DNA from: Algibacter sp. L1A34
GTDB lineage: Bacteria > Bacteroidota > Bacteroidia > Flavobacteriales > Flavobacteriaceae
Assembly: GCF_009796805.1 (NCBI RefSeq)
Contig: NZ_CP047029.1
Span: 620,001-684,000 of the forward strand
Direction: 5' to 3'
DNA: 64,000 bases
Of the stretch, positions 1 to 64,000 are shown piece by piece. The notes under the pieces were generated by a model. The model made no database searches and was not told where the DNA came from. It saw only the letters and a program-made list of their open reading frames with translations. Position 1 is the stretch's first letter. Every line of letters starts with the position of its first letter. Position numbers and translations under genes: made by a program.

Positions 1-41
1 CCTGTTAAGGCTACAATTTGTGCCATTGTATATTTACTCAT
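1..41 (-). CDS. Start of a probable MerR-family regulator (partial)
   Basis: Only the first 13 complete codons are inside the window (MSKYTMAQIVALT, then a partial Gly codon), read leftward from an ATG at 41-39. The pattern M-x-x-Y-x-M-x-x-I-V-x-L-T-G matches the first helix of the MerR winged-helix domain, so a MerR-like regulator is inferred from very little sequence. It diverges from the fasciclin gene and the shared intergenic region carries repeated TGTCTAA motifs, which fits a local regulator. A -7-like TAACTTTG lies upstream at 60-67 on the minus strand. Identity is tentative. Confidence 0.45.
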   Translation of the reverse strand, partial: MSKYTMAQIVALT

Positions 42-130
42 GTCTAAATATTTACTAAACAAAGTTAAACAAAATAATATAAATTAATAAATCATAAAAA
101 TTAAATTGTCTAACCTTTATATGTATATTG

Positions 131-161
131 TTTGACAATTACAATATTTTATATATATTTG
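131..161 (+). promoter_or_regulatory. Consensus Bacteroidota promoter for the fasciclin gene
   Basis: TTTG at 131-134 and TATATTTG at 154-161 are separated by exactly 19 bases, matching the TTTG-N19-TAnnTTTG consensus of the Bacteroidota primary sigma factor. The start codon follows at 192. One copy of the repeated heptamer TGTCTAA (160-166) overlaps the -7 element. Confidence 0.75.
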
Positions 162-191
162 TCTAAAGAAAAACTAAATAAATTAGACATT

Positions 192-1601
192 ATGAAAACG
201 AAACTTTTTTTTATCACAATTTTTAGTCTATCACTATTAACAACATCATGCAGTAGTGATGATGATAATTCCAACAATGCAACACCAAACATTGTAGAAT
301 TAGCGCAAACAACAACCGACTTAAGCTCATTAGTAGCAGCGCTTACTAGAGCAGATGGAAATCTAGCAACCGTTTTAAGCGGAAATGGTCCCTTTACAGT
401 GTTAGCACCAACAAATACCGCTTTTGCAAATTTTCTATCTGATAATGGGTTTGCTTCTCTTGAAGATGTGCCAACAGATGTATTATCACAAGTTCTTTTA
501 AACCACGTAATCATGGCCGATGTAACTTCAAGTGATTTATTATCACTAGGTGCTGGTTACACACCAGGAAGCGCAAGCGGTCCCGACGACTTAAACATCA
601 GTATTTATTTTGATACTTCTAATGGTGTTACATTTAATAATGTAGCAACAGTAACCACCGCAGATATAAATGCTTCAAACGGAACTATACATATTATTGA
701 CGCTGTTTTGGACTTACCAAATATTGTAGATCTTGCTGCGGCAAATTCAGATTTCTCAAGTTTAGTAGCTGCTTTAGGCTCTGCAGATGGAGACTTAGTT
801 AATGTACTTAGTGCCGATGGACCTTTTACAGTATTAGCACCAAACAATAGCGCTTTTAGTACGTTTTTAGACGGTACAGCTTTAGGCGATGTAGACACTG
901 CCGCACTATCCCAAATACTACTTAACCATGTGATTATAGGTTCTACAGTAACATCGACTGCTTTAGTAGATGCAGGAGCGGGATACACTAATACAGGAGC
1001 AACAGGCCCAGGCGATAATGCCTTGAGTTTGTATTATAACACATCTAATGGTGTAATGTTTAATGGAATATCTACAGTAACGCAAGCAGATATAGTTGGA
1101 ACAAATGGTATTATACACGCAATAGATACTGTGATAGACATACCAACTGTAGTTACTTTTGCTGTTGCAGATCCAACTTTTTCAACTTTAGTGCAAGCTT
1201 TAACATCTCTAACCCCTGCTACGGATTTTGCCGCTATTTTAGCTAGAACAGAAACTGGAAATTCAGATAATTTAGACCCAACCTTTACTGTATTTGCGCC
1301 AACCAATGATGCTTTCTCTGCATTATCTGTAATTCCTGCAGAAAATGCATTAACGCAAATATTATTACACCATGTAATTAAAGAAGCCAACATTACGGCA
1401 AGTATGCTTAATAATCCTGGTGAAACTACAGCAGAAACTATTGAAGGTGATAATATTACTATTACACTTCCTGGAACTGGTAGTAACATTGCAAATATAA
1501 CAGATGGATCTGGAGCTACGGATATTGGTATTATAGCTGTTGATGTTCAAGCTGGAAATGGAGTAATACACGTTATTAACAAAGTGATGATTAATAACTA
1601 A
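192..1601 (+). CDS. Fasciclin (FAS1) domain lipoprotein, three repeats
   Basis: This 469-residue surface protein begins with a lipoprotein signal peptide (lipobox LTTSC, acylated Cys near residue 20), so an envelope-anchored location is expected. Three FAS1 domains follow in tandem, each with the family's hallmarks: an FTVLAP or FTVFAP block and a closing GxIHxID/IN block (near residues 175, 315 and 460). FAS1 domains mediate adhesion or carbohydrate/protein contact; the ligand here is unknown. The ATG at 192 is preferred over an in-frame codon at 132, because the signal peptide starts there and 132 lies on the promoter. It is monocistronic, with a terminator after it and a divergent regulator upstream. 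Confidence 0.88.
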   Translation: MKTKLFFITIFSLSLLTTSCSSDDDNSNNATPNIVELAQTTTDLSSLVAALTRADGNLATVLSGNGPFTVLAPTNTAFANFLSDNGFASLEDVPTDVLSQVLLNHVIMADVTSSDLLSLGAGYTPGSASGPDDLNISIYFDTSNGVTFNNVATVTTADINASNGTIHIIDAVLDLPNIVDLAAANSDFSSLVAALGSADGDLVNVLSADGPFTVLAPNNSAFSTFLDGTALGDVDTAALSQILLNHVIIGSTVTSTALVDAGAGYTNTGATGPGDNALSLYYNTSNGVMFNGISTVTQADIVGTNGIIHAIDTVIDIPTVVTFAVADPTFSTLVQALTSLTPATDFAAILARTETGNSDNLDPTFTVFAPTNDAFSALSVIPAENALTQILLHHVIKEANITASMLNNPGETTAETIEGDNITITLPGTGSNIANITDGSGATDIGIIAVDVQAGNGVIHVINKVMINN

Positions 1602-1633
1602 AACAAAACGACTCCCTAAGACTAGTTAATTTT

Positions 1634-1668
1634 GAAACCGACACCAACTTTTAGTTGTGTCGGTTTCT
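1634..1668 (+). terminator. Rho-independent terminator after the fasciclin gene
   Basis: A long stem pairs GAAACCGACACaac with its complement across a TTTT-type loop and is followed by a T-rich stretch. It sits about 33 bases after the stop codon. Confidence 0.75.
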
Positions 1669-1734
1669 TATTTAAGAAGAGCCTCTTTAAATACTTTCAC
1701 GAAAAACATAAAAGAAAGGGTCCTTTTATAAAAC

Positions 1735-1773
1735 AAAAAACCATTTGTAAATAAATTTACAAATGGTTTTTTA
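1735..1773 (-). terminator. Terminator after clpX (bidirectional look)
   Basis: The perfect inverted repeat AACCATTTGTAAAT/ATTTACAAATGGTT has A-runs on one side and T-runs on the other. It can serve the minus-strand clpX, whose stop is 20 bases away, and would also stop rightward transcription. Confidence 0.8.
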
Positions 1774-1793
1774 TTATTATAACAAGTAACAGA

Positions 1794-3026
1794 TTAAGAA
1801 ACTGCTTTCAATTTCTTAATAGTTGTTTTTGTTAGTTTTCCTTCGGCGTAAGCCTTAGTTACATTTAATTTTTTATCATCGCTGCTTGGCAATTCAAACA
1901 TAGCATCAGTTAAAATTTCTTCACATAAAGAACGTAACCCTCTAGCTCCTAATTTATATTCGATAGCTTTACCTACAATAAAATCTAAAGCACCATCGGT
2001 TATAACGAAATCTACTTCATCCATTTTAAACAGTTTTTTATACTGCTTAATAATAGCATTTTTAGGTTCAGTTAAAATCGCTCTTAATGTTTTAGCATCT
2101 AAAGGATCCATGTATGTTAATACAGGAAGACGGCCAATAATTTCTGGAATTAATCCAAAATCTTTTAAATCCTTCGGAATAATATATTGTAATAAGTGGT
2201 CTTTATCTACAACATCATCAGAAATTGATGCGCTATACCCTACCGCTTGCATATTTAATCTATTAGAAATTACACGATCAATACCATCGAAAGCACCACC
2301 AGCTATAAACAAAATATTTTCGGTGTTAACCTCTATAAATTTTTGATCTGGATGCTTACGTCCGCCTTTTGGTGGCACATTAACAACTGTACCTTCTAAT
2401 AACTTTAATAAAGCTTGTTGAACACCTTCACCAGAAACATCTCTAGTTATTGATGGATTATCACTCTTTCGGGCAATTTTATCGATTTCATCAATAAAAA
2501 CAATTCCCTTTTCAGCTTTTTCTAAATTATAATCCGCAGCTTGTAATAAACGCGTTAAAATACTTTCAACATCTTCACCTACATAACCAGCTTCTGTTAA
2601 AACAGTAGCATCTACAATAGCTAAAGGTACATTAAGCATTTTAGCAATGGTTTTTGCCATTAAGGTTTTACCTGTACCGGTTTGCCCAACCATAATGATA
2701 TTACTTTTTTGTATTTCAATATCATCATTTGTTGGCGGCTGCAACAAACGCTTATAGTGATTATACACAGCAACAGACATTACTTTTTTAGTCATGTCTT
2801 GCCCGATAATATATTCATCTAAAAACCCCTTTATCTGTAAAGGCTTGCGTAACTTTAATTCTGCAGATAAATCGCTACTATCGCTTTGTTTAGATTCTTC
2901 TATAACAATACCATGCGCTTGCTCTATACATCTATCACAGATGTGAGCATCTAATCCCGCTATTAATAGGTTTGTTTCAGGTTTTTTACGACCACAAAAC
3001 GAACATTCTAATTCTTCTTTTGCCAT
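1794..3026 (-). CDS. clpX: ATP-dependent Clp protease ATP-binding subunit ClpX
   Basis: ClpX is the AAA+ unfoldase that recognises tagged cytoplasmic proteins and feeds them to ClpP. The 410-residue protein has the N-terminal C4 zinc domain (Cys8, Cys11, Cys30, Cys33), a Walker A motif GQTGTGKT near 114-121, a Walker B motif FIDEID, and the C-terminal small AAA domain with GARGLRS. Length and domain order are normal. It lies downstream of clpP and tig on the same strand, the classic trigger factor-Clp arrangement coupling folding to proteolysis. The start is the ATG directly before [11 protein letters not shown]. Confidence 0.97.
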
Positions 3027-3100
3027 TCAATCTTCCTTATTTTGACGCTCTAAAACCTCAAGCCTCTTTGTATCAATAATTTAAAGTTAGTGATTTTTTA

Positions 3101-3775
3101 TTAATTACGTGCTAAAATCTCATCGATCATACCGTATTCTTTCGCTTTATCCGATTTCATCCAGTAGTCTCTATCACTATCTTCATATACTTTGTCGTAA
3201 TCCTGACCAGAATGCTTACTTATAATTTTATAAAGTTCTTCTTTTAAAATTAAAATTTCTCTAGCCGTAATTTCAATATCACTCGCTTGCCCTTGAGCAC
3301 CACCTAAAGGTTGATGAATCATAACACGAGAATGCGTTAATCCACTACGTTTTCCTTTTGTTCCTGCGCACAATAAAACAGCACCCATTGAAGCCGCCAT
3401 ACCTGTACAGATAGTTGCTACATCTGGTTTAATAAATTGCATAGTATCGTAAATACCTAAACCTGCATATACACTTCCTCCTGGAGAGTTGATGTACATT
3501 TGAATGTCTTTATTAGCATCTACACTTTCTAAAAACAAAAGTTGTGCTTGTATAATATTAGCAATATTATCGTCAATTCCTGTTCCTAAGAAAAGGATAC
3601 GATCCATCATTAATCTTGAAAACACATCTAGTTGAGAGATGTTTAATTGACGTTCTTCTATAATATAAGGCGTCATGTTTTGAGGCATCATACTACTAAC
3701 AATTTTATTGTAATATGTACTGCTTATTCCTTGATCCTTTATCGCGAATTTTTCAAATTCTTTTGCGTAATCCAT
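3101..3775 (-). CDS. clpP: ATP-dependent Clp protease proteolytic subunit ClpP
   Basis: This serine peptidase (224 residues) forms the degradation chamber docked by ClpX. The catalytic triad is visible: Ser in GMAASMGAVLL, His in MIHQPLGGAQG and Asp in EDSDRDYW. I start at the ATG at 3775 (MDYAKEFEKF), the usual N-terminus in flavobacteria; an in-frame GTG at 3805 would add ten residues. It sits between tig and clpX, 74 bases from clpX, so co-transcription with clpX is likely. A terminator-like hairpin separates it from tig. Confidence 0.96.
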   Translation of the reverse strand: MDYAKEFEKFAIKDQGISSTYYNKIVSSMMPQNMTPYIIEERQLNISQLDVFSRLMMDRILFLGTGIDDNIANIIQAQLLFLESVDANKDIQMYINSPGGSVYAGLGIYDTMQFIKPDVATICTGMAASMGAVLLCAGTKGKRSGLTHSRVMIHQPLGGAQGQASDIEITAREILILKEELYKIISKHSGQDYDKVYEDSDRDYWMKSDKAKEYGMIDEILARN

Positions 3776-3852
3776 ATCTATTATATTATTTATTTCGATT
3801 AACACGTTATAGACAGATATATCTATGATGTGATAAAAAGTATGTTTTTAAT

Positions 3853-3888
3853 AAAAAGGCGCTTAAATCTAATAGATTTAAGCGCCTA
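3853..3888 (-). terminator. Terminator between tig and clpP
   Basis: On the minus strand, GGCGCTTAAATCT pairs with AGATTTAAGCGCC around a three-base loop and is followed by TTTTTAT. It lies just after the tig stop, so clpP-clpX probably has its own promoter or depends on read-through. Confidence 0.75.
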
Positions 3889-3910
3889 AAGATAAACATT
3901 ATTTATTTAT

Positions 3911-5239
3911 TTATTTGTCGCCATAAACTTCTTTAACAAAGTTTTCGTAACTCAATTCTTTAACTTCAAGATTTGCTTTTTCTTTGTAAACAGATAATAA
4001 TTTCTGACTTACTAATTGTTCTGAAATACGACGTGCTTCTTTTTGATCTGATAACACACGAGCAGCAATATCATCCAATTCTTTATCTGAAGGATTCATT
4101 TGACCAAATTGAGCCATTTGCCCTTTAATCATCTCTCTTGCATGATTTTTAATATCGTCCATAGTAACTTGCACGTTATTAGCCTCAATTAATTTACCTT
4201 CTATTAATTGGTAACGTAAGCTTTTTTCAGACTTCTCATACTCTTCTTTAGCTTGATCCGCATCTATAGGTTGCTCACCTGCAGTTTGCATCCATTTAGT
4301 TAAAAACTCAGCTGGTAAATCGAATTTAGTATTTTCAACTAAATGTTCAGTTACATCGTTTAATAACTTCTGATCTGCTTGTTGCACGAATTGCTTTTCA
4401 GCATCTTCTTTTATTTTTTCTCTTACTTCTGAAACAGATTTAACTGTACCTTCTCCAAAAAGCTTATCGAATAACTCTTGGTCTAAATCGGCTAATTCTC
4501 TTTGGTTAACTTCAGTAATAGTAAAAGATACTTCAATATCTAAACCATGGATTTCATCGTGACCTAATTTTAATGCATGCATTAAATCATGATCATCTTC
4601 AAAAAGACCTTTTGTTTTTAATACAATAACATCTCCAGCTTTAGCTCCAACAAATTGCTTAGCAGTTGCTTTTCCTTTAAATTTATCTAAAGTTAAAGTT
4701 ACTGTATTATTAACTTCTTTTTCTTCGTTTGTGTAAGTTCCAGTAATTTCGCTATCTGCATCAACAACATCTTGAGGAATTAATTTTCCATATTGTTTTT
4801 GAATACGCTCAATTTGCTCATCAATCATTTTATCATCAGCAATAATATTATATTGCGTGATTGCTTTTTTACCTTTTAACTCAACCTCAAATTCTGGAGC
4901 TAAGCCTAATTCGAATTCGAATGTAAATTTATCACCATCCCAATCAATTTCGTCTTGAGTTTTTGGTAAGGGTTGTCCAAGAACATCTAATTTCTCTTCA
5001 GTTAAATACTTATTTAAAGCATCCTGTAAAAGCTTGTTTACTTCATCAACTAAAACGGATTTACCGTATTGTTTTTTCACCATTCCCATTGGCACATGCC
5101 CTTTTCTAAATCCAGGAATATTTGCTGTTTTACGGTAATCAAGTAATATTTTTTCAACTTTATCGCTATAATCTTCTTTAGCGATATCTACTTTTACCAC
5201 AGCATTTAATGCATCAACGTTTTCTCTTGTAATATTCAT
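3911..5239 (-). CDS. tig: Trigger factor
   Basis: This 442-residue ribosome-associated chaperone meets nascent chains at the exit tunnel. The N-terminal ribosome-binding domain carries the signature GFRKGHVPMGM (near residues 44-54). The central part (about 155-245) occupies the place of the FKBP-type isomerase domain but is strongly diverged, as is usual in Bacteroidota, so isomerase activity is doubtful. The C-terminal part is a long helical chaperone domain. It is first in the tig-clpP-clpX gene order, and there are about 290 bases of upstream spacer before the next gene. Confidence 0.93.
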   Translation of the reverse strand: MNITRENVDALNAVVKVDIAKEDYSDKVEKILLDYRKTANIPGFRKGHVPMGMVKKQYGKSVLVDEVNKLLQDALNKYLTEEKLDVLGQPLPKTQDEIDWDGDKFTFEFELGLAPEFEVELKGKKAITQYNIIADDKMIDEQIERIQKQYGKLIPQDVVDADSEITGTYTNEEKEVNNTVTLTLDKFKGKATAKQFVGAKAGDVIVLKTKGLFEDDHDLMHALKLGHDEIHGLDIEVSFTITEVNQRELADLDQELFDKLFGEGTVKSVSEVREKIKEDAEKQFVQQADQKLLNDVTEHLVENTKFDLPAEFLTKWMQTAGEQPIDADQAKEEYEKSEKSLRYQLIEGKLIEANNVQVTMDDIKNHAREMIKGQMAQFGQMNPSDKELDDIAARVLSDQKEARRISEQLVSQKLLSVYKEKANLEVKELSYENFVKEVYGDK

Positions 5240-5532
5240 TTTTAATGATATAAGCCTGAAAAGGCATTTAACAATTAGGTTTAAAACCTTACATTTCTTT
5301 TAGTTTCCCTTATTTAATAGGAAAACCGAATTTTAATAAAAAAATAATCTGATTAATTATTAGATATTTTTGCAACTAAAATCGGCATGCAAAAGTACAA
5401 TATTTTTACATCCCAACAAAGTTTTTAATTTGCTGATTTTATGACGTTTCCTTTACACACAAGACATTACCTCAAGCCATTTTCGATACTAGAGTTTTTA
5501 TTTGTGCTTATTTTATTATTATCAAGGTTCTA

Positions 5533-5883
5533 TTATGCCTTTTTATCGGTAGTAAAAAAGGATTGCAATATAGATTGAAGGATTGATAAAAGCACACTAA
5601 ACAATATAGCCCACCAAATATTATCTACAGAAAAACCACTAATAAACTCATCGGCCAGAAGAATAATTAATCCATTAATCACTAACAAAAACAAGCCTAA
5701 TGTTATAACGGTTACTGGCAGTGTAAAGATGACTAAAATAGGTTTTACTAAAAGGTTTAAAATCGATAATACTAAAGCTACAATTATAGCAGACATATAA
5801 CCATCTACCTGAACGCCCGAAAGCACATTTGCTAACACAAATACAGCGATAGCATTTACTAAAAGTTTAATTATTGTGTTCAT
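5533..5883 (-). CDS. Small four-helix membrane protein, phage holin family IV type
   Basis: This 116-residue protein is almost entirely hydrophobic with four predicted membrane helices and the motif LLVKPILVIFTLPVTVITLG, typical of the Pfam family named mycobacterial four-TM phage holin (PF04020). Despite the family name, such genes are common chromosomal genes in Bacteroidota with unknown function, and there is no phage context here. It follows the hydrolase gene on the same strand with a 12-base gap, so the two are probably co-transcribed. Confidence 0.8.
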   Translation of the reverse strand: MNTIIKLLVNAIAVFVLANVLSGVQVDGYMSAIIVALVLSILNLLVKPILVIFTLPVTVITLGLFLLVINGLIILLADEFISGFSVDNIWWAILFSVLLSILQSILQSFFTTDKKA

Positions 5884-5895
5884 AGTATTTTTATT

Positions 5896-6675
5896 TTAAG
5901 ATTCAACAAATTTTATCAAAGCCGCAAAAAAGTCTTTTGGGTTTTCTGCATGCAACCAATGGCCTGCATTTGCAATAGTAACGATTTCAAAATCAGAAAA
6001 ATGATTTTTAATTATTGCTTCATCACCAACACCAATATATTCAGAGCGATCACCACGCATAAACAATGTTGGTTTATTAAAATTAGAATAACTTGGTAAA
6101 GCTTCACCGACTTCTGCAACTTCTTCTTTTAAAACATCAAGATTTATTCTTAATGCTAATTTCCCTTTTTCAATCCAATATAGATTTTTCAATAAAAACT
6201 GCCGTGTCCCAACATCATCAACATAACCACTTAACATTTTATCGGCCTCGCCTCTACTTTTAATAACATCAAAATTTAAGGCACTTAATCCCTCTAAAAT
6301 TCCATCGTGATGCACCGGATAAAAACGCGGAGAAATATCTGCTACTATTAATTTTGAAACCAATTCTGGATATTCGCAAGCAAAAAGCATAGCAGTTTTA
6401 CCTCCCATAGAATGCCCAAGTAATATAATATCCTTTAAATTATGCGCTTCACAGTACTTATTTAAATCTTCCGCAAGCACTTCATAACTAAAATTAGCAT
6501 CCCAAAAACTTCTACCGTGATTTCTTTGATCTACCAAATGAACCTCGAAACCCTGTTCGGAAAGATGTTTTCCGTGTGTTTTCCAATTATCACTCATACC
6601 CAAAAAACCATGTAGAATTACAAATGGCTTTCCTTCTCCTAATATATTTGAATATAACAACTCTTTTTCTTCCAT
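5896..6675 (-). CDS. Alpha/beta hydrolase (YbfF-like esterase)
   Basis: This 259-residue soluble alpha/beta hydrolase has the oxyanion segment LHGFLG, the family motif DQRNHGRS, the nucleophile elbow GHSMGG and a C-terminal catalytic His in AGHWLHAENP, so the triad looks intact. The overall pattern resembles the YbfF/esterase group, which hydrolyses short acyl esters including acyl-CoA thioesters; the true substrate cannot be told from sequence. It has no signal peptide. It lies upstream of the small membrane protein in a likely two-gene unit, downstream of pdxJ. Confidence 0.85.
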   Translation of the reverse strand: MEEKELLYSNILGEGKPFVILHGFLGMSDNWKTHGKHLSEQGFEVHLVDQRNHGRSFWDANFSYEVLAEDLNKYCEAHNLKDIILLGHSMGGKTAMLFACEYPELVSKLIVADISPRFYPVHHDGILEGLSALNFDVIKSRGEADKMLSGYVDDVGTRQFLLKNLYWIEKGKLALRINLDVLKEEVAEVGEALPSYSNFNKPTLFMRGDRSEYIGVGDEAIIKNHFSDFEIVTIANAGHWLHAENPKDFFAALIKFVES

Positions 6676-6757
6676 AAACTACTATTAATCCTTAAAACAG
6701 AAAACTATTATTTCATTGCTTAACAAATTAAAAATAAACTGCGACTGTAACTAAACC

Positions 6758-7471
6758 CTATTTAAGCTTTCTTAAATACATCTGGATTACATTCTCTACA
6801 CCCAAATATAAACTTTCGGCAATTAAAGCATGACCAATAGACACCTCTAATAATCCTGGGATATTTTGTTTAAAAAACTCAATATTCTCTAAAGATAAAT
6901 CGTGACCAGCATTTATACCCATACCTAAATTATTAGCCAATTCGGCACTTTCAAAATAAGGTTTAATAGCTCCTTTATTTCCTAAACCATATTGGTGCGC
7001 AAAAGCTTCGGTGTATAGTTCTACTCGATCGGTACCTGTGGCTTTCGCTCCTTCAATTTGTTCCAAAACAGGATCTACAAAAATGGAGGTTCTAATACCG
7101 TTATTTTGGAATTCCTTAATCATATCAACTAAAAAATCTTTATGTTTTATAGTATCCCAACCTGCGTTACTCGTTATAGCATCAACCGCATCGGGCACTA
7201 AGGTAACCTGTGTAGGTTTCACTTCTAAAACTAGTTTTAAAAATGATTCCACAGGATTGCCTTCAATATTATATTCCGTGTAAACTTCTGGTTTTAAATC
7301 ACGTGCATCTTGATATCGAATATGGCGTTCATCTGGTCTTGGATGTATAGTAACACCCTCTGCACCAAATCGTTGTACATCTCTAGCAAACTCAACAACA
7401 TTAGGCACATCACCACCTCTAGAGTTTCTTAATGTCGCTATCTTATTTATATTAACACTTAACTTTGTCAT
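6758..7471 (-). CDS. pdxJ: Pyridoxine 5'-phosphate synthase PdxJ
   Basis: PdxJ condenses 1-deoxyxylulose 5-phosphate with 3-amino-2-oxopropyl phosphate to give pyridoxine 5'-phosphate, the last ring-forming step of DXP-dependent vitamin B6 synthesis. The 237-residue protein shows the expected N-terminus (LSVNINKIATLRNSRGG), the active-site block GVTIHPRPDERHI, TLVPDA, and the C-terminal phosphate-binding segment AGHDLSLEN...EVSIGHALI. Length is normal. It diverges from the CBS-nadK pair, with an 87-base intergenic space. Confidence 0.96.
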   Translation of the reverse strand: MTKLSVNINKIATLRNSRGGDVPNVVEFARDVQRFGAEGVTIHPRPDERHIRYQDARDLKPEVYTEYNIEGNPVESFLKLVLEVKPTQVTLVPDAVDAITSNAGWDTIKHKDFLVDMIKEFQNNGIRTSIFVDPVLEQIEGAKATGTDRVELYTEAFAHQYGLGNKGAIKPYFESAELANNLGMGINAGHDLSLENIEFFKQNIPGLLEVSIGHALIAESLYLGVENVIQMYLRKLK

Positions 7472-7558
7472 AAATACATTTTAAAAAACAAAAATACAAA
7501 GTAGAACAAGCATAATTGCTATTTTTTTGATTAATTTGCATACCTATTAAAAGGCGTT

Positions 7559-8218
7559 ATGGAACTTTCAGAATATATTATAAACGATATAAAACCACTT
7601 AAAAACACTAGTAAAATTAGTGAACTACAATTACTGTTTAATCAGTTAACGTTTTCACATATTCCAGTGTCAGATGAAAACGGCACCTATTTAGGCTGTT
7701 TTTCAGAAACCGATGCCCATTGTTTCGATAGTGAAAAACCATTATCGGAATATCAATATACATTCGGAGATTTTTTTGTGCGAGACACTACCGTTTGGCT
7801 AGATGTTTTAGAAGCATTTGCTAAAAACTCAACCAACATCATGCCCATTTTAAGTGAACAAAACAAATACTTAGGCTATTACGAACTTAACGATGTTATC
7901 AACATGTTTAGCGAATCGCCTTTTTTCTCTGAACCTGGAGGTATTTTAGTAGTCGAAAAATTGATTAACGATTATTCTTTTAGCGAAATTAGCCAAATTG
8001 TAGAATCTAATGGCGGTAAACTACTTGGTGCTTTTGTTTCAAAAATGAATAGTGATTTAATTCAAGTTACACTAAAAGTAGGTAATACGGGACTAAACGA
8101 TATCATTCAAACCTTTAGACGGTACAGCTACAATATTATTTCTGGCCATGCGGAAGACAGTTATATTGAAAGCCTAAAAGAACGATCGGATTATTTAAAC
8201 AAGTACTTAGACATATAA
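7559..8218 (+). CDS. CBS domain protein paired with nadK
   Basis: This 219-residue cytoplasmic protein has two CBS-like modules in its first 130 residues (LFNQLTFSHIPVSDENGTYLG and NSTNIMPILSEQNKYLGYY match the strand-helix-strand core). An ACT-like C-terminal part follows (GGILVVEK...SEISQIVESNGGKLLGAF). CBS pairs bind adenosyl ligands and usually regulate a partner. The gene ends three bases before nadK, and this CBS-nadK order is common in flavobacteria, so a nucleotide-sensing role linked to NADP supply is a reasonable inference, not shown. Confidence 0.8.
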   Translation: MELSEYIINDIKPLKNTSKISELQLLFNQLTFSHIPVSDENGTYLGCFSETDAHCFDSEKPLSEYQYTFGDFFVRDTTVWLDVLEAFAKNSTNIMPILSEQNKYLGYYELNDVINMFSESPFFSEPGGILVVEKLINDYSFSEISQIVESNGGKLLGAFVSKMNSDLIQVTLKVGNTGLNDIIQTFRRYSYNIISGHAEDSYIESLKERSDYLNKYLDI

Positions 8219-8221
8219 TTT

Positions 8222-9109
8222 ATGAAAGTTGCAATTTTTGGACGCTTTTACAACAAAACCACTACAACTTCAGTAGAAACACTGCTACATTATTTACTGA
8301 AAAAAGAATTCGATGCCTATATAGAAACCGAATTTTCGAACCTCGTTAAAAGTGAATCAGAAAACGAAAGCGACTATACATCTTTTAAAACCTTCGACAA
8401 ACTCGATAACTCATTCGATTTGCTAGTAAGCATTGGTGGCGATGGTACTATTTTACGTGCCATAACCTATGTTAAAAATCTGGATATACCTATAATAGGT
8501 ATCAACACAGGACGTCTTGGTTTTCTAGCCACCATACAAGTAAACCAAATAGAAAACGCCATGCAAAATATTATTGATGGCAACTATAAAATTTCTGAGC
8601 GCACCTTATTATCTGTAGAAACATCCCCGGAAAACGACGATATACTGTCAATGAATTTCGCATTAAACGAAATTGCAGTAAGTCGAAAAAATACCACATC
8701 AATGATAACCGTAGAAACTTATTTAGACGGCGAACTCCTAACCTCCTATTGGAGCGACGGCCTCATTGTATCAACACCAACAGGTTCTACAGGCTACTCA
8801 CTAAGTTGTGGTGGGCCAGTAATAACACCAGGAGCCAACAGTTTTGCACTAACACCTATTGCACCACATAATCTAAGTGCAAGACCTTTAATAATACCAG
8901 ACTCTACAGAAATACGCCTAAAAGTAAACGGTCGCGAAGAGCAACATTTAGTATCCCTAGATTCTAGAATTGCAACCCTAGACAATGGCACGGTAATCAC
9001 CATAAAAAAAGCAGATTTCAGAATAAAAATGATTGATTTACCAAGCGAAAGTTTCCTTGTTACCCTTAGAAAAAAACTACTTTGGGGAGAAGATAAGCGG
9101 AATCAATAA
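8222..9109 (+). CDS. nadK: NAD kinase
   Basis: NadK phosphorylates NAD+ to NADP+ using ATP or polyphosphate. The 295-residue protein contains the invariant GGDGT motif (SIGGDGTILRA, near residue 75), the NE/D region FALNEIAVSR, and the glycine-rich TPTGSTGYSLSCGGP. Domain order and length are normal for bacterial NAD kinases. It is the second gene of a tight two-gene operon with the CBS protein. A dispersed repeat element starts eight bases after its stop codon. Confidence 0.96.
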   Translation: MKVAIFGRFYNKTTTTSVETLLHYLLKKEFDAYIETEFSNLVKSESENESDYTSFKTFDKLDNSFDLLVSIGGDGTILRAITYVKNLDIPIIGINTGRLGFLATIQVNQIENAMQNIIDGNYKISERTLLSVETSPENDDILSMNFALNEIAVSRKNTTSMITVETYLDGELLTSYWSDGLIVSTPTGSTGYSLSCGGPVITPGANSFALTPIAPHNLSARPLIIPDSTEIRLKVNGREEQHLVSLDSRIATLDNGTVITIKKADFRIKMIDLPSESFLVTLRKKLLWGEDKRNQ

Positions 9110-9116
9110 TTTTTTT

Positions 9117-9271
9117 GGCGTTACCACAAGGGTCGGGCTTTCCGCTATATCTTTGTTTGTGCCTCATTCATTTCTGCATACCATTAAAGCCTAGTCAACA
9201 AAATAAGTTAAGTCCATATTAATATGAATTAAGGCTAGCACAAAAAAGTATGCCGCATCAATCCCTAACGC
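9117..9271 (+). repeat. Dispersed intergenic element, copy 1
   Basis: The left end GGCGTTACC...GGGTCGGGCTTTCCGCTATATC and right end TATGCCGCATCAATCCCTAACGC match three other loci in the window. The inner arms (ctttgtttgtgcct / aggctagcacaaaaaag) can pair, so the whole element can fold into a long imperfect hairpin. It lies in the spacer after nadK and contains no credible gene. Confidence 0.8.
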
Positions 9272-9467
9272 ACATATTTGCCATTGTTTGTTTTTTTTTA
9301 AAGTTAGCGCAACTTTACAATAGCCACTTATTCTCAAGCTTAAAATATATGTTTTTGTGCATAGCAGCAAAATGAATATCATCTCCAACCAAAACAATAA
9401 TTTTAAATTAAAACAGTTTTACAACCATACTGTTAACCTCAAATTATAACAGTCCATACTTATTTAT

Positions 9468-9475
9468 TATATTTG
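9468..9475 (+). promoter_or_regulatory. -7 element upstream of porG
   Basis: TATATTTG matches the Bacteroidota -7 box TAnnTTTG and is 18 bases before the porG start codon. No clean TTTG -33 box was found at the expected distance, so this is a partial promoter assignment. Confidence 0.5.
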
Positions 9476-9492
9476 CAAACTTTTAAACATCT

Positions 9493-10170
9493 ATGAGATA
9501 TTTAATCATATTGACATTAAGCCTACTAAGCACCCAAATAAACTTCGCTCAAATTAACGAAATTGGCGTATTTGTTGGGGGCAGTAATTTAATAGGAGAC
9601 GTTGGGCCAACCAAATTCATAGCACCAAACACACCTAGTTTAGGACTTCTATATAAATGGAACAGAAGTAGACGACACTCTTACAGGTTTTCCGTAATAT
9701 ATTCCGATTTAAAGGCAAAAGACAGTGATTCTGACGATCCTCGACGTATACAGCGTGATTATTCAATAGATTCAAACCTATTAGAAATTTCGGCAGGTAT
9801 GGAATTTACTTTTATGGATTTCAACCTTCATTCTGGAGAAACAATAGGAACACCTTACTTATTTAGCGGTATAGCAGCTACACAATACAGCCTAACTTCT
9901 TTCTCAAACGGATCCCAAAGCGGTAAAGACTGGACCATGGCAATACCAATGGCAATAGGCTACAAAACAAATATACTAGGTAACTTTATCCTTGGTTTTG
10001 AAGTTGGAGCTCGGTACACCTTTACAGACAATATAGATGGTAGTTTCCCTGAAAGCTCTAACAACCAACAATATCAATTCGGAAATATTAATAATAACGA
10101 TTGGTATACCTTTACAGGAATTACATTAACTTACACATTCGGGATTAAACCCTGCTATTGTTACGATTAA
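9493..10170 (+). CDS. porG: PorG-like outer-membrane protein (DUF6089 family)
   Basis: The 225-residue protein starts with a signal peptide ending in NFAQ and has alternating amphipathic strands and a terminal strand typical of an eight-stranded outer-membrane barrel. The N-terminal block EIGVFVGGSNLIGDVG is characteristic of the DUF6089/PorG group, which in type IX secretion works with the PorK/PorN ring. Its place directly before uppS and bamA is the conserved flavobacterial arrangement and supports the assignment. The gene ends one base before the uppS start, so they are co-transcribed. Confidence 0.78.
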   Translation: MRYLIILTLSLLSTQINFAQINEIGVFVGGSNLIGDVGPTKFIAPNTPSLGLLYKWNRSRRHSYRFSVIYSDLKAKDSDSDDPRRIQRDYSIDSNLLEISAGMEFTFMDFNLHSGETIGTPYLFSGIAATQYSLTSFSNGSQSGKDWTMAIPMAIGYKTNILGNFILGFEVGARYTFTDNIDGSFPESSNNQQYQFGNINNNDWYTFTGITLTYTFGIKPCYCYD

Positions 10171-10171
10171 A

Positions 10172-10912
10172 ATGGACTTAAAAGAAAACATACAACTCAA
10201 AAAATTACCTAAGCATATTGCCATAATTATGGATGGTAATGGGCGTTGGGCTAAACAACAAGGTATGCTTAGAGCATTTGGCCACGAAAATGGCACAAAA
10301 TCTGTACGCACCACGGTAGAAGCTTGCGCAGAATTAGGTGTAGAAAACCTAACACTATATGCCTTTTCTACAGAAAACTGGAACCGACCAAAACTAGAAG
10401 TACAAACTTTAATGAAGCTTTTAGTTTCCGCATTAAGAAAAGAAATTAAAACACTTCAAGATAATAATATTAAGCTTACAGCAATTGGGAATTTAACTAC
10501 ATTACCGAAAAAAGCATACAAAGAATTGCATGAGGTAATAGATAAGACCAAGACCAACTCTCGCATGACCTTAACCTTAGCACTTAGCTACGGATCTCGC
10601 GAAGAAATCATAAATACTGTTAAGGAGATTAGTATTAAAGTTAAAAATAATATAATTTCGCCCGAAAATATTGAAGAATCAATTATTAATGAGCATCTTT
10701 ACACGCAAAATTTACCCGACGTAGATTTGTTAATAAGAACCAGTGGGGAGCAACGCATAAGTAATTTTTTGCTTTGGCAAATTGCTTATGCCGAATTATA
10801 TTTTACAAATGTACTTTGGCCCGATTTTACAAAGCAACATTTGTATGAAGCTATTATTGAATATCAAAAAAGAGAACGACGATTTGGGAAAACAAGTGAA
10901 CAACTTAGTTAA
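10172..10912 (+). CDS. uppS: Isoprenyl (undecaprenyl-diphosphate) synthase
   Basis: This cis-prenyltransferase extends farnesyl diphosphate with isopentenyl diphosphate to make the C55 lipid carrier for peptidoglycan and surface polysaccharides. The 246-residue protein has the catalytic-Asp segment IIMDGNGRWAK, the substrate region YAFSTENWNRP, and the C-terminal signature RTSGEQRISNFLLWQ...AYAELYF. All key residues are present. It follows porG by one base and overlaps the probable bamA start by 17 bases, indicating translational coupling in one operon for envelope biogenesis. Confidence 0.96.
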   Translation: MDLKENIQLKKLPKHIAIIMDGNGRWAKQQGMLRAFGHENGTKSVRTTVEACAELGVENLTLYAFSTENWNRPKLEVQTLMKLLVSALRKEIKTLQDNNIKLTAIGNLTTLPKKAYKELHEVIDKTKTNSRMTLTLALSYGSREEIINTVKEISIKVKNNIISPENIEESIINEHLYTQNLPDVDLLIRTSGEQRISNFLLWQIAYAELYFTNVLWPDFTKQHLYEAIIEYQKRERRFGKTSEQLS

Positions 10913-13466
10913 TTTATTAGCTTTTAAAACATCCGCCAAATGCTATTTAGCATTATTACTTTTAGTAAGTTGTTTTAATATCCAGGCTCAAGATTTAGAT
11001 TACAAAAACGGTAAAACGTATACTTTAGGAAAAATTACCGTTTCCGGAAACACCAGCTTTAGTGAGCAAACTATTGTTGCCTATTCCGGTTTAAGTAAAG
11101 GAAAAGACATTAAAATTCCTGGTGAAGACATTCGTGATGCTATTAAAAAGCTTTGGAAATCTAACCTTTTTAGTGATATCGAGGTTTTTATCACCAATAT
11201 TGAAGACGATGTAGCAACTTTAGAAATTCATCTATCTGATTTACCACAACTAAACGACCTGAAAATCAATGGCGTTAAAAACGGTAAAAAAGAAGGGATT
11301 ATAGAAGACAACAAACTTAAAAGAGGTGTAAAAGTTACCGAAAACCTTTTAACGACTACAAAAAACTACCTAACAAGTAAATACAAAAAGGATGGTTTTT
11401 TAAACACCAAAGTACATATTAACACCATTGATGTAAAAGATTCTATCCAAACGAGTAGAGTAAATATGGTACTTAACATTGATAAAGGTGAAAAAGTTAA
11501 AATTGACGATATTATTTTTAGTGGCGATTCTGTTTTAAGCGAAAAACAGCTTAGAAAAAGCATGAAAAACACGAAGAAGAAAAACCCAATTCGTTTATTA
11601 AAACGCTCAAAATATATTGAAGAAGATTATAAAGAAGATTTAGTTAGCTTAATCGATACTTATAAAGAGAACGGTTATAGAGATGCTCGTGTATTATCAG
11701 ATAGTATTATTATTAAAAATGACAAAACGGTTTCTCTTAAAATCAATTTAGAAGAAGGAGAAAAATACACGTTTGGTGATATTACTTTTATTGGTAACAC
11801 AATATACTCTAACCAACAATTAAGTCGTTTATTACGAATTGATAAAGGTGACACCTATGATGGTGTTACACTTGCAAAACGTATAGCAGATGATACAAAA
11901 CCAGATGCTAACGATATTACAAACTTATACCAGAACAACGGTTATTTATTCTCAAATATTAACGCCGTAGAAGTTAGCGCCGATAACAACGTTATCGATA
12001 TGGAAATTAGAATAACAGAAGGAAAACCTGCTTATTTTAATAGTGTATCTGTTGTTGGAAACGATAAAACAAACGATCACGTAGTATATCGCGAGATCCG
12101 TACACGTCCTGGCCAATTATATAGTAAAGCCAACGTGGTGCGTACAGTAAGAGAGCTTGGGCAACTAGGGTTCTTTGATGCTCAAGAAATTACTCCAAAT
12201 TTTAACAACCCTAATCCAAACGAAGGTACTATCGATATGGAATATGTAGTTAAAGAAACCGGATCTAGCCAAATTGAATTACAAGGTGGTTATGGTGGCG
12301 GAGGCTTTATTGGAACTTTAGGATTATCATTCAACAACTTTTCAATAAAAGATATCTTTAAGAAAGATGCATATAAACCAATACCAATGGGTGATGGTCA
12401 AAAATTAGCGTTACGTTTACAAGCCAGTCAATTTTATCAAACGTATAGTTTCTCATTCTCTGAGCCATGGTTAGGAGGAAAACGCCCGGTACAATTCTCG
12501 ACATCTTTATCACATACTAAACAATTTTTATACGATAACTCTACCTTTAGAGCAGATAAAAGCAGAAGTTTCAATATTACAGGTATTACTTTTGGTTTAG
12601 CTAAACGTTTAACTGTTCCAGATGATTTCTTCGTATTATCTCAATCTGTATCTTACCAACGTTACGATTTAAATAATTACAACACAGGTTTATTTACCTT
12701 TGGAGATGGTTTTTCAAATAACTTATCTTATTCTATTGGTTTAAGTAGAAATAATACAAGTGTAGACCCTGTTTACCCTATAGAAGGGTCTAGCTTCTCT
12801 GTAACGGCAAAAGCATCTTTACCTTACTCTTTATTTAACGGAACAGATTACTCGGAGTTAAAAGAAGAATATGACGATTTAGACCTTACAGATGCTGACG
12901 ACTTTGAAAGAGCTGGAGAAATAGACCAAGAACGTTATAACTGGTTAGAATTTTACAAAGTAAACTTTAAAGGAACTTGGTATACTCAAGTTGCTAAAGA
13001 TTTAGTATTAAGACCTAATGTTGAATTCGGATTCTTAGGTGCTTATAACCAAGACAGAGGTGTCATTCCTTTCGAAAGATACTTTTTAGGTGGTGATGGA
13101 TTAGCAAACTATAGCTTAGATGGTAGAGAAACTGTGCAACTACGTGGTTATCCTAACCAATCACTTTCTAGTGAAGATGGTGGTTCTATCTACAATAAAT
13201 TCTCTTTAGAATTACGTTACCCAATTACATTAAAAGCATCTGCTAAAATTTATGCTTTAGGATTCGTAGAGGGTGGAGCATCATTTGATAATTTTAGAGA
13301 TTACAACCCGTTCGATTTAAAACGTTCCGCTGGTTTAGGTATTCGTATTTTCATGCCTGCATTCGGATTATTAGGTATCGATTTTGGTCATGGATTTGAT
13401 TCAATTGATGATAGCGGTGTTAAAAACGGATGGGAAACACACTTCATTATTGGTCAACAATTTTAA
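10896..13466 (+). CDS. bamA: BamA outer-membrane protein assembly factor
   Basis: BamA folds and inserts beta-barrel proteins into the outer membrane. Five POTRA-type repeats cover about residues 40-440 (for example TLGKITVSGNTSF, TFGDITFIGNT, YFNSVSVVGNDK), then a 16-strand barrel with the conserved RGY in VQLRGYPNQ. The open frame extends up to 10782, but no ATG occurs near the signal peptide. I choose GTG at 10896, which gives a short N-terminus before the hydrophobic LALLLLVSCFNIQAQ; TTG at 10884 is the alternative. The start overlaps uppS and skp homologues follow. Confidence 0.93.
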   Translation: MNNLVNLLAFKTSAKCYLALLLLVSCFNIQAQDLDYKNGKTYTLGKITVSGNTSFSEQTIVAYSGLSKGKDIKIPGEDIRDAIKKLWKSNLFSDIEVFITNIEDDVATLEIHLSDLPQLNDLKINGVKNGKKEGIIEDNKLKRGVKVTENLLTTTKNYLTSKYKKDGFLNTKVHINTIDVKDSIQTSRVNMVLNIDKGEKVKIDDIIFSGDSVLSEKQLRKSMKNTKKKNPIRLLKRSKYIEEDYKEDLVSLIDTYKENGYRDARVLSDSIIIKNDKTVSLKINLEEGEKYTFGDITFIGNTIYSNQQLSRLLRIDKGDTYDGVTLAKRIADDTKPDANDITNLYQNNGYLFSNINAVEVSADNNVIDMEIRITEGKPAYFNSVSVVGNDKTNDHVVYREIRTRPGQLYSKANVVRTVRELGQLGFFDAQEITPNFNNPNPNEGTIDMEYVVKETGSSQIELQGGYGGGGFIGTLGLSFNNFSIKDIFKKDAYKPIPMGDGQKLALRLQASQFYQTYSFSFSEPWLGGKRPVQFSTSLSHTKQFLYDNSTFRADKSRSFNITGITFGLAKRLTVPDDFFVLSQSVSYQRYDLNNYNTGLFTFGDGFSNNLSYSIGLSRNNTSVDPVYPIEGSSFSVTAKASLPYSLFNGTDYSELKEEYDDLDLTDADDFERAGEIDQERYNWLEFYKVNFKGTWYTQVAKDLVLRPNVEFGFLGAYNQDRGVIPFERYFLGGDGLANYSLDGRETVQLRGYPNQSLSSEDGGSIYNKFSLELRYPITLKASAKIYALGFVEGGASFDNFRDYNPFDLKRSAGLGIRIFMPAFGLLGIDFGHGFDSIDDSGVKNGWETHFIIGQQF

Positions 13467-13732
13467 CCCATAAATTATTTTGGCACGATATTTTCTATTA
13501 ACACTTTAATGATTTGAATAAGAATTGAAATTTTTAAGATTAAATTTCGTTAATTTTGAAATGAGCAATTAAAAATTTTCCATAACGGTGAAAATGTTTA
13601 TTTTGCGAGTTCCATCTGAACAATTAGAAATTAATCAGATAAAACAACAATTCAAGGAGTGACAGCAACAAAAGTAATAGTCTGTCGTTTTTAGAATTTA
13701 TAACACATAAATGATAAAAATATTTTAAACAG

Positions 13733-14728
13733 ATGAAAAACAACGTTCTTTTTTTATTGACCCTAGTTTTTATGTTGACTCTATCCGTACATGCGCAACG
13801 AGGTGTAAGTCTTGCCTATATCGATAGTGAATATATTTTAGAAAACGTACCGGAATATCAAGAAGCGACCGCTCAATTAAATGAGAAAGCTGACAAGTGG
13901 AAAAATGAAATTCAAGCACAATTAGCTACTGTTGAACAAAAGCGCAAAGACTTGAGTAACGAAAAAGCCCTTTTAACAGCTGAATTAATTAAAGAGCGTG
14001 AAGAAGATATTTCGTTTGAAGAAAATGAAATTTTAGACTACCAGCAAAAAAGATTTGGACCTAATGGCGATTTATTTATTCAAAAAAGACAATTGATGCA
14101 GCCGGTTCAAGATCAAATATTTGCAGCAGTACAAACTATAGTTGCCGCAAGAAAATATCAATTGGTATTAGATAAAGCAAACGGTGGTATGCTATATGTC
14201 GCAAATTCTTTAGATATTAGCGACCAAGTATTAAGAAGTATAACTAGAACATCAAAAAGAACACAAGCACAATCTAAAGCTGAGCGTAGAGCTGCAGAAC
14301 AAGAAGATACTGTTCCAGAAGTGAATTTAGAACTGGAAGAGCGACAAAAAATATTAGACGAAAAAAAGGTTGAAAGAGAAAGTGCTCTTGAAGCCGCAAG
14401 AAAAAAGAAATTAGACGCTAGAGAAGCTAAAGTAAAAGCTGCCGCTGATAGACGACAAAAAATATTAGATGATCGAGAAAAAGCAAAACAAGCACGATCA
14501 GGAACTGAAGAAGAAACAGAAGCCACTACAGAAAGTATTCAAGGTGAAGCAAAAAGTACAGCTACAAAAGTTGTCGAGGGAGAAACAAAAACGAAAGCTG
14601 AATTACTTGAAGAAAACAGATTAAAAAAATTAAAAGACCGCGAGGAACGTAAAAAAGCATTAGAGGCGAAAAGACAAAAAATACTAGAAGATCGCCAAAA
14701 AGCAAAAGACAGTATAAACAAAAATTAA
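13733..14728 (+). CDS. Skp/OmpH-family periplasmic chaperone with long charged tail
   Basis: The signal peptide (ending VHAQ) is followed by an OmpH/Skp module: VSLAYIDSEYILENVPEYQ, a long coiled coil, and the closing strand KYQLVLDKANGGMLYVA. Skp binds unfolded outer-membrane proteins in the periplasm and hands them to BamA, encoded just upstream. At 331 residues it is nearly twice the usual size: from about residue 180 there is an extra coiled coil of K/R/E-rich repeats with the recurring motif RQKILDDREKAKQ. It is followed 30 bases later by a normal-length paralogue. Confidence 0.9.
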   Translation: MKNNVLFLLTLVFMLTLSVHAQRGVSLAYIDSEYILENVPEYQEATAQLNEKADKWKNEIQAQLATVEQKRKDLSNEKALLTAELIKEREEDISFEENEILDYQQKRFGPNGDLFIQKRQLMQPVQDQIFAAVQTIVAARKYQLVLDKANGGMLYVANSLDISDQVLRSITRTSKRTQAQSKAERRAAEQEDTVPEVNLELEERQKILDEKKVERESALEAARKKKLDAREAKVKAAADRRQKILDDREKAKQARSGTEEETEATTESIQGEAKSTATKVVEGETKTKAELLEENRLKKLKDREERKKALEAKRQKILEDRQKAKDSINKN

Positions 14729-14758
14729 TAATTTATAACACACAAATACTATTTACAA

Positions 14759-15265
14759 ATGAAACATTTTAAAACACTTTTATTAGCAACTGCATTATGT
14801 ATTGGAACAATAAGTTTCACACAAGCTCAAAGTAAAGTTGCCCATATAAACACACAAGAATTAATTAAAGCGATGCCAGAGATGAAAACGGCTCAAGCAG
14901 AATTAGAAGCTTTAAGCAAAACATACCAAACAGATATGCAAGGTTCTGTTACTGAATTTCAAAATCTACAAAAACAATACGAAGCTGAAGCTAAAACTAA
15001 AACGGACGAAGAAAACCAAAAACGTATTTTAGAATTACAAGAAAAACAACAACGTTTACAAACTTTTCAACAAGATGCGCAAAAAGATTTGCAAGCAAAA
15101 GAAATAGCTTTGTTACAACCTATAACAGAAAAAGCTAAAGCAGCTATTTTAAAAGTGTCAAGAGCACAAGGATTTGATTATGTTTTAGACTCAGGAGTTG
15201 GCGTAACTATTCTTGCCGACGGTAAAGATTTATTAAACGACGTAAAGAAAGATTTAGGTATCTAA
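14759..15265 (+). CDS. Skp/OmpH-family periplasmic chaperone
   Basis: This 168-residue protein has a signal peptide (ending TQAQ), the start strand SKVAHINTQELIKAMPEM, a coiled-coil hairpin of about 90 residues, and the C-terminal strand QGFDYVLDSGVGVTILADG, the standard Skp layout. It is the last gene of the porG-uppS-bamA-skp-skp block and is closed by a strong terminator, so it probably supplies chaperone capacity for BamA substrates. Compared with the preceding paralogue it lacks the charged C-terminal extension. Confidence 0.92.
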   Translation: MKHFKTLLLATALCIGTISFTQAQSKVAHINTQELIKAMPEMKTAQAELEALSKTYQTDMQGSVTEFQNLQKQYEAEAKTKTDEENQKRILELQEKQQRLQTFQQDAQKDLQAKEIALLQPITEKAKAAILKVSRAQGFDYVLDSGVGVTILADGKDLLNDVKKDLGI

Positions 15266-15281
15266 ATTCTTTTTAAAACTA

Positions 15282-15319
15282 TAAAAAAACCTGTAAATTA
15301 AATTTTACAGGTTTTTTTA
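15282..15319 (+). terminator. Terminator of the bamA-skp operon
   Basis: AAAAAACCTGTAAAtt/aatTTTACAGGTTTTTTT forms a near-perfect stem with a T-run, 17 bases after the skp2 stop. Confidence 0.85.
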
Positions 15320-15355
15320 TGCTTAAATTTTAATGGAACAATAATATTTTTAGGT

Positions 15356-15697
15356 CTAATTAAACCACACTGCATAGCCTTGGCGGCGCAATTCTAAAGC
15401 TAAAACACGCTCCATTTTTAAAGCATCACTTCGTGTAGTAATTGGATCTATATGATTATATAAACTCGGCCGTAAATAAGCGCCATACTTCTCTACAATA
15501 TTAGCAGACAGCTTGTGCCCTTTCTTATTTCTATAACCCGTTTTATGCTGTATAAAACGCTCTTTAGGTGTTTTACTTGTCATACCAACATACACACATT
15601 GCAACACCCCATTAAACTGAGGATTTGCCGCTCTAAATTTCGCGTTTTCTGTATAAGCACGTTTTGATAATTCGATAACATAAATTCTATAAGGCAT
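15356..15697 (-). CDS. GIY-YIG-like small protein
   Basis: The 113-residue protein has an RIYVIEL strand followed by CVYVGMTSKTPKERFIQHKTG, which resembles the GIY/YIG pair, the helix Arg and the following His of the GIY-YIG nuclease fold, and a later MERVLALELRRQGYAVW helix with the candidate metal Glu. The first strand lacks a literal GIY and the insertion between the strands is longer than usual, so activity is uncertain. It stands alone between two terminators. Function in this setting is unknown. Confidence 0.5.
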   Translation of the reverse strand: MPYRIYVIELSKRAYTENAKFRAANPQFNGVLQCVYVGMTSKTPKERFIQHKTGYRNKKGHKLSANIVEKYGAYLRPSLYNHIDPITTRSDALKMERVLALELRRQGYAVWFN

Positions 15698-15750
15698 AAA
15701 ATTAAAACAGTTAATTGGATGAAATTAAAATTCTTGCATAGTCCAAAAGC

Positions 15751-15785
15751 AAAAAGTTCAGCTTAAATTTAAGCTGAACTTTTTA
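15751..15785 (-). terminator. Terminator after the HMA-protein gene
   Basis: AAAAAGTTCAGCTTAAATTTAAGCTGAACTTTTT is a perfect 34-base palindrome just downstream of the minus-strand HMA gene and upstream of the GIY-YIG-like gene. Confidence 0.8.
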
Positions 15786-15808
15786 AATAAACACTATAAA
15801 ACTAATGT

Positions 15809-16198
15809 TTAATGTTTATCCTCGTCATGATCACTATCTTCTTTCTCATCCTTATGTTCATCAATAACATCATTATCTCTATAGCGACAGCAAGGATGAA
15901 CGGTTGCGTAAGCTTCGTCTGTTGCTTTAAGTTCCATAATATCATGGCCAACTCCTAAAACATGAGATTTAATAGAGTCTAAATTCGTTTTCCTCGCGTC
16001 ATAAATTAAACTCAATTCGTGAGTTTTCACACTCCAAACTGCAGACTTAACACCCTTTGTTCTAATAGCTGCTTTTTCTATTCTAGCTTTACACATCGTA
16101 CAAACTCCATCCACTTCTATAGAAGCTCTTTCATTTTTATTCTGTGAAAAGGTTAATGTTGTTGTTACCAGTAATGCAATAATTAGTAGTTTTTTCAT
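15809..16198 (-). CDS. Secreted heavy-metal-associated (HMA) domain protein
   Basis: The 129-residue protein has a signal peptide (ending TFSQ) and a ferredoxin-like HMA domain with the metal-binding motif VCTMCKARIEKA, then KGVKSAVWSVKTHELSLIYD, the usual second and third strands. After the domain, HPCCRYRD and a His/Asp/Glu-rich tail (HKDEKEDSDHDEDKH) add potential metal ligands. A periplasmic soft-metal carrier, most likely for copper, is inferred. It lies 29 bases after a TonB-dependent receptor on the same strand and close to a HYC_CC_PP protein. Confidence 0.85.
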   Translation of the reverse strand: MKKLLIIALLVTTTLTFSQNKNERASIEVDGVCTMCKARIEKAAIRTKGVKSAVWSVKTHELSLIYDARKTNLDSIKSHVLGVGHDIMELKATDEAYATVHPCCRYRDNDVIDEHKDEKEDSDHDEDKH

Positions 16199-16227
16199 AA
16201 TATCTATTTTTAAAAAGTTGTTCTTTA

Positions 16228-18489
16228 TTAAATTATTTTAAATCGTAATCCCATATAGTAATTAGAACCAAAAATTGGACCATAAACAAAAGTTGAATCA
16301 AAATTAGGTCCAAATGGATCGTCTGCCCCCAGAACAGGGTTATCTTGCCTAACATTAGTTATATTTTCGCCACCTAAATAGACTTCAAACTTTGGAGAAA
16401 ACACATGTGTTATTTGTGCGTTTAAAGTTCCAACCGTTGGCGAGTATTCGGGTAACTGGTATTGCAAAGGATTTGATAATGTAGATGAAAAACGTTGCTG
16501 GCTTATCCAGTTAAAAGTAGCGTCGAATCTCCAATGCGAACTGTTTTCACCCTTCTTAAGTGTTTCGTATGATGCATTTGCAAAAAAACGATTTTTTGGA
16601 ACTAGCGGTTTTTCTAACTCTCCAGCTTTATAAGCGGTTTTAACATCATAAAATTTGTAAGCCAAACGTAAATCAAAACTTTCAAATATGTTGTAATTTA
16701 ATTCTACCTGAAAACTATTAGCATAACTTTTCCCTTCCAAATTATAAAAACTTATTTCCTGAGGATTTTCATAATCCACAACTACTTGATTTTTAAAATC
16801 GGTTTTATAATAATCTAAAGTAATATCTGCTTTTCGTCCAAATAAATTAAACCCTTGAAGGTATGATACGCCGTAATTCCATGCCACTTCGGGATCCAAG
16901 CCGTATATATTTCCTCCCGAACTTAAAATATTTATATTTCTAGAAGTTGCAAACATTTGCTGATTTTCGGTAAAAATATTAGCACTTCGCTTGCCTCGTC
17001 CAAAAGAAGCTCGAAAAGCCGATTTCTCCCATGGTGTATAGCGCGCATGTACTCGTGGTGTTACAAAGTTACCTAAAAGATTATGATGATCAACACGCAA
17101 GCCAGCGGTTAAGTTCAATTTATCTAAATTGTCAAAATTATATTCAAAAAAAGCACCAACCGAATGTTCCTTGCGTCCATAATCTGTTAAATTAACCAGC
17201 TCATCATAATGATCATAAGTATAACTAACTCCTGTTTTTACCTTATGCCTAGAATCGCTAATAATAGTGTTATAAATAGCATTCGCATACAAACTATTGT
17301 GTGTAATATCATATTGATTCAATCCGAAATACGAATCCTGAACATGGTGACTAAATGCTGTTTGAACTCCAATACTTTGGTACGGAATTTCTGGATTTAC
17401 ATAACCCAACTTTGCTGAAACCTCGTAACGCTTTGTATTAATTTCACTTCCCCAAACTTCATTACCCGTTAAAACGTGGCTTGATGTTAGCCTATCTGTA
17501 TCGGGATTATAATTAATTTCCCCCATTTGCTTTTCGTCGTTTAAAACCTTCAAGTTTATAAAACTCACAAATCCTTTTTCCAAATCTGTATACTGCCAAC
17601 GATTCATCACGTTTATCTGGTTATAGAGTGGCATATCCAAAAAATTATCATGGTTAACATCATGTTTTTCGTTATGCGTATTTCCGTGTATATACAACCC
17701 TGTACTCCACTTATCGGACACTTGGGTGTTAATATGCGTATTCAATTCAAAACGCCCAGCAATATTTCCGAACAAGTTTACAAAAAGCTTACTATCTGTA
17801 GTTGGCTTAACCAATTCAGCATTAATCTGGCCTGCAATACTTTCGTAACCATTAACCACAGAACCGGCTCCTTTGGTAATTTGTATACTTTCTACCCAAG
17901 TTCCTGGAATAAAACTTAATCCAAAAGCTTGCGATGCTCCACGAATAGATGGTATATTTTCTGTTGCAATCAAAATATAAGGACTTGTAAGTCCGAGCAT
18001 TTTAATTTGTCGCGTACCAGAAACGGCATCTGCAAAATTAACATCTATAGACGGGTTGGTTTCAAAACTTTCGGCCAAATTACAGCAAGCCGCTTTTAAA
18101 AGCTCGTCGCTACTAACCGTAAACACATTCTGCGATTGCATATAAGATTTAGAAGTAGCCTGATTTCTAGATGTTAATGTAACCACATCTAAATCACTTG
18201 TTGGGTTTAACCAATGCTTAATAGGTTTAGCGGAATTCACTAAAATTGTATCCGTTTTAAAACCCACATAGCTTACCACCAATTTTTTATAATTAGTTTC
18301 ATAAGGCAAACTAAATTCACCATCAATATTAGTAACCGCACCAATACTCGTATTAAGCCAATATACATTAGCTCCCGCTAAGCCTAGTGGCGAATTATTT
18401 TCGTTTGCTTCCAAAATAGTTCCTGTTAATTTTTCTTGCGAAAACAGAACTATCGGAAAGTATAACATGATATATATTATATTTTTCAT
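16228..18489 (-). CDS. TonB-dependent receptor, metal-associated cluster
   Basis: This 753-residue outer-membrane receptor begins with a signal peptide, then a carboxypeptidase-D-like regulatory domain (about residues 20-100; EKLTGTILEANENN...VVSYVGFKTD). The plug domain follows (CCNLAESFETNPSID...GAGSVVNGYESIAGQIN) and then a 22-strand barrel with a terminal aromatic-rich strand. It should import a ligand using TonB energy. The companion HMA and HYC_CC_PP genes suggest a metal or metal-complex ligand, possibly copper; the sequence does not prove it. It is probably co-transcribed with the HMA gene. Confidence 0.88.
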   Translation of the reverse strand: MKNIIYIMLYFPIVLFSQEKLTGTILEANENNSPLGLAGANVYWLNTSIGAVTNIDGEFSLPYETNYKKLVVSYVGFKTDTILVNSAKPIKHWLNPTSDLDVVTLTSRNQATSKSYMQSQNVFTVSSDELLKAACCNLAESFETNPSIDVNFADAVSGTRQIKMLGLTSPYILIATENIPSIRGASQAFGLSFIPGTWVESIQITKGAGSVVNGYESIAGQINAELVKPTTDSKLFVNLFGNIAGRFELNTHINTQVSDKWSTGLYIHGNTHNEKHDVNHDNFLDMPLYNQINVMNRWQYTDLEKGFVSFINLKVLNDEKQMGEINYNPDTDRLTSSHVLTGNEVWGSEINTKRYEVSAKLGYVNPEIPYQSIGVQTAFSHHVQDSYFGLNQYDITHNSLYANAIYNTIISDSRHKVKTGVSYTYDHYDELVNLTDYGRKEHSVGAFFEYNFDNLDKLNLTAGLRVDHHNLLGNFVTPRVHARYTPWEKSAFRASFGRGKRSANIFTENQQMFATSRNINILSSGGNIYGLDPEVAWNYGVSYLQGFNLFGRKADITLDYYKTDFKNQVVVDYENPQEISFYNLEGKSYANSFQVELNYNIFESFDLRLAYKFYDVKTAYKAGELEKPLVPKNRFFANASYETLKKGENSSHWRFDATFNWISQQRFSSTLSNPLQYQLPEYSPTVGTLNAQITHVFSPKFEVYLGGENITNVRQDNPVLGADDPFGPNFDSTFVYGPIFGSNYYMGLRFKII

Positions 18490-18699
18490 ATTTATTTTTA
18501 TAAGAATTTTGAAAACATCAATCCTTTAAACAGTCATAATTAGCATAACAATCACAATGCTGTTTTCAAGAAAAAAGTTTTTTTGTAGACAAAAAACACC
18601 CGTAACTTTATAAGTATGTGTTATTTTTTGAATTTATTTGAGTAATTCTAGCGCGTAATGAATTATACGCTTTCGCGGAAAAAACAATGATCCGGTTTA

Positions 18700-19101
18700 T
18701 CAAATAATAAAAACTTGGTCTAATACCAGAATATCGGTAACCAAATTGGGTGGAGAATAATTTCTATGAGGAATAATTTGTTTTTCTAAACCATCAAAAA
18801 GATTAATAAACGAAAAACTTAGAGCTGTAATAAACTGCTGATGGCTAAAATCTAAATCATCGAAAGATGAAAATTTTAATTCTTTTTGCCCTTTTACAAC
18901 ATCAACCTCATCTTTACAACAGGATTTATTTTTCAGAATTACTCCGGAATCCATGCCGCATTTTTGAGTCTCAGAAAACAAAGACACATCAATTAAAACA
19001 TCGCCACAAAAGTGCTTTTCAATGGTAAAAGATACCGTTGAAAATAATACTAAAAATGTCATTAGTATCGAAAAGCATTTATGTAAAAATAATTTTATCA
19101 C
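18700..19101 (-). CDS. HYC_CC_PP family small membrane-anchored protein
   Basis: The 133-residue protein opens with one hydrophobic helix (CFSILMTFLVLFSTVSFTI). The family landmarks follow in order: HFC (residues 31-33), NKSCCKDE in the middle and NYSPPN near the C-terminus. This cysteine pattern recurs in Bacteroidota small proteins next to metal-related TonB receptors, and metal binding outside the cytoplasm is inferred. The start appears to be GTG. It lies about 210 bases upstream of the receptor on the same strand, and the spacer holds no gene. Confidence 0.75.
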   Translation of the reverse strand: MIKLFLHKCFSILMTFLVLFSTVSFTIEKHFCGDVLIDVSLFSETQKCGMDSGVILKNKSCCKDEVDVVKGQKELKFSSFDDLDFSHQQFITALSFSFINLFDGLEKQIIPHRNYSPPNLVTDILVLDQVFII

Positions 19102-19230
19102 TGCGCAAAATTACAAAAAACTAAAGTTCAATTTACCTGTTTCTCTTTCTTTAACATTTAAGAACAAGATTTTTCTATTATTTTGAAGAATGATTTATAA
19201 AACACACACCATTTAAGACGGCTTTTTTTA

Positions 19231-19238
19231 TACCTTTG
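19231..19238 (+). promoter_or_regulatory. -7 element of rlmB
   Basis: TACCTTTG matches TAnnTTTG and ends only four bases before the ATG at 19243, implying a very short or absent leader. No matching -33 box was seen at 19 bases. Confidence 0.5.
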
Positions 19239-19242
19239 CATC

Positions 19243-19983
19243 ATGCAAGAACAAACACAAATTTTTGGTATTAGAGCCATTATTGAAGCCATAAACGCTA
19301 ACGAAACTATTGATAAAGTATTTCTTCAAAAAGGGTTGGACGGCGATTTATTTAATGAGTTAGAATCTTTATTGAATAAAAAATCGGTTAACAAATCTTA
19401 TGTTCCTGTAGAAAAACTGAATAGATTAACCAAAGGAAATCACCAAGGTGCTGTTGCCCAAATATCTCCAATTGAATTCCATGATATGGAAACTTTAATT
19501 GAAGAGGTTAAGCAATCGGGAAAAACACCTCTCTTTTTATTGCTCGATCAAATAAGTGATGTGCGTAATTTTGGTGCTATTATCCGTACGGCTGAATGTA
19601 CTGGGGTTAACGGTATAATTATTCAGAAAAAAGGTGGCGCACCAGTAAATGGCGACACTATTAAAACCAGTGCTGGCGCTGTGTTTAAAATCCCAATTTG
19701 TAAAGTAGACCATATTAAAGATGCTGTATTCTACATGCAAGCATCGGATATAAAAGTAATTGCTGCAACCGAAAAAACAAACGATACTATTTACGATGTT
19801 TCTTTTGTTGAACCTTGTGCCATTATTATGGGCTCGGAAGGTCGAGGAATTAACCCTTCAACTTTAAAAGTTGTTGATGCTAAAGCAAAATTACCTCTAT
19901 TAGGTGAAATTGAATCGCTAAACGTTTCTGTGGCTTGTGGTGCTTTTTTATATGAAGCTGTTAGACAGAGAATGGTAAAATAA
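19243..19983 (+). CDS. rlmB: 23S rRNA (guanosine-2'-O)-methyltransferase RlmB
   Basis: This 246-residue SpoU/TrmH-family enzyme methylates the 2'-hydroxyl of a 23S rRNA guanosine (Gm2251 in E. coli numbering) with S-adenosylmethionine. It has the N-terminal substrate-binding domain (FGIRAIIEAI...RLTKGNHQGAVAQ) and the knotted catalytic domain with motif 1 VRNFGAIIRTAECTG, motif 2 IIMGSEGRGI and motif 3 LNVSVACGAFLYE. Assignment within the family to RlmB rests on the QIFGIRAIIEA start and the length. The next gene follows after 16 bases. Confidence 0.9.
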   Translation: MQEQTQIFGIRAIIEAINANETIDKVFLQKGLDGDLFNELESLLNKKSVNKSYVPVEKLNRLTKGNHQGAVAQISPIEFHDMETLIEEVKQSGKTPLFLLLDQISDVRNFGAIIRTAECTGVNGIIIQKKGGAPVNGDTIKTSAGAVFKIPICKVDHIKDAVFYMQASDIKVIAATEKTNDTIYDVSFVEPCAIIMGSEGRGINPSTLKVVDAKAKLPLLGEIESLNVSVACGAFLYEAVRQRMVK

Positions 19984-19999
19984 AGCTATTCTACTTTTA

Positions 20000-20488
20000 A
20001 TGAGTTCGAAAACACCAATAATAAAACAAACCAACTGGATCGCATCGGTTATTCATTTTTTAATAATGGGTGTGATAATACTTCTTTGGTATCTATTAGA
20101 TCCTAAAAACGGCATTTTTTATGGAGCTTTAACCTATTTATTAATTTCCTATTTATTAAGAAATTTTATACCTAGAGATCATAGAAAAGGTGTAAAGGAA
20201 ACTAAATTAGAGAAATTTGAAGAAGCCATACCCTACTTTGAAAATAGTTATGCTTTTTTCAAAAAACATGAATGGATTGACAAGTATCGTATTATAATTC
20301 TATTAAGTCCTTCTAAAATGTCTTACCCAGAGATGGCATTAGCAAATATTGGTTTTTGTTATGGACAAATTGGTAATGGAAAAAAATCTAAAGTTTACTA
20401 CGAAAAAACACTAATGGAATTTCCAGAAAGCGGGCTAGCTAAATCTGCATTAAAACTTATTAATGCAGCTGAAAAAAATGAACACTAA
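20000..20488 (+). CDS. Membrane protein with short TPR-like tail
   Basis: This 162-residue protein has two N-terminal membrane helices (SVIHFLIMGVIILLWYLL and GIFYGALTYLLISYLL), then a cytoplasmic helical part. KFEEAIPYFENSYAFFKKHEW and ALANIGFCYGQIGNGKKSKVYYEKTL look like tetratricopeptide helices. It may act as a membrane-bound scaffold, but no specific role can be assigned. It follows rlmB by 16 bases on the same strand and is probably co-transcribed with it. Confidence 0.7.
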   Translation: MSSKTPIIKQTNWIASVIHFLIMGVIILLWYLLDPKNGIFYGALTYLLISYLLRNFIPRDHRKGVKETKLEKFEEAIPYFENSYAFFKKHEWIDKYRIIILLSPSKMSYPEMALANIGFCYGQIGNGKKSKVYYEKTLMEFPESGLAKSALKLINAAEKNEH

Positions 20489-20503
20489 AAATATTGATAG
20501 TGG

Positions 20504-21235
20504 CTATAATTCTTTATTTTCTTTAAAAATATAAGTTATTGTTAGTGGCTCCTCCTCTGCTTCTGGTTCTTCTTGAGTTTCTACGAAATTTCCGTTTTCA
20601 TCAAAATGTTGTAAAAACGGATCGTTTTCTTCGTTATAATTTTCTTGTTCCCAAGCGTATCCCTTTGGTTTTGCTATTTCTTTTCTAAAGAAAAGTGCAA
20701 AGGCTAAACCTGTTATTAATCCAGAAAGATGACCTTCCCAAGACACACCATCTTCTAAAGGAAAGGCATACCAAATCATGCTACCATAAAGAAAAATAAC
20801 TAAAAGCGACAATGCAATAAGTCTATAATGTTTTGCAAATACGCCTTTAAAAAAGGTAAAACTCACTAAAACATAAATGAGTCCGCTCGCTCCAATATGG
20901 TATGAAGGTCTCCCAATACACCAAGTTAAAAATCCTGATATTAGAATACCTAACAATATAACACGCCAAGCTATTGGGCGATAAAAATAAAACAACGCTG
21001 TGGATAGCACAAAAAGCGGAATAGTGTTATGGTAAATATGTTCGATATTACCGTGTAAAAACGGGCTAAAAACAATACCTCGAAGTCCTTTTAAGGTTTG
21101 TGGATAGATGCCATATTTACTTAAATTGAATCCGAAACGGACTTCGAACCAGAATACGAGCCAAATAATAAGCACAAAAAACACCGGGTATGCAATAACT
21201 CCTGGTGAGAATTTAAAATGTTCGTGCTCTTTCAT
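20504..21235 (-). CDS. Rhomboid-family intramembrane serine protease
   Basis: This 243-residue protein has six predicted membrane helices. The catalytic dyad is visible as Ser in GASGLIYVLVS and His in WEGHLSGLITG. The HGNIEHIYHNTIPL segment corresponds to the oxyanion His and Asn of rhomboids. These proteases cleave membrane-spanning substrates within the bilayer. The C-terminal 60 residues are cytoplasmic and acidic (QEEPEAEEEP). The substrate is unknown. It is convergent with the TPR membrane gene, with 15 bases between stop codons. Confidence 0.9.
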   Translation of the reverse strand: MKEHEHFKFSPGVIAYPVFFVLIIWLVFWFEVRFGFNLSKYGIYPQTLKGLRGIVFSPFLHGNIEHIYHNTIPLFVLSTALFYFYRPIAWRVILLGILISGFLTWCIGRPSYHIGASGLIYVLVSFTFFKGVFAKHYRLIALSLLVIFLYGSMIWYAFPLEDGVSWEGHLSGLITGLAFALFFRKEIAKPKGYAWEQENYNEENDPFLQHFDENGNFVETQEEPEAEEEPLTITYIFKENKEL

Positions 21236-21298
21236 GATGATGAATATAGCAAATAATTAACCAACTTATGGTGATGTGCTAAATTGGCAGATTGGCTC

Positions 21299-21381
21299 GC
21301 GTGAGGGATTGAACGGTATGTTTGAGCTCCCGACCTTAGGAGGAGCGAGTAGTGAAAGCCCGACCCTTTTCGGGGCACGCC
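21299..21381 (-). repeat. Dispersed intergenic element, copy 2
   Basis: The reverse complement reads GGCGTGCC-CCGAAAAGGGTCGGGCTTTCACT...CCGTTCAATCCCTCACGC, matching the ends of copies 1, 3 and 4. At 83 bp it is the shortest copy. It lies between the divergent rhomboid and rarA genes. Confidence 0.75.
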
Positions 21382-21448
21382 CAAAAAATGTAAAAATTGG
21401 CTATTGAAGTATTCTAATTTGACGAGAATTTACTTTAATTTTACAGTT

Positions 21449-22726
21449 ATGAACGCACCTTTAGCAGAACGATTACGCCCACATACTTTGGAAGACTACG
21501 TGAGTCAAGCACATTTGGTGGGCAAAAATGGAGCATTAACACAACATATAAAACAGGGATTAATTCCGTCGATGTTATTTTGGGGACCACCCGGCACGGG
21601 AAAAACCACGTTGGCGAATATAATTGCTGCCGAATCTGGGCGTCCGTTTTACACATTGAGCGCCATAAACTCGGGCGTTAAAGATATTCGAGAGGTTATT
21701 GATAAAGCCAAACAAAGTGGTGGATTATTTACTACAAAAAATCCTATTTTATTTATTGATGAAATCCATAGGTTTAGTAAATCTCAGCAAGATTCGTTGT
21801 TACAAGCGGTTGAAAAGGGATGGATTACACTTATTGGTGCCACTACTGAAAATCCAAGTTTTGAGGTGATTCCGGCACTTTTATCGCGTTGCCAAGTATA
21901 TATTTTAAATGCTTTTGATAAAACGGATTTAGAAACGTTGCTGACGCGTGCTATTGAAAAAGACGCCTTTCTATCTAAAAAAGACATTACCTTAAAAGAA
22001 ACAAGTGCTTTGTTACGCATTTCGGGTGGTGATGGACGGAAATTATTAAACGTTTTCGAGTTGCTTGTAAATAGTTTTGGCGAAGATAAAATTATCATTA
22101 CAGATGAAGTGGTTTTAGACAGAGTGCAGAACAATACGGCGCGCTACGATAAAACGGGTGAGCAACATTATGATATTATTTCGGCCTTTATAAAATCTAT
22201 TCGAGGTAGCGACCCAAACGGAGCTGTTTATTGGTTGGCTAGAATGATTGAAGGTGGTGAGGATGTGAAATTTATTGCTAGACGGTTGCTTATTTCGGCA
22301 TCTGAAGATATTGGGAATGCCAACCCTACGGCATTGGTTATTGCTAATAATACCTTCCAGGCTGTGAGCACTATTGGGCATCCAGAATCGCGAATTATAC
22401 TTAGCCAATGCGCTACTTATTTAGCCTGTTCGGCAAAAAGTAATGCGGCTTATATGGCTATTGGAAACGCCCAACAATTAGTAAAACAAACTGGAGATTT
22501 GGGTGTGCCTATTGAACTTAGGAATGCGCCAACCAAACTAATGAAAGAGCTTGGTTATGGCGATAATTATAAATACGCACACAACTACAAAAATAATTTT
22601 GCTGAGCAAGAATTTTTACCAAAAGAGATTGAAAATACCAAGTTTTATGAACCTGGAAACAATGCTCGAGAAAATGCACACCGCGACTTTTTAAAGCAAC
22701 GTTGGAAGGATAAATACGGTTATTAA
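21449..22726 (+). CDS. rarA: Replication-associated recombination protein RarA/MgsA
   Basis: This AAA+ ATPase, related to clamp-loader subunits, acts at stalled replication forks. The 425-residue protein starts at MNAPLAERLRPHTLEDYVSQ (an in-frame codon at 21404 is rejected because homologues begin here). It has Walker A GPPGTGKTT, Walker B LFIDEIHRF, sensor ATTENPSFEV and the C-terminal tetramerisation domain with NKFYEPG-like NTKFYEPGNNARE and FLKQRWKDKYGY. All motifs are intact and length is typical. Confidence 0.95.
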   Translation: MNAPLAERLRPHTLEDYVSQAHLVGKNGALTQHIKQGLIPSMLFWGPPGTGKTTLANIIAAESGRPFYTLSAINSGVKDIREVIDKAKQSGGLFTTKNPILFIDEIHRFSKSQQDSLLQAVEKGWITLIGATTENPSFEVIPALLSRCQVYILNAFDKTDLETLLTRAIEKDAFLSKKDITLKETSALLRISGGDGRKLLNVFELLVNSFGEDKIIITDEVVLDRVQNNTARYDKTGEQHYDIISAFIKSIRGSDPNGAVYWLARMIEGGEDVKFIARRLLISASEDIGNANPTALVIANNTFQAVSTIGHPESRIILSQCATYLACSAKSNAAYMAIGNAQQLVKQTGDLGVPIELRNAPTKLMKELGYGDNYKYAHNYKNNFAEQEFLPKEIENTKFYEPGNNARENAHRDFLKQRWKDKYGY

Positions 22727-22746
22727 AAAAACTTCTCTAAACAAAA

Positions 22747-22781
22747 AATCCTGCCGGACTATAAAAGCCCAACAGGATTGT
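22747..22781. terminator. Candidate bidirectional terminator between rarA and the glycosyltransferase gene
   Basis: AATCCTG and CAGGATT form a stem around a loop that can itself pair partly (CCGG..GCCC). It sits between two convergent stop codons. The flanking T-runs are weak. Confidence 0.4.
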
Positions 22782-22805
22782 ATATTATTAAAAGTATTAC
22801 TTTAC

Positions 22806-24218
22806 TTATTTCTTCTCGGCTAAACCACGTGTTAACCAGCCTCTTCTATTGGCTGTTGCTATAGCGTATGGTGTTATCCAGAACAAACCAAAAGTGTACA
22901 AAATACTATATGTATATGCCCAAAAACCTTGAGATGTTTTATACTGTTTTGTAAAGAATAACAACGAAAATGTTGATAAAATCAAAATACTTACTAGTGT
23001 AGACCCTAAAAATAATAAAGGATGAACTAGTACAAAAAACAGCATAAAAATTAATAATGGATAACTCATTAACAGTTTCGAAAATTGACTAATAAACAAT
23101 AATCTTGTTCCAAATTTTGGTCCTTCTCTAAAATCTGTAAATACATATTTAGCCATTGCTAAGTTTTCGCGCACATTACTACGTCCCCATCTGATAAACA
23201 TTTTATATAAGCCTAAATATTCCTCTGGCACATTGGTATAAGCTACTGCATTTTTTTGAAACAATACATGTTTACCTTGTTTTAAAATCATGTTGGTCAT
23301 AGCTCGATCTTCCCCAATATCCGATGGTTGTCCCATAAACTGTTGGTTAATCCACTCTGGTAAACATTTAAAAACAGCTTTAGCTCTATAGGCTGCTAAT
23401 GCGCCAGGTGTACATAAAACCGATTTTAAATTGCTTTCTGCAGAACGAACAAACTCGAAACTTACATCGAGCATTTTTGGTAATATTGCTTTTTTATTGT
23501 TTAAAACTCTAATATTACCAGCAACAGCTCCACAATCTTCATCTTCTAAAAATGGACTAACTAAGTTTCTAAGCGTATCTTCCGTTACAATAGAATCACT
23601 ATCAACGGTTACAAATATTTCTCCTGTACCTAAATGAAAACCACGGTATAAAGCATGACGTTTTCCTTTATTTTCTGGTTGCTTGCATATTTCAAGACGA
23701 TCCCCAAGTTTTTCTTTGGCTTTTTGCATCCAACTCCAAGTATCATCTAAGCTACCATCATCTATAGCTAAAAGTTGCATTTTATTTTCAGGATAGTCAC
23801 TTTCTGCTAAACTCATTAAAGTATCCCAAACTTGTTTACCTTCATTGTAAGCTGGTACAATTACTGTAACCGTAGGGAGTTCATAATCTACAACAGATTC
23901 AACTGGTTTATATTTTAAATAATTATATCCGGTATAGATAAAAAACAAAGCCCTGTAAATAAATAATGCCATTGCAGTGAAAACAAAAGTAACACCTAGC
24001 GTAGACCCCATATTTACTAAGTTAAACTCTTCGAAATCGTTATGAAAAACAGAAAAAAACCAAACGCCTAAAAGTAACGTTAAAAACGTACTTGCTAATA
24101 CAATTCGGTTTTGAGGGCTTCCTGTCTTTCCGTTACTATGGAATAGATTATTTAACTTACTAGTAAATGATTTATTTGAAGTATTAATTATAGTATTTGT
24201 GTCTGTTTTAAATTCCAT
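22806..24218 (-). CDS. Membrane-bound family 2 glycosyltransferase
   Basis: The 470-residue protein has two N-terminal membrane helices, a GT-A catalytic domain (about residues 110-350) and three C-terminal helices, the topology of processive synthases such as NodC or hyaluronan synthase. Catalytic motifs are AIDDGSLDDTW, VTVDSDSIV, the GEDRAMTN acceptor-site Asp, and RWGRSN, the counterpart of Q/RxxRW. A role in making or exporting a beta-linked polysaccharide is inferred; product and sugar donor are unknown. No other polysaccharide genes are adjacent. Confidence 0.85.
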   Translation of the reverse strand: MEFKTDTNTIINTSNKSFTSKLNNLFHSNGKTGSPQNRIVLASTFLTLLLGVWFFSVFHNDFEEFNLVNMGSTLGVTFVFTAMALFIYRALFFIYTGYNYLKYKPVESVVDYELPTVTVIVPAYNEGKQVWDTLMSLAESDYPENKMQLLAIDDGSLDDTWSWMQKAKEKLGDRLEICKQPENKGKRHALYRGFHLGTGEIFVTVDSDSIVTEDTLRNLVSPFLEDEDCGAVAGNIRVLNNKKAILPKMLDVSFEFVRSAESNLKSVLCTPGALAAYRAKAVFKCLPEWINQQFMGQPSDIGEDRAMTNMILKQGKHVLFQKNAVAYTNVPEEYLGLYKMFIRWGRSNVRENLAMAKYVFTDFREGPKFGTRLLFISQFSKLLMSYPLLIFMLFFVLVHPLLFLGSTLVSILILSTFSLLFFTKQYKTSQGFWAYTYSILYTFGLFWITPYAIATANRRGWLTRGLAEKK

Positions 24219-24372
24219 ATAATAAGTTGATATTAAATTGAAGTAATACCGGATTTACGCTACAAACAAAAGTTTAGACGTTTAAAAACTTATATTTAAG
24301 AAAAATTTAATTTTTTGCATGAAATTTAACACCACAAAACAAGGCTTTTAATATAGAAACTTTACTGAAACC

Positions 24373-24804
24373 TTATGATATTCCCATGAAGGTTATTGGA
24401 AGAATTAGTCTGGTAGATGTTGGTTTATTCCTAATTTTATAAGGTATCATCCTTGGGAATTTTTTAAATGTTTTTTTGATGGCTTTAGTAATTTTCTTGT
24501 TATCAGAATTTGATTCTAATTTAGAAACCTTTCCGTTTTCGTCTATCGTAATAAATACTCTAACACGATGTCTACCTTTTAGCCCTTCCTTTACAGCAAT
24601 TTCAGGATCAATATGCTTACTGATAAATTCATAAATCTTTTGATTTGTACACGCATCTCGTTTATAACCTAAACTAATTTTTTCACAACCAGTAAATATG
24701 GCCTTCTCTTCTTTTACAGAAAAACTAATCTCTCTTGGCTTACCGTCTTAAGAAATAGCATTAAAACAATAGAGAAAAAGGAATGATGTAAATAATATTT
24801 TCAT
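24373..24804 (-). pseudogene. Secreted TonB-C-like protein, broken by a nonsense codon
   Basis: The minus-strand frame 24804-24373 (144 codons) encodes a signal peptide MKILFTSFLFLYCFNAIS, then TAA at 24750-24748, then 124 uninterrupted codons. The downstream part includes HRVRVFITIDENGKVSKLES and a closing LILPITFMG, the strand pattern of the TonB C-terminal/energy-transducer-like fold. The stop falls exactly where flavobacterial signal peptides usually end in Gln, so a CAA to TAA change is the simple explanation. No other lesion is visible, so the event looks recent, or it is a sequencing error. Confidence 0.75.
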
Positions 24805-24863
24805 TGTTTTAGTTTGAAATTTTTAAATGAAATTGGTTTTAAAAATTAAAAGATATTATTAAA

Positions 24864-24911
24864 TAAAAAAACAGCAACAATATTTTATAAAATATTGTTG
24901 CTGTTTTTTTT
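24864..24911 (-). terminator. Strong terminator downstream of the 280-residue protein gene
   Basis: AACAGCAACAATATTTTATAAAATATTGTTGCTGTT is a near-perfect palindrome flanked by A-run and T-run, so it can work in both directions. It separates the DUF5723 operon from the TonB-C-like pseudogene. Confidence 0.85.
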
Positions 24912-24960
24912 ATCACCGACTAATAATTAACCGGACTTGAATATAAATGTTTTAGATTTT

Positions 24961-25803
24961 TTAAAACTTAATATTTAAAAGATTGAGTTTTAATGAGCCA
25001 TTTTCATGATGCTCAATGAACCATTTATTATCCTTCTTAAAGATAATAGCCGATTTATTTTCAACTAAAAACACATCACTTAATTGCGTGTTATACATAC
25101 GGTAAAGTACCTTTGGAGAACTATCTACTAACTGGAATCCATTTTTAATAGCCTGTGCATATAAAACACCAGACGCTGAAACCTCAGTAATCGCTACTTG
25201 TTCCGTTATAGCAATTGGAGTTTCTACCAGAACTTCTTTTGTTTCAACAACCTCAACCACTTTTTCTTCTTTAAGCGTTTTAATTTCTTCTTTTAATTTT
25301 TCTATTTCATTTGATGTAGCAGGTGTTACGGTAACATTAGGTTCTGAAGCAGATAAGGCACCTGCTTTAGGCATATATTTATACCCTAAAGTTTCAAACG
25401 AAGAAAAGGCATCACGAATAGCTTCTGTATAAGATTTTTTGTATTCTTTTTCACGACTTTCACCAATTTTAGAAGTATAAACTATTTTGTCATTGCAGTT
25501 AGTTAGTTCTACTTTCAGCTTCGTTTTAAACATACCTGGCTCTTTCTGCACATCGGCATCTAGCGCTAAACATCGGTTTCTGGATAAATCTTCTGGATAA
25601 GCATCACCTTCAATTAATGCTTGAAAACCATATTTGTTAAGTAAAAATTTCGATAAATCATTCAATTGATATTGATTGGCAGATTTTAAAAAATCGAATT
25701 TCTTAGAAACTATAATGTACTTGTAATTATCTAATTCGGTTTGAGAGAATGCACTTGCTATAAATAAACAAGCAAAAATTGTGGTTAAAAATCTAGTTTT
25801 CAT
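24961..25803 (-). CDS. Secreted protein with central coiled coil, unknown function
   Basis: The 280-residue protein has a signal peptide (ending SAFSQ), an N-terminal alpha/beta part (YKYIIVSKKFDFLKSANQY...KYGFQALIEGD) that looks like a nucleotide- or peptide-binding scaffold of unknown kind, a coiled coil around residues 165-190 (EIEKLKEEIKTLKEEK), and a C-terminal strand-rich part. I do not recognise a named family. Its start overlaps the stop of the DUF5723 gene by four bases (ATGA type), so it is translationally coupled and likely part of the same envelope complex. Confidence 0.65.
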   Translation of the reverse strand: MKTRFLTTIFACLFIASAFSQTELDNYKYIIVSKKFDFLKSANQYQLNDLSKFLLNKYGFQALIEGDAYPEDLSRNRCLALDADVQKEPGMFKTKLKVELTNCNDKIVYTSKIGESREKEYKKSYTEAIRDAFSSFETLGYKYMPKAGALSASEPNVTVTPATSNEIEKLKEEIKTLKEEKVVEVVETKEVLVETPIAITEQVAITEVSASGVLYAQAIKNGFQLVDSSPKVLYRMYNTQLSDVFLVENKSAIIFKKDNKWFIEHHENGSLKLNLLNIKF

Positions 25804-27212
25804 TTCTTATTAAATATATAATTAAATCCTAATTGTAAAGATACACTTTGCGCATCATATACATTTTTATATTGCAATAAATTATCGGCCATAACATAAA
25901 AATTGGCGCCCCAAATGTGTGCCGACATGCCAAGCCCGAGATTATTAAACGAATAAGAATCTACCGTATATGAAGCTTTTAAGCGCAAACCATTAAACAC
26001 GCGTCTGTAATAATAAGCCGTTAAAGCCATTTGAGGTCTTTTAGGTTGTTTTATTCCGTAGAGTTGTACACCAACAGCGTTTTGGTAACCGGTATCGTCT
26101 ATAGTGCAATTACAATCTTTACTTTGCTTTTCACCAAAGGCATAATTAAGGGATGCGTTAAATTTTACAGGTCGCCATTTGGTGTATTTTGTTTTAGTTG
26201 TATCTACTGTAAATATTTCGTCTAACTCATCTTCAATACCACTCCAGTATTCATCTGCCGTTTGTCCATTTTCCGCTTCAGAAAAAAGTGGATTTATTCC
26301 ATTATAAGTGTACTTACCTTTAATAGCATAATTTTCAACATCTTTAGAATGGGTTATAAACCCAACGTCAAGTAAACTTGCATCAACACTCCATTGGTCG
26401 GTTAATTGATAATTAAAACCTAAATCTACGCCCAAGCCTAAATTACCTCCTAATAAAATCCTTTTTTTAAATTCATCAATATCATTACTTACGTCAGAGT
26501 TCTCATCATCGGTTAAACTAGCTATTCCCGAAGTTTGAAGTTTTAAATCGAGATCGAATATGTGATCGTAATAATTATTTTCGCCAGGAACGGTTACAAA
26601 ACTACCTTTATTTTGGGTTGAATTTATATTTGCTAAACTTGAATAAATTTTTCCACGAACACCATAAGTAAACTGTTCATTCACCTTTTTGTTATAACCT
26701 ACATGAAGCACAGTAACGGCTTCTGCGGAAACGCTTAAATCGCTAGCATCAAACAATCTATTTATATTACTTTTATTTCCTTCTATTGCAAGTGTAGCGT
26801 AATCTTTAGGGAAATACATAATAATATCAAATTCTTGATACATCCCAAAACTTATATATTTGTTTTTTTGATAACTACTACCAAAAGCAAAACCTCCCGA
26901 AAAAATTTCTAATTGTTGATTGATGTTAAAAAAATCGTTTGAATCCATGCTATTAACAGCTTTTCTAAATTTTACATTAAAATCAACATTATTATCTGCA
27001 AAAACATCATAAACCGTACTTCCTACTACTCCTGCATTAAAATGAATATGTGAAAGCAAAGGAATACCCACATACCAATCGTTAGTTACTTTACCCCCCG
27101 GATTTTGTAGCAGGGATTGTGGAATTTCTGAAAATCCATAAAGCAATTGTTTGTTTTGAGAAAACGAAAACAAGCATAATTGTAATGTAAACACTAAAAT
27201 TAGTTTCCGCAT
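25800..27212 (-). CDS. DUF5723 family outer-membrane beta-barrel protein
   Basis: The 470-residue protein has a signal peptide (ending FSFSQ), then LYGFSEIPQSLLQNPGG, the N-terminal signature of DUF5723 proteins that resemble the PorV/FadL-type barrel group. Many alternating strands and a C-terminal LQLGFNYIF strand support an outer-membrane barrel. Function is unknown; relatives of similar shape take part in type IX secretion or transport. It is the middle gene of a three-gene operon, five bases after the lipoprotein gene and overlapping the next one. Confidence 0.75.
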   Translation of the reverse strand: MRKLILVFTLQLCLFSFSQNKQLLYGFSEIPQSLLQNPGGKVTNDWYVGIPLLSHIHFNAGVVGSTVYDVFADNNVDFNVKFRKAVNSMDSNDFFNINQQLEIFSGGFAFGSSYQKNKYISFGMYQEFDIIMYFPKDYATLAIEGNKSNINRLFDASDLSVSAEAVTVLHVGYNKKVNEQFTYGVRGKIYSSLANINSTQNKGSFVTVPGENNYYDHIFDLDLKLQTSGIASLTDDENSDVSNDIDEFKKRILLGGNLGLGVDLGFNYQLTDQWSVDASLLDVGFITHSKDVENYAIKGKYTYNGINPLFSEAENGQTADEYWSGIEDELDEIFTVDTTKTKYTKWRPVKFNASLNYAFGEKQSKDCNCTIDDTGYQNAVGVQLYGIKQPKRPQMALTAYYYRRVFNGLRLKASYTVDSYSFNNLGLGMSAHIWGANFYVMADNLLQYKNVYDAQSVSLQLGFNYIFNKK

Positions 27213-27216
27213 ATCT

Positions 27217-27774
27217 CTATTTGCTTATGTTAAAATAAAATGACGCATACGATATATACTGAATTCTTCCAGGTGTGTTTTCGTCTATAGTTTCTCCTGG
27301 TAATAAACGTAATGAAAAATTGATAGTAACTGTTTGTTTTAAGGCAGTAAGTGAGCTCCCCTCAAAAGCTTCTATATAAGTAGTTGTGCTATCTGTATTA
27401 TCGGGAGCAGCATCTTCATTTACTATAATAGTATGCCGTACCGTACCTGTATCATCTAAAAAATCTACTTGTAATTCAAAAATTCTATTTATTGTATTTT
27501 TAGTCTCAAAAACAAACTCTGCTTTTTCTAAATTATCAGCAATAAATTGGTCGTTAAAAAGCTCTACAGATATAAAATCTTGAATAGTACTAGCATTCGC
27601 ACCACTATCTATAAAACGACTTGCAGGTTCATCGAAATAAACTAAACTAGCTTCTACCGCTGGTGTTAAAACTAAATCATTAACTTGATCTAGATCTATA
27701 GCTTCCGTACAAGACATCGCTATTAACCCCATAACGAGCAATAAACTTATTTTACTTTTTATATTTTTTATCAT
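27217..27774 (-). CDS. Lipoprotein of unknown function
   Basis: The 185-residue protein has a lipoprotein signal peptide with lipobox GLIAMSC. The mature part (VYFDEPASRFID, then strand-rich segments with VRHTIIVNEDAAP) suggests a beta-sandwich. No family is recognised. It is the first gene of the tight cluster lipoprotein, DUF5723 barrel, coiled-coil protein, with gaps of five and minus four bases, so the three products probably act together at the outer membrane. Confidence 0.65.
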   Translation of the reverse strand: MIKNIKSKISLLLVMGLIAMSCTEAIDLDQVNDLVLTPAVEASLVYFDEPASRFIDSGANASTIQDFISVELFNDQFIADNLEKAEFVFETKNTINRIFELQVDFLDDTGTVRHTIIVNEDAAPDNTDSTTTYIEAFEGSSLTALKQTVTINFSLRLLPGETIDENTPGRIQYISYASFYFNISK

Positions 27775-27819
27775 ATTGAGTTAAAACGGTTTTAAAACGT
27801 TCCTTAGTGTATATGAGTA

Positions 27820-28509
27820 TCATAAATAATGCCTTAAACTCAAAAGCTCACTTATTTGTTTTATATCTTCTTCTAAAACTATGTTATTTATATCAAAAAA
27901 AATAACATCCATACCTATGTTTTTTGCACCGATAATATCGGCTTCGAAACTATCACCAATCATAATACTATTTTCTGCTTTAGCATTAGCTAATTCCAAA
28001 GCATGTTTAAAAATTTTAGGATTGGGCTTTTTTACACCAACCATTTCAGAGTTTGTAACAGTTTCAAAATAGTGCAAAATATTCGATTTCGCCATTTTTT
28101 TATGCTGAACTTCGTCAAAACCATTGGTAATGACATGTAATCGATAATTTTCATTCAAATAATCAAGAATTTCTAAAGTATTATCGAACAGGTAATTGAA
28201 GCTTGATAAATATTCAATATAATCATCGGACAGCTTATTAATCAAACCGTGTTCTACCTCAACTCCTAAAACCGAAAAAGCTTCATTTAATCTACCAAAA
28301 CGCAAAGATTCTTTAGATACTTTGTCTTCTCTATAAAGTTTCCAGTATTTTAAATTTATAGGAACATAGCTTTCCAAAAACTGATTTATTTCAACCTCTA
28401 TTTTATTTATTTCGAATATTTTCTCGAATGTAAGTGCAGAGTTTCTATCGAAATCCCAAAGTGTATGATCTAAATCGAAAAATACATCTGTAATATTTTT
28501 AATTTTCAT
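27820..28509 (-). CDS. YjjG-type HAD pyrimidine nucleotidase
   Basis: This 229-residue haloacid-dehalogenase hydrolase has motif I FFDLDHTLWDFDRN (nucleophile and acid Asp), motif II HVITNGF, the motif III Lys in VKKPNPKIF and motif IV MIGDSFEADIIGA. The DHTLWDF signature and length match YjjG-type 5'-nucleotidases that clean non-canonical pyrimidine nucleotides such as dUMP and dTMP analogues. Its start overlaps the end of the upstream deacetylase-like gene by 11 bases, indicating co-expression without an obvious pathway link. Confidence 0.85.
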   Translation of the reverse strand: MKIKNITDVFFDLDHTLWDFDRNSALTFEKIFEINKIEVEINQFLESYVPINLKYWKLYREDKVSKESLRFGRLNEAFSVLGVEVEHGLINKLSDDYIEYLSSFNYLFDNTLEILDYLNENYRLHVITNGFDEVQHKKMAKSNILHYFETVTNSEMVGVKKPNPKIFKHALELANAKAENSIMIGDSFEADIIGAKNIGMDVIFFDINNIVLEEDIKQISELLSLRHYL

Positions 28510-29803
28510 TATCTACTGAATCTAAAATAACATTAAACAATTCCTTAAAGCCGTTCCATATAGCAAGATCTCCCAAAGTATAATTATGAAAAACAGGAAC
28601 AAACTCACCGTTAACTCTTTTAACTTCATTTATCACATTGTTCAAAACTCTCTTTTTATCTAATAAAGATTTATTTTTGAGCAAAGCAAAATCCATAACG
28701 TGATAAGGACAAATTTTAAGTGGTGTTTGTACTTCATGATCTAAATCGTAAAACAAAAAAGGTGTACACGAACCGGCTCTAAATCCTATTTCGTTTATAT
28801 AACCCATGGTATAATCCTCCTTTATATTTAACTCAATTAAATTCCTATAAGTTTCGGGTAAATTTAATTTAGAAAAAGATTGTCTCGAAGCTCTTAATGG
28901 CCTATTGATAATTTCTTCGATTTTTATTTTTTCCTTTTTCAAAATATCGGCATCATCAATAGCCAAAAAAGATATCTTCAACCCCACATCACTATAGTCT
29001 CCTATATGTTTTATTAGCGATATAAATGCCTTATTGTTAGGATTAGCTCCTTTATCGTAAGTAGAATACTCACCTAATAAGAAGAAGAAAACAAACTTAA
29101 ACTTTGATTGTTTTTGCTTATTTATAAAATATTTAAAAGTATCGAACGGGTCGTGCTTAAAGTTCATGAGAACCATAAAACGCATATAAAGACTTTTTAA
29201 TCTTAATTTTAAAACATCTTTTATTGTCCCTCCAAAAGTTCGCATAATACCGCTTAACTTATAGCAATACGGATTAGGCACATCTATTACAGGCTTTATC
29301 CTGTATGTTTTTACAGGAAATTCGAAATCTGGAAATTGATTCTCTAAAGCTTCTTTAAATTTATAGGCCCAAATATCTACAACAGGTTGGTGGAGGAACT
29401 TATGTTTAAAACCTAAACTTTCCGATGCTGTAAACCTGCCAAACTCATCTTTTACATGTGGCAAATACTCTTCGTACCTAGACAGCAAATAAAATGAGGC
29501 TGCAAAAACATCAAAAGGAATCGCACTTTTATCTCCATTGAAAAAAAAGCATTTGCTATGTCCCCAATCCATAATATTAATATCGATATCGTTTAAACCT
29601 TGCTCAAATAATAAATCGTTACTTTTTATAAAAAACTCATTACCAAGTGGCTGTTTTGTGTACGACATTTTAATACTATCGTGCGCAATAAAACTTTCGA
29701 TTTTAGTGGTAAAAGTGACCTCGATACCTAATACTCTTGTACATATATGTTTAAAAACATACTTTAATCGTGGTGATATTTTATGGGTATATACTAATAA
29801 CAT
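28499..29803 (-). CDS. Polysaccharide deacetylase-like protein
   Basis: The 434-residue protein matches the Bacteroidota group annotated as polysaccharide deacetylase with an N-terminal DUF7033-type domain (MDWGHSKCFFFNGDKSAIPFD; FYLLSRYEEY). The C-terminal half has ALLKNKSLLDKKRVLNNVINEVKRV and the VFHNYTLGD segment resembling the final strand of the NodB barrel. The usual catalytic Asp-Asp pair (TxDDGP) is not evident, so activity is doubtful. Such genes often occur near surface-polysaccharide loci; here the partner is a HAD phosphatase. Confidence 0.6.
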   Translation of the reverse strand: MLLVYTHKISPRLKYVFKHICTRVLGIEVTFTTKIESFIAHDSIKMSYTKQPLGNEFFIKSNDLLFEQGLNDIDINIMDWGHSKCFFFNGDKSAIPFDVFAASFYLLSRYEEYLPHVKDEFGRFTASESLGFKHKFLHQPVVDIWAYKFKEALENQFPDFEFPVKTYRIKPVIDVPNPYCYKLSGIMRTFGGTIKDVLKLRLKSLYMRFMVLMNFKHDPFDTFKYFINKQKQSKFKFVFFFLLGEYSTYDKGANPNNKAFISLIKHIGDYSDVGLKISFLAIDDADILKKEKIKIEEIINRPLRASRQSFSKLNLPETYRNLIELNIKEDYTMGYINEIGFRAGSCTPFLFYDLDHEVQTPLKICPYHVMDFALLKNKSLLDKKRVLNNVINEVKRVNGEFVPVFHNYTLGDLAIWNGFKELFNVILDSVDNEN

Positions 29804-29919
29804 AACTTTTTAATCCTCATTTCAAATTGTTTCTAATTTCCGTTTTACTCCTGTGTTTTTTATACTTCGAACTTAAAACGCAAATATTTAATGAAAATCA
29901 TTTTTTTAAAAATGACAAT

Positions 29920-30618
29920 CTACAATATATTTTCATCTGCAAAACTAAAGTATGCTTTTTCGGTAATAATTAAGTGGTCTAGCACTTTTATATCTAAACT
30001 TTGTGCGGCAATTTTTAATTTTTCAGTGATATTTTTATCGGCTTCACTAGGCTTTAATGTCCCAGATGGATGATTGTGAGAGAGAATTAGCCCCAAAGCA
30101 CCTACTTCGAGAGCGCTTTTAAGTACTAATCTCACATCTACTAAAGTGCCGGTAATCCCGCCCTTACTTAACTGATTTTTATGAATAACCTTGTTTGAAT
30201 TATTTAAGTAAATAATCCAAAATTCCTCGTGCTCAAGTTCACCAATTATAGGTTGCATGAGCTCGAAAACAGATTTACTTGAAGTTATTTTCTTTTTCTC
30301 AAGAGCTTCTTCCCCTCGCCTTCTTCTCCCTAATTCTAGAGCAGCAATAATACTTATGGCTTTGGCTTCTCCTATTCCCTTAAATCCTATAAGTTGCTTT
30401 ATGGAAAGCCTACCTAAGGCACTTAAATTATTTTCGGTACTAGCCAAAATCCGTTTACATAAGGCAACAGCACTTTCTTCTCGATTTCCTGAACCTATTA
30501 AAATAGCAACCAATTCAGCATCACTTAAAGCAGATTTACCTTTGTATAATAATTTTTCACGTGGTTGATCGTCTTGACTCCAATTTTTTATAGAAAACGT
30601 TTCTTTTTTATCCACCAT
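29920..30618 (-). CDS. radC: RadC family JAB/MPN domain protein
   Basis: The 232-residue protein has N-terminal helix-hairpin-helix motifs (LIGFKGIGEAKAISI) and a C-terminal JAB1/MPN+ metalloprotease-like domain with SHNHPSGTLKPSEAD, which supplies the two His and the Asp that bind zinc, plus the upstream Glu in ELEHEEFW. RadC was once linked to DNA repair, but its role remains unresolved. Length and motif order are normal. It is flanked by short spacers and is probably monocistronic. Confidence 0.92.
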   Translation of the reverse strand: MVDKKETFSIKNWSQDDQPREKLLYKGKSALSDAELVAILIGSGNREESAVALCKRILASTENNLSALGRLSIKQLIGFKGIGEAKAISIIAALELGRRRRGEEALEKKKITSSKSVFELMQPIIGELEHEEFWIIYLNNSNKVIHKNQLSKGGITGTLVDVRLVLKSALEVGALGLILSHNHPSGTLKPSEADKNITEKLKIAAQSLDIKVLDHLIITEKAYFSFADENIL

Positions 30619-30705
30619 TCGATAAATCTACATATTTTTTTTAAACTAGTTTTTTCGAATTTAAAAAAAACCTTTGTAAAACATAAAGTAACATGCTTTT
30701 TTAAA

Positions 30706-32430
30706 CTAGGAAGAACGACTATATACTTCTAGAAGGGCATAGAGTTTGTTTGGTTCAAAGGGTTTTCCCATAAACCCATTCATTTTATAAAGTTCTGTTT
30801 TTTCTTTCACATCGGTTTGTGCTAATGCGGTTAAAGCAATAATTGGAATATTAGCTTTTATAGGATCTTCTAATTTTCTAATACGCTTTGTAGCCTGATA
30901 ACCATTTAAGATAGGCATTTGCAAGTCCATTAACACCAAATCGAAATCAAATTGGTCTTTTTTAAATAGCTTGAAAGCCTCTTCACCATTTTCAACAACA
31001 GTAAAATTCACATTCCAATTTAAAAAGAACTTCTTTAAGATAAGAACATTCATTTTATTATCCTCAGCAACTAATACATTTATATTTAATGATTTAAATA
31101 CGGGTTTTAAATTTACTTTATTATTGACTAGAGAACTACTTTTATTATTTATCTTAAAATCTATATTAAAGAAAAATGTTGACCCCTTACCTAATTTACT
31201 ACTAAGCTGTAAATCACTATTTTTAAACCGCAATAATCGTCTACAAATAGAAAGTCCTAATCCTGTGCCACCGTATTTAACAGCAATTTCTGAACTTGCC
31301 TGTACAAAACTTTCAAAAATAGTTACTTGCCTACTTTTAGTTATCCCTATACCAGTATCTATAACCTTAAATCCAAGCGTAATTATATCATTAATAACAC
31401 CTTGATTTTTAACACTAAGAGTGATACTTCCTTTTTTGGTAAACTTAAACGAGTTGCTTAATAAATTTTGGATTATTTGAGTAAGCACAAGTTTATCACC
31501 TATAATATTTTCGGGTATTTCATTTTCCTTAATCAACTCAAAACGTATTCCTTTTTTAATAGCTTGTAAAGAAAATTGATCAACTATATGATCTAAAAAA
31601 GAAATTAAACTGAATTCTTTTTCAACAACATCAACCTTACCCGATTTAATTTTATTAAAATCTAATAAATCATTTATTAAACCAAGCAGATGTTCACTAG
31701 AATATTTTAAAGCCTTAAGCGTATCGACCTGCTCTGGCAAATAATCTTCCATTAACAAAATATTAGACAAGCCTGTAACGGCATTTAATGGTGTTCTAAT
31801 CTCGTGAGACATGGTTGATAGAAACTCATCTTTAGAAATACTCGCTTTATGAAGCTCTATTTCTGTTTCTTTTAAATTAGTAATATCGGTTATAGTGCCT
31901 ATAAACCCAGATGCTTTTTTTTCTGCGTTCTTAAAAAGCTTCGCTCTTAATTCAAACCACATGGTTTTATTATCCCGTAGTAATTTAAATATAAAAACGG
32001 TATTCTTTTTATTGAAAAAATTATAATGCTTTTTGTTTTCTTCTACATTTTTTTTCGGAATAAACTCTTTATAATTTCGTCCTAATGTCTCTTTTAAAGA
32101 ATATCCTATATATTTCTCCCAAGCTGTATTTAAGTAAGTAAAGTTTCCTTCAAGATCAGTTTCAAATATTATTCCACCAATATGGTCTACAACATGTTCT
32201 AATTTAGATTTCGTGTTATCACGCTCCTTAGTTAATTCTTCATTTAGTGCAAAAAGCTCTGTAGAACTAAGTTCCAAAACATTTTCTAGGTGATAAATAT
32301 CTTTATCAAAACTATTATATGCGGCATTTACGGTTTGTATAAAACTAACCATCTCGGGATTATCTATTGTGTTAAAACCTGCTTTTGTAAGCTGTCGCTT
32401 TAACAATCTATGGTAATCTTTATTCAACAT
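30706..32430 (-). CDS. PAS-domain hybrid histidine kinase/response regulator
   Basis: The 574-residue cytoplasmic protein contains an N-terminal coiled coil, a PAS domain (about 78-195; IIFETDLEGNFTYLNTAWEKY), DHp with phospho-acceptor His in TMSHEIRTPLNAV, a HATPase domain with GGTGLGLSICRRLL, and a C-terminal receiver (NVLVAEDNKMN; phospho-Asp in LVLMDLQMP). There is no membrane segment and no output domain, so it must signal to another protein. Its ATG overlaps the stop region of the FIST gene by seven bases, strongly implying that the FIST protein is its sensory partner. Confidence 0.9.
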   Translation of the reverse strand: MLNKDYHRLLKRQLTKAGFNTIDNPEMVSFIQTVNAAYNSFDKDIYHLENVLELSSTELFALNEELTKERDNTKSKLEHVVDHIGGIIFETDLEGNFTYLNTAWEKYIGYSLKETLGRNYKEFIPKKNVEENKKHYNFFNKKNTVFIFKLLRDNKTMWFELRAKLFKNAEKKASGFIGTITDITNLKETEIELHKASISKDEFLSTMSHEIRTPLNAVTGLSNILLMEDYLPEQVDTLKALKYSSEHLLGLINDLLDFNKIKSGKVDVVEKEFSLISFLDHIVDQFSLQAIKKGIRFELIKENEIPENIIGDKLVLTQIIQNLLSNSFKFTKKGSITLSVKNQGVINDIITLGFKVIDTGIGITKSRQVTIFESFVQASSEIAVKYGGTGLGLSICRRLLRFKNSDLQLSSKLGKGSTFFFNIDFKINNKSSSLVNNKVNLKPVFKSLNINVLVAEDNKMNVLILKKFFLNWNVNFTVVENGEEAFKLFKKDQFDFDLVLMDLQMPILNGYQATKRIRKLEDPIKANIPIIALTALAQTDVKEKTELYKMNGFMGKPFEPNKLYALLEVYSRSS

Positions 32431-33548
32431 TCCCAAAGCGTTGTTATAGTCATAGTTTGGTGGTGTAGTTCACATAAAGACTCGCTTAATGGAGCAATTT
32501 CTCCGTAAGAATAAAACCCTGTTATTTTTGGATTATCGCCTACTATATGGCGAACCACATCAATTTCTTCCTCCACCAATTGCTTTAAGACCAAACGGCG
32601 GCCTATACAACTAATTAATATCACTAATTCTAAAGTCTCTTTTACACCTTGACTAACAGAAATGGCCGATTCCTCTGCCCCAGTAATCAACTTATCAATA
32701 TTACCTTTCATTAAGCGTAAATAGGCTCCTTCTGGAATATTAGCACCAAAAACTAAACTTTGATCATCTTCGCTAATACCAGAAATACCTCGAACTACAG
32801 CAATGGCACTTCCTCCTTGCCTCATACTTACAGGAAACAAAAGACCTGAACTTGGTAGTTTTTTGGCATCCTCACCTAATAAATGCTTATATATTTTTAA
32901 TGCGGGCTTTCCATCCAATTCGTATAAAACATTTTTATCAGCTTTTGTTACCAACCGCTCAATTCCAAAACCATCCCATCCGCCTTTGGAACTATAATTA
33001 ACTTTAAGACTATCACCATAAAAGCCTAAAGCTAAAACTGTTTTTTCTAACATCTCATTATTTCTAATTACAAAAGTATTCCCAAAATCCTCTCCGTCTG
33101 CAGCTAAACCTCCTGTAATACTAATATTTGGTAAATTAGATTTTAACCCCATTACCAAATCGGCACCATTAATATTTAATCCATCGCTTAAAACCATAAC
33201 ATGTTTTAAACCATCTTGATTAAGCATAATACCAATTTTTTCGCCTGCTTTTTGGCTATATTCCATTTGGTCTACTTTTACTGAAACCAATTTTAAGCAT
33301 GTTTTGTTAAATTGAATAGCTGTTAGAGATATTGATTTATCTTTTACGGTAACATCCGAAATTTCTCCAGCCGTAGAGCAACCTATTATCGTGCTTTTTG
33401 GGTAATCTCTATTTAATTGCGATAAAACTTGTTGTTTTAAGGTGAAGTCTGGTGACACAAAAAGTAATATTAAATTTGGATCAACAGTTATTGAAGCCAA
33501 ACCATGAGACCAATTGTTTTCGTTTAACGAAATTTGATTAACTTTCAT
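32424..33548 (-). CDS. FIST domain sensory protein
   Basis: This 374-residue cytoplasmic protein has a FIST-N domain (LFVSPDFTLKQQVLSQLN...TIIGCSTAGEISD) and a FIST-C domain (the C-terminal VRHIVGDNPKITGFYSYGEIAP is diagnostic). FIST domains are thought to bind small ligands such as amino acids and to work with signal-transduction proteins. It has no enzymatic motif. It is the first gene of a two-gene operon with the soluble hybrid histidine kinase, whose translation starts inside its last codons. Confidence 0.88.
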   Translation of the reverse strand: MKVNQISLNENNWSHGLASITVDPNLILLFVSPDFTLKQQVLSQLNRDYPKSTIIGCSTAGEISDVTVKDKSISLTAIQFNKTCLKLVSVKVDQMEYSQKAGEKIGIMLNQDGLKHVMVLSDGLNINGADLVMGLKSNLPNISITGGLAADGEDFGNTFVIRNNEMLEKTVLALGFYGDSLKVNYSSKGGWDGFGIERLVTKADKNVLYELDGKPALKIYKHLLGEDAKKLPSSGLLFPVSMRQGGSAIAVVRGISGISEDDQSLVFGANIPEGAYLRLMKGNIDKLITGAEESAISVSQGVKETLELVILISCIGRRLVLKQLVEEEIDVVRHIVGDNPKITGFYSYGEIAPLSESLCELHHQTMTITTLWEC

Positions 33549-33811
33549 GTATAGATTTTTAGTAATAGGCTCTTAAAAAAAGAAACCCTTCCCCTTGTAT
33601 GTAAGAAAAGATAGCCATTAAATTAAAGCGAAATTTTGTAATAAAAAACTTTTTGCAAACAATTCTTTCGTTAAGGCCTTAAAAACAGCTATACATCGAT
33701 AAAGTAAAACGAAATCTTCTTTGGTTTTTATTAGTAATAAATGTACTATGCGAGAAACTCCAGTTTAAACAAATTTGTAATTCTAAAAGCATTAAAAAAT
33801 TAGTCGCTATG

Positions 33812-33856
33812 TAAAAACAGTGCCATTTTATAATTATAAAATGGCACTGTTTTAAA
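33812..33856 (-). terminator. Terminator after mpl; rest of the 33549-33886 spacer has no gene
   Basis: AAAACAGTGCCATTTTATAATTATAAAATGGCACTGTTTT is a perfect long palindrome with A and T runs, about 30 bases beyond the mpl stop on the minus strand. In the remainder of this 340-base spacer I see no gene or repeat. Confidence 0.85.
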
Positions 33857-33886
33857 CGTATATAAATTTATATTTAAACTACAAAG

Positions 33887-35242
33887 CTACTCAATCAAAG
33901 CTTTTACAGCATCAAAATCTAAACCCCCATAATTCCCCGAACTCATTAAAAGCAATGCTTTATTCTCAAAATTCTGATCAAAAAGAAATGTTTTGAAATC
34001 ATCTGGATTAGTATAAATAATTAAATCTTTTCGCTCAAAAGCCGCAGCTATTTGTTCTTGAGTTACTGCCGCAAGTTTTTTAATTTCTACGGCATGTGGA
34101 GAATAGAACACCACAGCAACATCTGCAGCATCGAGAGCGCCTTTATATTCCTTTAAAAACTCAGCATTTAAACTGCTATATGTATGTAGTTCTAAACAAG
34201 CAACCACAGTTCGGTTCGCATATTGTTCTTTTACCGCATTTGTAGTAGCTTCTACTTTACTCGGCGAATGCGCGAAGTCTTTAAATGCTACGCTATTTTT
34301 GCTTTCTGCTATTTTTTCTAAACGTTTGCTAGCTCCTTTGAAAGTAGCAATGGCTTCGTAAAAATCATCTTCATCAATACCCATGTGTTGGCAAATCCAT
34401 TTTGCACCTGCCAAATTATTAAGATTGTGTTTACCAAAAACTTCTATTGGTAATGGCCCTTCGGGTGTTTCTAAAAAGGTTTCACCATTTTCCACAGTAT
34501 ATTCTGGAGTATGGTAAGCTATTTTTCTAATCGTATTTTCGCTGGCTTCTACTACCCGCTTTACTTCAAGATCTTCTTCATTGTAATTTACACTTCCACC
34601 ATTTACAATAGAGTCTACAAATATGCTAAATTGCTCTACATAATTTTCATAGGTAGGAAACACGTTAATATGATCCCAAGCAATACCACTCAATAAAGCA
34701 ATATTAGGTTTATATAAATGAAATTTTGGACGTCTATCTATTGGCGAACTTAAATACTCATCTCCTTCAAGAACAATAAAATCATTGTCTTCCGTAAGTT
34801 TCACCATGACGTCAAAACCTTCTAATTGTGCACCAACCATATAATCAACATCACGATCATGATAATGCATTACATGTAAAATCATGGAAGTAATGGTCGT
34901 TTTACCATGGCTTCCACCTATAACTACACGGGTTTTATTTTTAGATTGTTCGTATAAAAACTCTGGATAACTATATATTTTTAAGCCTAATTCTTGTGCT
35001 TTTAGTAACTCTGGATTATCGGCTTTCGCGTGCATTCCTAAAACAACAGCATCTAGATTTTCCGATATCTTTTCAGTAAACCAACCAAACATTTCTGGCA
35101 ACAAACCTTTTGCTTCCAATCTAGATTTAGAAGGTTCAAAAATTGTATCGTCGCTCCCTGTTACTTGATATCCTTTATTATGAAGCGCTAAGGCTAAATT
35201 GTGCATGGCCGAGCCGCCAATGGCTATAAAATGTACGTTCAT
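33887..35242 (-). CDS. mpl: UDP-N-acetylmuramate:tripeptide ligase (Mpl)
   Basis: Mpl joins recycled murein tripeptide (L-Ala-gamma-D-Glu-meso-DAP) to UDP-MurNAc, linking peptidoglycan recycling to synthesis. The 451-residue protein has the Mur-ligase N-terminal domain (HFIAIGGSAMHNLALALHNKGY), ATP loop GGSHGKTTITS, the central EGDEYLSSPID (typical of Mpl rather than MurC), and the C-terminal DFAHSPSKV. Intact motifs and normal length support function. MurC, the close relative, is excluded mainly by the EGDEYxSxxxDxRPKF block. Confidence 0.92.
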   Translation of the reverse strand: MNVHFIAIGGSAMHNLALALHNKGYQVTGSDDTIFEPSKSRLEAKGLLPEMFGWFTEKISENLDAVVLGMHAKADNPELLKAQELGLKIYSYPEFLYEQSKNKTRVVIGGSHGKTTITSMILHVMHYHDRDVDYMVGAQLEGFDVMVKLTEDNDFIVLEGDEYLSSPIDRRPKFHLYKPNIALLSGIAWDHINVFPTYENYVEQFSIFVDSIVNGGSVNYNEEDLEVKRVVEASENTIRKIAYHTPEYTVENGETFLETPEGPLPIEVFGKHNLNNLAGAKWICQHMGIDEDDFYEAIATFKGASKRLEKIAESKNSVAFKDFAHSPSKVEATTNAVKEQYANRTVVACLELHTYSSLNAEFLKEYKGALDAADVAVVFYSPHAVEIKKLAAVTQEQIAAAFERKDLIIYTNPDDFKTFLFDQNFENKALLLMSSGNYGGLDFDAVKALIE

Positions 35243-35705
35243 CTGTTGATTTTTGAATGTTTCAAAGATACTTTTTTGTACTGAATTGCTGAAGTGTTGA
35301 TTAAGAAAATTGTTTGATTATTTAAATGTAACTATAATAAAAGAATACACTGCTGAGCCTAACAGTTTATTAAACAGAATAATTAACTTGAAGGTTGCTC
35401 TTTGTTAATTATATTTTCTTCTGAAAATTAGTAATTAATTCGATTTTAGATGAACTTGATTCGAGACTATATTAATATCATCTTTAACGTATTCCTCCTT
35501 TTTGATGATTTAAAAAGGAAGCTTTATTATTTTTATATAACCCTATCTCTTTCACATATTTCCATCTTAAATAAGCTTAAAACAAAACTAGAATTTTAAT
35601 AAATCATTAATATAGATTAAAATATAATTATATTACCCTTATGGTGTGAATATGGCTATTAACTATATTCGATTGTTGTAAAACATTTGAAAACACCAAG
35701 ATTAA
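35243..35705. other. Gene-free spacer at the left edge of the accessory region
   Basis: This 460-base AT-rich stretch after the mpl start contains no frame with coding character and no recognisable RNA. From here to about 45.7 kb gene density falls and broken genes accumulate. Confidence 0.5.
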
Positions 35706-35837
35706 ATGAATTAATTTCTGATATTAATATTGATTTTGGGTTTAAATATTGGTTGTTCAGTAAACAAAACTGAACTACCTAAATCTTCAAAAACATCTAT
35801 AAAATATAGAGTTTTGGAAAAAAACAAGTCCGAATAA
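35706..35837 (+). pseudogene. Remnant of a small lipoprotein gene
   Basis: ATG AAT is followed by TAA at 35712, then an open stretch encoding a hydrophobic run LILILILGLNIGC with a lipobox-like Cys, then SVNKTELPKSSKTS and a stop after 43 codons in total. It looks like the signal peptide and first mature residues of a lipoprotein whose third codon has become a stop and whose body is missing. The call depends on composition alone. Confidence 0.4.
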
Positions 35838-35939
35838 CATAAAATATAAAATTTCATTATAAGTGGATTTTAAATAAAATTTTTAATCGATTCAATAATC
35901 ACTTTTCGAAAATAACGTATTCTATTAATTGATAATTTT

Positions 35940-36788
35940 TTATTTATCTTTTTTTAATGCTTGATTTATTAAGTTTATAACTCTTTGCTTATCAGAAAAA
36001 ACCATTCCCCTAGTATTCTTTGTCATAGATTCATAACGGTAAACATCGTCTATATTATAACTTTTGGATTGACTTAAATTGGTATATGTCCCCGAAATAT
36101 ATAAATACATTTCTTTAACATTCTCAACAGTTTTACTTAAAGGCATACTAGCTGTTGAAGTGTTAGATAATTTTAAGGATTTATAAAATAGATATGGCTT
36201 TTCCAGAATATAATTGTCATTTTCAAATTGAATTAAAACGTAACTTTTAATATTGAAATTTGTCGAACCAGCATCATCACACCTAAAATCTACCCTAAAA
36301 TAAGGATCATTTTCATACATAATTATATGAATCCCTTTACCTCCCATATCTAAATGAAGAATAGGGTCTTTTTCAACGGGAAGAATATTTGTTGTAGTTA
36401 CTATATTCTCTATACGTTTATTTAATGTGTCAATTCTTAACCCTTGATTTGCAAATGCTTCAGATACATCTTTAAACAATTTTTTTCTAGAATCATCAAC
36501 CCCTTTTTTAATTCCATCTGTTATCAAAGAATCTCTTTGAAATTGTTCTTCATGAAGTAATAACTCTCCATTTCTGTTTAAATTAGAATTATTGTAATCT
36601 TGAACAATTAATATCAATGACATAGATAATGACACTACAAAAACTAATTTCCCTCTATAGGTAATTCTTTTTAAAAATCCTTTATACTTATTGTTTGTTA
36701 ATCCTCCTTTAGAAGTTAAGAATGTCAAATATAGAGTTGACAAAACTATTAATACAATAAAAACAACGTTTGGAATAATTGGCTTCAT
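35940..36788 (-). CDS. Membrane protein of unknown function
   Basis: This 282-residue protein has two N-terminal membrane helices (VVFIVLIVLSTLYLTFL and KLVFVVSLSMSLILIV), then a charged helical linker (about 75-125) and a beta-rich C-terminal domain of about 150 residues (PILHLDMGGKGIHIIMYENDPYFRV). No family is recognised; the layout suggests an extracytoplasmic or cytoplasmic sensor-like domain anchored in the membrane. It is isolated, in an AT-rich accessory region with no conserved neighbours. Confidence 0.6.
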   Translation of the reverse strand: MKPIIPNVVFIVLIVLSTLYLTFLTSKGGLTNNKYKGFLKRITYRGKLVFVVSLSMSLILIVQDYNNSNLNRNGELLLHEEQFQRDSLITDGIKKGVDDSRKKLFKDVSEAFANQGLRIDTLNKRIENIVTTTNILPVEKDPILHLDMGGKGIHIIMYENDPYFRVDFRCDDAGSTNFNIKSYVLIQFENDNYILEKPYLFYKSLKLSNTSTASMPLSKTVENVKEMYLYISGTYTNLSQSKSYNIDDVYRYESMTKNTRGMVFSDKQRVINLINQALKKDK

Positions 36789-37032
36789 GAAATCTATTGA
36801 GAAACAAATTTAAAATATTTTTCTTACAAAGAACAAACATTAAGTTTTCAACTCAATCAATTAAAGTGCTTTTCCTTCTTCTGTATATTTTTTTCATACA
36901 GCAAAAACTTCATCATTCCTCCCAAAAACACATAGTTGAAAGGTATTTAATTTCAAACACCAGTGACTATTAAGCTTTAAAAAGTAAGGTGTTTTATACT
37001 TATATTTTTCTCCCTTCATACTAATTATACTT

Positions 37033-37530
37033 ATGCAAAAGATAAGAGTTTATGAAAGAGATAATCAAAAAAACAAATCTGACTTTTTAATAATTGAGAT
37101 ATCAAGTGTATTATGTTATTTAGTCTTTGAAAGGGTCTATCTGCTTTTGACTTCAATTCTTACTTCTATATACACACTCTTGAAAATAGAAAATGAATTT
37201 ATAATATTAAGCATTAATATCATATTTGGATTAAATTCAGTTTTAATCTTTGTATCAGTATATAATCAAATATTAAAAAACAAAAACCCTTCTAAAAAGA
37301 TAATTTATATTCTATTAACTGTGGGTATTTTACTAATATTTTTAACTATGGCAAACACGTCTTTAGTTACACAATACTTTTATAACAATACTGACTTAGA
37401 TTATTCATATTATAAACTTCTATCACGATTCAGTTGGTCAAAGTCACTAAATTATTCAGTTAGGTTTTTAGGACTTACTTATTTTATATGGAAAATATAT
37501 TCTGAAAGAAAAACTGTGGCTAATAACTAA
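37033..37530 (+). CDS. Small multi-pass membrane protein of unknown function
   Basis: The 165-residue protein has about four hydrophobic helices (including VYLLLTSILTSIYTLL, IIFGLNSVLIFVSVY and IIYILLTVGILLIFLT) and no recognisable motif. Codon use is very AT-rich. It lies in the accessory region as an orphan, followed by a coding-like fragment that may be debris of another gene. Function cannot be inferred. Confidence 0.5.
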   Translation: MQKIRVYERDNQKNKSDFLIIEISSVLCYLVFERVYLLLTSILTSIYTLLKIENEFIILSINIIFGLNSVLIFVSVYNQILKNKNPSKKIIYILLTVGILLIFLTMANTSLVTQYFYNNTDLDYSYYKLLSRFSWSKSLNYSVRFLGLTYFIWKIYSERKTVANN

Positions 37531-37565
37531 GTATTCGGCTCGCCGATAGGCCAGAGCTGAATATT

Positions 37566-37697
37566 GTGTTGACGAAGTCGGCAGAATATGTCTCTTATGG
37601 GGAAAACAATGTATTTAGAGAAGGTTGGAAAGATTTAACTTTCACGATTAGGGAAAAGGAAAAAAATAGACAACGGATTTTGGAGTTTGACTTGTAA
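37566..37697 (+). pseudogene. C-terminal gene fragment, unidentified
   Basis: An open stretch ending at TAA 37695-37697 encodes SAEYVSYGENNVFREGWKDL and then TFTIREKEKNRQRILEFDL, which has the composition of a real protein C-terminus but no start codon with a plausible leader. It directly follows the small membrane protein gene. It is interpreted as leftover 3' sequence of a lost gene. Confidence 0.35.
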
Positions 37698-37758
37698 AGT
37701 AAATTGTCGGACAATAATAATTTATTAATTCCCTCTTCCCTAAATAAAGTAATATTTT

Positions 37759-38298
37759 TTAGTCAAATCTATAAACTAGACCAAACTGGAATCCATTAAA
37801 TTCAGCGAATAAATCAGACGATGAACTAAAATCATCCTTTAGAGAATTTGACAATGCTAAATTGTACCTTGCTTCGATGGAAAGCCTATCTGTAATATCA
37901 TAGGATACACCTAAAGAAACACCAAGATTATAAGAATGAAAATTTTCATTAGTGTTTAATAAAAATCCCAAATTTGGACCAGCCAATACCTTAAACTTTT
38001 TTCCGATTCTATACTTAGCTAAAATAGGAATTTGAAGTTGGTCAAAATCATTTTTAATTTTCACATAAGTAACTTCAGGCTGAATATAAAATCTTTCAGA
38101 AATGGAAAATTCTACGAATGCACCTATGTAGAAACCATCATTATAATTTTTGTCAGTTTTTAATCCATCACCTTCAAATGATGTATTAGTTTCTCTTAAA
38201 GATTTAAAATATCCTGATTTAACTCCAAATTCGGTTTGAGCACTCAAACTTGATATTGCTAAAACTAAAATAAGACTTGTAAGTAATAATTTTTTCAT
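37759..38298 (-). CDS. Outer-membrane beta-barrel (porin-like) protein
   Basis: The 179-residue protein has a signal peptide (ending SLSAQ) followed by FGVKSGYFKSLRET and eight alternating amphipathic strands ending in FNGFQFGLVYRF, whose terminal aromatic residue is the usual BamA-recognised signal. It belongs to the broad outer-membrane beta-barrel domain family (OMP_b-brl) found widely in Bacteroidota. No specific function can be given. It is monocistronic. Confidence 0.8.
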   Translation of the reverse strand: MKKLLLTSLILVLAISSLSAQTEFGVKSGYFKSLRETNTSFEGDGLKTDKNYNDGFYIGAFVEFSISERFYIQPEVTYVKIKNDFDQLQIPILAKYRIGKKFKVLAGPNLGFLLNTNENFHSYNLGVSLGVSYDITDRLSIEARYNLALSNSLKDDFSSSSDLFAEFNGFQFGLVYRFD

Positions 38299-38527
38299 GG
38301 TAAGATTGTTTTTATGTTATAACCCAAAACTAGTAGTTAAATAAGAAGGCTATCTTAATTAAACCTTAATTAACTTTTATTTTCATCTTAATTAACTTCT
38401 ATTTAACAGATCTTCAGGTTTTTATAGAAACCGAAGTTTTAGCCTTATTGAAAACAACCAATGACTTTTATGCAACCCGAGTTGAACATAGTTATGAATA
38501 GAATAAAAAACGACACCACAATGCCAT

Positions 38528-38628
38528 CTATAATTAATTGCTTTGGTCGTTGTTTATTTGAAAAATTCCTTCGAGATTTTCTTGTATTCGTTTCTGTTTA
38601 CTAAATTAGTTGCTCAAACACGCAACTA
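38528..38628 (+). repeat. Cassette-edge repeat, variant B copy 1
   Basis: CTATAATTAATTGCTTTGG...TTGAAAAATTCCTTCGAGATTTTCTTGTATTCGTTTCTGTTTACTAAATTAGTTGC aligns over about 85 bases with 39824-39908. It ends with the inverted repeat TTAGTTGC-tcaaacac-GCAACTAA. It abuts the 5' end of a broken gene. Confidence 0.7.
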
Positions 38629-39036
38629 ACCAAAGAAAATTTTGCAATTACGAAAGTGGTTGAAAATCGGGAAACTACACTTAAAAAGGATGAAATTAAA
38701 AAACATTTCGAAGGATATTAGAACCATAAAGATATAGTTGAAACAACTATTAAAGAGGAAAATATTTGTACTTATTCTCAAATTAATGACAATGGTAAAT
38801 ATTATGCAACTCAATATTTTAATAGAAGATATAGTGAGACCTTGAACAAAGAAAACAAGAAAAACTATAGTGTGTTTGAAAGAGATTCTTATCTATTTGA
38901 CTTCGAATTGAATAACGTTGAGGATATAGAATATGAATTCAGGAAAATGAAACAAACTGTGTTAAATCGAGTGGAATACGATGAAACCTTTTTGAATTCA
39001 TTTTACAAACGAGAAATAAGTAAGAAATCGGAATAA
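38611..39036 (+). pseudogene. Broken orphan gene, 5' end lost into a repeat
   Basis: One frame runs from CSNTQLTKENFAITK at 38611 through TAG at 38719-38721 to TAA at 39036. After the stop the same frame continues for over 100 codons (NHKDIVETTIKEEN...FYKREISKKSE). The open 3' part from 38842 could be read as a 64-residue ORF, but it is more simply the C-terminus of the larger gene. The N-terminus is absent: the frame closes at 38602 inside the repeat. The first residues (SCSNT) look like a mature lipoprotein start. No family is recognised. Confidence 0.6.
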
Positions 39037-39043
39037 AAAACTA

Positions 39044-39085
39044 TTGGCAACAACCTTAGCAATAATTCCACATGCAAAAAAAACG
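39044..39085 (+). repeat. Short cassette-edge repeat copy
   Basis: TTGGCAACAACCTTAGCAATAATTCCACATGCAAAAAAAA follows the broken gene's stop. The GGCAAC start and the ATGCAAAAAAA end match the left and right ends of the longer copies; the middle is missing. Confidence 0.45.
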
Positions 39086-39214
39086 GTAATTCCTTAAGCT
39101 TACCAGTAAAAGCCTATCGGAATTTTGATAAAATTATTAGATTTACAAAAAAGCTAATTAACTGAATGTCAAAAATGAAATTAACGTTAAACATGATTAA
39201 ATTCTGAACAAAAA

Positions 39215-39808
39215 ATGACCCCAAAACAGATTGAAAGAATAAAAAATAAAATCGGAAAAATAAAACGTGAACTTGCAGCAGACAAAAAGCATTGGGGCGG
39301 ATTTTATCATGACGGTAGAGGACTTAGATATCTGCCACCAGAATTATATTTAAAATTAAACGATTATTCAGGAGCTTTGAGATACTTTAACTGGTTTGAT
39401 AAAAATTTTCCTGAAGACTCTGGATTTCCAATATTTCTTTTTGAATGGACAATTACACTTTTCAAAAAGAAGAAAATCCACCTAGCTGAAAAAAAAGCCT
39501 TGGAAACATTTTATTCTAATAATTATTTAATTGATATATTTTTAGGAAATGACATACTAGATTTTAGTAAATCTGAAAATTCAAATTGGGAATGCTCAAG
39601 CCTAGTAGAAAATTTAAAATATTCGAAAAGCCAAGAAGAACTCAATGATTTCGCTAAATGGATCGAAAACTTTACCAAAACGGAAACATTTTATAGTTTC
39701 GCTAATACATTAATTAAAATTCAATCAAAACTAATAACAGAACCTGTAGGTAAAAAGAGATCAGAACTTATAAATAAAAAATATAAATTACTCGAAAATT
39801 TAAAATAA
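39215..39808 (+). CDS. TPR-like cassette protein of unknown function
   Basis: The 197-residue soluble protein has an N-terminal basic helix (QIERIKNKIGKIKRELAADK), a conserved-looking HWGGFYHDGRGLRYLPPELY block and then helices of tetratricopeptide character (YSGALRYFNWFDKNFPEDSG, FPIFLFEWTITLFKKKKIH). Similar proteins occur as isolated cassettes in flavobacteria, to my recollection, but no function is known. It is intact and flanked on both sides by the cassette-edge repeats. Confidence 0.65.
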   Translation: MTPKQIERIKNKIGKIKRELAADKKHWGGFYHDGRGLRYLPPELYLKLNDYSGALRYFNWFDKNFPEDSGFPIFLFEWTITLFKKKKIHLAEKKALETFYSNNYLIDIFLGNDILDFSKSENSNWECSSLVENLKYSKSQEELNDFAKWIENFTKTETFYSFANTLIKIQSKLITEPVGKKRSELINKKYKLLENLK

Positions 39809-39811
39809 AAA

Positions 39812-39912
39812 CTACTGCCAACGTGTATAATTAATTGCTATGGCAAGTACTTATTTGGAAAATTCCTTCAGGATTTTTTCTTGTGTTCGTTTCTGTTTAC
39901 TAAATCAGTTGC
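39812..39912 (+). repeat. Cassette-edge repeat, variant B copy 2
   Basis: CTACTGCCAACGTGTATAATTAATTGCTATGG...TTTGGAAAATTCCTTCAGGATTTTTTCTTGTGTTCGTTTCTGTTTACTAAATCAGTTGC is alignable with 38528-38612. It begins six bases after the TPR-like gene's stop and runs into the 5' end of the next broken gene. Confidence 0.7.
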
Positions 39913-40661
39913 TAAAAAGAAAGAGATTTATTATCTAGTACAATTTGATTGTAAAACAGATGTAGATGACCTTCATACTGTAGCTGCCTTAGTAACTTTG
40001 ATGTCTGATCCCGAATTTTCAAAAACACAATACCATGCAGTTGCCGGTACATATGACACTCAGGAAGGTTTATATGTTCCGTCTAATGATTTATTTCAAC
40101 TCTCCTTTGGAAATAACTGGACAGACGCAATTGAAAATTTTAAAGACGCAATTGAAAAAGTTAAGGTTATTGCCTTAAAAACGCTTATAAAGCAAGGGAA
40201 TATTTGGATTGCAGAAGCAGGTCAATCTGATTTTACGGCTAGACTAATAAAAGCTATTCAATTAGACTTACCTGAAATAAATGTTTCAAAACGTATTCAT
40301 GTAATACAACATAGCGATTGGAATGAAAACCCCACTTCTACGGAGAGTCTTCAATTTGTAAAAGAAAATTCTAACGATCAGAAAATTTCCGATGGAAATA
40401 CTGTTGGAAATGGAACTCCTGGATTTCGTGACCCTGAATATACCTATTGAAATGATAAAATCATAAATCAAAAGTTGATTGAAGTATGGCAGCTTGCAAC
40501 AGATTTATCAAATAAATACAATGGAAAAGACGGACGCTATAATAACAAGGCTATTTCGGTTGGAGGATTAGACTTCTCATACTTTTCTGAAGTTTGTTGG
40601 ATTTTGGGAATACAAAACATTTAAAGATACAGAACAGTTCTTTAATATTTATTCTCATTAA
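39894..40661 (+). pseudogene. Nucleoside-hydrolase-like gene, 5' truncated and broken
   Basis: The frame encodes YYLVQFDCKTDVDDLHTVAA, whose DCKTDVDD resembles the calcium-binding Asp cluster of nucleoside hydrolase-fold proteins (DUF1593-like). IAEAGQSDFTARLIKAI and VGNGTPGFRDPEYTY follow. TGA at 40448-40450 interrupts it; translation resumes in frame (NDKIINQKLIEVWQLATDLS, GGLDFSYFSEVCWILGIQ). A one-base shift near 40620 then separates the last residues (KDTEQFFNIYSH, stop at 40661). No signal peptide remains: the 5' end merges with the repeat. Three lesions make this a pseudogene. Confidence 0.7.
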
Positions 40662-40737
40662 AAATACCTGATATTTATTTAGTCAAAGATTAAATAGTTA
40701 AAAAATTGTCATTATTGTTTATTTACTTTAAAAAACA

Positions 40738-40882
40738 AACTGTTACCAATAATGTATAAAAATAATAGCCGTAAATTCAAGAGTTTTATCCCGCTTCAGC
40801 TTTCTTGATAACTTAAAAGTAAAGCGCTACGCAGTCAGTTACTATTTCTATACACAAACTTTGTGTGCAATGCAAAAAAAAT
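40738..40882 (+). repeat. Cassette-edge repeat, variant A copy 1
   Basis: ACTGTTACCAATAATGTATAAAAATAATAGCCG...GCTACGCAGTCAGTTAC and the terminal hairpin ACACAAActTTGTGT followed by AATGCAAAAAAA. This 145-bp element lies between the broken hydrolase gene and the first FMN riboswitch. The right end recurs at 43770-43794. Confidence 0.65.
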
Positions 40883-40924
40883 CCCAAAGTTTTGATATCC
40901 TCATTAAAATAGAAAATTATTTAC

Positions 40925-40932
40925 TAATTTTG
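40925..40932 (+). promoter_or_regulatory. -7 element upstream of riboswitch 1
   Basis: TAATTTTG matches TAnnTTTG and lies nine bases before the FMN aptamer. No -33 box was found at the standard spacing. Confidence 0.45.
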
Positions 40933-40940
40933 AGTTGAAT

Positions 40941-41053
40941 TTCTTCGGGGCAGAGTGCAATTCTCTACCGGCGGTAAAAGTCCGCGACTCCTTGAAAAAG
41001 GACTGATTTGGTGAAACTCCAAAACCGACAGTTAAAGTCTGGATGAGAGAAGA
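40941..41053 (+). ncRNA. FMN riboswitch (RFN element) controlling ribB
   Basis: The conserved RFN landmarks appear in order: TTCTTCGGGGCAG, ATTCTCTACCGGCGGT, AGTCCGCGACTCC, GATTTGGTGAAACTCCAAAACCGACAGT, TAAAGTCTGGATGAGAGAAGA. FMN binding represses the downstream riboflavin gene. About 30-50 bases downstream, ATGCAATTGAT and ATCAGTTGTGTAT can pair (with G-U pairs) and may form the expression platform. The ribB start lies at 41159. Confidence 0.95.
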
Positions 41054-41158
41054 AAAAGTCTATCACTTAACTATGCAATTGATATAAATCAGTTGTGTAT
41101 TATATTGCTGTACACTTTGCTCAGAAGAATTAATACTAATAATTTAAAAGTAGCAAAG

Positions 41159-41827
41159 ATGAATAGTTTAAAAACATTTGGAAAAAACAGCGTAGAAAGA
41201 GTTAATAATGCTGTTGAAAAATTACAACAAGGTTTCGGAATATTACTTGTAGATGATGAAAATAGAGAAAATGAAGGTGATATTATTTTTTCTGCCGAAA
41301 AAATGACAGAAAAAGATATGGCTTTAATGATCCGAGAATGTAGTGGAATAGTATGTCTCTGTTTAACTGAAGAAAAAAGTAAAAGTCTTCAATTAAAACC
41401 AATGGTTACTAATAATACAAGTAAAAACCAAACAGCATTTACCATATCAATTGAAGCAAAAAAAGGAGTAACTACAGGTGTATCGGCAAAGGATAGATTA
41501 CAAACAATAAAAACAGCTATTTCAGAAAAAGCTAAACCAGAAGATTTATCACATCCAGGTCACGTATTTCCTCTATTAGCGCAAAGTGATGGCGTTTTTA
41601 AAAGACGAGGTCATACAGAAGGAAGCATAGATTTAATGAAAATATCAGGTTTAAGAGATGTTGCTGTTTTGTGTGAATTAACAAATATTGATGGCACAAT
41701 GTCACGACTTCCTGAAATTTGTGAATTTGCAAACAAGCATAATATGACGGTTGTTACTATTGAAGATATTTTTCAGTATAGAATGATAACTGAGAAAAAA
41801 ATGGAAAAGCTTGAGGTAATAAATTAG
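41159..41827 (+). CDS. ribB: 3,4-dihydroxy-2-butanone 4-phosphate synthase
   Basis: RibB converts ribulose 5-phosphate to DHBP and formate, supplying the four-carbon unit of riboflavin. The 222-residue single-domain protein has the acidic active-site loop [51 protein letters not shown] and the [11 protein letters not shown] motif. It lacks the GTP cyclohydrolase II domain often fused to it, so it is a stand-alone RibB. I use the ATG at 41159; an in-frame codon at 41093 would start in the leader. An FMN riboswitch precedes it. Confidence 0.93.
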
Positions 41828-41931
41828 CAGAGTACAACTTTGGTTATACTAAACCGTTGCCAACCATTTCCTCTATTTCTAGGTGGATTAATTTGATAAA
41901 AAACCACAATACATCTAAAAAATTATAAAAT

Positions 41932-42678
41932 ATGAAATACATTTTATTACTCGGACTATTCTTATTACAATTCACCGGTTATTCACAATCACTTGATCAA
42001 AAATCGAGTTCTAACAAAGATAATGACAAGTTGCTATTAACAATCTTTCTTAAACATGATCAAAGCATGAATTTAAATGAGATTGAAAAAATAAGAACGG
42101 ATCAAGGGTTTTATGTAAATCTCCCTCCAGAAGGAGTTTCTGTAGTTAATTGGTTTGTAGTTATGGGACTTGGCCAGGTGGTTGTATTAGAACTTCCTGC
42201 TTCAAAATTATCAGCTGTGAATTTGGCAATTGAGAGAACCGCATGGAAGGCTTTTACAACAGAAATTTATCCAACGTACAATTTGTATCCTATCATAGAA
42301 AATAAGTTGAAAAATAAGTCAAAGGTGACACTTAATTCAAAACCTATTTTTGAAAAAGAAAAAGATGATAAGTTGTTATTAACGGTCTTTCTTAAACATG
42401 ATCAGAGTATGAATTTAAATGAGATTGAAAAAATAAGAACCAATCAAAGGTTTTATGAAAATCTCCCTCCAGAAGGAGTTTCTGTAGTTAATTGGTTTGT
42501 GGTTATGGGACTTGGCCAAGTGGTTGTATTAGAGCTTCCTGCTTCAAAATTATCAGCTGTAAATTTAGCTATTGAGAGAACCGCATGGAAAGCTTTTACA
42601 ACAGATATTTATCCAACGTACAACTTATATCCTATCATAGAAAATAAATTAAAGAATAAGTCAAAGGTAGAATACTAG
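41932..42678 (+). CDS. Secreted protein with two near-identical internal repeats
   Basis: The 248-residue protein has a signal peptide (ending TGYSQ) and two copies of a roughly 95-residue unit (LLLTIFLKHDQSMNLNEIEK ... AFTTEIYPTYNLYPIIENKL), offset by exactly 114 codons (342 bases). Only a few residues differ between them (DQGFYV/NQRFYE, TEIY/TDIY). The unit's strand-helix pattern could be a ferredoxin-like dimeric alpha/beta barrel, which two fused copies would form intramolecularly, but this is inference. It follows ribB in the accessory region. Confidence 0.75.
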   Translation: MKYILLLGLFLLQFTGYSQSLDQKSSSNKDNDKLLLTIFLKHDQSMNLNEIEKIRTDQGFYVNLPPEGVSVVNWFVVMGLGQVVVLELPASKLSAVNLAIERTAWKAFTTEIYPTYNLYPIIENKLKNKSKVTLNSKPIFEKEKDDKLLLTVFLKHDQSMNLNEIEKIRTNQRFYENLPPEGVSVVNWFVVMGLGQVVVLELPASKLSAVNLAIERTAWKAFTTDIYPTYNLYPIIENKLKNKSKVEY

Positions 42679-42753
42679 AATTTAAATGAATATCAACAGT
42701 CAAACAAACTTAATATAAGCTTTGGGTTACACAGTATAAAAATAAAAGTAATT

Positions 42754-42846
42754 ATGGTAATTTACGCAATTGGAGATATACATGGCAGTATAAACGCATT
42801 AGGCAACACGCACCAATTACAAATAATAAACATAAATTATGAATAA
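42754..42846 (+). pseudogene. Truncated serine/threonine phosphatase-like gene start
   Basis: ATG at 42754 begins MVIYAIGDIHGSINALGNTH; YAIGDIHG is the first metal-binding motif of calcineurin-like (PPP-type) phosphoesterases, followed here by only about ten further residues and a stop at 42846. After INAL the sequence changes to GGCAACACGCACC, resembling cassette-edge repeat ends, so the rest of the gene was apparently removed by recombination. It overlaps the next gene's start. Confidence 0.6.
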
Positions 42847-43690
42847 ATTAAAATTAGGTTGGATTGGTCTTGGTAATATGGGCAATCCAATGGCAAAGAA
42901 TCTGATAAAAGCCGGCTTTGAGGTGGTCGTATTTAACCGGACAAAAGAAAAGGAAACAGAATTCATAGAGTCTGGGGCAAAGTCAGCAGACAGCCCGCAA
43001 CATCTGCTTGAAATTTGCGATGTGGTTTTCACCATGTTGTCGAATGATGAGGCGGTAAAAGCGGTTTTCGAAGGAGAGTCGGGATTACTGGCTAAAGAGC
43101 AACCTGGAAAACTCATTATCAATATGAGTACGGTATCTCCCGATACCTCCCGTTATTTGTCCAAAATCAGCAGTAAACATCAGCTTGAATTTTTGGAGGC
43201 ACCTGTCTCCGGAAGTGTCAAACCGGCTCAAGATGGAACCCTGATTATTCTGGTTGGCGGAACTGTAGAGAGCTACAATAAAGCCAAGCCAATATTTGAT
43301 GTTCTTGGGAAATTTTCGCATCATCTGGGAGCTATTGGTGTAGGAAGTTCTGCAAAACTAGCGATTAATTACCTGCTTGGACTTAACCTTCAGGGGCTGG
43401 CCGAAACCGTTCTGTTTGCTGAAAAGAACGGCGTGAGTCGTGAAGATATGCTTGCCATTGTTAATGAAGGAGCCTGCGGCAACGGCATTACCAAATTGAA
43501 ATCTTCATCAATTATAAATAATTCTTTTCCCGCCGCTTTTGCGCTAAAACATCTGGTCAAAGATTTACGATTGGCAAAAGAAGCCGGACTGGATGCGCCG
43601 TTAATAAATCCTTTGTTCGACAGTTTTAATCATGCGCATGATATGGGTTTGGGTAACGAAGACGTAATGGCAATTATGAAAAGTCTCTAG
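42839..43690 (+). CDS. NAD(P)-dependent beta-hydroxyacid dehydrogenase family oxidoreductase
   Basis: The 283-residue enzyme has the Rossmann loop GWIGLGNMGNPMAKNLIKAG, NRT at the NADP-type position (Asn-Arg-Thr after strand 2), EAPVSGSVKPAQDGTL (substrate site), and the catalytic Lys in GVGSSAKLAINYLLGL. It belongs to the 3-hydroxyisobutyrate/glyoxylate-succinic semialdehyde reductase group; substrate unknown. G+C is clearly higher than its neighbours (28 of 60 bases at 43021-43080 against 18 of 60 in ribB at 41221-41280), suggesting acquisition from another lineage. It is intact. Confidence 0.85.
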   Translation: MNKLKLGWIGLGNMGNPMAKNLIKAGFEVVVFNRTKEKETEFIESGAKSADSPQHLLEICDVVFTMLSNDEAVKAVFEGESGLLAKEQPGKLIINMSTVSPDTSRYLSKISSKHQLEFLEAPVSGSVKPAQDGTLIILVGGTVESYNKAKPIFDVLGKFSHHLGAIGVGSSAKLAINYLLGLNLQGLAETVLFAEKNGVSREDMLAIVNEGACGNGITKLKSSSIINNSFPAAFALKHLVKDLRLAKEAGLDAPLINPLFDSFNHAHDMGLGNEDVMAIMKSL

Positions 43691-43726
43691 CAAAAATAGT
43701 CCTAATTTCAAGGGAGTTACATTTAA

Positions 43727-43794
43727 TAAAGTTTGTAGCGGTTTCACAGAGAAATGCTTCTTACACCAGCCGTTTTGTGTAATGCAAAAAAATG
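43727..43794 (+). repeat. Cassette-edge repeat, variant A copy 2 (right part)
   Basis: GTTTGTAGCGG...TTACACcagccgttttGTGTAATGCAAAAAAA keeps the terminal hairpin and the ATGCAAAAAAA end of the copy at 40738-40882. It lies just upstream of the second FMN riboswitch, as copy 1 lies upstream of the first. Confidence 0.55.
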
Positions 43795-43848
43795 AGTGAG
43801 AGCCGAGCAAAAGTGTTTGTAAATTAACAAGAATGATAAAATAAGATA

Positions 43849-43856
43849 TATTTTTG
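43849..43856 (+). promoter_or_regulatory. -7 element upstream of riboswitch 2
   Basis: TATTTTTG matches TAnnTTTG, nine bases before the second aptamer, the same distance as for copy 1. Confidence 0.45.
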
Positions 43857-43864
43857 ATTAAATT

Positions 43865-43977
43865 TTCTTCGGGGCAGGGTGTAATTCCTTACCGGCGGTT
43901 AGAGTCCGCGACTCCTTGAAAAAGGATTGATTTGGCGAAACGCCAAAACCGACAGTTAAAGTCTGGATGTGAGAAGA
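43865..43977 (+). ncRNA. Second FMN riboswitch (RFN element)
   Basis: TTCTTCGGGGCAGGG, ATTCCTTACCGGCGGT, AGTCCGCGACTCC, GATTTGGCGAAACGCCAAAACCGACAGT and TAAAGTCTGGATGTGAGAAGA give a complete aptamer. Changes relative to copy 1 preserve pairing (TGGTGAAACTCCA becomes TGGCGAAACGCCA, an improved stem). A TATACAA/TTGTATA hairpin follows. The ribB copy it precedes is dead. Confidence 0.93.
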
Positions 43978-44072
43978 AAAAAACTTAACTATACAATTAA
44001 AATAAACTCACTTGTATAATTGATGTATGCTTTGCTCCGAAGATTTAATATTAATAAACTAAAGGAGTAATG

Positions 44073-44741
44073 ATGAAAAGTTTAAATTAATTTGGAAAGA
44101 ACAGTAAAGACAGAGTTGAAAAAGCTGTTTAAAAGTTGCAACAGGGTTTTGGAATTCTACTAGTAGATGATGAACATCGAGAAAATGAAGGAGATATTAT
44201 TTTTCTGCCGAGAAAATGACAGAAAAAGATATGGCTTTGATGATTAGAGAATGTAGTGGCATAGTGTGTCTTTGTTTGACAGAGGAAAAATGTAAGAATC
44301 TTTGTTTAAATCAAATGGTAAGGGAGAATACGAGTAAAAACCAAACGGCATTTACAATATCAATTGAAGCAAAAAATGATGTAACTACGGGAGTTTCTGC
44401 GCAAGATAGATTAACGACAATTAAAGCTGCTATTTCTCATAATGCAACACCTGAAGACTTGTCGCATCTAGGTCACGCATTTCCCTTGTTAGCTAGAAAA
44501 AATGGAGTATTTGAAAGAAGAGTACTTATAGAAGGAAGTATTGACTTAATGAAAATTTCAGGATTGGGAGAATCTTCAGTTTTATATGAATTGACTAATT
44601 ATAGATGGCACAATTTCGAAATTACCCGAGGTTTGTAGCTTCGCAGAAAAGCACAATATGACCGTAGTTTCTATTGAAGACATTTTCCAATATCGTAAAA
44701 TGAAAGAAAACATGAAAGAAGTATTAGAAATGGTTAATTAA
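44073..44741 (+). pseudogene. Decayed second copy of ribB
   Basis: Aligned to the intact ribB at 41159, this copy has stops at codon 6 (MKSLN then TAA) and in the KAV-stop-KLQQ region, a one-T deletion in the TTTTTT run of GDIIF near 44203, and a frame change after YELTN near 44600. The open middle (44216-44638) keeps [13 protein letters not shown] and TTGVSAQDRL, but the catalytic RRGHTEGS has become RRVLIEGS. The end MKEVLEMVN with TAA at 44741 is recognisable. It is clearly non-functional, while its riboswitch is preserved. Confidence 0.9.
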
Positions 44742-44757
44742 AAAGTACATACACACA

Positions 44758-45376
44758 ATCGGGTGGATGGCTCCGTCATCAAATGACGGAGTGAACCCTT
44801 CATTTCACCGCACGTGCGGGTCTCGTATACGGCGGTTCGTAAATCATCACACCAAAGCTCTTTTCTCCCTTGGCACTATTTTCTACTTTAAACATAAGCT
44901 ACCACTAGTGCTCCTATGCAAATTTTGAAGAGAATTTCGTTCAGTCCTTCCCTACTTGTGAGTCCATCGGAGGTATTAACTCTACTCGTTTCCTATAGGC
45001 ACTATAACCTCTGTTGACTTCTCCAAATAACCAACTCGTAGTTTTGGAAATCCTCCCAGGTAATGACATCTTCTTTCTCTAAATCACTGCCGTATCTACA
45101 TACTTACACTTTTGATAGTCTTAGGGCGTTACAATGATGTGCTTGCTTACCCGAGTAAATATGCCTCTCTATACAATTTATGTTCGTCAGTACCGAGTTT
45201 TGTAGTGGTATTTGCTCATTAATCAATCACAAATAACCTTCAGATAAAACCTCACGGTTTTCACCCTTGCAACTTACTAATGCTTCAAGACGTTACTCCT
45301 GCACATAAGGGACTTGCACCCTATAGATTAATTATTTACCTTTCCGCAAATAAAAGCATGCCCATGCTGGGCACAC
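44758..45376 (-). mobile_element. ORF-less group II intron
   Basis: Read on the minus strand, the element begins GTGTGCCCAGCATGGGCATG at 45376 (GUGYG-type 5' end) and continues with domain I-like sequence (GGTGCAAGTCCC; AAGTTGCAAGGGTG). It contains AACCGCCGTATACGAGACCC and GCACGTGCGGTG at about 44838-44806 as domain V, then a domain VI hairpin (GGGTTCACTCCGTCA/TGACGGAGCCATCCACCC, 44800-44761), ending ...CCGAT near 44758. At about 620 bases there is no reverse transcriptase/maturase frame, so splicing would need help in trans. Exact ends are uncertain by a few bases. Confidence 0.75.
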
Positions 45377-45702
45377 ACAATACCTATATCTAATAAGGGG
45401 TTCTGTACTTTTAATTCCCTTACTAGCCATAGCCTAAACATAAGCAATTTAAAAAAACCAGAAAAAGAGAATTAAACTTAAAAAATCCTCATAATGGGTT
45501 GATATGCGATTTGGACAGGAATAGACCCCTTGAAATTGTATTCATAGGAACTCTTATATTTGAAGAACCCACCATATTTTTGCGTTTGTTCCTTATTTCA
45601 ACTTTAATAGCTTCTATTGTAGGATTAAAAATAGTTTCCAACTGAAGTTAAATGAGTTAAAATCTCTTCAAAAAAAACATAACAGACAAACAATTTTCAA
45701 TA

Positions 45703-47133
45703 ATGAAAATAAGTAAAATCGCATCTCTTTCATTTATGGTTTTAGGCATCGTAATGATAACCAGCTGTAAAAAACCTCAACCCGACCTAAAACCAAATAT
45801 TCTACTTATTTGTATTGATGATCTGCGTCCGGAATTAAAAAGCTTTGGCGCAAATTATATTATCTCCCCAAATATTGATGAGTTAGCAAATGCAGGTGTT
45901 TCATTTCAAAATCATTTTGCAAATGCTCCCAGTTGCGGACCTTCTCGCTATACCTTACTAACAGGTTTATATGGTCCACCTAGTAATGATGCGTTATTCA
46001 TACGGTCCAAAAAAATAACACAAGGCAAAGAAACCGTAAAACCAAGTATGCCCGAATGGTTTAAAACACAAGGCTACACTACCGTTTCTGTTGGAAAAGT
46101 ATCTCATCATCCGGGAGGAAGAGGTGGAGACGATTGGAATGACAGTACTATTATTGAAATGCCTAACGCTTGGAATAAACATTTAATGCCTGTTGCAGAA
46201 TGGGAACATCCTCGTGGCGCAATGCATGGGCTTGCCAACGGAGAAATTCGAGTAAACGCTAGTAACATGGATGTGTATCAAACTGTAGAAGGAAATGATA
46301 ATCTGTATCCTGATGGCGCAATTACAAATGAAGCTTTAAAACAACTCGGTAACTTATCAACTAATACTGAAAACCCCTTTTTTCTAGCTATTGGAATAAT
46401 TAAACCACACCTACCCTTCGGAGCTCCAAAATCTTATTACGATAGTTATGATAGTATAACCTTCCCGGAAATAGAACATCCGCAAAAACCAAAAGGAAGA
46501 ACAACTTGGCATAATTCTTCTGAATTCATGAAATATAACAATTGGGGAAAAGATGCAAATACAGATTCGCAATTTGCTTATGAGTTACGCCGCCATTATG
46601 CAGCATGTGTAAGTTATGCCGACGCCCAAGTTGGGAAGATTTTAGATGAATTGAAACGCACAGGAGCAGACAAAAACACTATCGTTGTTCTTTGGGGAGA
46701 TCATGGTTGGCACTTGGGAGAATATGGCATTTGGGGAAAGCATAGTTTGTTCGAAGAATCTCTACATTCTCCATTAATTATTTTTGATCCAAGAATGAAA
46801 AACAACGGGTTTAAGTCTAATGCTATTGTAGAAACTCTTGATATTTTCCCTACGTTATGCGAGTTAACCGGAATTAAAATCCCTGACTTTACACAAGGCG
46901 TATCTCTCGAAAATATATTAGAAAAACCGAATACAACGGGCCATAATGCTGTTGCTTACAAAGCTAATGTTTCGACGATAAGAACTGCTACGCATAGATT
47001 GACTCTCCATAAGGATGGTTTCGCTGAATTGTATAGCTATTTAAGTGGAGACAATGAAGCTATAAATATAGCAGATAGCAATCCTGAATTGGTTAAAGAA
47101 TTAACGAATGCGTTGAAGGCTAAGTTAAAGTAA
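45703..47133 (+). CDS. Sulfatase lipoprotein (iduronate-2-sulfatase-like)
   Basis: The 476-residue protein has a lipoprotein signal peptide (lipobox VMITSC), then the sulfatase fold: metal ligands in [12 protein letters not shown] (Asp39, Asp40), the Cys-type formylglycine motif [12 protein letters not shown] with Cys78, [12 protein letters not shown] and [18 protein letters not shown]. It should hydrolyse sulfate esters of a polysaccharide at the cell surface, and needs a formylglycine-generating enzyme encoded elsewhere. No SusC/SusD pair is adjacent, so it is not in an obvious polysaccharide utilisation locus. It is complete and borders the accessory region. Confidence 0.9.
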
Positions 47134-47157
47134 TAAAAATTACCTCAGCAAAAACTC

Positions 47158-47321
47158 GCGTTAGGGATTGAACGGCATGTTTGAAATCCTTTTTGCGAAA
47201 AACATTAAAACGGAACACTAGGTTAAACGCCTACTTAAATATATGCAGTAGTCCTGAAAAAACTCAGAAAGCTTCGCAAAAAGATTGAGTAGTGAAAGCC
47301 CGACCCTTTTCGGGTAACGCC
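47158..47321 (-). repeat. Dispersed intergenic element, copy 3
   Basis: The reverse complement starts GGCGTTACC-CGAAAAGGGTCGGGCTTTCACT and ends GCCGTTCAATCCCTAACGC, the same termini as copies 1, 2 and 4. At 164 bp it is the longest copy. It fills the gap between the convergent sulfatase and trkH genes. Confidence 0.8.
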
Positions 47322-47348
47322 AAATTATTTATAAAATAAAGACGATGT

Positions 47349-48842
47349 TTATCGGTTTCTCCAGAAAAATGGTGTGAATAAAATAAGTACTGTAAAAAGT
47401 TCTAAACGCCCAATAAGCATTAAAAATGATGCCCACCATTTTGCAAGTGGCGGTAATGCAGCGTAATTGTTTACAGGACCAAAATCGCCTAAGGCTGGAC
47501 CAACGTTTCCGAGGCTAGACGCGGCTAAACCTACTGCTGAATCGTACTGAATTCCGAACATAGAAAACACAAGCGCACCGATAATAAAAGACAGCATATA
47601 GAGGATAAAAAAGCCAAGCACATTAAATACGATATTCCCCGAAACGGCACGTTTATTATAACGAACAGGCAAAATAGCATTGGGATGCAGCGTACGTTTA
47701 AACTCTAAAAACCCGTTTTTAATTAAAATTAAATGGCGAACTACTTTTACACCTCCAGAGGTACTTCCTGCCGAACCACCAAGAAACATGAGTCCGAAAA
47801 AGAAAACGACTAAAAAGGGGGTCCAAAGCGTATAATCTGCTGATACAAAACCTGTTGTTGTAATTACAGATAATACTTGGAAAAGCGCATGCCTAAAGGC
47901 ACTTTCTGCTTCTCCCCAAACCATAGGATGATTAATACTTGATATAGAAGGATCGGCTTGAAAATAAATAATTACCGCTGCTATTAAGGTGAATATTATA
48001 ATGAATTTTGTATAGATTTGAAACTCTTCATCTTCAATAATTTTTGAAAACTTTCCTTTAAAAGCAAAGTAACTAAGTACAAAGTTAACACCTGCCAAAA
48101 ACATAAATAAAATAATGATGTATTGTATTAAAGGCTGATCGTTCCAATAGGCAACACTGGCATTTTTAGTTGAAAAGCCACCCGTAGATAGCGTGCACAT
48201 AGCATGATTTATGGCATCAAAAAAAGACATACCTGCTAACTTTAAAAGCAAAGTTTCGGCTGCTGTATAGCCAAAATAAATAAGCCATAAACGTTTTGCT
48301 GTGTCTGTAATTCTTGGGTGTAATTTATCGGCACTTGGCCCTGGTGCTTCTGCAGCAAAAAGTTGCATACCTCCAATACCTAGTAATGGAAGAATAGCAA
48401 TGGCAAGAACAATAATTCCCATACCACCTATCCAGTGTGTTAAACTTCGCCAAAATAAAACACCTTTTGGTACGGCTTCAATATCATTTAAAATAGACGC
48501 GCCTGTTGTGGTATAGCCAGACATGGTTTCGAAAAATGCATTTGTAAAACTCGGAATACTACCTGTAAAAACATATGGTAAGGCACCGCAGAGCGACATA
48601 ATAATCCAACCAAAGGTTACAACTATGTAACCCTCACGCTTGTTCATTTCTTTGTTGTGATCTTTTGTTAAAAACATAGCTACAACACCAATAATAAGGG
48701 TTGCCATACCCGCTAAAAAGATTTGAAACGTTACTCCATCTTTATAAAGCAGACTAACTAATGCCGACAACAACATGAACCCGCCATTGAACAAAAGTAA
48801 TAGTCCTAAGAAATGAAAAATGATTTTGTAATTTAATTTCAT
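47349..48842 (-). CDS. trkH: Trk-type potassium uptake protein TrkH
   Basis: This 497-residue inner-membrane potassium transporter subunit has about ten hydrophobic helices with four pore loops: YTTTGASILND, CTLSTGGFSTKN, TTTGFVSADY and SLGNVGPALGD. Each supplies the selectivity-filter Gly. TrkH works with the nucleotide-gated regulator TrkA, encoded 54 bases upstream on the same strand, so the two form an operon for K+ homeostasis. Length and motifs are normal. Confidence 0.95.
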   Translation of the reverse strand: MKLNYKIIFHFLGLLLLFNGGFMLLSALVSLLYKDGVTFQIFLAGMATLIIGVVAMFLTKDHNKEMNKREGYIVVTFGWIIMSLCGALPYVFTGSIPSFTNAFFETMSGYTTTGASILNDIEAVPKGVLFWRSLTHWIGGMGIIVLAIAILPLLGIGGMQLFAAEAPGPSADKLHPRITDTAKRLWLIYFGYTAAETLLLKLAGMSFFDAINHAMCTLSTGGFSTKNASVAYWNDQPLIQYIIILFMFLAGVNFVLSYFAFKGKFSKIIEDEEFQIYTKFIIIFTLIAAVIIYFQADPSISSINHPMVWGEAESAFRHALFQVLSVITTTGFVSADYTLWTPFLVVFFFGLMFLGGSAGSTSGGVKVVRHLILIKNGFLEFKRTLHPNAILPVRYNKRAVSGNIVFNVLGFFILYMLSFIIGALVFSMFGIQYDSAVGLAASSLGNVGPALGDFGPVNNYAALPPLAKWWASFLMLIGRLELFTVLILFTPFFWRNR

Positions 48843-48896
48843 GTGGGATTTTAATATTGTTTTAATGTAAAATCTGACTTAGCAGAAATTTCATTT

Positions 48897-50246
48897 TTAA
48901 AGGAATAATTTTTCGACACCTTTTATAGATTGTAATAAACTACAAACCACCACGCGATCGCCTGCTTGTATTTTAAAATCGCCTAATGCAATAACTCCCA
49001 ATCCGTCGCGAATAACACCTCCTATAATAGCAGAACGCGGAAAGTCGACATTTTTAATAACCTTGTTACAAATGGCAGATGTTGGCTTAACTTCAAATTC
49101 TAAAAGCTCGGCGTTCATGTTACTAAGCTTCGTCATGGCAACGACTTCACCTTTTCTAATATATCTAAAAATATTATTTGCAGCTAACAGCTTTTTATTT
49201 ATTAAGGTTTCGATACCAATAGAATGTGATAATTCGAAATAATCCATATTTTCTACTAGTGCTACTGTTTTTTTAACACCTTTAGATTTAGCGACTAAAC
49301 AGGTCATGATATTGGTTTCGGAGTTTTTACCAACCGCAATAAAAGCATCCATGTCGCTAATATTTTCTTCCTCTAGTAAATCGACCTTTCGGCCATCACT
49401 ATGCAATACTAAAACCTTAGGTAACTCGTCGGCAATATCGAAAGCACGTTCCTTATTTTCTTCTAAAAGCTTTACATTAAATCCTTTTTCGGAAAGAGAC
49501 CTCGCTGTTTTAAAACCGATTTGACTTCCGCCTAAAATCATCACATTTTTAATAACACGATTAGGCTTACCTGTAAGACGACACAACTCTTCATTTCCCT
49601 CTTTAGAAGTTATAAAAACCACATGATCACCACGTTTAAATTTAGTATCGCCACGTGGAATAATAGTAAATTGTGTACCAAAACGCTGAATAGCAATGGG
49701 TACAAAATGTAATTCTGGAAATATTCTGGCCGCTTCTTTTACGGTTTTTCCAACAAAAGAGGCAGAACTTCTTAAGTTTAAACCAATCATGGTTAATGCA
49801 CCGTTTTCAAACTCGTAAGTATCATTAAATGAAGATTGCTTAAGTGATAACTCAATTTCTGATGCTGCCAATGCTTCCGGAGAAATTAACTCATCTATAC
49901 CAAATTTGGTAAAACCGACCTCATCTTTATGATGTATAAATTCGGTATTGGAAATTCTAGCAATAGTACGTTTAGAACCTAACTGCTTTGCCAAAACACA
50001 AATTGTAATATTGGTGGTTTCGCTTGCTGTTACCGCTATTAATAAATCGCTAGACTCTACTCGAGATTCTTTTAAAATAGCAATAGAAGTAGCATCGCCC
50101 TTAATAACTCTAATATCCAAATGAGTGTCTGCGTAAGCTAAACTATCCTTCTGGGTATCTATTAAAGTGATTTCTTGAGACTCGTATGATAGGAGTTTTG
50201 CTAGATGAAATCCAACTTCGCCAGCTCCTGCTATAATTATTTTCAT
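48897..50246 (-). CDS. trkA: Trk system potassium regulator TrkA
   Basis: This 449-residue peripheral cytoplasmic regulator binds NAD(H) or ATP and gates TrkH. It contains two RCK units: Rossmann loops GAGEVGFHLAKLL (residues 6-18) and ILGGSQIGFKTARSL (near 235), each followed by a TrkA-C domain (KTVKEAARIFPELHFVPIAIQR; NKVIKNVDFPRSAIIGGVIR). The double-RCK layout is typical of TrkA rather than KtrA. It is first in the trkA-trkH operon and diverges from ubiE. Confidence 0.95.
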   Translation of the reverse strand: MKIIIAGAGEVGFHLAKLLSYESQEITLIDTQKDSLAYADTHLDIRVIKGDATSIAILKESRVESSDLLIAVTASETTNITICVLAKQLGSKRTIARISNTEFIHHKDEVGFTKFGIDELISPEALAASEIELSLKQSSFNDTYEFENGALTMIGLNLRSSASFVGKTVKEAARIFPELHFVPIAIQRFGTQFTIIPRGDTKFKRGDHVVFITSKEGNEELCRLTGKPNRVIKNVMILGGSQIGFKTARSLSEKGFNVKLLEENKERAFDIADELPKVLVLHSDGRKVDLLEEENISDMDAFIAVGKNSETNIMTCLVAKSKGVKKTVALVENMDYFELSHSIGIETLINKKLLAANNIFRYIRKGEVVAMTKLSNMNAELLEFEVKPTSAICNKVIKNVDFPRSAIIGGVIRDGLGVIALGDFKIQAGDRVVVCSLLQSIKGVEKLFL

Positions 50247-50490
50247 TTGTAATTCTTCATTATAAAGTGCTGCAAAGATAGTGCAAAATTAATATTAGTT
50301 ATTTAAAATAAAACTTTATAACAAAGCAGAAATCCATTCGAAATCTGCATTATAAACTTAAATCTAACCAAATGATATCGATAAATTTAATAAATTTGAC
50401 AACATAAAACAGTATAACCTTCTTTTCACTTTATCTAATATATTATAAAGTAGAAATAAATTATGTAGGTTTGCCAAAAAAAATAAAGAT

Positions 50491-51216
50491 TTGTCGAAAA
50501 TTAAACCATATAAAGATAGCGATTTAGGTAAGAAAGAACAGGTTACCCAAATGTTTGACACCATTTCTGGTGATTACGACGGACTAAACCGTGTGATTTC
50601 TTTTGGAATTGATATAAAATGGAGAAAAAAAGTTGTTAAAATAGTTAAAGACTCTAATCCTGATAGCATCTTAGATGTTGCGACAGGTACTGGTGATCTA
50701 GCTATTAATTTAGCCGAAACTAATGCCACTAGAATTGTTGGTTTCGATATAAGCAGCGGTATGCTCGAAATTGGTAAAACAAAAATTAAAAAGAAGGCTT
50801 TAGATTCTAAAATTGAAATGATTTTAGGCGATAGCGAAAGTATGCCTTTTGAAGATAATAGCTTTGATGCTATAACGGTAGCTTTTGGTGTTCGTAATTT
50901 TGAATCGTTAGAAAATGGTTTAAAGGAAATTTACAGAGTTTTAAAACCCAACGGTACTTTTGTAATTTTAGAAACCTCTATGCCAGACAAAACACCTTAT
51001 AAACAAGGTTACAATTTTTACACTAAAAATATTTTACCACTTATCGGGAAACTATTTTCTAAGGATAGAAGTGCTTATAAATATTTGTGTGAATCGGCTT
51101 CTGTTTTTCCTTATGGAGAAGCTTTGAACAATATTTTACGTAAAATTGGGTTTATAGATGTTGAAGATTTACCACAAACTTTAGGTGTGGCAACAATTTA
51201 TAAATCTAGGAAGTAA
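50491..51216 (+). CDS. ubiE: Demethylmenaquinone methyltransferase
   Basis: This SAM-dependent enzyme (also called MenG) methylates demethylmenaquinone in the last step of menaquinone synthesis. The 241-residue protein has the start [24 protein letters not shown] motif [38 protein letters not shown] (UbiE signature) and the C-terminal [10 protein letters not shown]. The start codon is TTG at 50491; no upstream ATG exists in frame before a stop. porT follows after four bases, as in other flavobacteria. Confidence 0.94.
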
Positions 51217-51220
51217 TAAT

Positions 51221-51949
51221 ATGAAGCAGGTTTTTGCATTATTAGCATTTTTATTTGTAATTCAAACATCGAATGCACAGCTTTTCAAAAAAGAGAAGAT
51301 AACCTATGATGCCAATCAGGGTCGAGGAACTACGGAATACAAACTGCTTCGATGGGGTTATTATTTAGGTTTTAACAACTACGACTTCAATTTTGATTAC
51401 AACCAAGATTTACAAGATATTTATGTAAAAAGCACTACCGGTTTTAATGTAGGCTTAATTGGAAACTTACGAATTAATAAATTTTTAGACATCCGTATAG
51501 AACCTGGTTTACTAATTACTACAAGAGAATTAAATTACAGCTCAACATATTTTACAGAATCGGAACCAAGAGCGAGTGATTTAATACGTGAAGTAAAATC
51601 CACATACATTCATATACCCCTATTATTAAAGGTTTCTACCAAACGGATAAATAATTTTAAACCTTTTGTTGTTGGAGGCTTCTCTACAGCTTTAAATCTT
51701 TCAAGCAATGAAGACAACCCAAACGATAATTCAAACGGACAATTTAGAACTGTAAAAAATTCTCTATTTTACGAATTAGGTTTTGGCATCGATTTTTATT
51801 TATATAACTTTAAATTCACACCATCCATTCGTGGAGTATTTGGATTAAATGATGAGTTGGTAAGAGATGAGGATCCAGATAGTGCATGGACAAGTAACAT
51901 AAACAGCATGAAAACTCGTGGTGTTTTTGTTAATTTTACTTTTCAGTAG
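51221..51949 (+). CDS. porT: Type IX secretion protein PorT/SprT
   Basis: The 242-residue outer-membrane barrel has a signal peptide (ending TSNAQ) and the family sequence KLLRWGYYLGFNNYDFNFDY, EPGLLITTREL, HIPLLLKVSTKRINNFKPFVVGG. PorT/SprT is required for type IX secretion and gliding in Bacteroidota. I use the ATG at 51221, where the signal peptide starts. The ubiE-porT order, with a four-base gap, is the conserved context and strengthens the call. Confidence 0.85.
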   Translation: MKQVFALLAFLFVIQTSNAQLFKKEKITYDANQGRGTTEYKLLRWGYYLGFNNYDFNFDYNQDLQDIYVKSTTGFNVGLIGNLRINKFLDIRIEPGLLITTRELNYSSTYFTESEPRASDLIREVKSTYIHIPLLLKVSTKRINNFKPFVVGGFSTALNLSSNEDNPNDNSNGQFRTVKNSLFYELGFGIDFYLYNFKFTPSIRGVFGLNDELVRDEDPDSAWTSNINSMKTRGVFVNFTFQ

Positions 51950-52004
51950 AAAGTATTAAGTTATTCTTTTGTTGTGCTTAATTAAAATGAACTACTGCAA
52001 AAAA

Positions 52005-52472
52005 ATGATTAAAAGACTCCAAAATAATGATATAGAAGTATCTAAAAAAATACGTTCAGTTTTTCAACTTTCATATAAGATAGAGGCAAAATTATTAAAT
52101 GCTACTGATTTCCCTCCCTTAAAAAGACCCCTTGAAAATTATATAAATAGTGAAACAGAGTTTTTTGGATACTTAAAAGATAAAGAACTTGCTGGGGTCA
52201 TTGAAATTAAACATAACAATAACTTTACACATATTAATAGCTTGGTTGTAGCTCCAAGTTTTTTCAGACAAGGAATTGCAAGAAAACTAATGGAATTCAT
52301 TTTTGAAAGATTTAATTCAAAACTTTTTGTTGTAGAAACTGGATTAGAAAATGGACCAGCCACTGAATTATATAAGAAATTTAATTTCAAAGAAGTTAAA
52401 CAATGGGACACAGACCACGGCGTTAGAAAAATAAAATTTGAACGAAGAATAAATAATATACCTAAACGCTAA
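52005..52472 (+). CDS. GNAT family N-acetyltransferase
   Basis: The protein of about 155 residues has the GNAT core: strand VIEIKHNNNFTHINSLVVAP, the acetyl-CoA loop SFFRQGIARKLMEFIFERF and the C-terminal ENGPATELYKKFNFKEVKQWD. The acceptor is unknown. Candidate starts are ATG at 51987 and at 52005; I prefer 52005 (MIKRLQNNDIEVSKKI), which resembles relatives. The end converges on the methylase gene with a four-base overlap of coding regions. Confidence 0.83.
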   Translation: MIKRLQNNDIEVSKKIRSVFQLSYKIEAKLLNATDFPPLKRPLENYINSETEFFGYLKDKELAGVIEIKHNNNFTHINSLVVAPSFFRQGIARKLMEFIFERFNSKLFVVETGLENGPATELYKKFNFKEVKQWDTDHGVRKIKFERRINNIPKR

Positions 52473-53188
52473 CCTCGTCTAAATTCACTTATCAAAATTG
52501 AAGTTGCCATAGCCACATTCAAACTCTCTGTAGCTTGTAAATCTCCAAATCTTGGGATACTTATTTTTTCAGTAATTAAAGCTTCTACATCTTTCGATAC
52601 ACCATTAGCTTCATTACCCATTACTAAAATGCCATGTTGTGGCAATTGTTTTTTATAAACATTTTGACCATCCATAAAAGCACCAAAAATAGGCGAATCA
52701 ACATCGTTTAAAAACGTTTCCAAATCAACATAACTAATATTTACTCTTGTAATAGAGCCCATAGTAGCTTGTATCACTTTAGGGTTAAAACAATCTACAG
52801 TTGCTTTACTACAAACCAATTGTTTTATACCAAACCAATCACAAAGTCTAATAATGGTTCCTAAATTCCCAGGATCACGAACATCATCCAAAGCCACAAT
52901 AAGTCCTTTGGTTTCTATAGGTGTTTGTTTAGGGATTTCAAAAACCGCCAATGCTTTATTAGGTGTTTTTAAGAAACTAATACGTTTTAAATCGGTTTCA
53001 GAAATTAAAACTTCATCTGTGGCATCAATATTGAAAGATTCCGTTGTATATAATGTATGAAGCTTTAAACTAGACGCCAACAATTCTTTTATTGTTTTAA
53101 CACCTTCAACAACAAAAAAACCTAGGTCTTGTCTATATTTTTTTTGCTTTAAACTCGTTATTAATTTTATTTGGCTTTTACTAAGCAT
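52469..53188 (-). CDS. TrmH-family RNA 2'-O-methyltransferase
   Basis: The 239-residue SpoU-type enzyme has an N-terminal substrate domain (IKLITSLKQKKYRQDLGFFVVEG) and the catalytic SPOUT domain with DDVRDPGNLGTIIRLCDW, GILVMGNEANGVS and ATESLNVAMATSILISEF. It methylates ribose in tRNA or rRNA; the exact target is not predictable. It is distinct from RlmB at 19.2 kb in its N-terminal domain. It diverges from tamL, a frequent pairing in Bacteroidota. Confidence 0.88.
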   Translation of the reverse strand: MLSKSQIKLITSLKQKKYRQDLGFFVVEGVKTIKELLASSLKLHTLYTTESFNIDATDEVLISETDLKRISFLKTPNKALAVFEIPKQTPIETKGLIVALDDVRDPGNLGTIIRLCDWFGIKQLVCSKATVDCFNPKVIQATMGSITRVNISYVDLETFLNDVDSPIFGAFMDGQNVYKKQLPQHGILVMGNEANGVSKDVEALITEKISIPRFGDLQATESLNVAMATSILISEFRRG

Positions 53189-53250
53189 GCCTTTTTCTAA
53201 TTTTTTATAAAGAAAAAGAAAATATTAGTAACATTGGCCTCGACATTAAT

Positions 53251-53316
53251 TTTTCAGTTGAAAAAAATGTATTTTTGAACGCGTAACGTATATTTCAATT
53301 ATTTTTTCAGTTGAAA
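53251..53316 (+). promoter_or_regulatory. tamL upstream region with paired palindromes
   Basis: TTTTCAGTTGAAA occurs at 53251-53263 and again at 53304-53316, 53 bases apart; each contains the palindrome TTTCA-GT-TGAAA. A -7 box TATTTTTG (53270-53277) lies between them. They look like operator sites for a dimeric regulator of tamL or of the divergent methylase. Confidence 0.45.
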
Positions 53317-53362
53317 CAAAATTTTTAAACAAATTTAACCAAGATTAAAGGACGAGTACATT

Positions 53363-55912
53363 TTGAAACTTCAATTCAACAATATATTAATTTTACTAGT
53401 TTGCTTTATTTGCATTACCGCATGTGATAGTTTAAAACGCGTTGCAGAAGAAGACCATGTACTTTCTGAAAACACCATTCTTGTTAACGGTAAAAAAGAA
53501 AACACCGAAATATTAAATAATTTACTTTACCAAAAACCTAACACGAAGATTCCAATATTAGGAGTTCCGTTGCGGTTACACGTCTACAATTTAGCACGTC
53601 CAAATATTGATTCTATTATAAATGCTGATTTAAATAAAAGACCAAACAAGAAAAAACATCTCGAAAATTTTCTATCAAAAAAGCAGTTAAATAAATATAT
53701 TGAATCGAAGACAAAATTTAATGCTTGGCTAAAAAAAACAGGAGAAGCTCCTATTATTGTTAATGAGTTAAAAACCAAAAAATCGATAATCCGTCTCAAT
53801 GATTATTACATTAACAATGGTTGGCTCGATGTAAAAACCGATTATGATATTACAAAAACAGACGATAAACGCGCTAAAATTGAATATCAAGTAGAAACAG
53901 GTGAGCCTTTTATTATCGATACGATTACTCCAAACATTAAATCGCCAATTATCGATACTATTTATCAAAAAATAAAAAAGGACGCATTAATAAAACACAA
54001 CGACCAATACAGAACTGTTAATTTTGAGCAAGAACGAGAACGCATCGCTACAGAAATAAGGAATTCGGGTGTGTATCATTTCTCTCAAGATTACATTACC
54101 ATGGATATTGATACCATTGGCACTAATAAAAAAATGAATGTTGGCATCCATATTCAAGATCGAGCTATTAAAAATCAAGATTCAATTACACGTGTACCTT
54201 TTAAAATTTACACCATTAGAGATGTAAACATTATTACCGATTATTCTTTTGAAAACCGAGATAAACCTTTTCTAGATTCTATAAAATACAACGGTTACAA
54301 TATTTATGCTTACGATAAAATAAAATACAGACCACGCGCACTTACCGATGCCATGTTTACCAACGCTGGCACTATTTTTAAAGATTTAGACCGAACTAGA
54401 ACTTATAGACACCTCAACGAATTACGCACCTTTAAATATCCTAATATTGAGTATTACGAGCATGAAGACAACACCTTAACAGATACTATACGCTTAACAC
54501 CTTTAAAAAAGTTTAATTTTGGTTTTAGTACGGATGTTTCTCAAAGTAATATTCAAAATTTCGGTTTTTCACTTAGCCCAAGTTTACAAATAAGAAATAT
54601 TTTTAGAGGTGCCGAAACTTTTGAAATATCGGGAATTGCATCTATTGGCTCTTCAAAAGATAAAAACGACCCAGGCGATCCTTTTTTTGATATTAACGAA
54701 TATGGTCTCGATTTAAAACTAACTATTCCTAGATTGTTTTCTCCATTTTATACCGAGCGTATTATTCCAAAATACATGTCGCCAAGCACTAGCATTAACT
54801 TATCTACAACAAGCCAAACTAATATTGGTTTAGATAAAGAAACCTTTAGTGGAGCGTTTAGTTTTAAATGGCAACCTAATAGTAAAGTGACTGATAAATT
54901 GGATATTTTCAATATGCAATACATCAACAACCTGAACATAAAAAATTATTTTAGAGTTTATACAACATCTTTCACAACACTAAACAATATTGCCCAAGAA
55001 GTTGGTTATGTTGGTCCAGATGAAGAATTAAACATTCCTAACTCCGATAACCCAAATAATCAAGCCGATGAGTTTATAGCCTATGCTTTGGCCGATACTA
55101 CACCATCTGAAATATCTAGCAGTGAAGTTTCAACCATTCAAGGCATAGACGAACGGAAAACAAGACTTACCGAAAACAACTTAATACTTTCATCCAGTTT
55201 CAGCTTTACTAAAGATGGTAGAACCAATATTTTTGATGAAAATTTTTCAATATTTAAATTTAAATTAGAAGCGGCAGGAAACATATTAGCAAGTGCATCG
55301 GATTTTATTGGTCTTAAAAAAGACGATCAAGATCGATATGAGCTCTTAGGTGTTGCTTTTTCTCAGTACTTAAAAACAGAATTAGATTACACAAAACATT
55401 GGGATTTAGGTACTAAAAACGTAATCGCTATGCGTAGCTTTTTAGGTATCGCTGTTCCTTACGGAAACTCAACAAGTATACCATTTTCTAAAAGTTTCTA
55501 TGCTGGTGGACCTAACGACAACAGAGCTTGGTCGGCCTATGGCTTAGGGCCAGGGAGTTCGCAAACCACAAACGAATTTAATGAAGCTAACCTAAAAATT
55601 GCTTTTAACTTAGAACATCGCTTTAATTTAATTGGTAATTTAAATGCCGCATTTTTTATCGATGCAGGAAATATTTGGAATATTTTTGACGATGTTGAAA
55701 CCGAAGGAGCCACTTTCGACAGCTTCAGTTCATTAAAAGATATCGCTGTAGGTTCTGGTACTGGTTTACGCTACGATTTTAGCTTTTTTGTTTTTAGATT
55801 CGATGTAGGCTTTAAAACCTACAATCCATCCAACGAAACACAAAACCGTTGGTTTCAAGAATATAACTTCTCAAATGCTGTATATAACATAGGTATAAAC
55901 TACCCTTTTTAA
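53363..55912 (+). CDS. tamL: TamL, lipoprotein TamA-like outer-membrane assembly protein
   Basis: The 849-residue Omp85-family protein has a lipoprotein signal peptide (lipobox CITAC), unusual for Omp85 proteins but typical of Bacteroidota TamL. POTRA-like domains follow (about 30-400; IRLNDYYINNGWLDVKTDY, TIRDVNIITDYSF) and then a 16-strand barrel with SFYAGGPNDNRAWSAYGLGPG in the place of the substrate-loop motif. TamL works with TamB in outer-membrane protein or lipid transport. The start codon is TTG at 53363, as no ATG precedes the signal peptide. Confidence 0.88.
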   Translation: MKLQFNNILILLVCFICITACDSLKRVAEEDHVLSENTILVNGKKENTEILNNLLYQKPNTKIPILGVPLRLHVYNLARPNIDSIINADLNKRPNKKKHLENFLSKKQLNKYIESKTKFNAWLKKTGEAPIIVNELKTKKSIIRLNDYYINNGWLDVKTDYDITKTDDKRAKIEYQVETGEPFIIDTITPNIKSPIIDTIYQKIKKDALIKHNDQYRTVNFEQERERIATEIRNSGVYHFSQDYITMDIDTIGTNKKMNVGIHIQDRAIKNQDSITRVPFKIYTIRDVNIITDYSFENRDKPFLDSIKYNGYNIYAYDKIKYRPRALTDAMFTNAGTIFKDLDRTRTYRHLNELRTFKYPNIEYYEHEDNTLTDTIRLTPLKKFNFGFSTDVSQSNIQNFGFSLSPSLQIRNIFRGAETFEISGIASIGSSKDKNDPGDPFFDINEYGLDLKLTIPRLFSPFYTERIIPKYMSPSTSINLSTTSQTNIGLDKETFSGAFSFKWQPNSKVTDKLDIFNMQYINNLNIKNYFRVYTTSFTTLNNIAQEVGYVGPDEELNIPNSDNPNNQADEFIAYALADTTPSEISSSEVSTIQGIDERKTRLTENNLILSSSFSFTKDGRTNIFDENFSIFKFKLEAAGNILASASDFIGLKKDDQDRYELLGVAFSQYLKTELDYTKHWDLGTKNVIAMRSFLGIAVPYGNSTSIPFSKSFYAGGPNDNRAWSAYGLGPGSSQTTNEFNEANLKIAFNLEHRFNLIGNLNAAFFIDAGNIWNIFDDVETEGATFDSFSSLKDIAVGSGTGLRYDFSFFVFRFDVGFKTYNPSNETQNRWFQEYNFSNAVYNIGINYPF

Positions 55913-56003
55913 CCCCTTTTTATTTTCGATTTCACTATAACGTTTTAGTATAACTTTAGTATTTTCAACATAATAAATCGCAGTTTTTTATTTAAAAATT
56001 GAT

Positions 56004-56011
56004 TACTTTTG
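56004..56011 (+). promoter_or_regulatory. -7 element of fbaA
   Basis: TACTTTTG fits TAnnTTTG, 32 bases before the fbaA ATG. The -33 box is not clear. Confidence 0.45.
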
Positions 56012-56043
56012 GTAACTAGTAATTATTAATCAATAAATTAAAA

Positions 56044-57111
56044 ATGGGACACAATATAAAACCAGGTGTAGCTACAGGCCTAGAAGTACAAGCAATTTTT
56101 AATCACGCTAAAGAAAACGGATATGCTTTACCAGCAGTAAACGTTATTGGATCGGACACTATTAATGGTGTTTTAGAAACTGCAGCAGATTTAAATGCTC
56201 CAGTAATTATTCAATTTTCTAATGGTGGTGCGCAATTTAATGCAGGAAAAGGTTTAAGTAACGAAGGTCAAAAAGCAGCTATCGCAGGTGGTGTTGCAGG
56301 CGCAAAACATGTACATACTTTAGCCGAAGCTTACGGTGTTCCAGTAATTTTACATACCGATCACTGTGCTAAAAAATTATTACCTTGGATTGATGGTTTA
56401 TTAGATGCAAGTGAAGTACACTTTAAAGAAACAGGAAAACCATTATTCAGTTCTCACATGATTGATCTTTCAGAAGAACCAATCGAAGAAAATATCGCAA
56501 TTTGTAAAACATACTTAGAAAGAATGTCTAAAATGGGCATGACTTTAGAAATAGAGTTAGGTATTACAGGTGGTGAAGAAGATGGTGTAGATAATTCTGA
56601 TGTTGATGATTCTAAATTATACACACAACCAGAAGAAGTAGCTTATGCTTACGAAGAATTAAGCAAAGTAAGTCCACAATTTACTATTGCAGCAGCTTTT
56701 GGAAATGTACACGGTGTTTACAAACCAGGAAACGTTAAATTAACTCCGAAAATTTTAAGAAATTCTCAAGAATTCATCACAAAAAAATATGGTGTTGAAG
56801 AAAACCATATCGATTTTGTATTCCACGGTGGATCTGGTTCTACAGTCGAAGAAATTAGAGAAGGAATTAGCTACGGTGTAATTAAAATGAACATCGATAC
56901 AGATTTACAATACGCTTTCATGGAAGGTATTAGAAATTACATGGGTGGAAAATCTGAATATTTAAAAGCACAAATTGGAAATCCTGATGGATCTGATTCT
57001 CCAAACAAAAAATATTACGACCCAAGAGTTTGGTTACGTGAAGGTGAAAAAACTTTTATTGCACGTTTAAAGAAAGCTTTTGAAGATTTAAACAACGTAA
57101 ATACTCTATAA
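56044..57111 (+). CDS. fbaA: Class II fructose-bisphosphate aldolase
   Basis: The zinc-dependent aldolase interconverts fructose 1,6-bisphosphate with dihydroxyacetone phosphate and glyceraldehyde 3-phosphate in glycolysis and gluconeogenesis. The 355-residue protein has the catalytic and zinc motif VILHTDHCAKK, LEIELGITGGEEDGVDN, AAAFGNVHGVYKPGN, FVFHGGSGST and KMNIDTDLQYAF, as in the long (class IIA) group. Codon use is rich in favoured codons, fitting high expression. It is monocistronic with its own terminator. Confidence 0.96.
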   Translation: MGHNIKPGVATGLEVQAIFNHAKENGYALPAVNVIGSDTINGVLETAADLNAPVIIQFSNGGAQFNAGKGLSNEGQKAAIAGGVAGAKHVHTLAEAYGVPVILHTDHCAKKLLPWIDGLLDASEVHFKETGKPLFSSHMIDLSEEPIEENIAICKTYLERMSKMGMTLEIELGITGGEEDGVDNSDVDDSKLYTQPEEVAYAYEELSKVSPQFTIAAAFGNVHGVYKPGNVKLTPKILRNSQEFITKKYGVEENHIDFVFHGGSGSTVEEIREGISYGVIKMNIDTDLQYAFMEGIRNYMGGKSEYLKAQIGNPDGSDSPNKKYYDPRVWLREGEKTFIARLKKAFEDLNNVNTL

Positions 57112-57134
57112 TTATAGGTTATTTTTTAACATAC

Positions 57135-57168
57135 ATTAAGGCTCTGCATTTAGCGGAGCCTTTTTTTA
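57135..57168 (+). terminator. Terminator of fbaA
   Basis: GGCTCTGC/GCGGAGCC stem with a five-base loop, followed by seven T residues. Confidence 0.85.
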
Positions 57169-57222
57169 TGTATTATACTCTAAATCAAATAATTAAAAGG
57201 TAAAAGTCAATAAAATCACTTA

Positions 57223-57352
57223 GGCGTTACCACAAAATTAAAAAAAGGTTTAATTTTGCCGTCAGGCTTTCCGCTGTATCTTTTTATTTTTACTTAAAAT
57301 TGCTTTGCATTTCAATTAAAAACAAAAAGGATGCCGCATCAATCCTTAACGC
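57223..57352 (+). repeat. Dispersed intergenic element, copy 4
   Basis: GGCGTTACC...CAGGCTTTCCGCTGTATCTTTTT and AAAAAGGATGCCGCATCAATCCTTAACGC are the two ends, most like copy 1. The inner arms CTTTTTATTTTTA and TTAAAAACAAAAAG pair. It lies between fbaA and accD. Confidence 0.8.
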
Positions 57353-57400
57353 AGTTAACGGCTTAATATTAAAGCTTTAAACTTTAAAACACACATTACT

Positions 57401-58258
57401 ATGTCTTGGTTTAAAAGAAAAACAAAAGGTATTACTACAACTACGGAAGAGAAAAAAGACACTCCAAAAGGACTTTGGTACAAATCTCCAACAGGTAAAA
57501 TTGTAGATGCCGAAGAATTAGAAAAAAACTTTTACGTAAGTCCAGAAGATGGATACCACGTTAGAATAGGAAGTAAAGAATATTTCGAAATCCTTTTTGA
57601 TGATAATAAATTTAAAGAACTAGATAAAAATCTAGATTCTAAAGATCCTTTAAAATTCGAGGATACTAAAAAATACCCAGAACGTTTAAAAGCTGCTCAA
57701 GATAAAACAAAACTAAAAGACGCTGTGCGTTGTGCTGTTGGTAAATCTAAAGGAAAAGACATTGTAATAGCCTGTATGGACTTCGCTTTTATTGGCGGAT
57801 CTATGGGTAGTGTTGTTGGAGAAAAAATTGCACGTGCTGCAGATTACTCTTTAAAAAATAAATTACCATTAATGGTTATTTCGAAATCTGGAGGAGCTAG
57901 AATGATGGAAGCCGCATTATCTTTAATGCAATTAGCCAAAACATCTGTTAAGCTTGCACAGTTAGCCGATGCTGGAATACCATATATTTCTTTATGTACA
58001 GATCCTACAACAGGAGGAACAACGGCATCATTCGCCATGTTAGGAGATATTAATATAGCAGAGCCTGGAGCTTTAATTGGTTTTGCTGGCCCTAGAATTG
58101 TGAGAGATACCACTGGAAAAGAATTACCAGAAGGATTTCAAACTTCAGAATTTTTACTAGAACACGGTTTCTTAGATTTTATAACACTAAGAAAAGATTT
58201 AAAAAACAGAGTTAATCAATATGTTGATTTAATAACAAATCAACCTTTAAGAGCATAA
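57401..58258 (+). CDS. accD: Acetyl-CoA carboxylase carboxyltransferase subunit beta
   Basis: AccD, with AccA, transfers the carboxyl group from biotin to acetyl-CoA to form malonyl-CoA for fatty acid synthesis. The 285-residue protein has the crotonase-fold core with [54 protein letters not shown] and IGFAGPRIV. The N-terminal zinc ribbon keeps its shape ([20 protein letters not shown], then [12 protein letters not shown]), but all four cysteine positions are replaced (Ser29, Gly32, Ser47, Asp50), so it should not bind zinc there. Confidence 0.95.
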
Positions 58259-58293
58259 ATAAAAAAGCGAGCCAAATGGCTCGCTTTTTTATT
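58258..58293. terminator. Bidirectional terminator between accD and the histidine kinase gene
   Basis: AAAAAAGCGAGCCaaatGGCTCGCTTTTTT is a perfect stem with A and T runs between two convergent genes. Confidence 0.88.
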
Positions 58294-58335
58294 ATAGACT
58301 AAAACCTTATATTCTCTTTAAATTTAAAAAACGCC

Positions 58336-59436
58336 TTATACAGCTTTCCTAAGGGATACTGAGAACTCCGTTCCTTTACCCAATTCACTTTTCACATCAA
58401 TTCTTCCTCCTAACGATTCTATATGGTTTTTAGTTATAAATAAACCAACACCTCTCGCATCTTTATGCTTATGGAATGTTTTATACATTTTAAAAATATC
58501 GTCTCCATGAGTCTTCATATCGATACCTAAACCATTATCCTTAAAAGTTATTACAACAAAAGCCTCACTTACTTCACTAAATAAAAACACTTCCGCTAAC
58601 CTATCACTAGCTCTATACTTTAAAGCATTTGTTAAAAAATTTAAAATTATACTATCCAAAAAAGCCGGTATAGCCATAACCTCATGTTTAGGATTTACAT
58701 TATTGGCTATCTTACATTTTATATTTTTTGCTAAACCACTAACATTATAGATTGCTTTACTGCAATACTCGTGAAGGTTTAAAGGCTTCACTTCCTCCTT
58801 ATTCATTGATTTTATTTTAGCTACTTCACTTAAGTGAGATACCGTATCATTTAAGTTTTTTATAGATTCCTTTAAATACTCGAAATTCTCACTTTTACAG
58901 GCTGTAGATGTAGCTTCTTCCTCTGCAATAAAACCAACTAATGTTTCTAAATTAGAAGAATGCGTTCTTAAATTATGTGTAACGATATCGGCAAAGTTTG
59001 ATAATCTATTATTTTGTTCTTTACTTAAATCTAGTAAAATTTTCAACTCTTCTTGATCAGATTTTTGTTGAGAAACATCATGTATTTCAGAGATAAAATA
59101 CTCAGGATTCCCATTATCATCTCTTACCAGCGACACAGAAAGCCGCACCCAAACAATAGAGCCGTTTTGATGAAAATAACGCTTCTCTATAGTATAATTA
59201 GAAATATCGCCACGAAGTAAAGCACGCATAGCTCCTAAATCTTTATAGAGATCGTCTTTATGCGTAATATCTTGAAAGGTTTTTTCATAGAGTTCTTCCT
59301 TTGAATACCCTAAATATTTCACGATACTATCATTAACTTTAATCCATTCGCCACGCATACCCACAATGGCAAGACCGCCCATGGCATAATTAAAAATGTT
59401 CTCAAATAATTTATGTCGTGAAAAACTAATAGCCAT
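58336..59436 (-). CDS. PAS-domain sensor histidine kinase
   Basis: This 366-residue cytoplasmic kinase has a PAS/PAC module (about 10-130; FNYAMGGLAIVGMRGEWIKV, KRYFHQNGSIVWVRLSVSLV), a DHp helix with the probable phospho-His in VTHNLRTHSSNLE, and a HATPase domain (ILNFLTNALKYR; DNGLGIDM; GVGLFITKNHIESLGG). No receiver or partner regulator is adjacent, so it is an orphan. The ATG at 59436 is preferred to a TTG three codons earlier. Confidence 0.88.
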   Translation of the reverse strand: MAISFSRHKLFENIFNYAMGGLAIVGMRGEWIKVNDSIVKYLGYSKEELYEKTFQDITHKDDLYKDLGAMRALLRGDISNYTIEKRYFHQNGSIVWVRLSVSLVRDDNGNPEYFISEIHDVSQQKSDQEELKILLDLSKEQNNRLSNFADIVTHNLRTHSSNLETLVGFIAEEEATSTACKSENFEYLKESIKNLNDTVSHLSEVAKIKSMNKEEVKPLNLHEYCSKAIYNVSGLAKNIKCKIANNVNPKHEVMAIPAFLDSIILNFLTNALKYRASDRLAEVFLFSEVSEAFVVITFKDNGLGIDMKTHGDDIFKMYKTFHKHKDARGVGLFITKNHIESLGGRIDVKSELGKGTEFSVSLRKAV

Positions 59437-59445
59437 ACAATGCAA

Positions 59446-59813
59446 GTTAATTTATACAAGGATAAAAGTTAAATGTTTTTTTTTAATTAAATCATAAAAA
59501 CGAGGAAAAATACTATAAAATGCCGACAAATTACCTTTCATCTATTATTTGCCATTTAAATAGCTAATTATAAGAACTATAAAAGCTTAAACAGCTCGTT
59601 TATTATCTAAAAAACATCAAAATCTAAAACTTAAAAAATGAGCAGACATTAAAACTAAAATATATAGAGACGAAACACTACATAAACAAAATTCATCAAT
59701 CTAACAGTAATTCTTTTATTGTTACCTTATTTTATTTCTAAAAATCACTATATTTGCACGCTTGAAAGAAAAACTTTCGAGTTTACATAACAATCATTTA
59801 CAATAATATTAGA
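59446..59813. other. AT-rich spacer before rpsO
   Basis: This spacer of about 370 bases between the divergent kinase gene and rpsO has no coding frame of note. Its right end carries the TATATTTG box at 59749-59756 and the rpsO leader, which could contain the site for S15 autoregulation; no clear structure was recognised. Confidence 0.4.
59749..59756 (+). promoter_or_regulatory. -7 element of rpsO
   Basis: TATATTTG matches TAnnTTTG and gives a leader of about 55 bases before the rpsO ATG. Confidence 0.55.
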
Positions 59814-60083
59814 ATGTACTTATCAAAAGAAGAAAAACAAACCATGTTTGCAAAACATGGTAATGACAAAAACGATACAGGTTCTGCAGAAGGGCAAATC
59901 GCTTTATTTACACAAAGAATTGAGCACTTAACGCAACACTTAAAAAAGAACCGTAAAGATTATAATACTGAGCGTTCTTTAGTTATGTTAGTAGGTAAAA
60001 GAAGAAGCTTACTTGATTACTTAATTAAGAAAGATATCTTAAGATATCGTGCTATAGTAAAAGAATTAGGATTAAGAAAATAA
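59814..60083 (+). CDS. rpsO: 30S ribosomal protein S15
   Basis: The 89-residue protein is full-length S15, which binds the central domain of 16S rRNA early in 30S assembly. Landmarks are GSAEGQIALFTQRIEHLTQHL, KDYNTERSLVMLVGKRRSLLDYL and LRYRAIVKELGLRK. It lies upstream of pnp, the usual rpsO-pnp order, but a terminator separates them here. Confidence 0.97.
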   Translation: MYLSKEEKQTMFAKHGNDKNDTGSAEGQIALFTQRIEHLTQHLKKNRKDYNTERSLVMLVGKRRSLLDYLIKKDILRYRAIVKELGLRK

Positions 60084-60091
60084 TCTCAATA

Positions 60092-60124
60092 CAAAAACCA
60101 CGCTTTTCAGCGTGGTTTTTTATT
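60092..60124 (+). terminator. Terminator of rpsO
   Basis: AAAAACCACGCttttcaGCGTGGTTTTTT, a strong stem with a T-run, eight bases after the rpsO stop. Confidence 0.85.
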
Positions 60125-60301
60125 ATATATTAACTCAATTTGAACGAGTATAACTTTCAAATTAGAAGAAGCTAGATCCCAAAATGAGTTTGGGACAAAA
60201 GGTTTTTCATTGGTCGCACACAACAACTACACACAACAACACAACGACCATTGTTTAACATAATTTGAGTATATTTATGCTTGAATTACAAGAAAAAATT
60301 T

Positions 60302-62551
60302 ATGATTCCAAAAGTTTTTAAGGAGGTTATTGACCTTGGGGACGGTAGAGAAATCTCTATTGAAACCGGAAAATTAGCAAAACAGGCCCATGGTTCTGTT
60401 GTTGTTCAATCAGGAAAATGTATGTTATTATGTACAGTTGTTTCCAATTACAAACAAGCAGATGTTGACTTTTTACCTTTAACGGTAGATTACAGAGAAA
60501 AATTTGCTGCTGCTGGACGTTACCCAGGTGGTTTCTTTAAAAGAGAAGCAAGACCTAGTGATGGTGAAGTTTTAACTATGCGTTTAGTAGATCGTGTTTT
60601 ACGTCCGTTATTCCCAAAAGATTATCACGCAGAAACACAAGTGATGATTCAATTAATGTCTCATGACGATGATGTTATGCCAGAAGCTATGGCTGGTTTA
60701 GCGGCGAGTGCTGCTATTCAATTATCAGATTTCCCATTTGAATGTGCTATCTCTGAAGCAAGAGTTGGTCGTGTTAATGGTGAATTTGTAATTAACCCAA
60801 CACGTGCTCAATTAGCAGAATCTGATCTTGAAATGATGATTGGAGCTTCTGCCGATTCTGTAATGATGGTTGAAGGTGAAATGGATGAGATTTCTGAGGA
60901 AGAGATGGCAGATGCTATCAAATTTGCTCACGAAGCGATTAAAGTTCAAATTGCTGCACAATTACGTTTAGCTGAGGCTTTTGGTAAAAAAGAAACTCGT
61001 GAATACGCTACTGCAGAAGTTAACGAAGAATTACAAAAAAGAATACACGATTTAGCTTACGATAAATGCTACGCTATTGCTAAGAAGGGAACTTCTAAAG
61101 TAGAACGTACTAATGCATTTGCTGAAGTTAAAGAAGAAGTTAAAGCTTCTTTTACTGAAGAAGAAATGGCTGAATTTGGCCACCTTGTTGGAGGATACTA
61201 CAGTAAAGCTGAAAAAGAAGCGGTTCGTGAATTAACGTTAAGCGAAGGTTTACGTTTAGACGGAAGAAAGACTGATGAAATTAGACCAATCTGGTGTGAG
61301 GTAGATTACTTACCATCTACACACGGTTCTTCTATTTTTACACGTGGAGAAACGCAAGCTTTAGCAACAGTAACTTTAGGAACATCTAGAGATGCTAACA
61401 AAATAGATATGCCATCTTACGAAGGTGAGGAGAATTTCTATTTACATTATAACTTCCCTCCTTTTTGTACAGGTGAAGCTAGACCATTAAGAGGAACATC
61501 TCGTAGAGAAGTTGGTCATGGTAACTTAGCGCAACGTGCATTAAAAGGAATGATTCCTGCAGATTGTCCTTACACTGTACGTGTAGTATCAGAAGTATTA
61601 GAATCTAACGGTTCGTCTTCTATGGCAACAGTTTGTGCTGGTACAATGGCTATGATGGATGCTGGTGTTAAAATGACAAGACCTGTTTCTGGTATTGCTA
61701 TGGGATTAATTTCTGATGGTGATCGTTATGCTGTATTATCTGATATTTTAGGTGATGAAGATCACTTAGGAGATATGGATTTTAAAGTAACTGGTACTAC
61801 TGAAGGTATTACTGCTTGCCAAATGGATATTAAAATTAAAGGATTAAGCTACGAGATTTTAGTGAATGCACTAAAACAAGCTCGTGCAGGTCGTTTACAT
61901 ATCTTAGGTAAAATTACTGATACAATTGCAGCTCCTGCAGAAAGTGTTAAAGATCATGCGCCTACAATGGTAACGCGTAGAGTTCCTAACGAATTTATTG
62001 GTGCATTAATTGGACCAGGAGGAAAAGTAATTCAAGAAATGCAAAAAGAAACTGAGACTACTATCGTTATTAACGAAGATCCAGTGACTGAAGAAGGTAT
62101 TGTTGAAATATTAGGAGTTGGTAGTAAAGGTATTGATGCTGTTATGGCAAAAATAGATTCTTTATTATTTAAACCAACCGTTGGTAACGTTTACGAAGTA
62201 AAAGTTATTAAAATGCTTGATTTTGGAGCCGTTGTAGAATATATGGATGCGCCAGGAAACGAGGTTTTATTACACGTAAGTGAATTAGCTTGGGAACGTA
62301 CTGAAAACGTATCTGATGTTGTTAACATGGGTGATATTTTTGATGTGAAGTATTTTGGACAAGATCCAAGAACACGCAAAGAAAAAGTATCTCGTAAAGC
62401 AATTTTACCAAAACCAGAAGGTTATGTTGCAAGACCACCAAGAGATGACAAACGTTCTGGTGGACGTGATAACAGAGGTGCTCGTGACAATAGAGGTCGT
62501 GATAACCGTCGTGACGATAGAAAACCAAGAGAAGATAAAAAAGAAGATTAA
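60302..62551 (+). CDS. pnp: Polyribonucleotide nucleotidyltransferase (PNPase)
   Basis: PNPase degrades RNA 3' to 5' by phosphorolysis. The 749-residue protein has two RNase PH domains ([18 protein letters not shown] near 80-100; [19 protein letters not shown] near 405), the linking helical domain, a KH domain with [12 protein letters not shown] and an S1 domain ([20 protein letters not shown]). The last 40 residues are an Arg/Asp/Gly-rich disordered tail. I start at [15 protein letters not shown] (ATG 60302); a TTG at 60281 would add seven residues. Confidence 0.96.
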
Positions 62552-62571
62552 TTTTTAATTTTTCTCAAAAT

Positions 62572-62608
62572 AAAAAAAGCTCAATAATTAATTTTATTGG
62601 GCTTTTTC
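62572..62608 (+). terminator. Terminator of pnp
   Basis: AAAAAAGCTCAATAA/TTATTGGGCTTTTT stem around an AT-rich loop, about 20 bases after the pnp stop. Confidence 0.75.
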
Positions 62609-62637
62609 TATATTGCATCAAGTTTATAAACCCTAAT

Positions 62638-64000
62638 ATGCTCACTCACTATATTAAACAAAAAAGGCATTATTCTATTAATGCAACGTTATGTTACGTT
62701 ATTATCTTTTTCACAATAGTATTTAATCCTTCAACCATAAATGCTCAAGAAAAGACTAACAAATATCAACAGATAGAAACCCTTTTATTAAAATCTAAAA
62801 AATTAGCCCAAACAAATATTGATAGTTCACTTTCTTATGCAGAAAAAGCTGTAAAAGAATCAAAATTGATAAGTAATGATACACTACTAGCAAAATCTCA
62901 CTTACAACAGAGCAGTCTTTTCATTTTCAAAAAAGAGTTTTCTAAATCAGATTCCTTACTCCAAGAAAATCTTACACGAAATTTACCTAAACACATTAAA
63001 GGACTCACACTGCATAACCTAGCAACAATACAGTACTATAAACAAGATTTCCCTAAAGCTCTCTCTCTTTATTTAGAAGCTGCAGAAATTCTTGAACAAA
63101 CAAAAAAAACAAAACAACTCGTTAGTACTTATTCTAATATTGGCGCTATTAATGCTTCATTAAAAAACTATAAAAATGCACAAACTTACTTAGAAAGAGC
63201 TCTTGCCTTAAGTGATTTTAACGAAGTAATAAAACTTCAAATTTTAGTTAACCTATGTAACATTTACTATAGCCAAAAACTTTTTGAAAAATATACACAA
63301 AGTATTTTTAAAGCAGAAAAACTCGCTATAAAGTACAACTCCAAAAATACATTATCTACAATATATACCAATTTAGCCATATATTTCACAAATGAAGGGG
63401 CAGATTATAACCGAGCTATTATTTATGGAAAAAAAGCAATTTCATTAAAAAAAGAACTCAACAGCACTAACACAATCAACGTTACTTACAATAATGTAGG
63501 CAATGCTTATCTTAAAAAAAAGGAATACACCAAAGCTATAAATTTTCTAGATAGCGCAAGTCTTGATGCTCAAGGCCTTTTAAAATCATATATATTCAAC
63601 AACCTGAAAGAATCTTACTTAGGATTAAAACAATATAAAACAGCTTTACATTATGCCGATTTAAAAGATAAAATTAAGGATTCCATTACCAATGAGCAAC
63701 AAAAAGAAAGTGTAGCAGAATTAACCGAAAAATATGAATCGGAGAAAAAAGAGCAACGTATTCATATTCTAGATACAAAAAACAAACTTCAAGCACTTAC
63801 AATAAGGCAACAAAATTATTTACTTGTAGCCTTGATATTTTTTGTTTTACTAATTGCTGTTTTAGGTTATTTCGGATTCAAAAATTATAAAATGCAGCAA
63901 CAATTAGATAAAGTATTATTGCAACAAAAATTGATAAAAACTCAATTGAATCCACATTTCCTATTCAATGCTTTACAAAGTATTCAAAATTTCATATACC
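62638..64000 (+). CDS. TPR sensor histidine kinase, LytS/YehU type (partial, runs off the end)
   Basis: From ATG 62638 the frame is open to the window end (454 codons). It encodes a signal peptide or anchor (ending STINAQ), about six tetratricopeptide repeats in the periplasmic part (for example LYLEAAEILEQTKKTKQL, YNNVGNAYLKKKEYTKAINF), a coiled coil, one membrane helix (LVALIFFVLLIAVLGYFGF) and the start of the His_kinase domain, QLNPHFLFNALQSIQNFIY, with the phospho-acceptor His. The ATP-binding domain lies outside the window. A LytTR-type response regulator would be the expected partner. Confidence 0.85.
   Translation, partial: MLTHYIKQKRHYSINATLCYVIIFFTIVFNPSTINAQEKTNKYQQIETLLLKSKKLAQTNIDSSLSYAEKAVKESKLISNDTLLAKSHLQQSSLFIFKKEFSKSDSLLQENLTRNLPKHIKGLTLHNLATIQYYKQDFPKALSLYLEAAEILEQTKKTKQLVSTYSNIGAINASLKNYKNAQTYLERALALSDFNEVIKLQILVNLCNIYYSQKLFEKYTQSIFKAEKLAIKYNSKNTLSTIYTNLAIYFTNEGADYNRAIIYGKKAISLKKELNSTNTINVTYNNVGNAYLKKKEYTKAINFLDSASLDAQGLLKSYIFNNLKESYLGLKQYKTALHYADLKDKIKDSITNEQQKESVAELTEKYESEKKEQRIHILDTKNKLQALTIRQQNYLLVALIFFVLLIAVLGYFGFKNYKMQQQLDKVLLQQKLIKTQLNPHFLFNALQSIQNFIY

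Follow-up and report, generated by a model that had tools for sequence, protein, structure and literature searches.

The minus strand at positions 44758-45376 of a 64,000-nt stretch of the Algibacter sp. L1A34 genome, called the window hereafter, carries an element that resembles a group II intron devoid of any protein-coding frame. This locus raises the questions of what the element is, whether it still functions and which maturase could have served it. The first-pass annotation of the window had called such introns uncommon in bacterial chromosomes. A 2015 review indeed describes ORF-less introns as rare in bacteria (PMC4424553), but a 2022 survey counted 888 introns without an IEP among 13,041 (PMC8919778). 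For one intron, C.te.I1 of C. tetani, the host genome is known to have no related IEP (PMC4424553).

Results

Identity and surroundings of the intron

The first-pass annotation had proposed a full-length ORF-less group II intron, and its ends proved to be exact. The 5' end at 45376 on the minus strand reads GTGTGCCC, the interval starts with GTGTGCCCAGC and finishes with CCACCCGAT, and the 3' terminus is CCCGAT with its last base at 44758. The GTGTG..GAT ends obey the group II rule of 5' GUGYG and 3' AY, and the splice junction is TTGT|T. A core of domains I to IV was recognised by RF02001 with 104.2 bits against a gathering score of 32. A match to RF01998 at 44944-45042 (23.8 bits) stayed below its gathering score of 35. 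The ORF list contained no frame of at least 60 aa inside 44758-45376. The RNA fold of the intron had a z value of -2.19 against 20 shuffles. The Rfam domain V search of the window gave no match; domains I-IV and the relatives are the basis on which the element was identified. It is more than a chance resemblance, since full-length copies exist in two plasmid records and in whole genomes. The element at 44758-45376 is an ORF-less intron of group IIC in a state of decay, and the attC-like site that contains it is degenerate (Table 1).

The intron is antisense to its neighbouring genes and directly follows a broken ribB copy (43861-44742), exactly as annotated before. The genes formerly called accessory are the remains of a cassette array. 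That annotation had recognised neither the group IIC type of the intron, which is the type known from attC sites of integrons, nor the decay of this copy. The broken ribB copy and the intact one are direct repeats of 72-82%. Two FMN riboswitches (window 40937-41827 and 43861-44742) are each placed ahead of a ribB-like gene, of which the first is intact and the second broken. The intact riboswitch-ribB unit comes after the attC-like site at 40738-40869, and riboswitch and ribB may therefore travel as a cassette. A 248-aa ORF at window 42023-42664 is an internal duplication of 300-nt repeats, 92% identical and 342 nt apart.

Table 1. Features of the intron locus in window coordinates. R1 is the covariance model of attC-like hairpins described in the text.
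Feature	Position	Strand	Evidence
ORF-less group IIC-type intron, decayed copy, 619 nt	44758..45376	-	Both ends, RF02001, full-length relatives
5' exon: imperfect hairpin (arms 45417-45432, 45384-45399), then ..TTGT; degenerate attC-like site	45377..45432	-	R1
Core, domains I to IV	45065..45261	-	Rfam RF02001 group-II-D1D4-3, 104.2 bits, E 3.1e-20
Candidate EBS1 loop ACTACAAAA (ACAA opposite IBS1 TTGT); closing stem 1/4 pairs	45198..45206	-	Putative EBS1 assignment
ORF-free domain IV, type common to ORF-less relatives	44837..44938	-	Comparison with relatives
Domain V, degenerate, 7/9 basal pairs (hand count)	44804..44836	-	No RF00029 match at E <= 1
Domain VI, basal pairs damaged; candidate branch A at 44764 (by eye)	44758..44803	-	
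3' exon, first base T (IBS3 position)	44757..44757	-	T in 38/39 relatives
FMN riboswitch and broken ribB copy adjoining intron	43861..44742	+	RF00050 112.5 bits; 140-aa partial frame
attC-like site, bottom strand, R' side worn	38510..38650	-	R1 86.5 bits
attC-like site, truncated	39841..39920	-	R1 40.2 bits, model positions 34-111
attC-like site, degenerate	40738..40869	-	R1 26.6 bits

Decay of the window copy

The domain V-like hairpin of the first-pass annotation is present but degenerate. The covariance search proposed there for domain V found no match to RF00029, which covers domains V and VI, at E <= 1. In the same scan two ORF-less relatives scored 39.3 and 38.9 bits, just under the gathering score of 40. 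The window copy thus lacks the intact domain V helix of group II introns, and it is a group II intron by descent only. The closing stem of the candidate EBS1 keeps one of four pairs, against three or four in 36 of 38 relatives; of the remaining two, one has 2 pairs and in the other the loop was not found. The window copy keeps 39 of the 47 family pairs in domains IV-VI, the second lowest of 19 copies, and the lowest score (L074, 31/47) goes with a 3' end placed too early by the script. The bases of domains V and VI are damaged, and domain I contains 23-24 additional nt.

This damage has to be read with care for domain V, where the window is no worse than some relatives. The script counted nine of nine basal pairs in 24 of the 38 relatives, 4-8 pairs in 13 and no 5' strand in one. 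The scores of 4-8 are due in part to inserts or a wrongly picked strand; in the window and in at least one further copy the script took the wrong strand, and the value for the window was counted by hand. That domain V damage is not peculiar to the window counts against our reading of the locus. The window copy has lost pairs that it would need and is therefore probably dead, neither splicing nor moving now. The opposite proposal is an intron still at work, self-splicing without maturase like C.te.I1 of C. tetani and perhaps affecting neighbouring genes. In its favour, the window copy retains both ends and most of the core domains, and the C. tetani intron is a precedent without a related IEP in its genome (PMC4424553), but the single pair in the EBS1 stem, the lost base of domain V, the damaged base of domain VI and the empty RF00029 search make a working intron very improbable.

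A helper maturase acting in trans had been expected in the same genome. The only RVT_1 match there is a retron-type reverse transcriptase (RT), and the RT at C1:843768 was ruled out as helper for that reason. The search with the IEP at E <= 1e-10 yielded just two C-terminal fragments of 79 and 65 residues. The first (IEP residues 333-411, C1:4023544-4023780) starts at an R1 site at 4023771-4023914, and the second covers IEP residues 352-416 at C1:4033955-4034149. In both cases domains V and VI come after the IEP fragment, so that both are 5'-truncated relics of ORF-bearing introns. A GIIM match in this genome, considered spurious before, was shown by the same search to be a real 5'-truncated relic. 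Neither RVT_1 nor the IEP search at E <= 1e-10 detected an intact ORF-bearing helper intron in the genome, and the full-length maturase-bearing relative to be sought there is represented by the two relics only. Their presence implies that an ORF-bearing sister was formerly active in this genome. Across 38 genomes, five had any IEP match at 1e-10. A Zobellia draft genome carrying full-length ORF-less copies had no IEP match at E <= 1e-10.

The retron-type RT itself occupies L009:995-2703 (G000:C1 about 843262-844970) and matched the NCBIfam Ec67 and St85 families below cut-off. A Flavo-1 RNA match was observed just downstream on the same strand, and another Flavo-1 at window 57256-57367.

Relatives and the ORF-bearing sister

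The blastn search found full-length ORF-less copies on a Tenacibaculum finnmarkense plasmid (82.7% identity, two copies in the record) and on a plasmid of Chryseobacterium sp. SNU WT5 (75.5% identity). Ten of 60 genomes, its own counted among both, match the window intron at E <= 0.001. The Chryseobacterium plasmid also carries an ORF-bearing sister intron of 1855 nt. The sister encodes an IEP of 438 aa, which TIGR04416 identifies as a group II maturase (374 bits) and whose best PDB match is the GsI-IIC RT (E 3.4e-98). Therefore, the lineage was placed in group IIC, and the sister's best structure match points to the class C IEP that belongs to this group.

Named genomes were searched with a degenerate 25-mer derived from the ORF-less copies, which returned 52 loci with 56 motif copies. 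Going by genus name, we take nearly all loci to belong to Flavobacteriaceae or Weeksellaceae; a few MAGs are included, one named Salinivirgaceae. Both ends were located by script in 36 of the 56 motif copies, 20 of them shorter than 1000 nt and 16 at 1,841-1,861 nt. An ORF of at least 300 aa was found in 15 of these 36. Some of the 52 loci overlap or contain identical copies, and 38 distinct copies were compared.

Insertion point and attC-like hairpins

Group IIC-attC introns are described to insert at a TTGT/T consensus in the bottom strand of attC, at R'' and opposite to the cassettes (PMC7923331). Among 50 copies of the present family, the 5' exon ends with TTGT in 26, GTGT in 16, ATGT in 5 and another sequence in 3; T is the first base of the 3' exon in 38 of 39. 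The relatives lie antisense to the cassettes in a bottom-strand hairpin, with (N)TGT/T at its R'' end as the insertion point.

Fifteen unoccupied hairpins from between cassette genes were aligned (A2). The bottom strand folded better than the top in all 17 sites compared, two of them window sites outside A2, by margins of 0.1-5.5 kcal/mol. In the 24-pair structure of A2, 86.9% of cells are paired, against 31-48% when the strands are slid, and nine pairs are changed on both sides. One of the five measures in this structure test, the further pair types, was not above shuffles (348 of 500 reach it). The R box forms the weaker helix with 70% of cells paired, compared with 92.6% for the L box. The covariance model R1 was built on these 15 hairpins, none of which adjoins an intron copy found. 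Of the 51 located 5' ends, 33 have an R1 site that lies on the same strand as the intron and extends to 7-11 nt beyond the splice point. At the remaining 18 of 51, from the 52 loci scanned, no R1 site was found, which weakens the case. The hairpin that group IIC introns have in the 5' exon instead of IBS2 therefore appears in 33 of 51 relatives and weakly in the window.

In the window, the R1 site of the intron scored 16.2 bits (E 0.021 over 11.5 kb) and the next match 10 bits. Its R' was not recognisable. This weak site, too, speaks against our reading. The 5' exon folds at -7.0 kcal/mol on the intron strand versus -3.8 on the other strand. Taken at the level of sequence, the family has the arrangement of IIC-attC introns, TTGT/T in a bottom-strand attC and antisense to the cassettes, with a degenerate attC in the window. 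Two same-genus genomes (G002 and G003) share the sulfatase downstream but not the array, and no R1 match was obtained in the 14 kb taken there.

Cassette arrays and recombinases

The genome contains at least 105 R1 matches at E <= 0.1, nine of them training sites, mostly in arrays of one orientation. The scan scored 150 of 4356 candidates, so weaker sites may have been missed. Three long arrays have 19, 29 and 31 R1 matches, which lie on one strand in 18/19, 29/29 and 31/31; the single exception overlaps a site of the opposite orientation. Two arrays start 0.4-0.8 kb past a tyrosine recombinase (383 or 379 aa), and G001, G002 and G004, genomes of the same genus, likewise have a recombinase followed by sites. 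At the head of the third array no recombinase was seen, and the nearest TIGR02249 match is about 27 kb off. At E <= 1e-10, R1 matched 34 of 60 genomes, consisting of its own, 30 of 36 others of its family and 3 of 23 from other families. The other family members comprised 21 genomes with five or more matches and 9 with one to four, and the three from other families had one match each.

Segments shared within and between own and same-genus arrays were collected at >= 93% identity and >= 300 nt. There were 37 pairs with 112 distinct ends, of which 52 lay within 20 nt of a predicted R' cut; in 1000 random draws the mean was 3.1 and the highest count 10. Because repeated cassettes share them, these ends are not independent of one another. 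A 515-bp cassette is present in four near-identical copies, which have ...GCGTTACG and then TT in common and diverge directly after. This corresponds to the G/TT point of integrons. The attC-like sites have the R and L boxes, the bottom-strand bias and the predicted G/TT cut of integron sites. Segments of 1.2-1.4 kb (L131 1-1215 and 3719-5074, with copies in L132-L138) are repeated at 97-99% between own arrays and at 67-99% in same-genus arrays; they are perhaps insertion sequences or widely shared cassettes. On the Tenacibaculum plasmid (L031:3236-3376, 3440-4360), a tyrosine recombinase gene is located beside an attC-like site, together with two ORF-less introns.

The recombinases speak against calling the arrays plain integrons. 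Four of them scored 149-207 bits on the IntI model TIGR02249, whose cut-off is 265, and no match above cut-off was found in 12 genomes. Two of the four passed NCBIfam NF040815 ("site-specific tyrosine recombinase/integron integrase"). The L058 protein has about 20 residues opposite 61 in IntI4 (180-240), so the IntI-specific insertion, or patch, is absent. The label integron-like is used because the recombinases fall below the IntI cut-off and the L058 protein is without this insertion. The insertion has been called essential for integron function, though it is not fully conserved (PMC8138268). This deviation, together with the third array's head, would suit the hairpins being MITE or REP-like repeats rather than recombination sites, with arrays that are not integron-like. 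That proposal is unlikely, given the single orientation in each array, the recombinases heading two own arrays and the near-identical cassettes that part after G/TT with ends close to the predicted cuts.

Domain IV and chimeras of the ORF-less family

The ORF-less copies of different genera have a similar domain IV, in two sequence types tellable by eye, and no ORF remnant was seen in it. Eighteen of 22 distinct tails were aligned over domains IV-VI, after one near-duplicate of L031 and three copies with inserts in domain V (L033 and both of L037) had been dropped. RNAalifold predicted 47 pairs across domains IV, V and VI, 28 of them changed on both sides. Pairing was kept in 97.1% of cells compared with 36-49% when slid, and the covariation score was 0.450 compared with 0.06-0.10; the structure was predicted from the same alignment, which favours the count. 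In the inner helices 2 to 4 of domain IV, 15 of 21 pairs are changed on both sides. Therefore, the ORF-free form has been kept under RNA constraint.

These data bear on whether the window intron arose as a one-off, from a local ORF-bearing intron that simply lost its ORF by deletion. The two relics in the same genome would fit such an origin, as would the view of ORF-less introns as derivatives that lost their IEP (PMC4424553). Against this, the ORF-less copies of Tenacibaculum, Zobellia, Maribacter and Polaribacter have a domain IV that matches the one in the window and whose hairpins covary, and this sequence was not seen in 14 ORF-bearing copies over the 75 nt that follow domain III and the 80 nt that precede domain V. 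A single local deletion is accordingly a quite unlikely origin.

Three same-genome pairs of ORF-less and ORF-bearing copies were compared. Over nt 1-410 (domains I-III), the ORF-less intron of Chryseobacterium and the ORF-bearing one on its plasmid are 99.8% identical. Identity is 84% over the last 82 nt of the ORF-less copy, whose domain IV gave no alignment to the ORF-bearing one at E <= 1e-3. In Polaribacter filamentus, nt 1-415 are 95.9% identical and a 43-nt 3' piece 83.7%. The Maribacter 4G9 pair has the reverse pattern (5' 78.5%, 3' 96.7%), which is at odds with our reading in one of the three pairs. Exchange between ORF-less and resident introns best explains the chimeras, and template switching or DNA recombination may be the cause. 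The ORF-less copies look like a non-autonomous, chimera-forming family, not like single deletions. The ribozyme-core tree intermixes ORF-less and ORF-bearing copies with low deep support, which is another point against us; the support is too weak for the origins of the ORF-less form to be counted from it.

Discussion

Taken together, the window very probably contains a decayed non-autonomous group IIC intron without ORF, inserted in the attC-like bottom strand of an integron-like array. The class of the sister IEP, the near-constant insertion point, the antisense position, the conserved ORF-free domain IV and the chimeras support this at the sequence level. The ORF-less intron RNA would be spliced and reverse-transcribed in trans by the IEP of the ORF-bearing sister, and we infer both splicing and mobility in trans on these grounds. 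Reverse splicing would target (N)TGT/T in the folded bottom strand, at its R'' end. Entry into the bottom strand would leave the intron antisense to the cassettes.

A broader reading is put forward tentatively, at a little short of an even chance. It joins a widespread class of chromosomal integrons in Flavobacteriaceae, with a patchless XerA-like recombinase, to SINE-like ORF-less IIC introns that prey on the arrays, the window copy being a fossil. The ORF-less introns would keep their own domain IV and acquire domains I-III from the resident ORF-bearing intron, and would in this way still be recognised by its maturase. The window copy appears to be an ordinary relic, and the family and the arrays are the new part.

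The ORF-less family appears to occupy the recombination sites of cassette arrays in marine Flavobacteriaceae, and tracing it reveals large integron-like arrays where surveys had almost none. Should the arrays prove to be integrons, a bacterial family that is large and well sequenced would have a cassette-capture system hardly reported by a standard survey, and its recombinase would be an exception to the rule that requires the IntI patch. ORF-less introns, should they be mobilised in trans, would be the bacterial equivalent of SINEs, parasites of a retroelement that remain compatible with it through the exchange of modules.

Comparison with known systems

The IntegronFinder 2.0 survey lists one complete integron in Bacteroidetes proper, that of Salinibacter ruber (PMC9024848). 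The arrays described here share with chromosomal integrons and CALINs (PMC9024848) the cassettes of one orientation, the palindromic sites with bottom-strand bias, the G/TT point and, in two arrays, a recombinase at the head. They differ in a recombinase which is without the IntI patch and co-directional with the cassettes. Among the matches listed from the open-licence PMC literature, there was no description of such arrays in Flavobacteriaceae. The sites have been published in part, as the attC sites of the Polaribacter phage P12002L, of which attC2 is recombined by IntI1 (PMC9892861). R1 gave 8 matches at E <= 0.05 in this phage of a Flavobacteriaceae host, and these may include the published sites. 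In P12002L (L141), several R1 matches lie at 30900-39716 among DNA methyltransferase and HNH genes. The presence of these sites suggests that phages of Flavobacteriaceae trade cassettes with host arrays.

Like the ORF-less bacterial introns reviewed before (PMC4424553), the present family consists of ribozymes without IEP; a related IEP is mostly assumed to serve such introns in trans. It differs from them in its spread over several genera, in its RNA-constrained domain IV, in the chimeras with resident ORF-bearing introns and in at least the Zobellia draft genome, where full-length copies occur with no IEP match at the threshold given above. The closest likeness is to the group IIC-attC introns (PMC7923331), with which the family shares TTGT/T at R'' of the attC bottom strand, the antisense position and a class C-type IEP in the sister. 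It is set apart from them by ORF-less copies with their own conserved domain IV, by Flavobacteriaceae hosts and by a site sequence type of its own.
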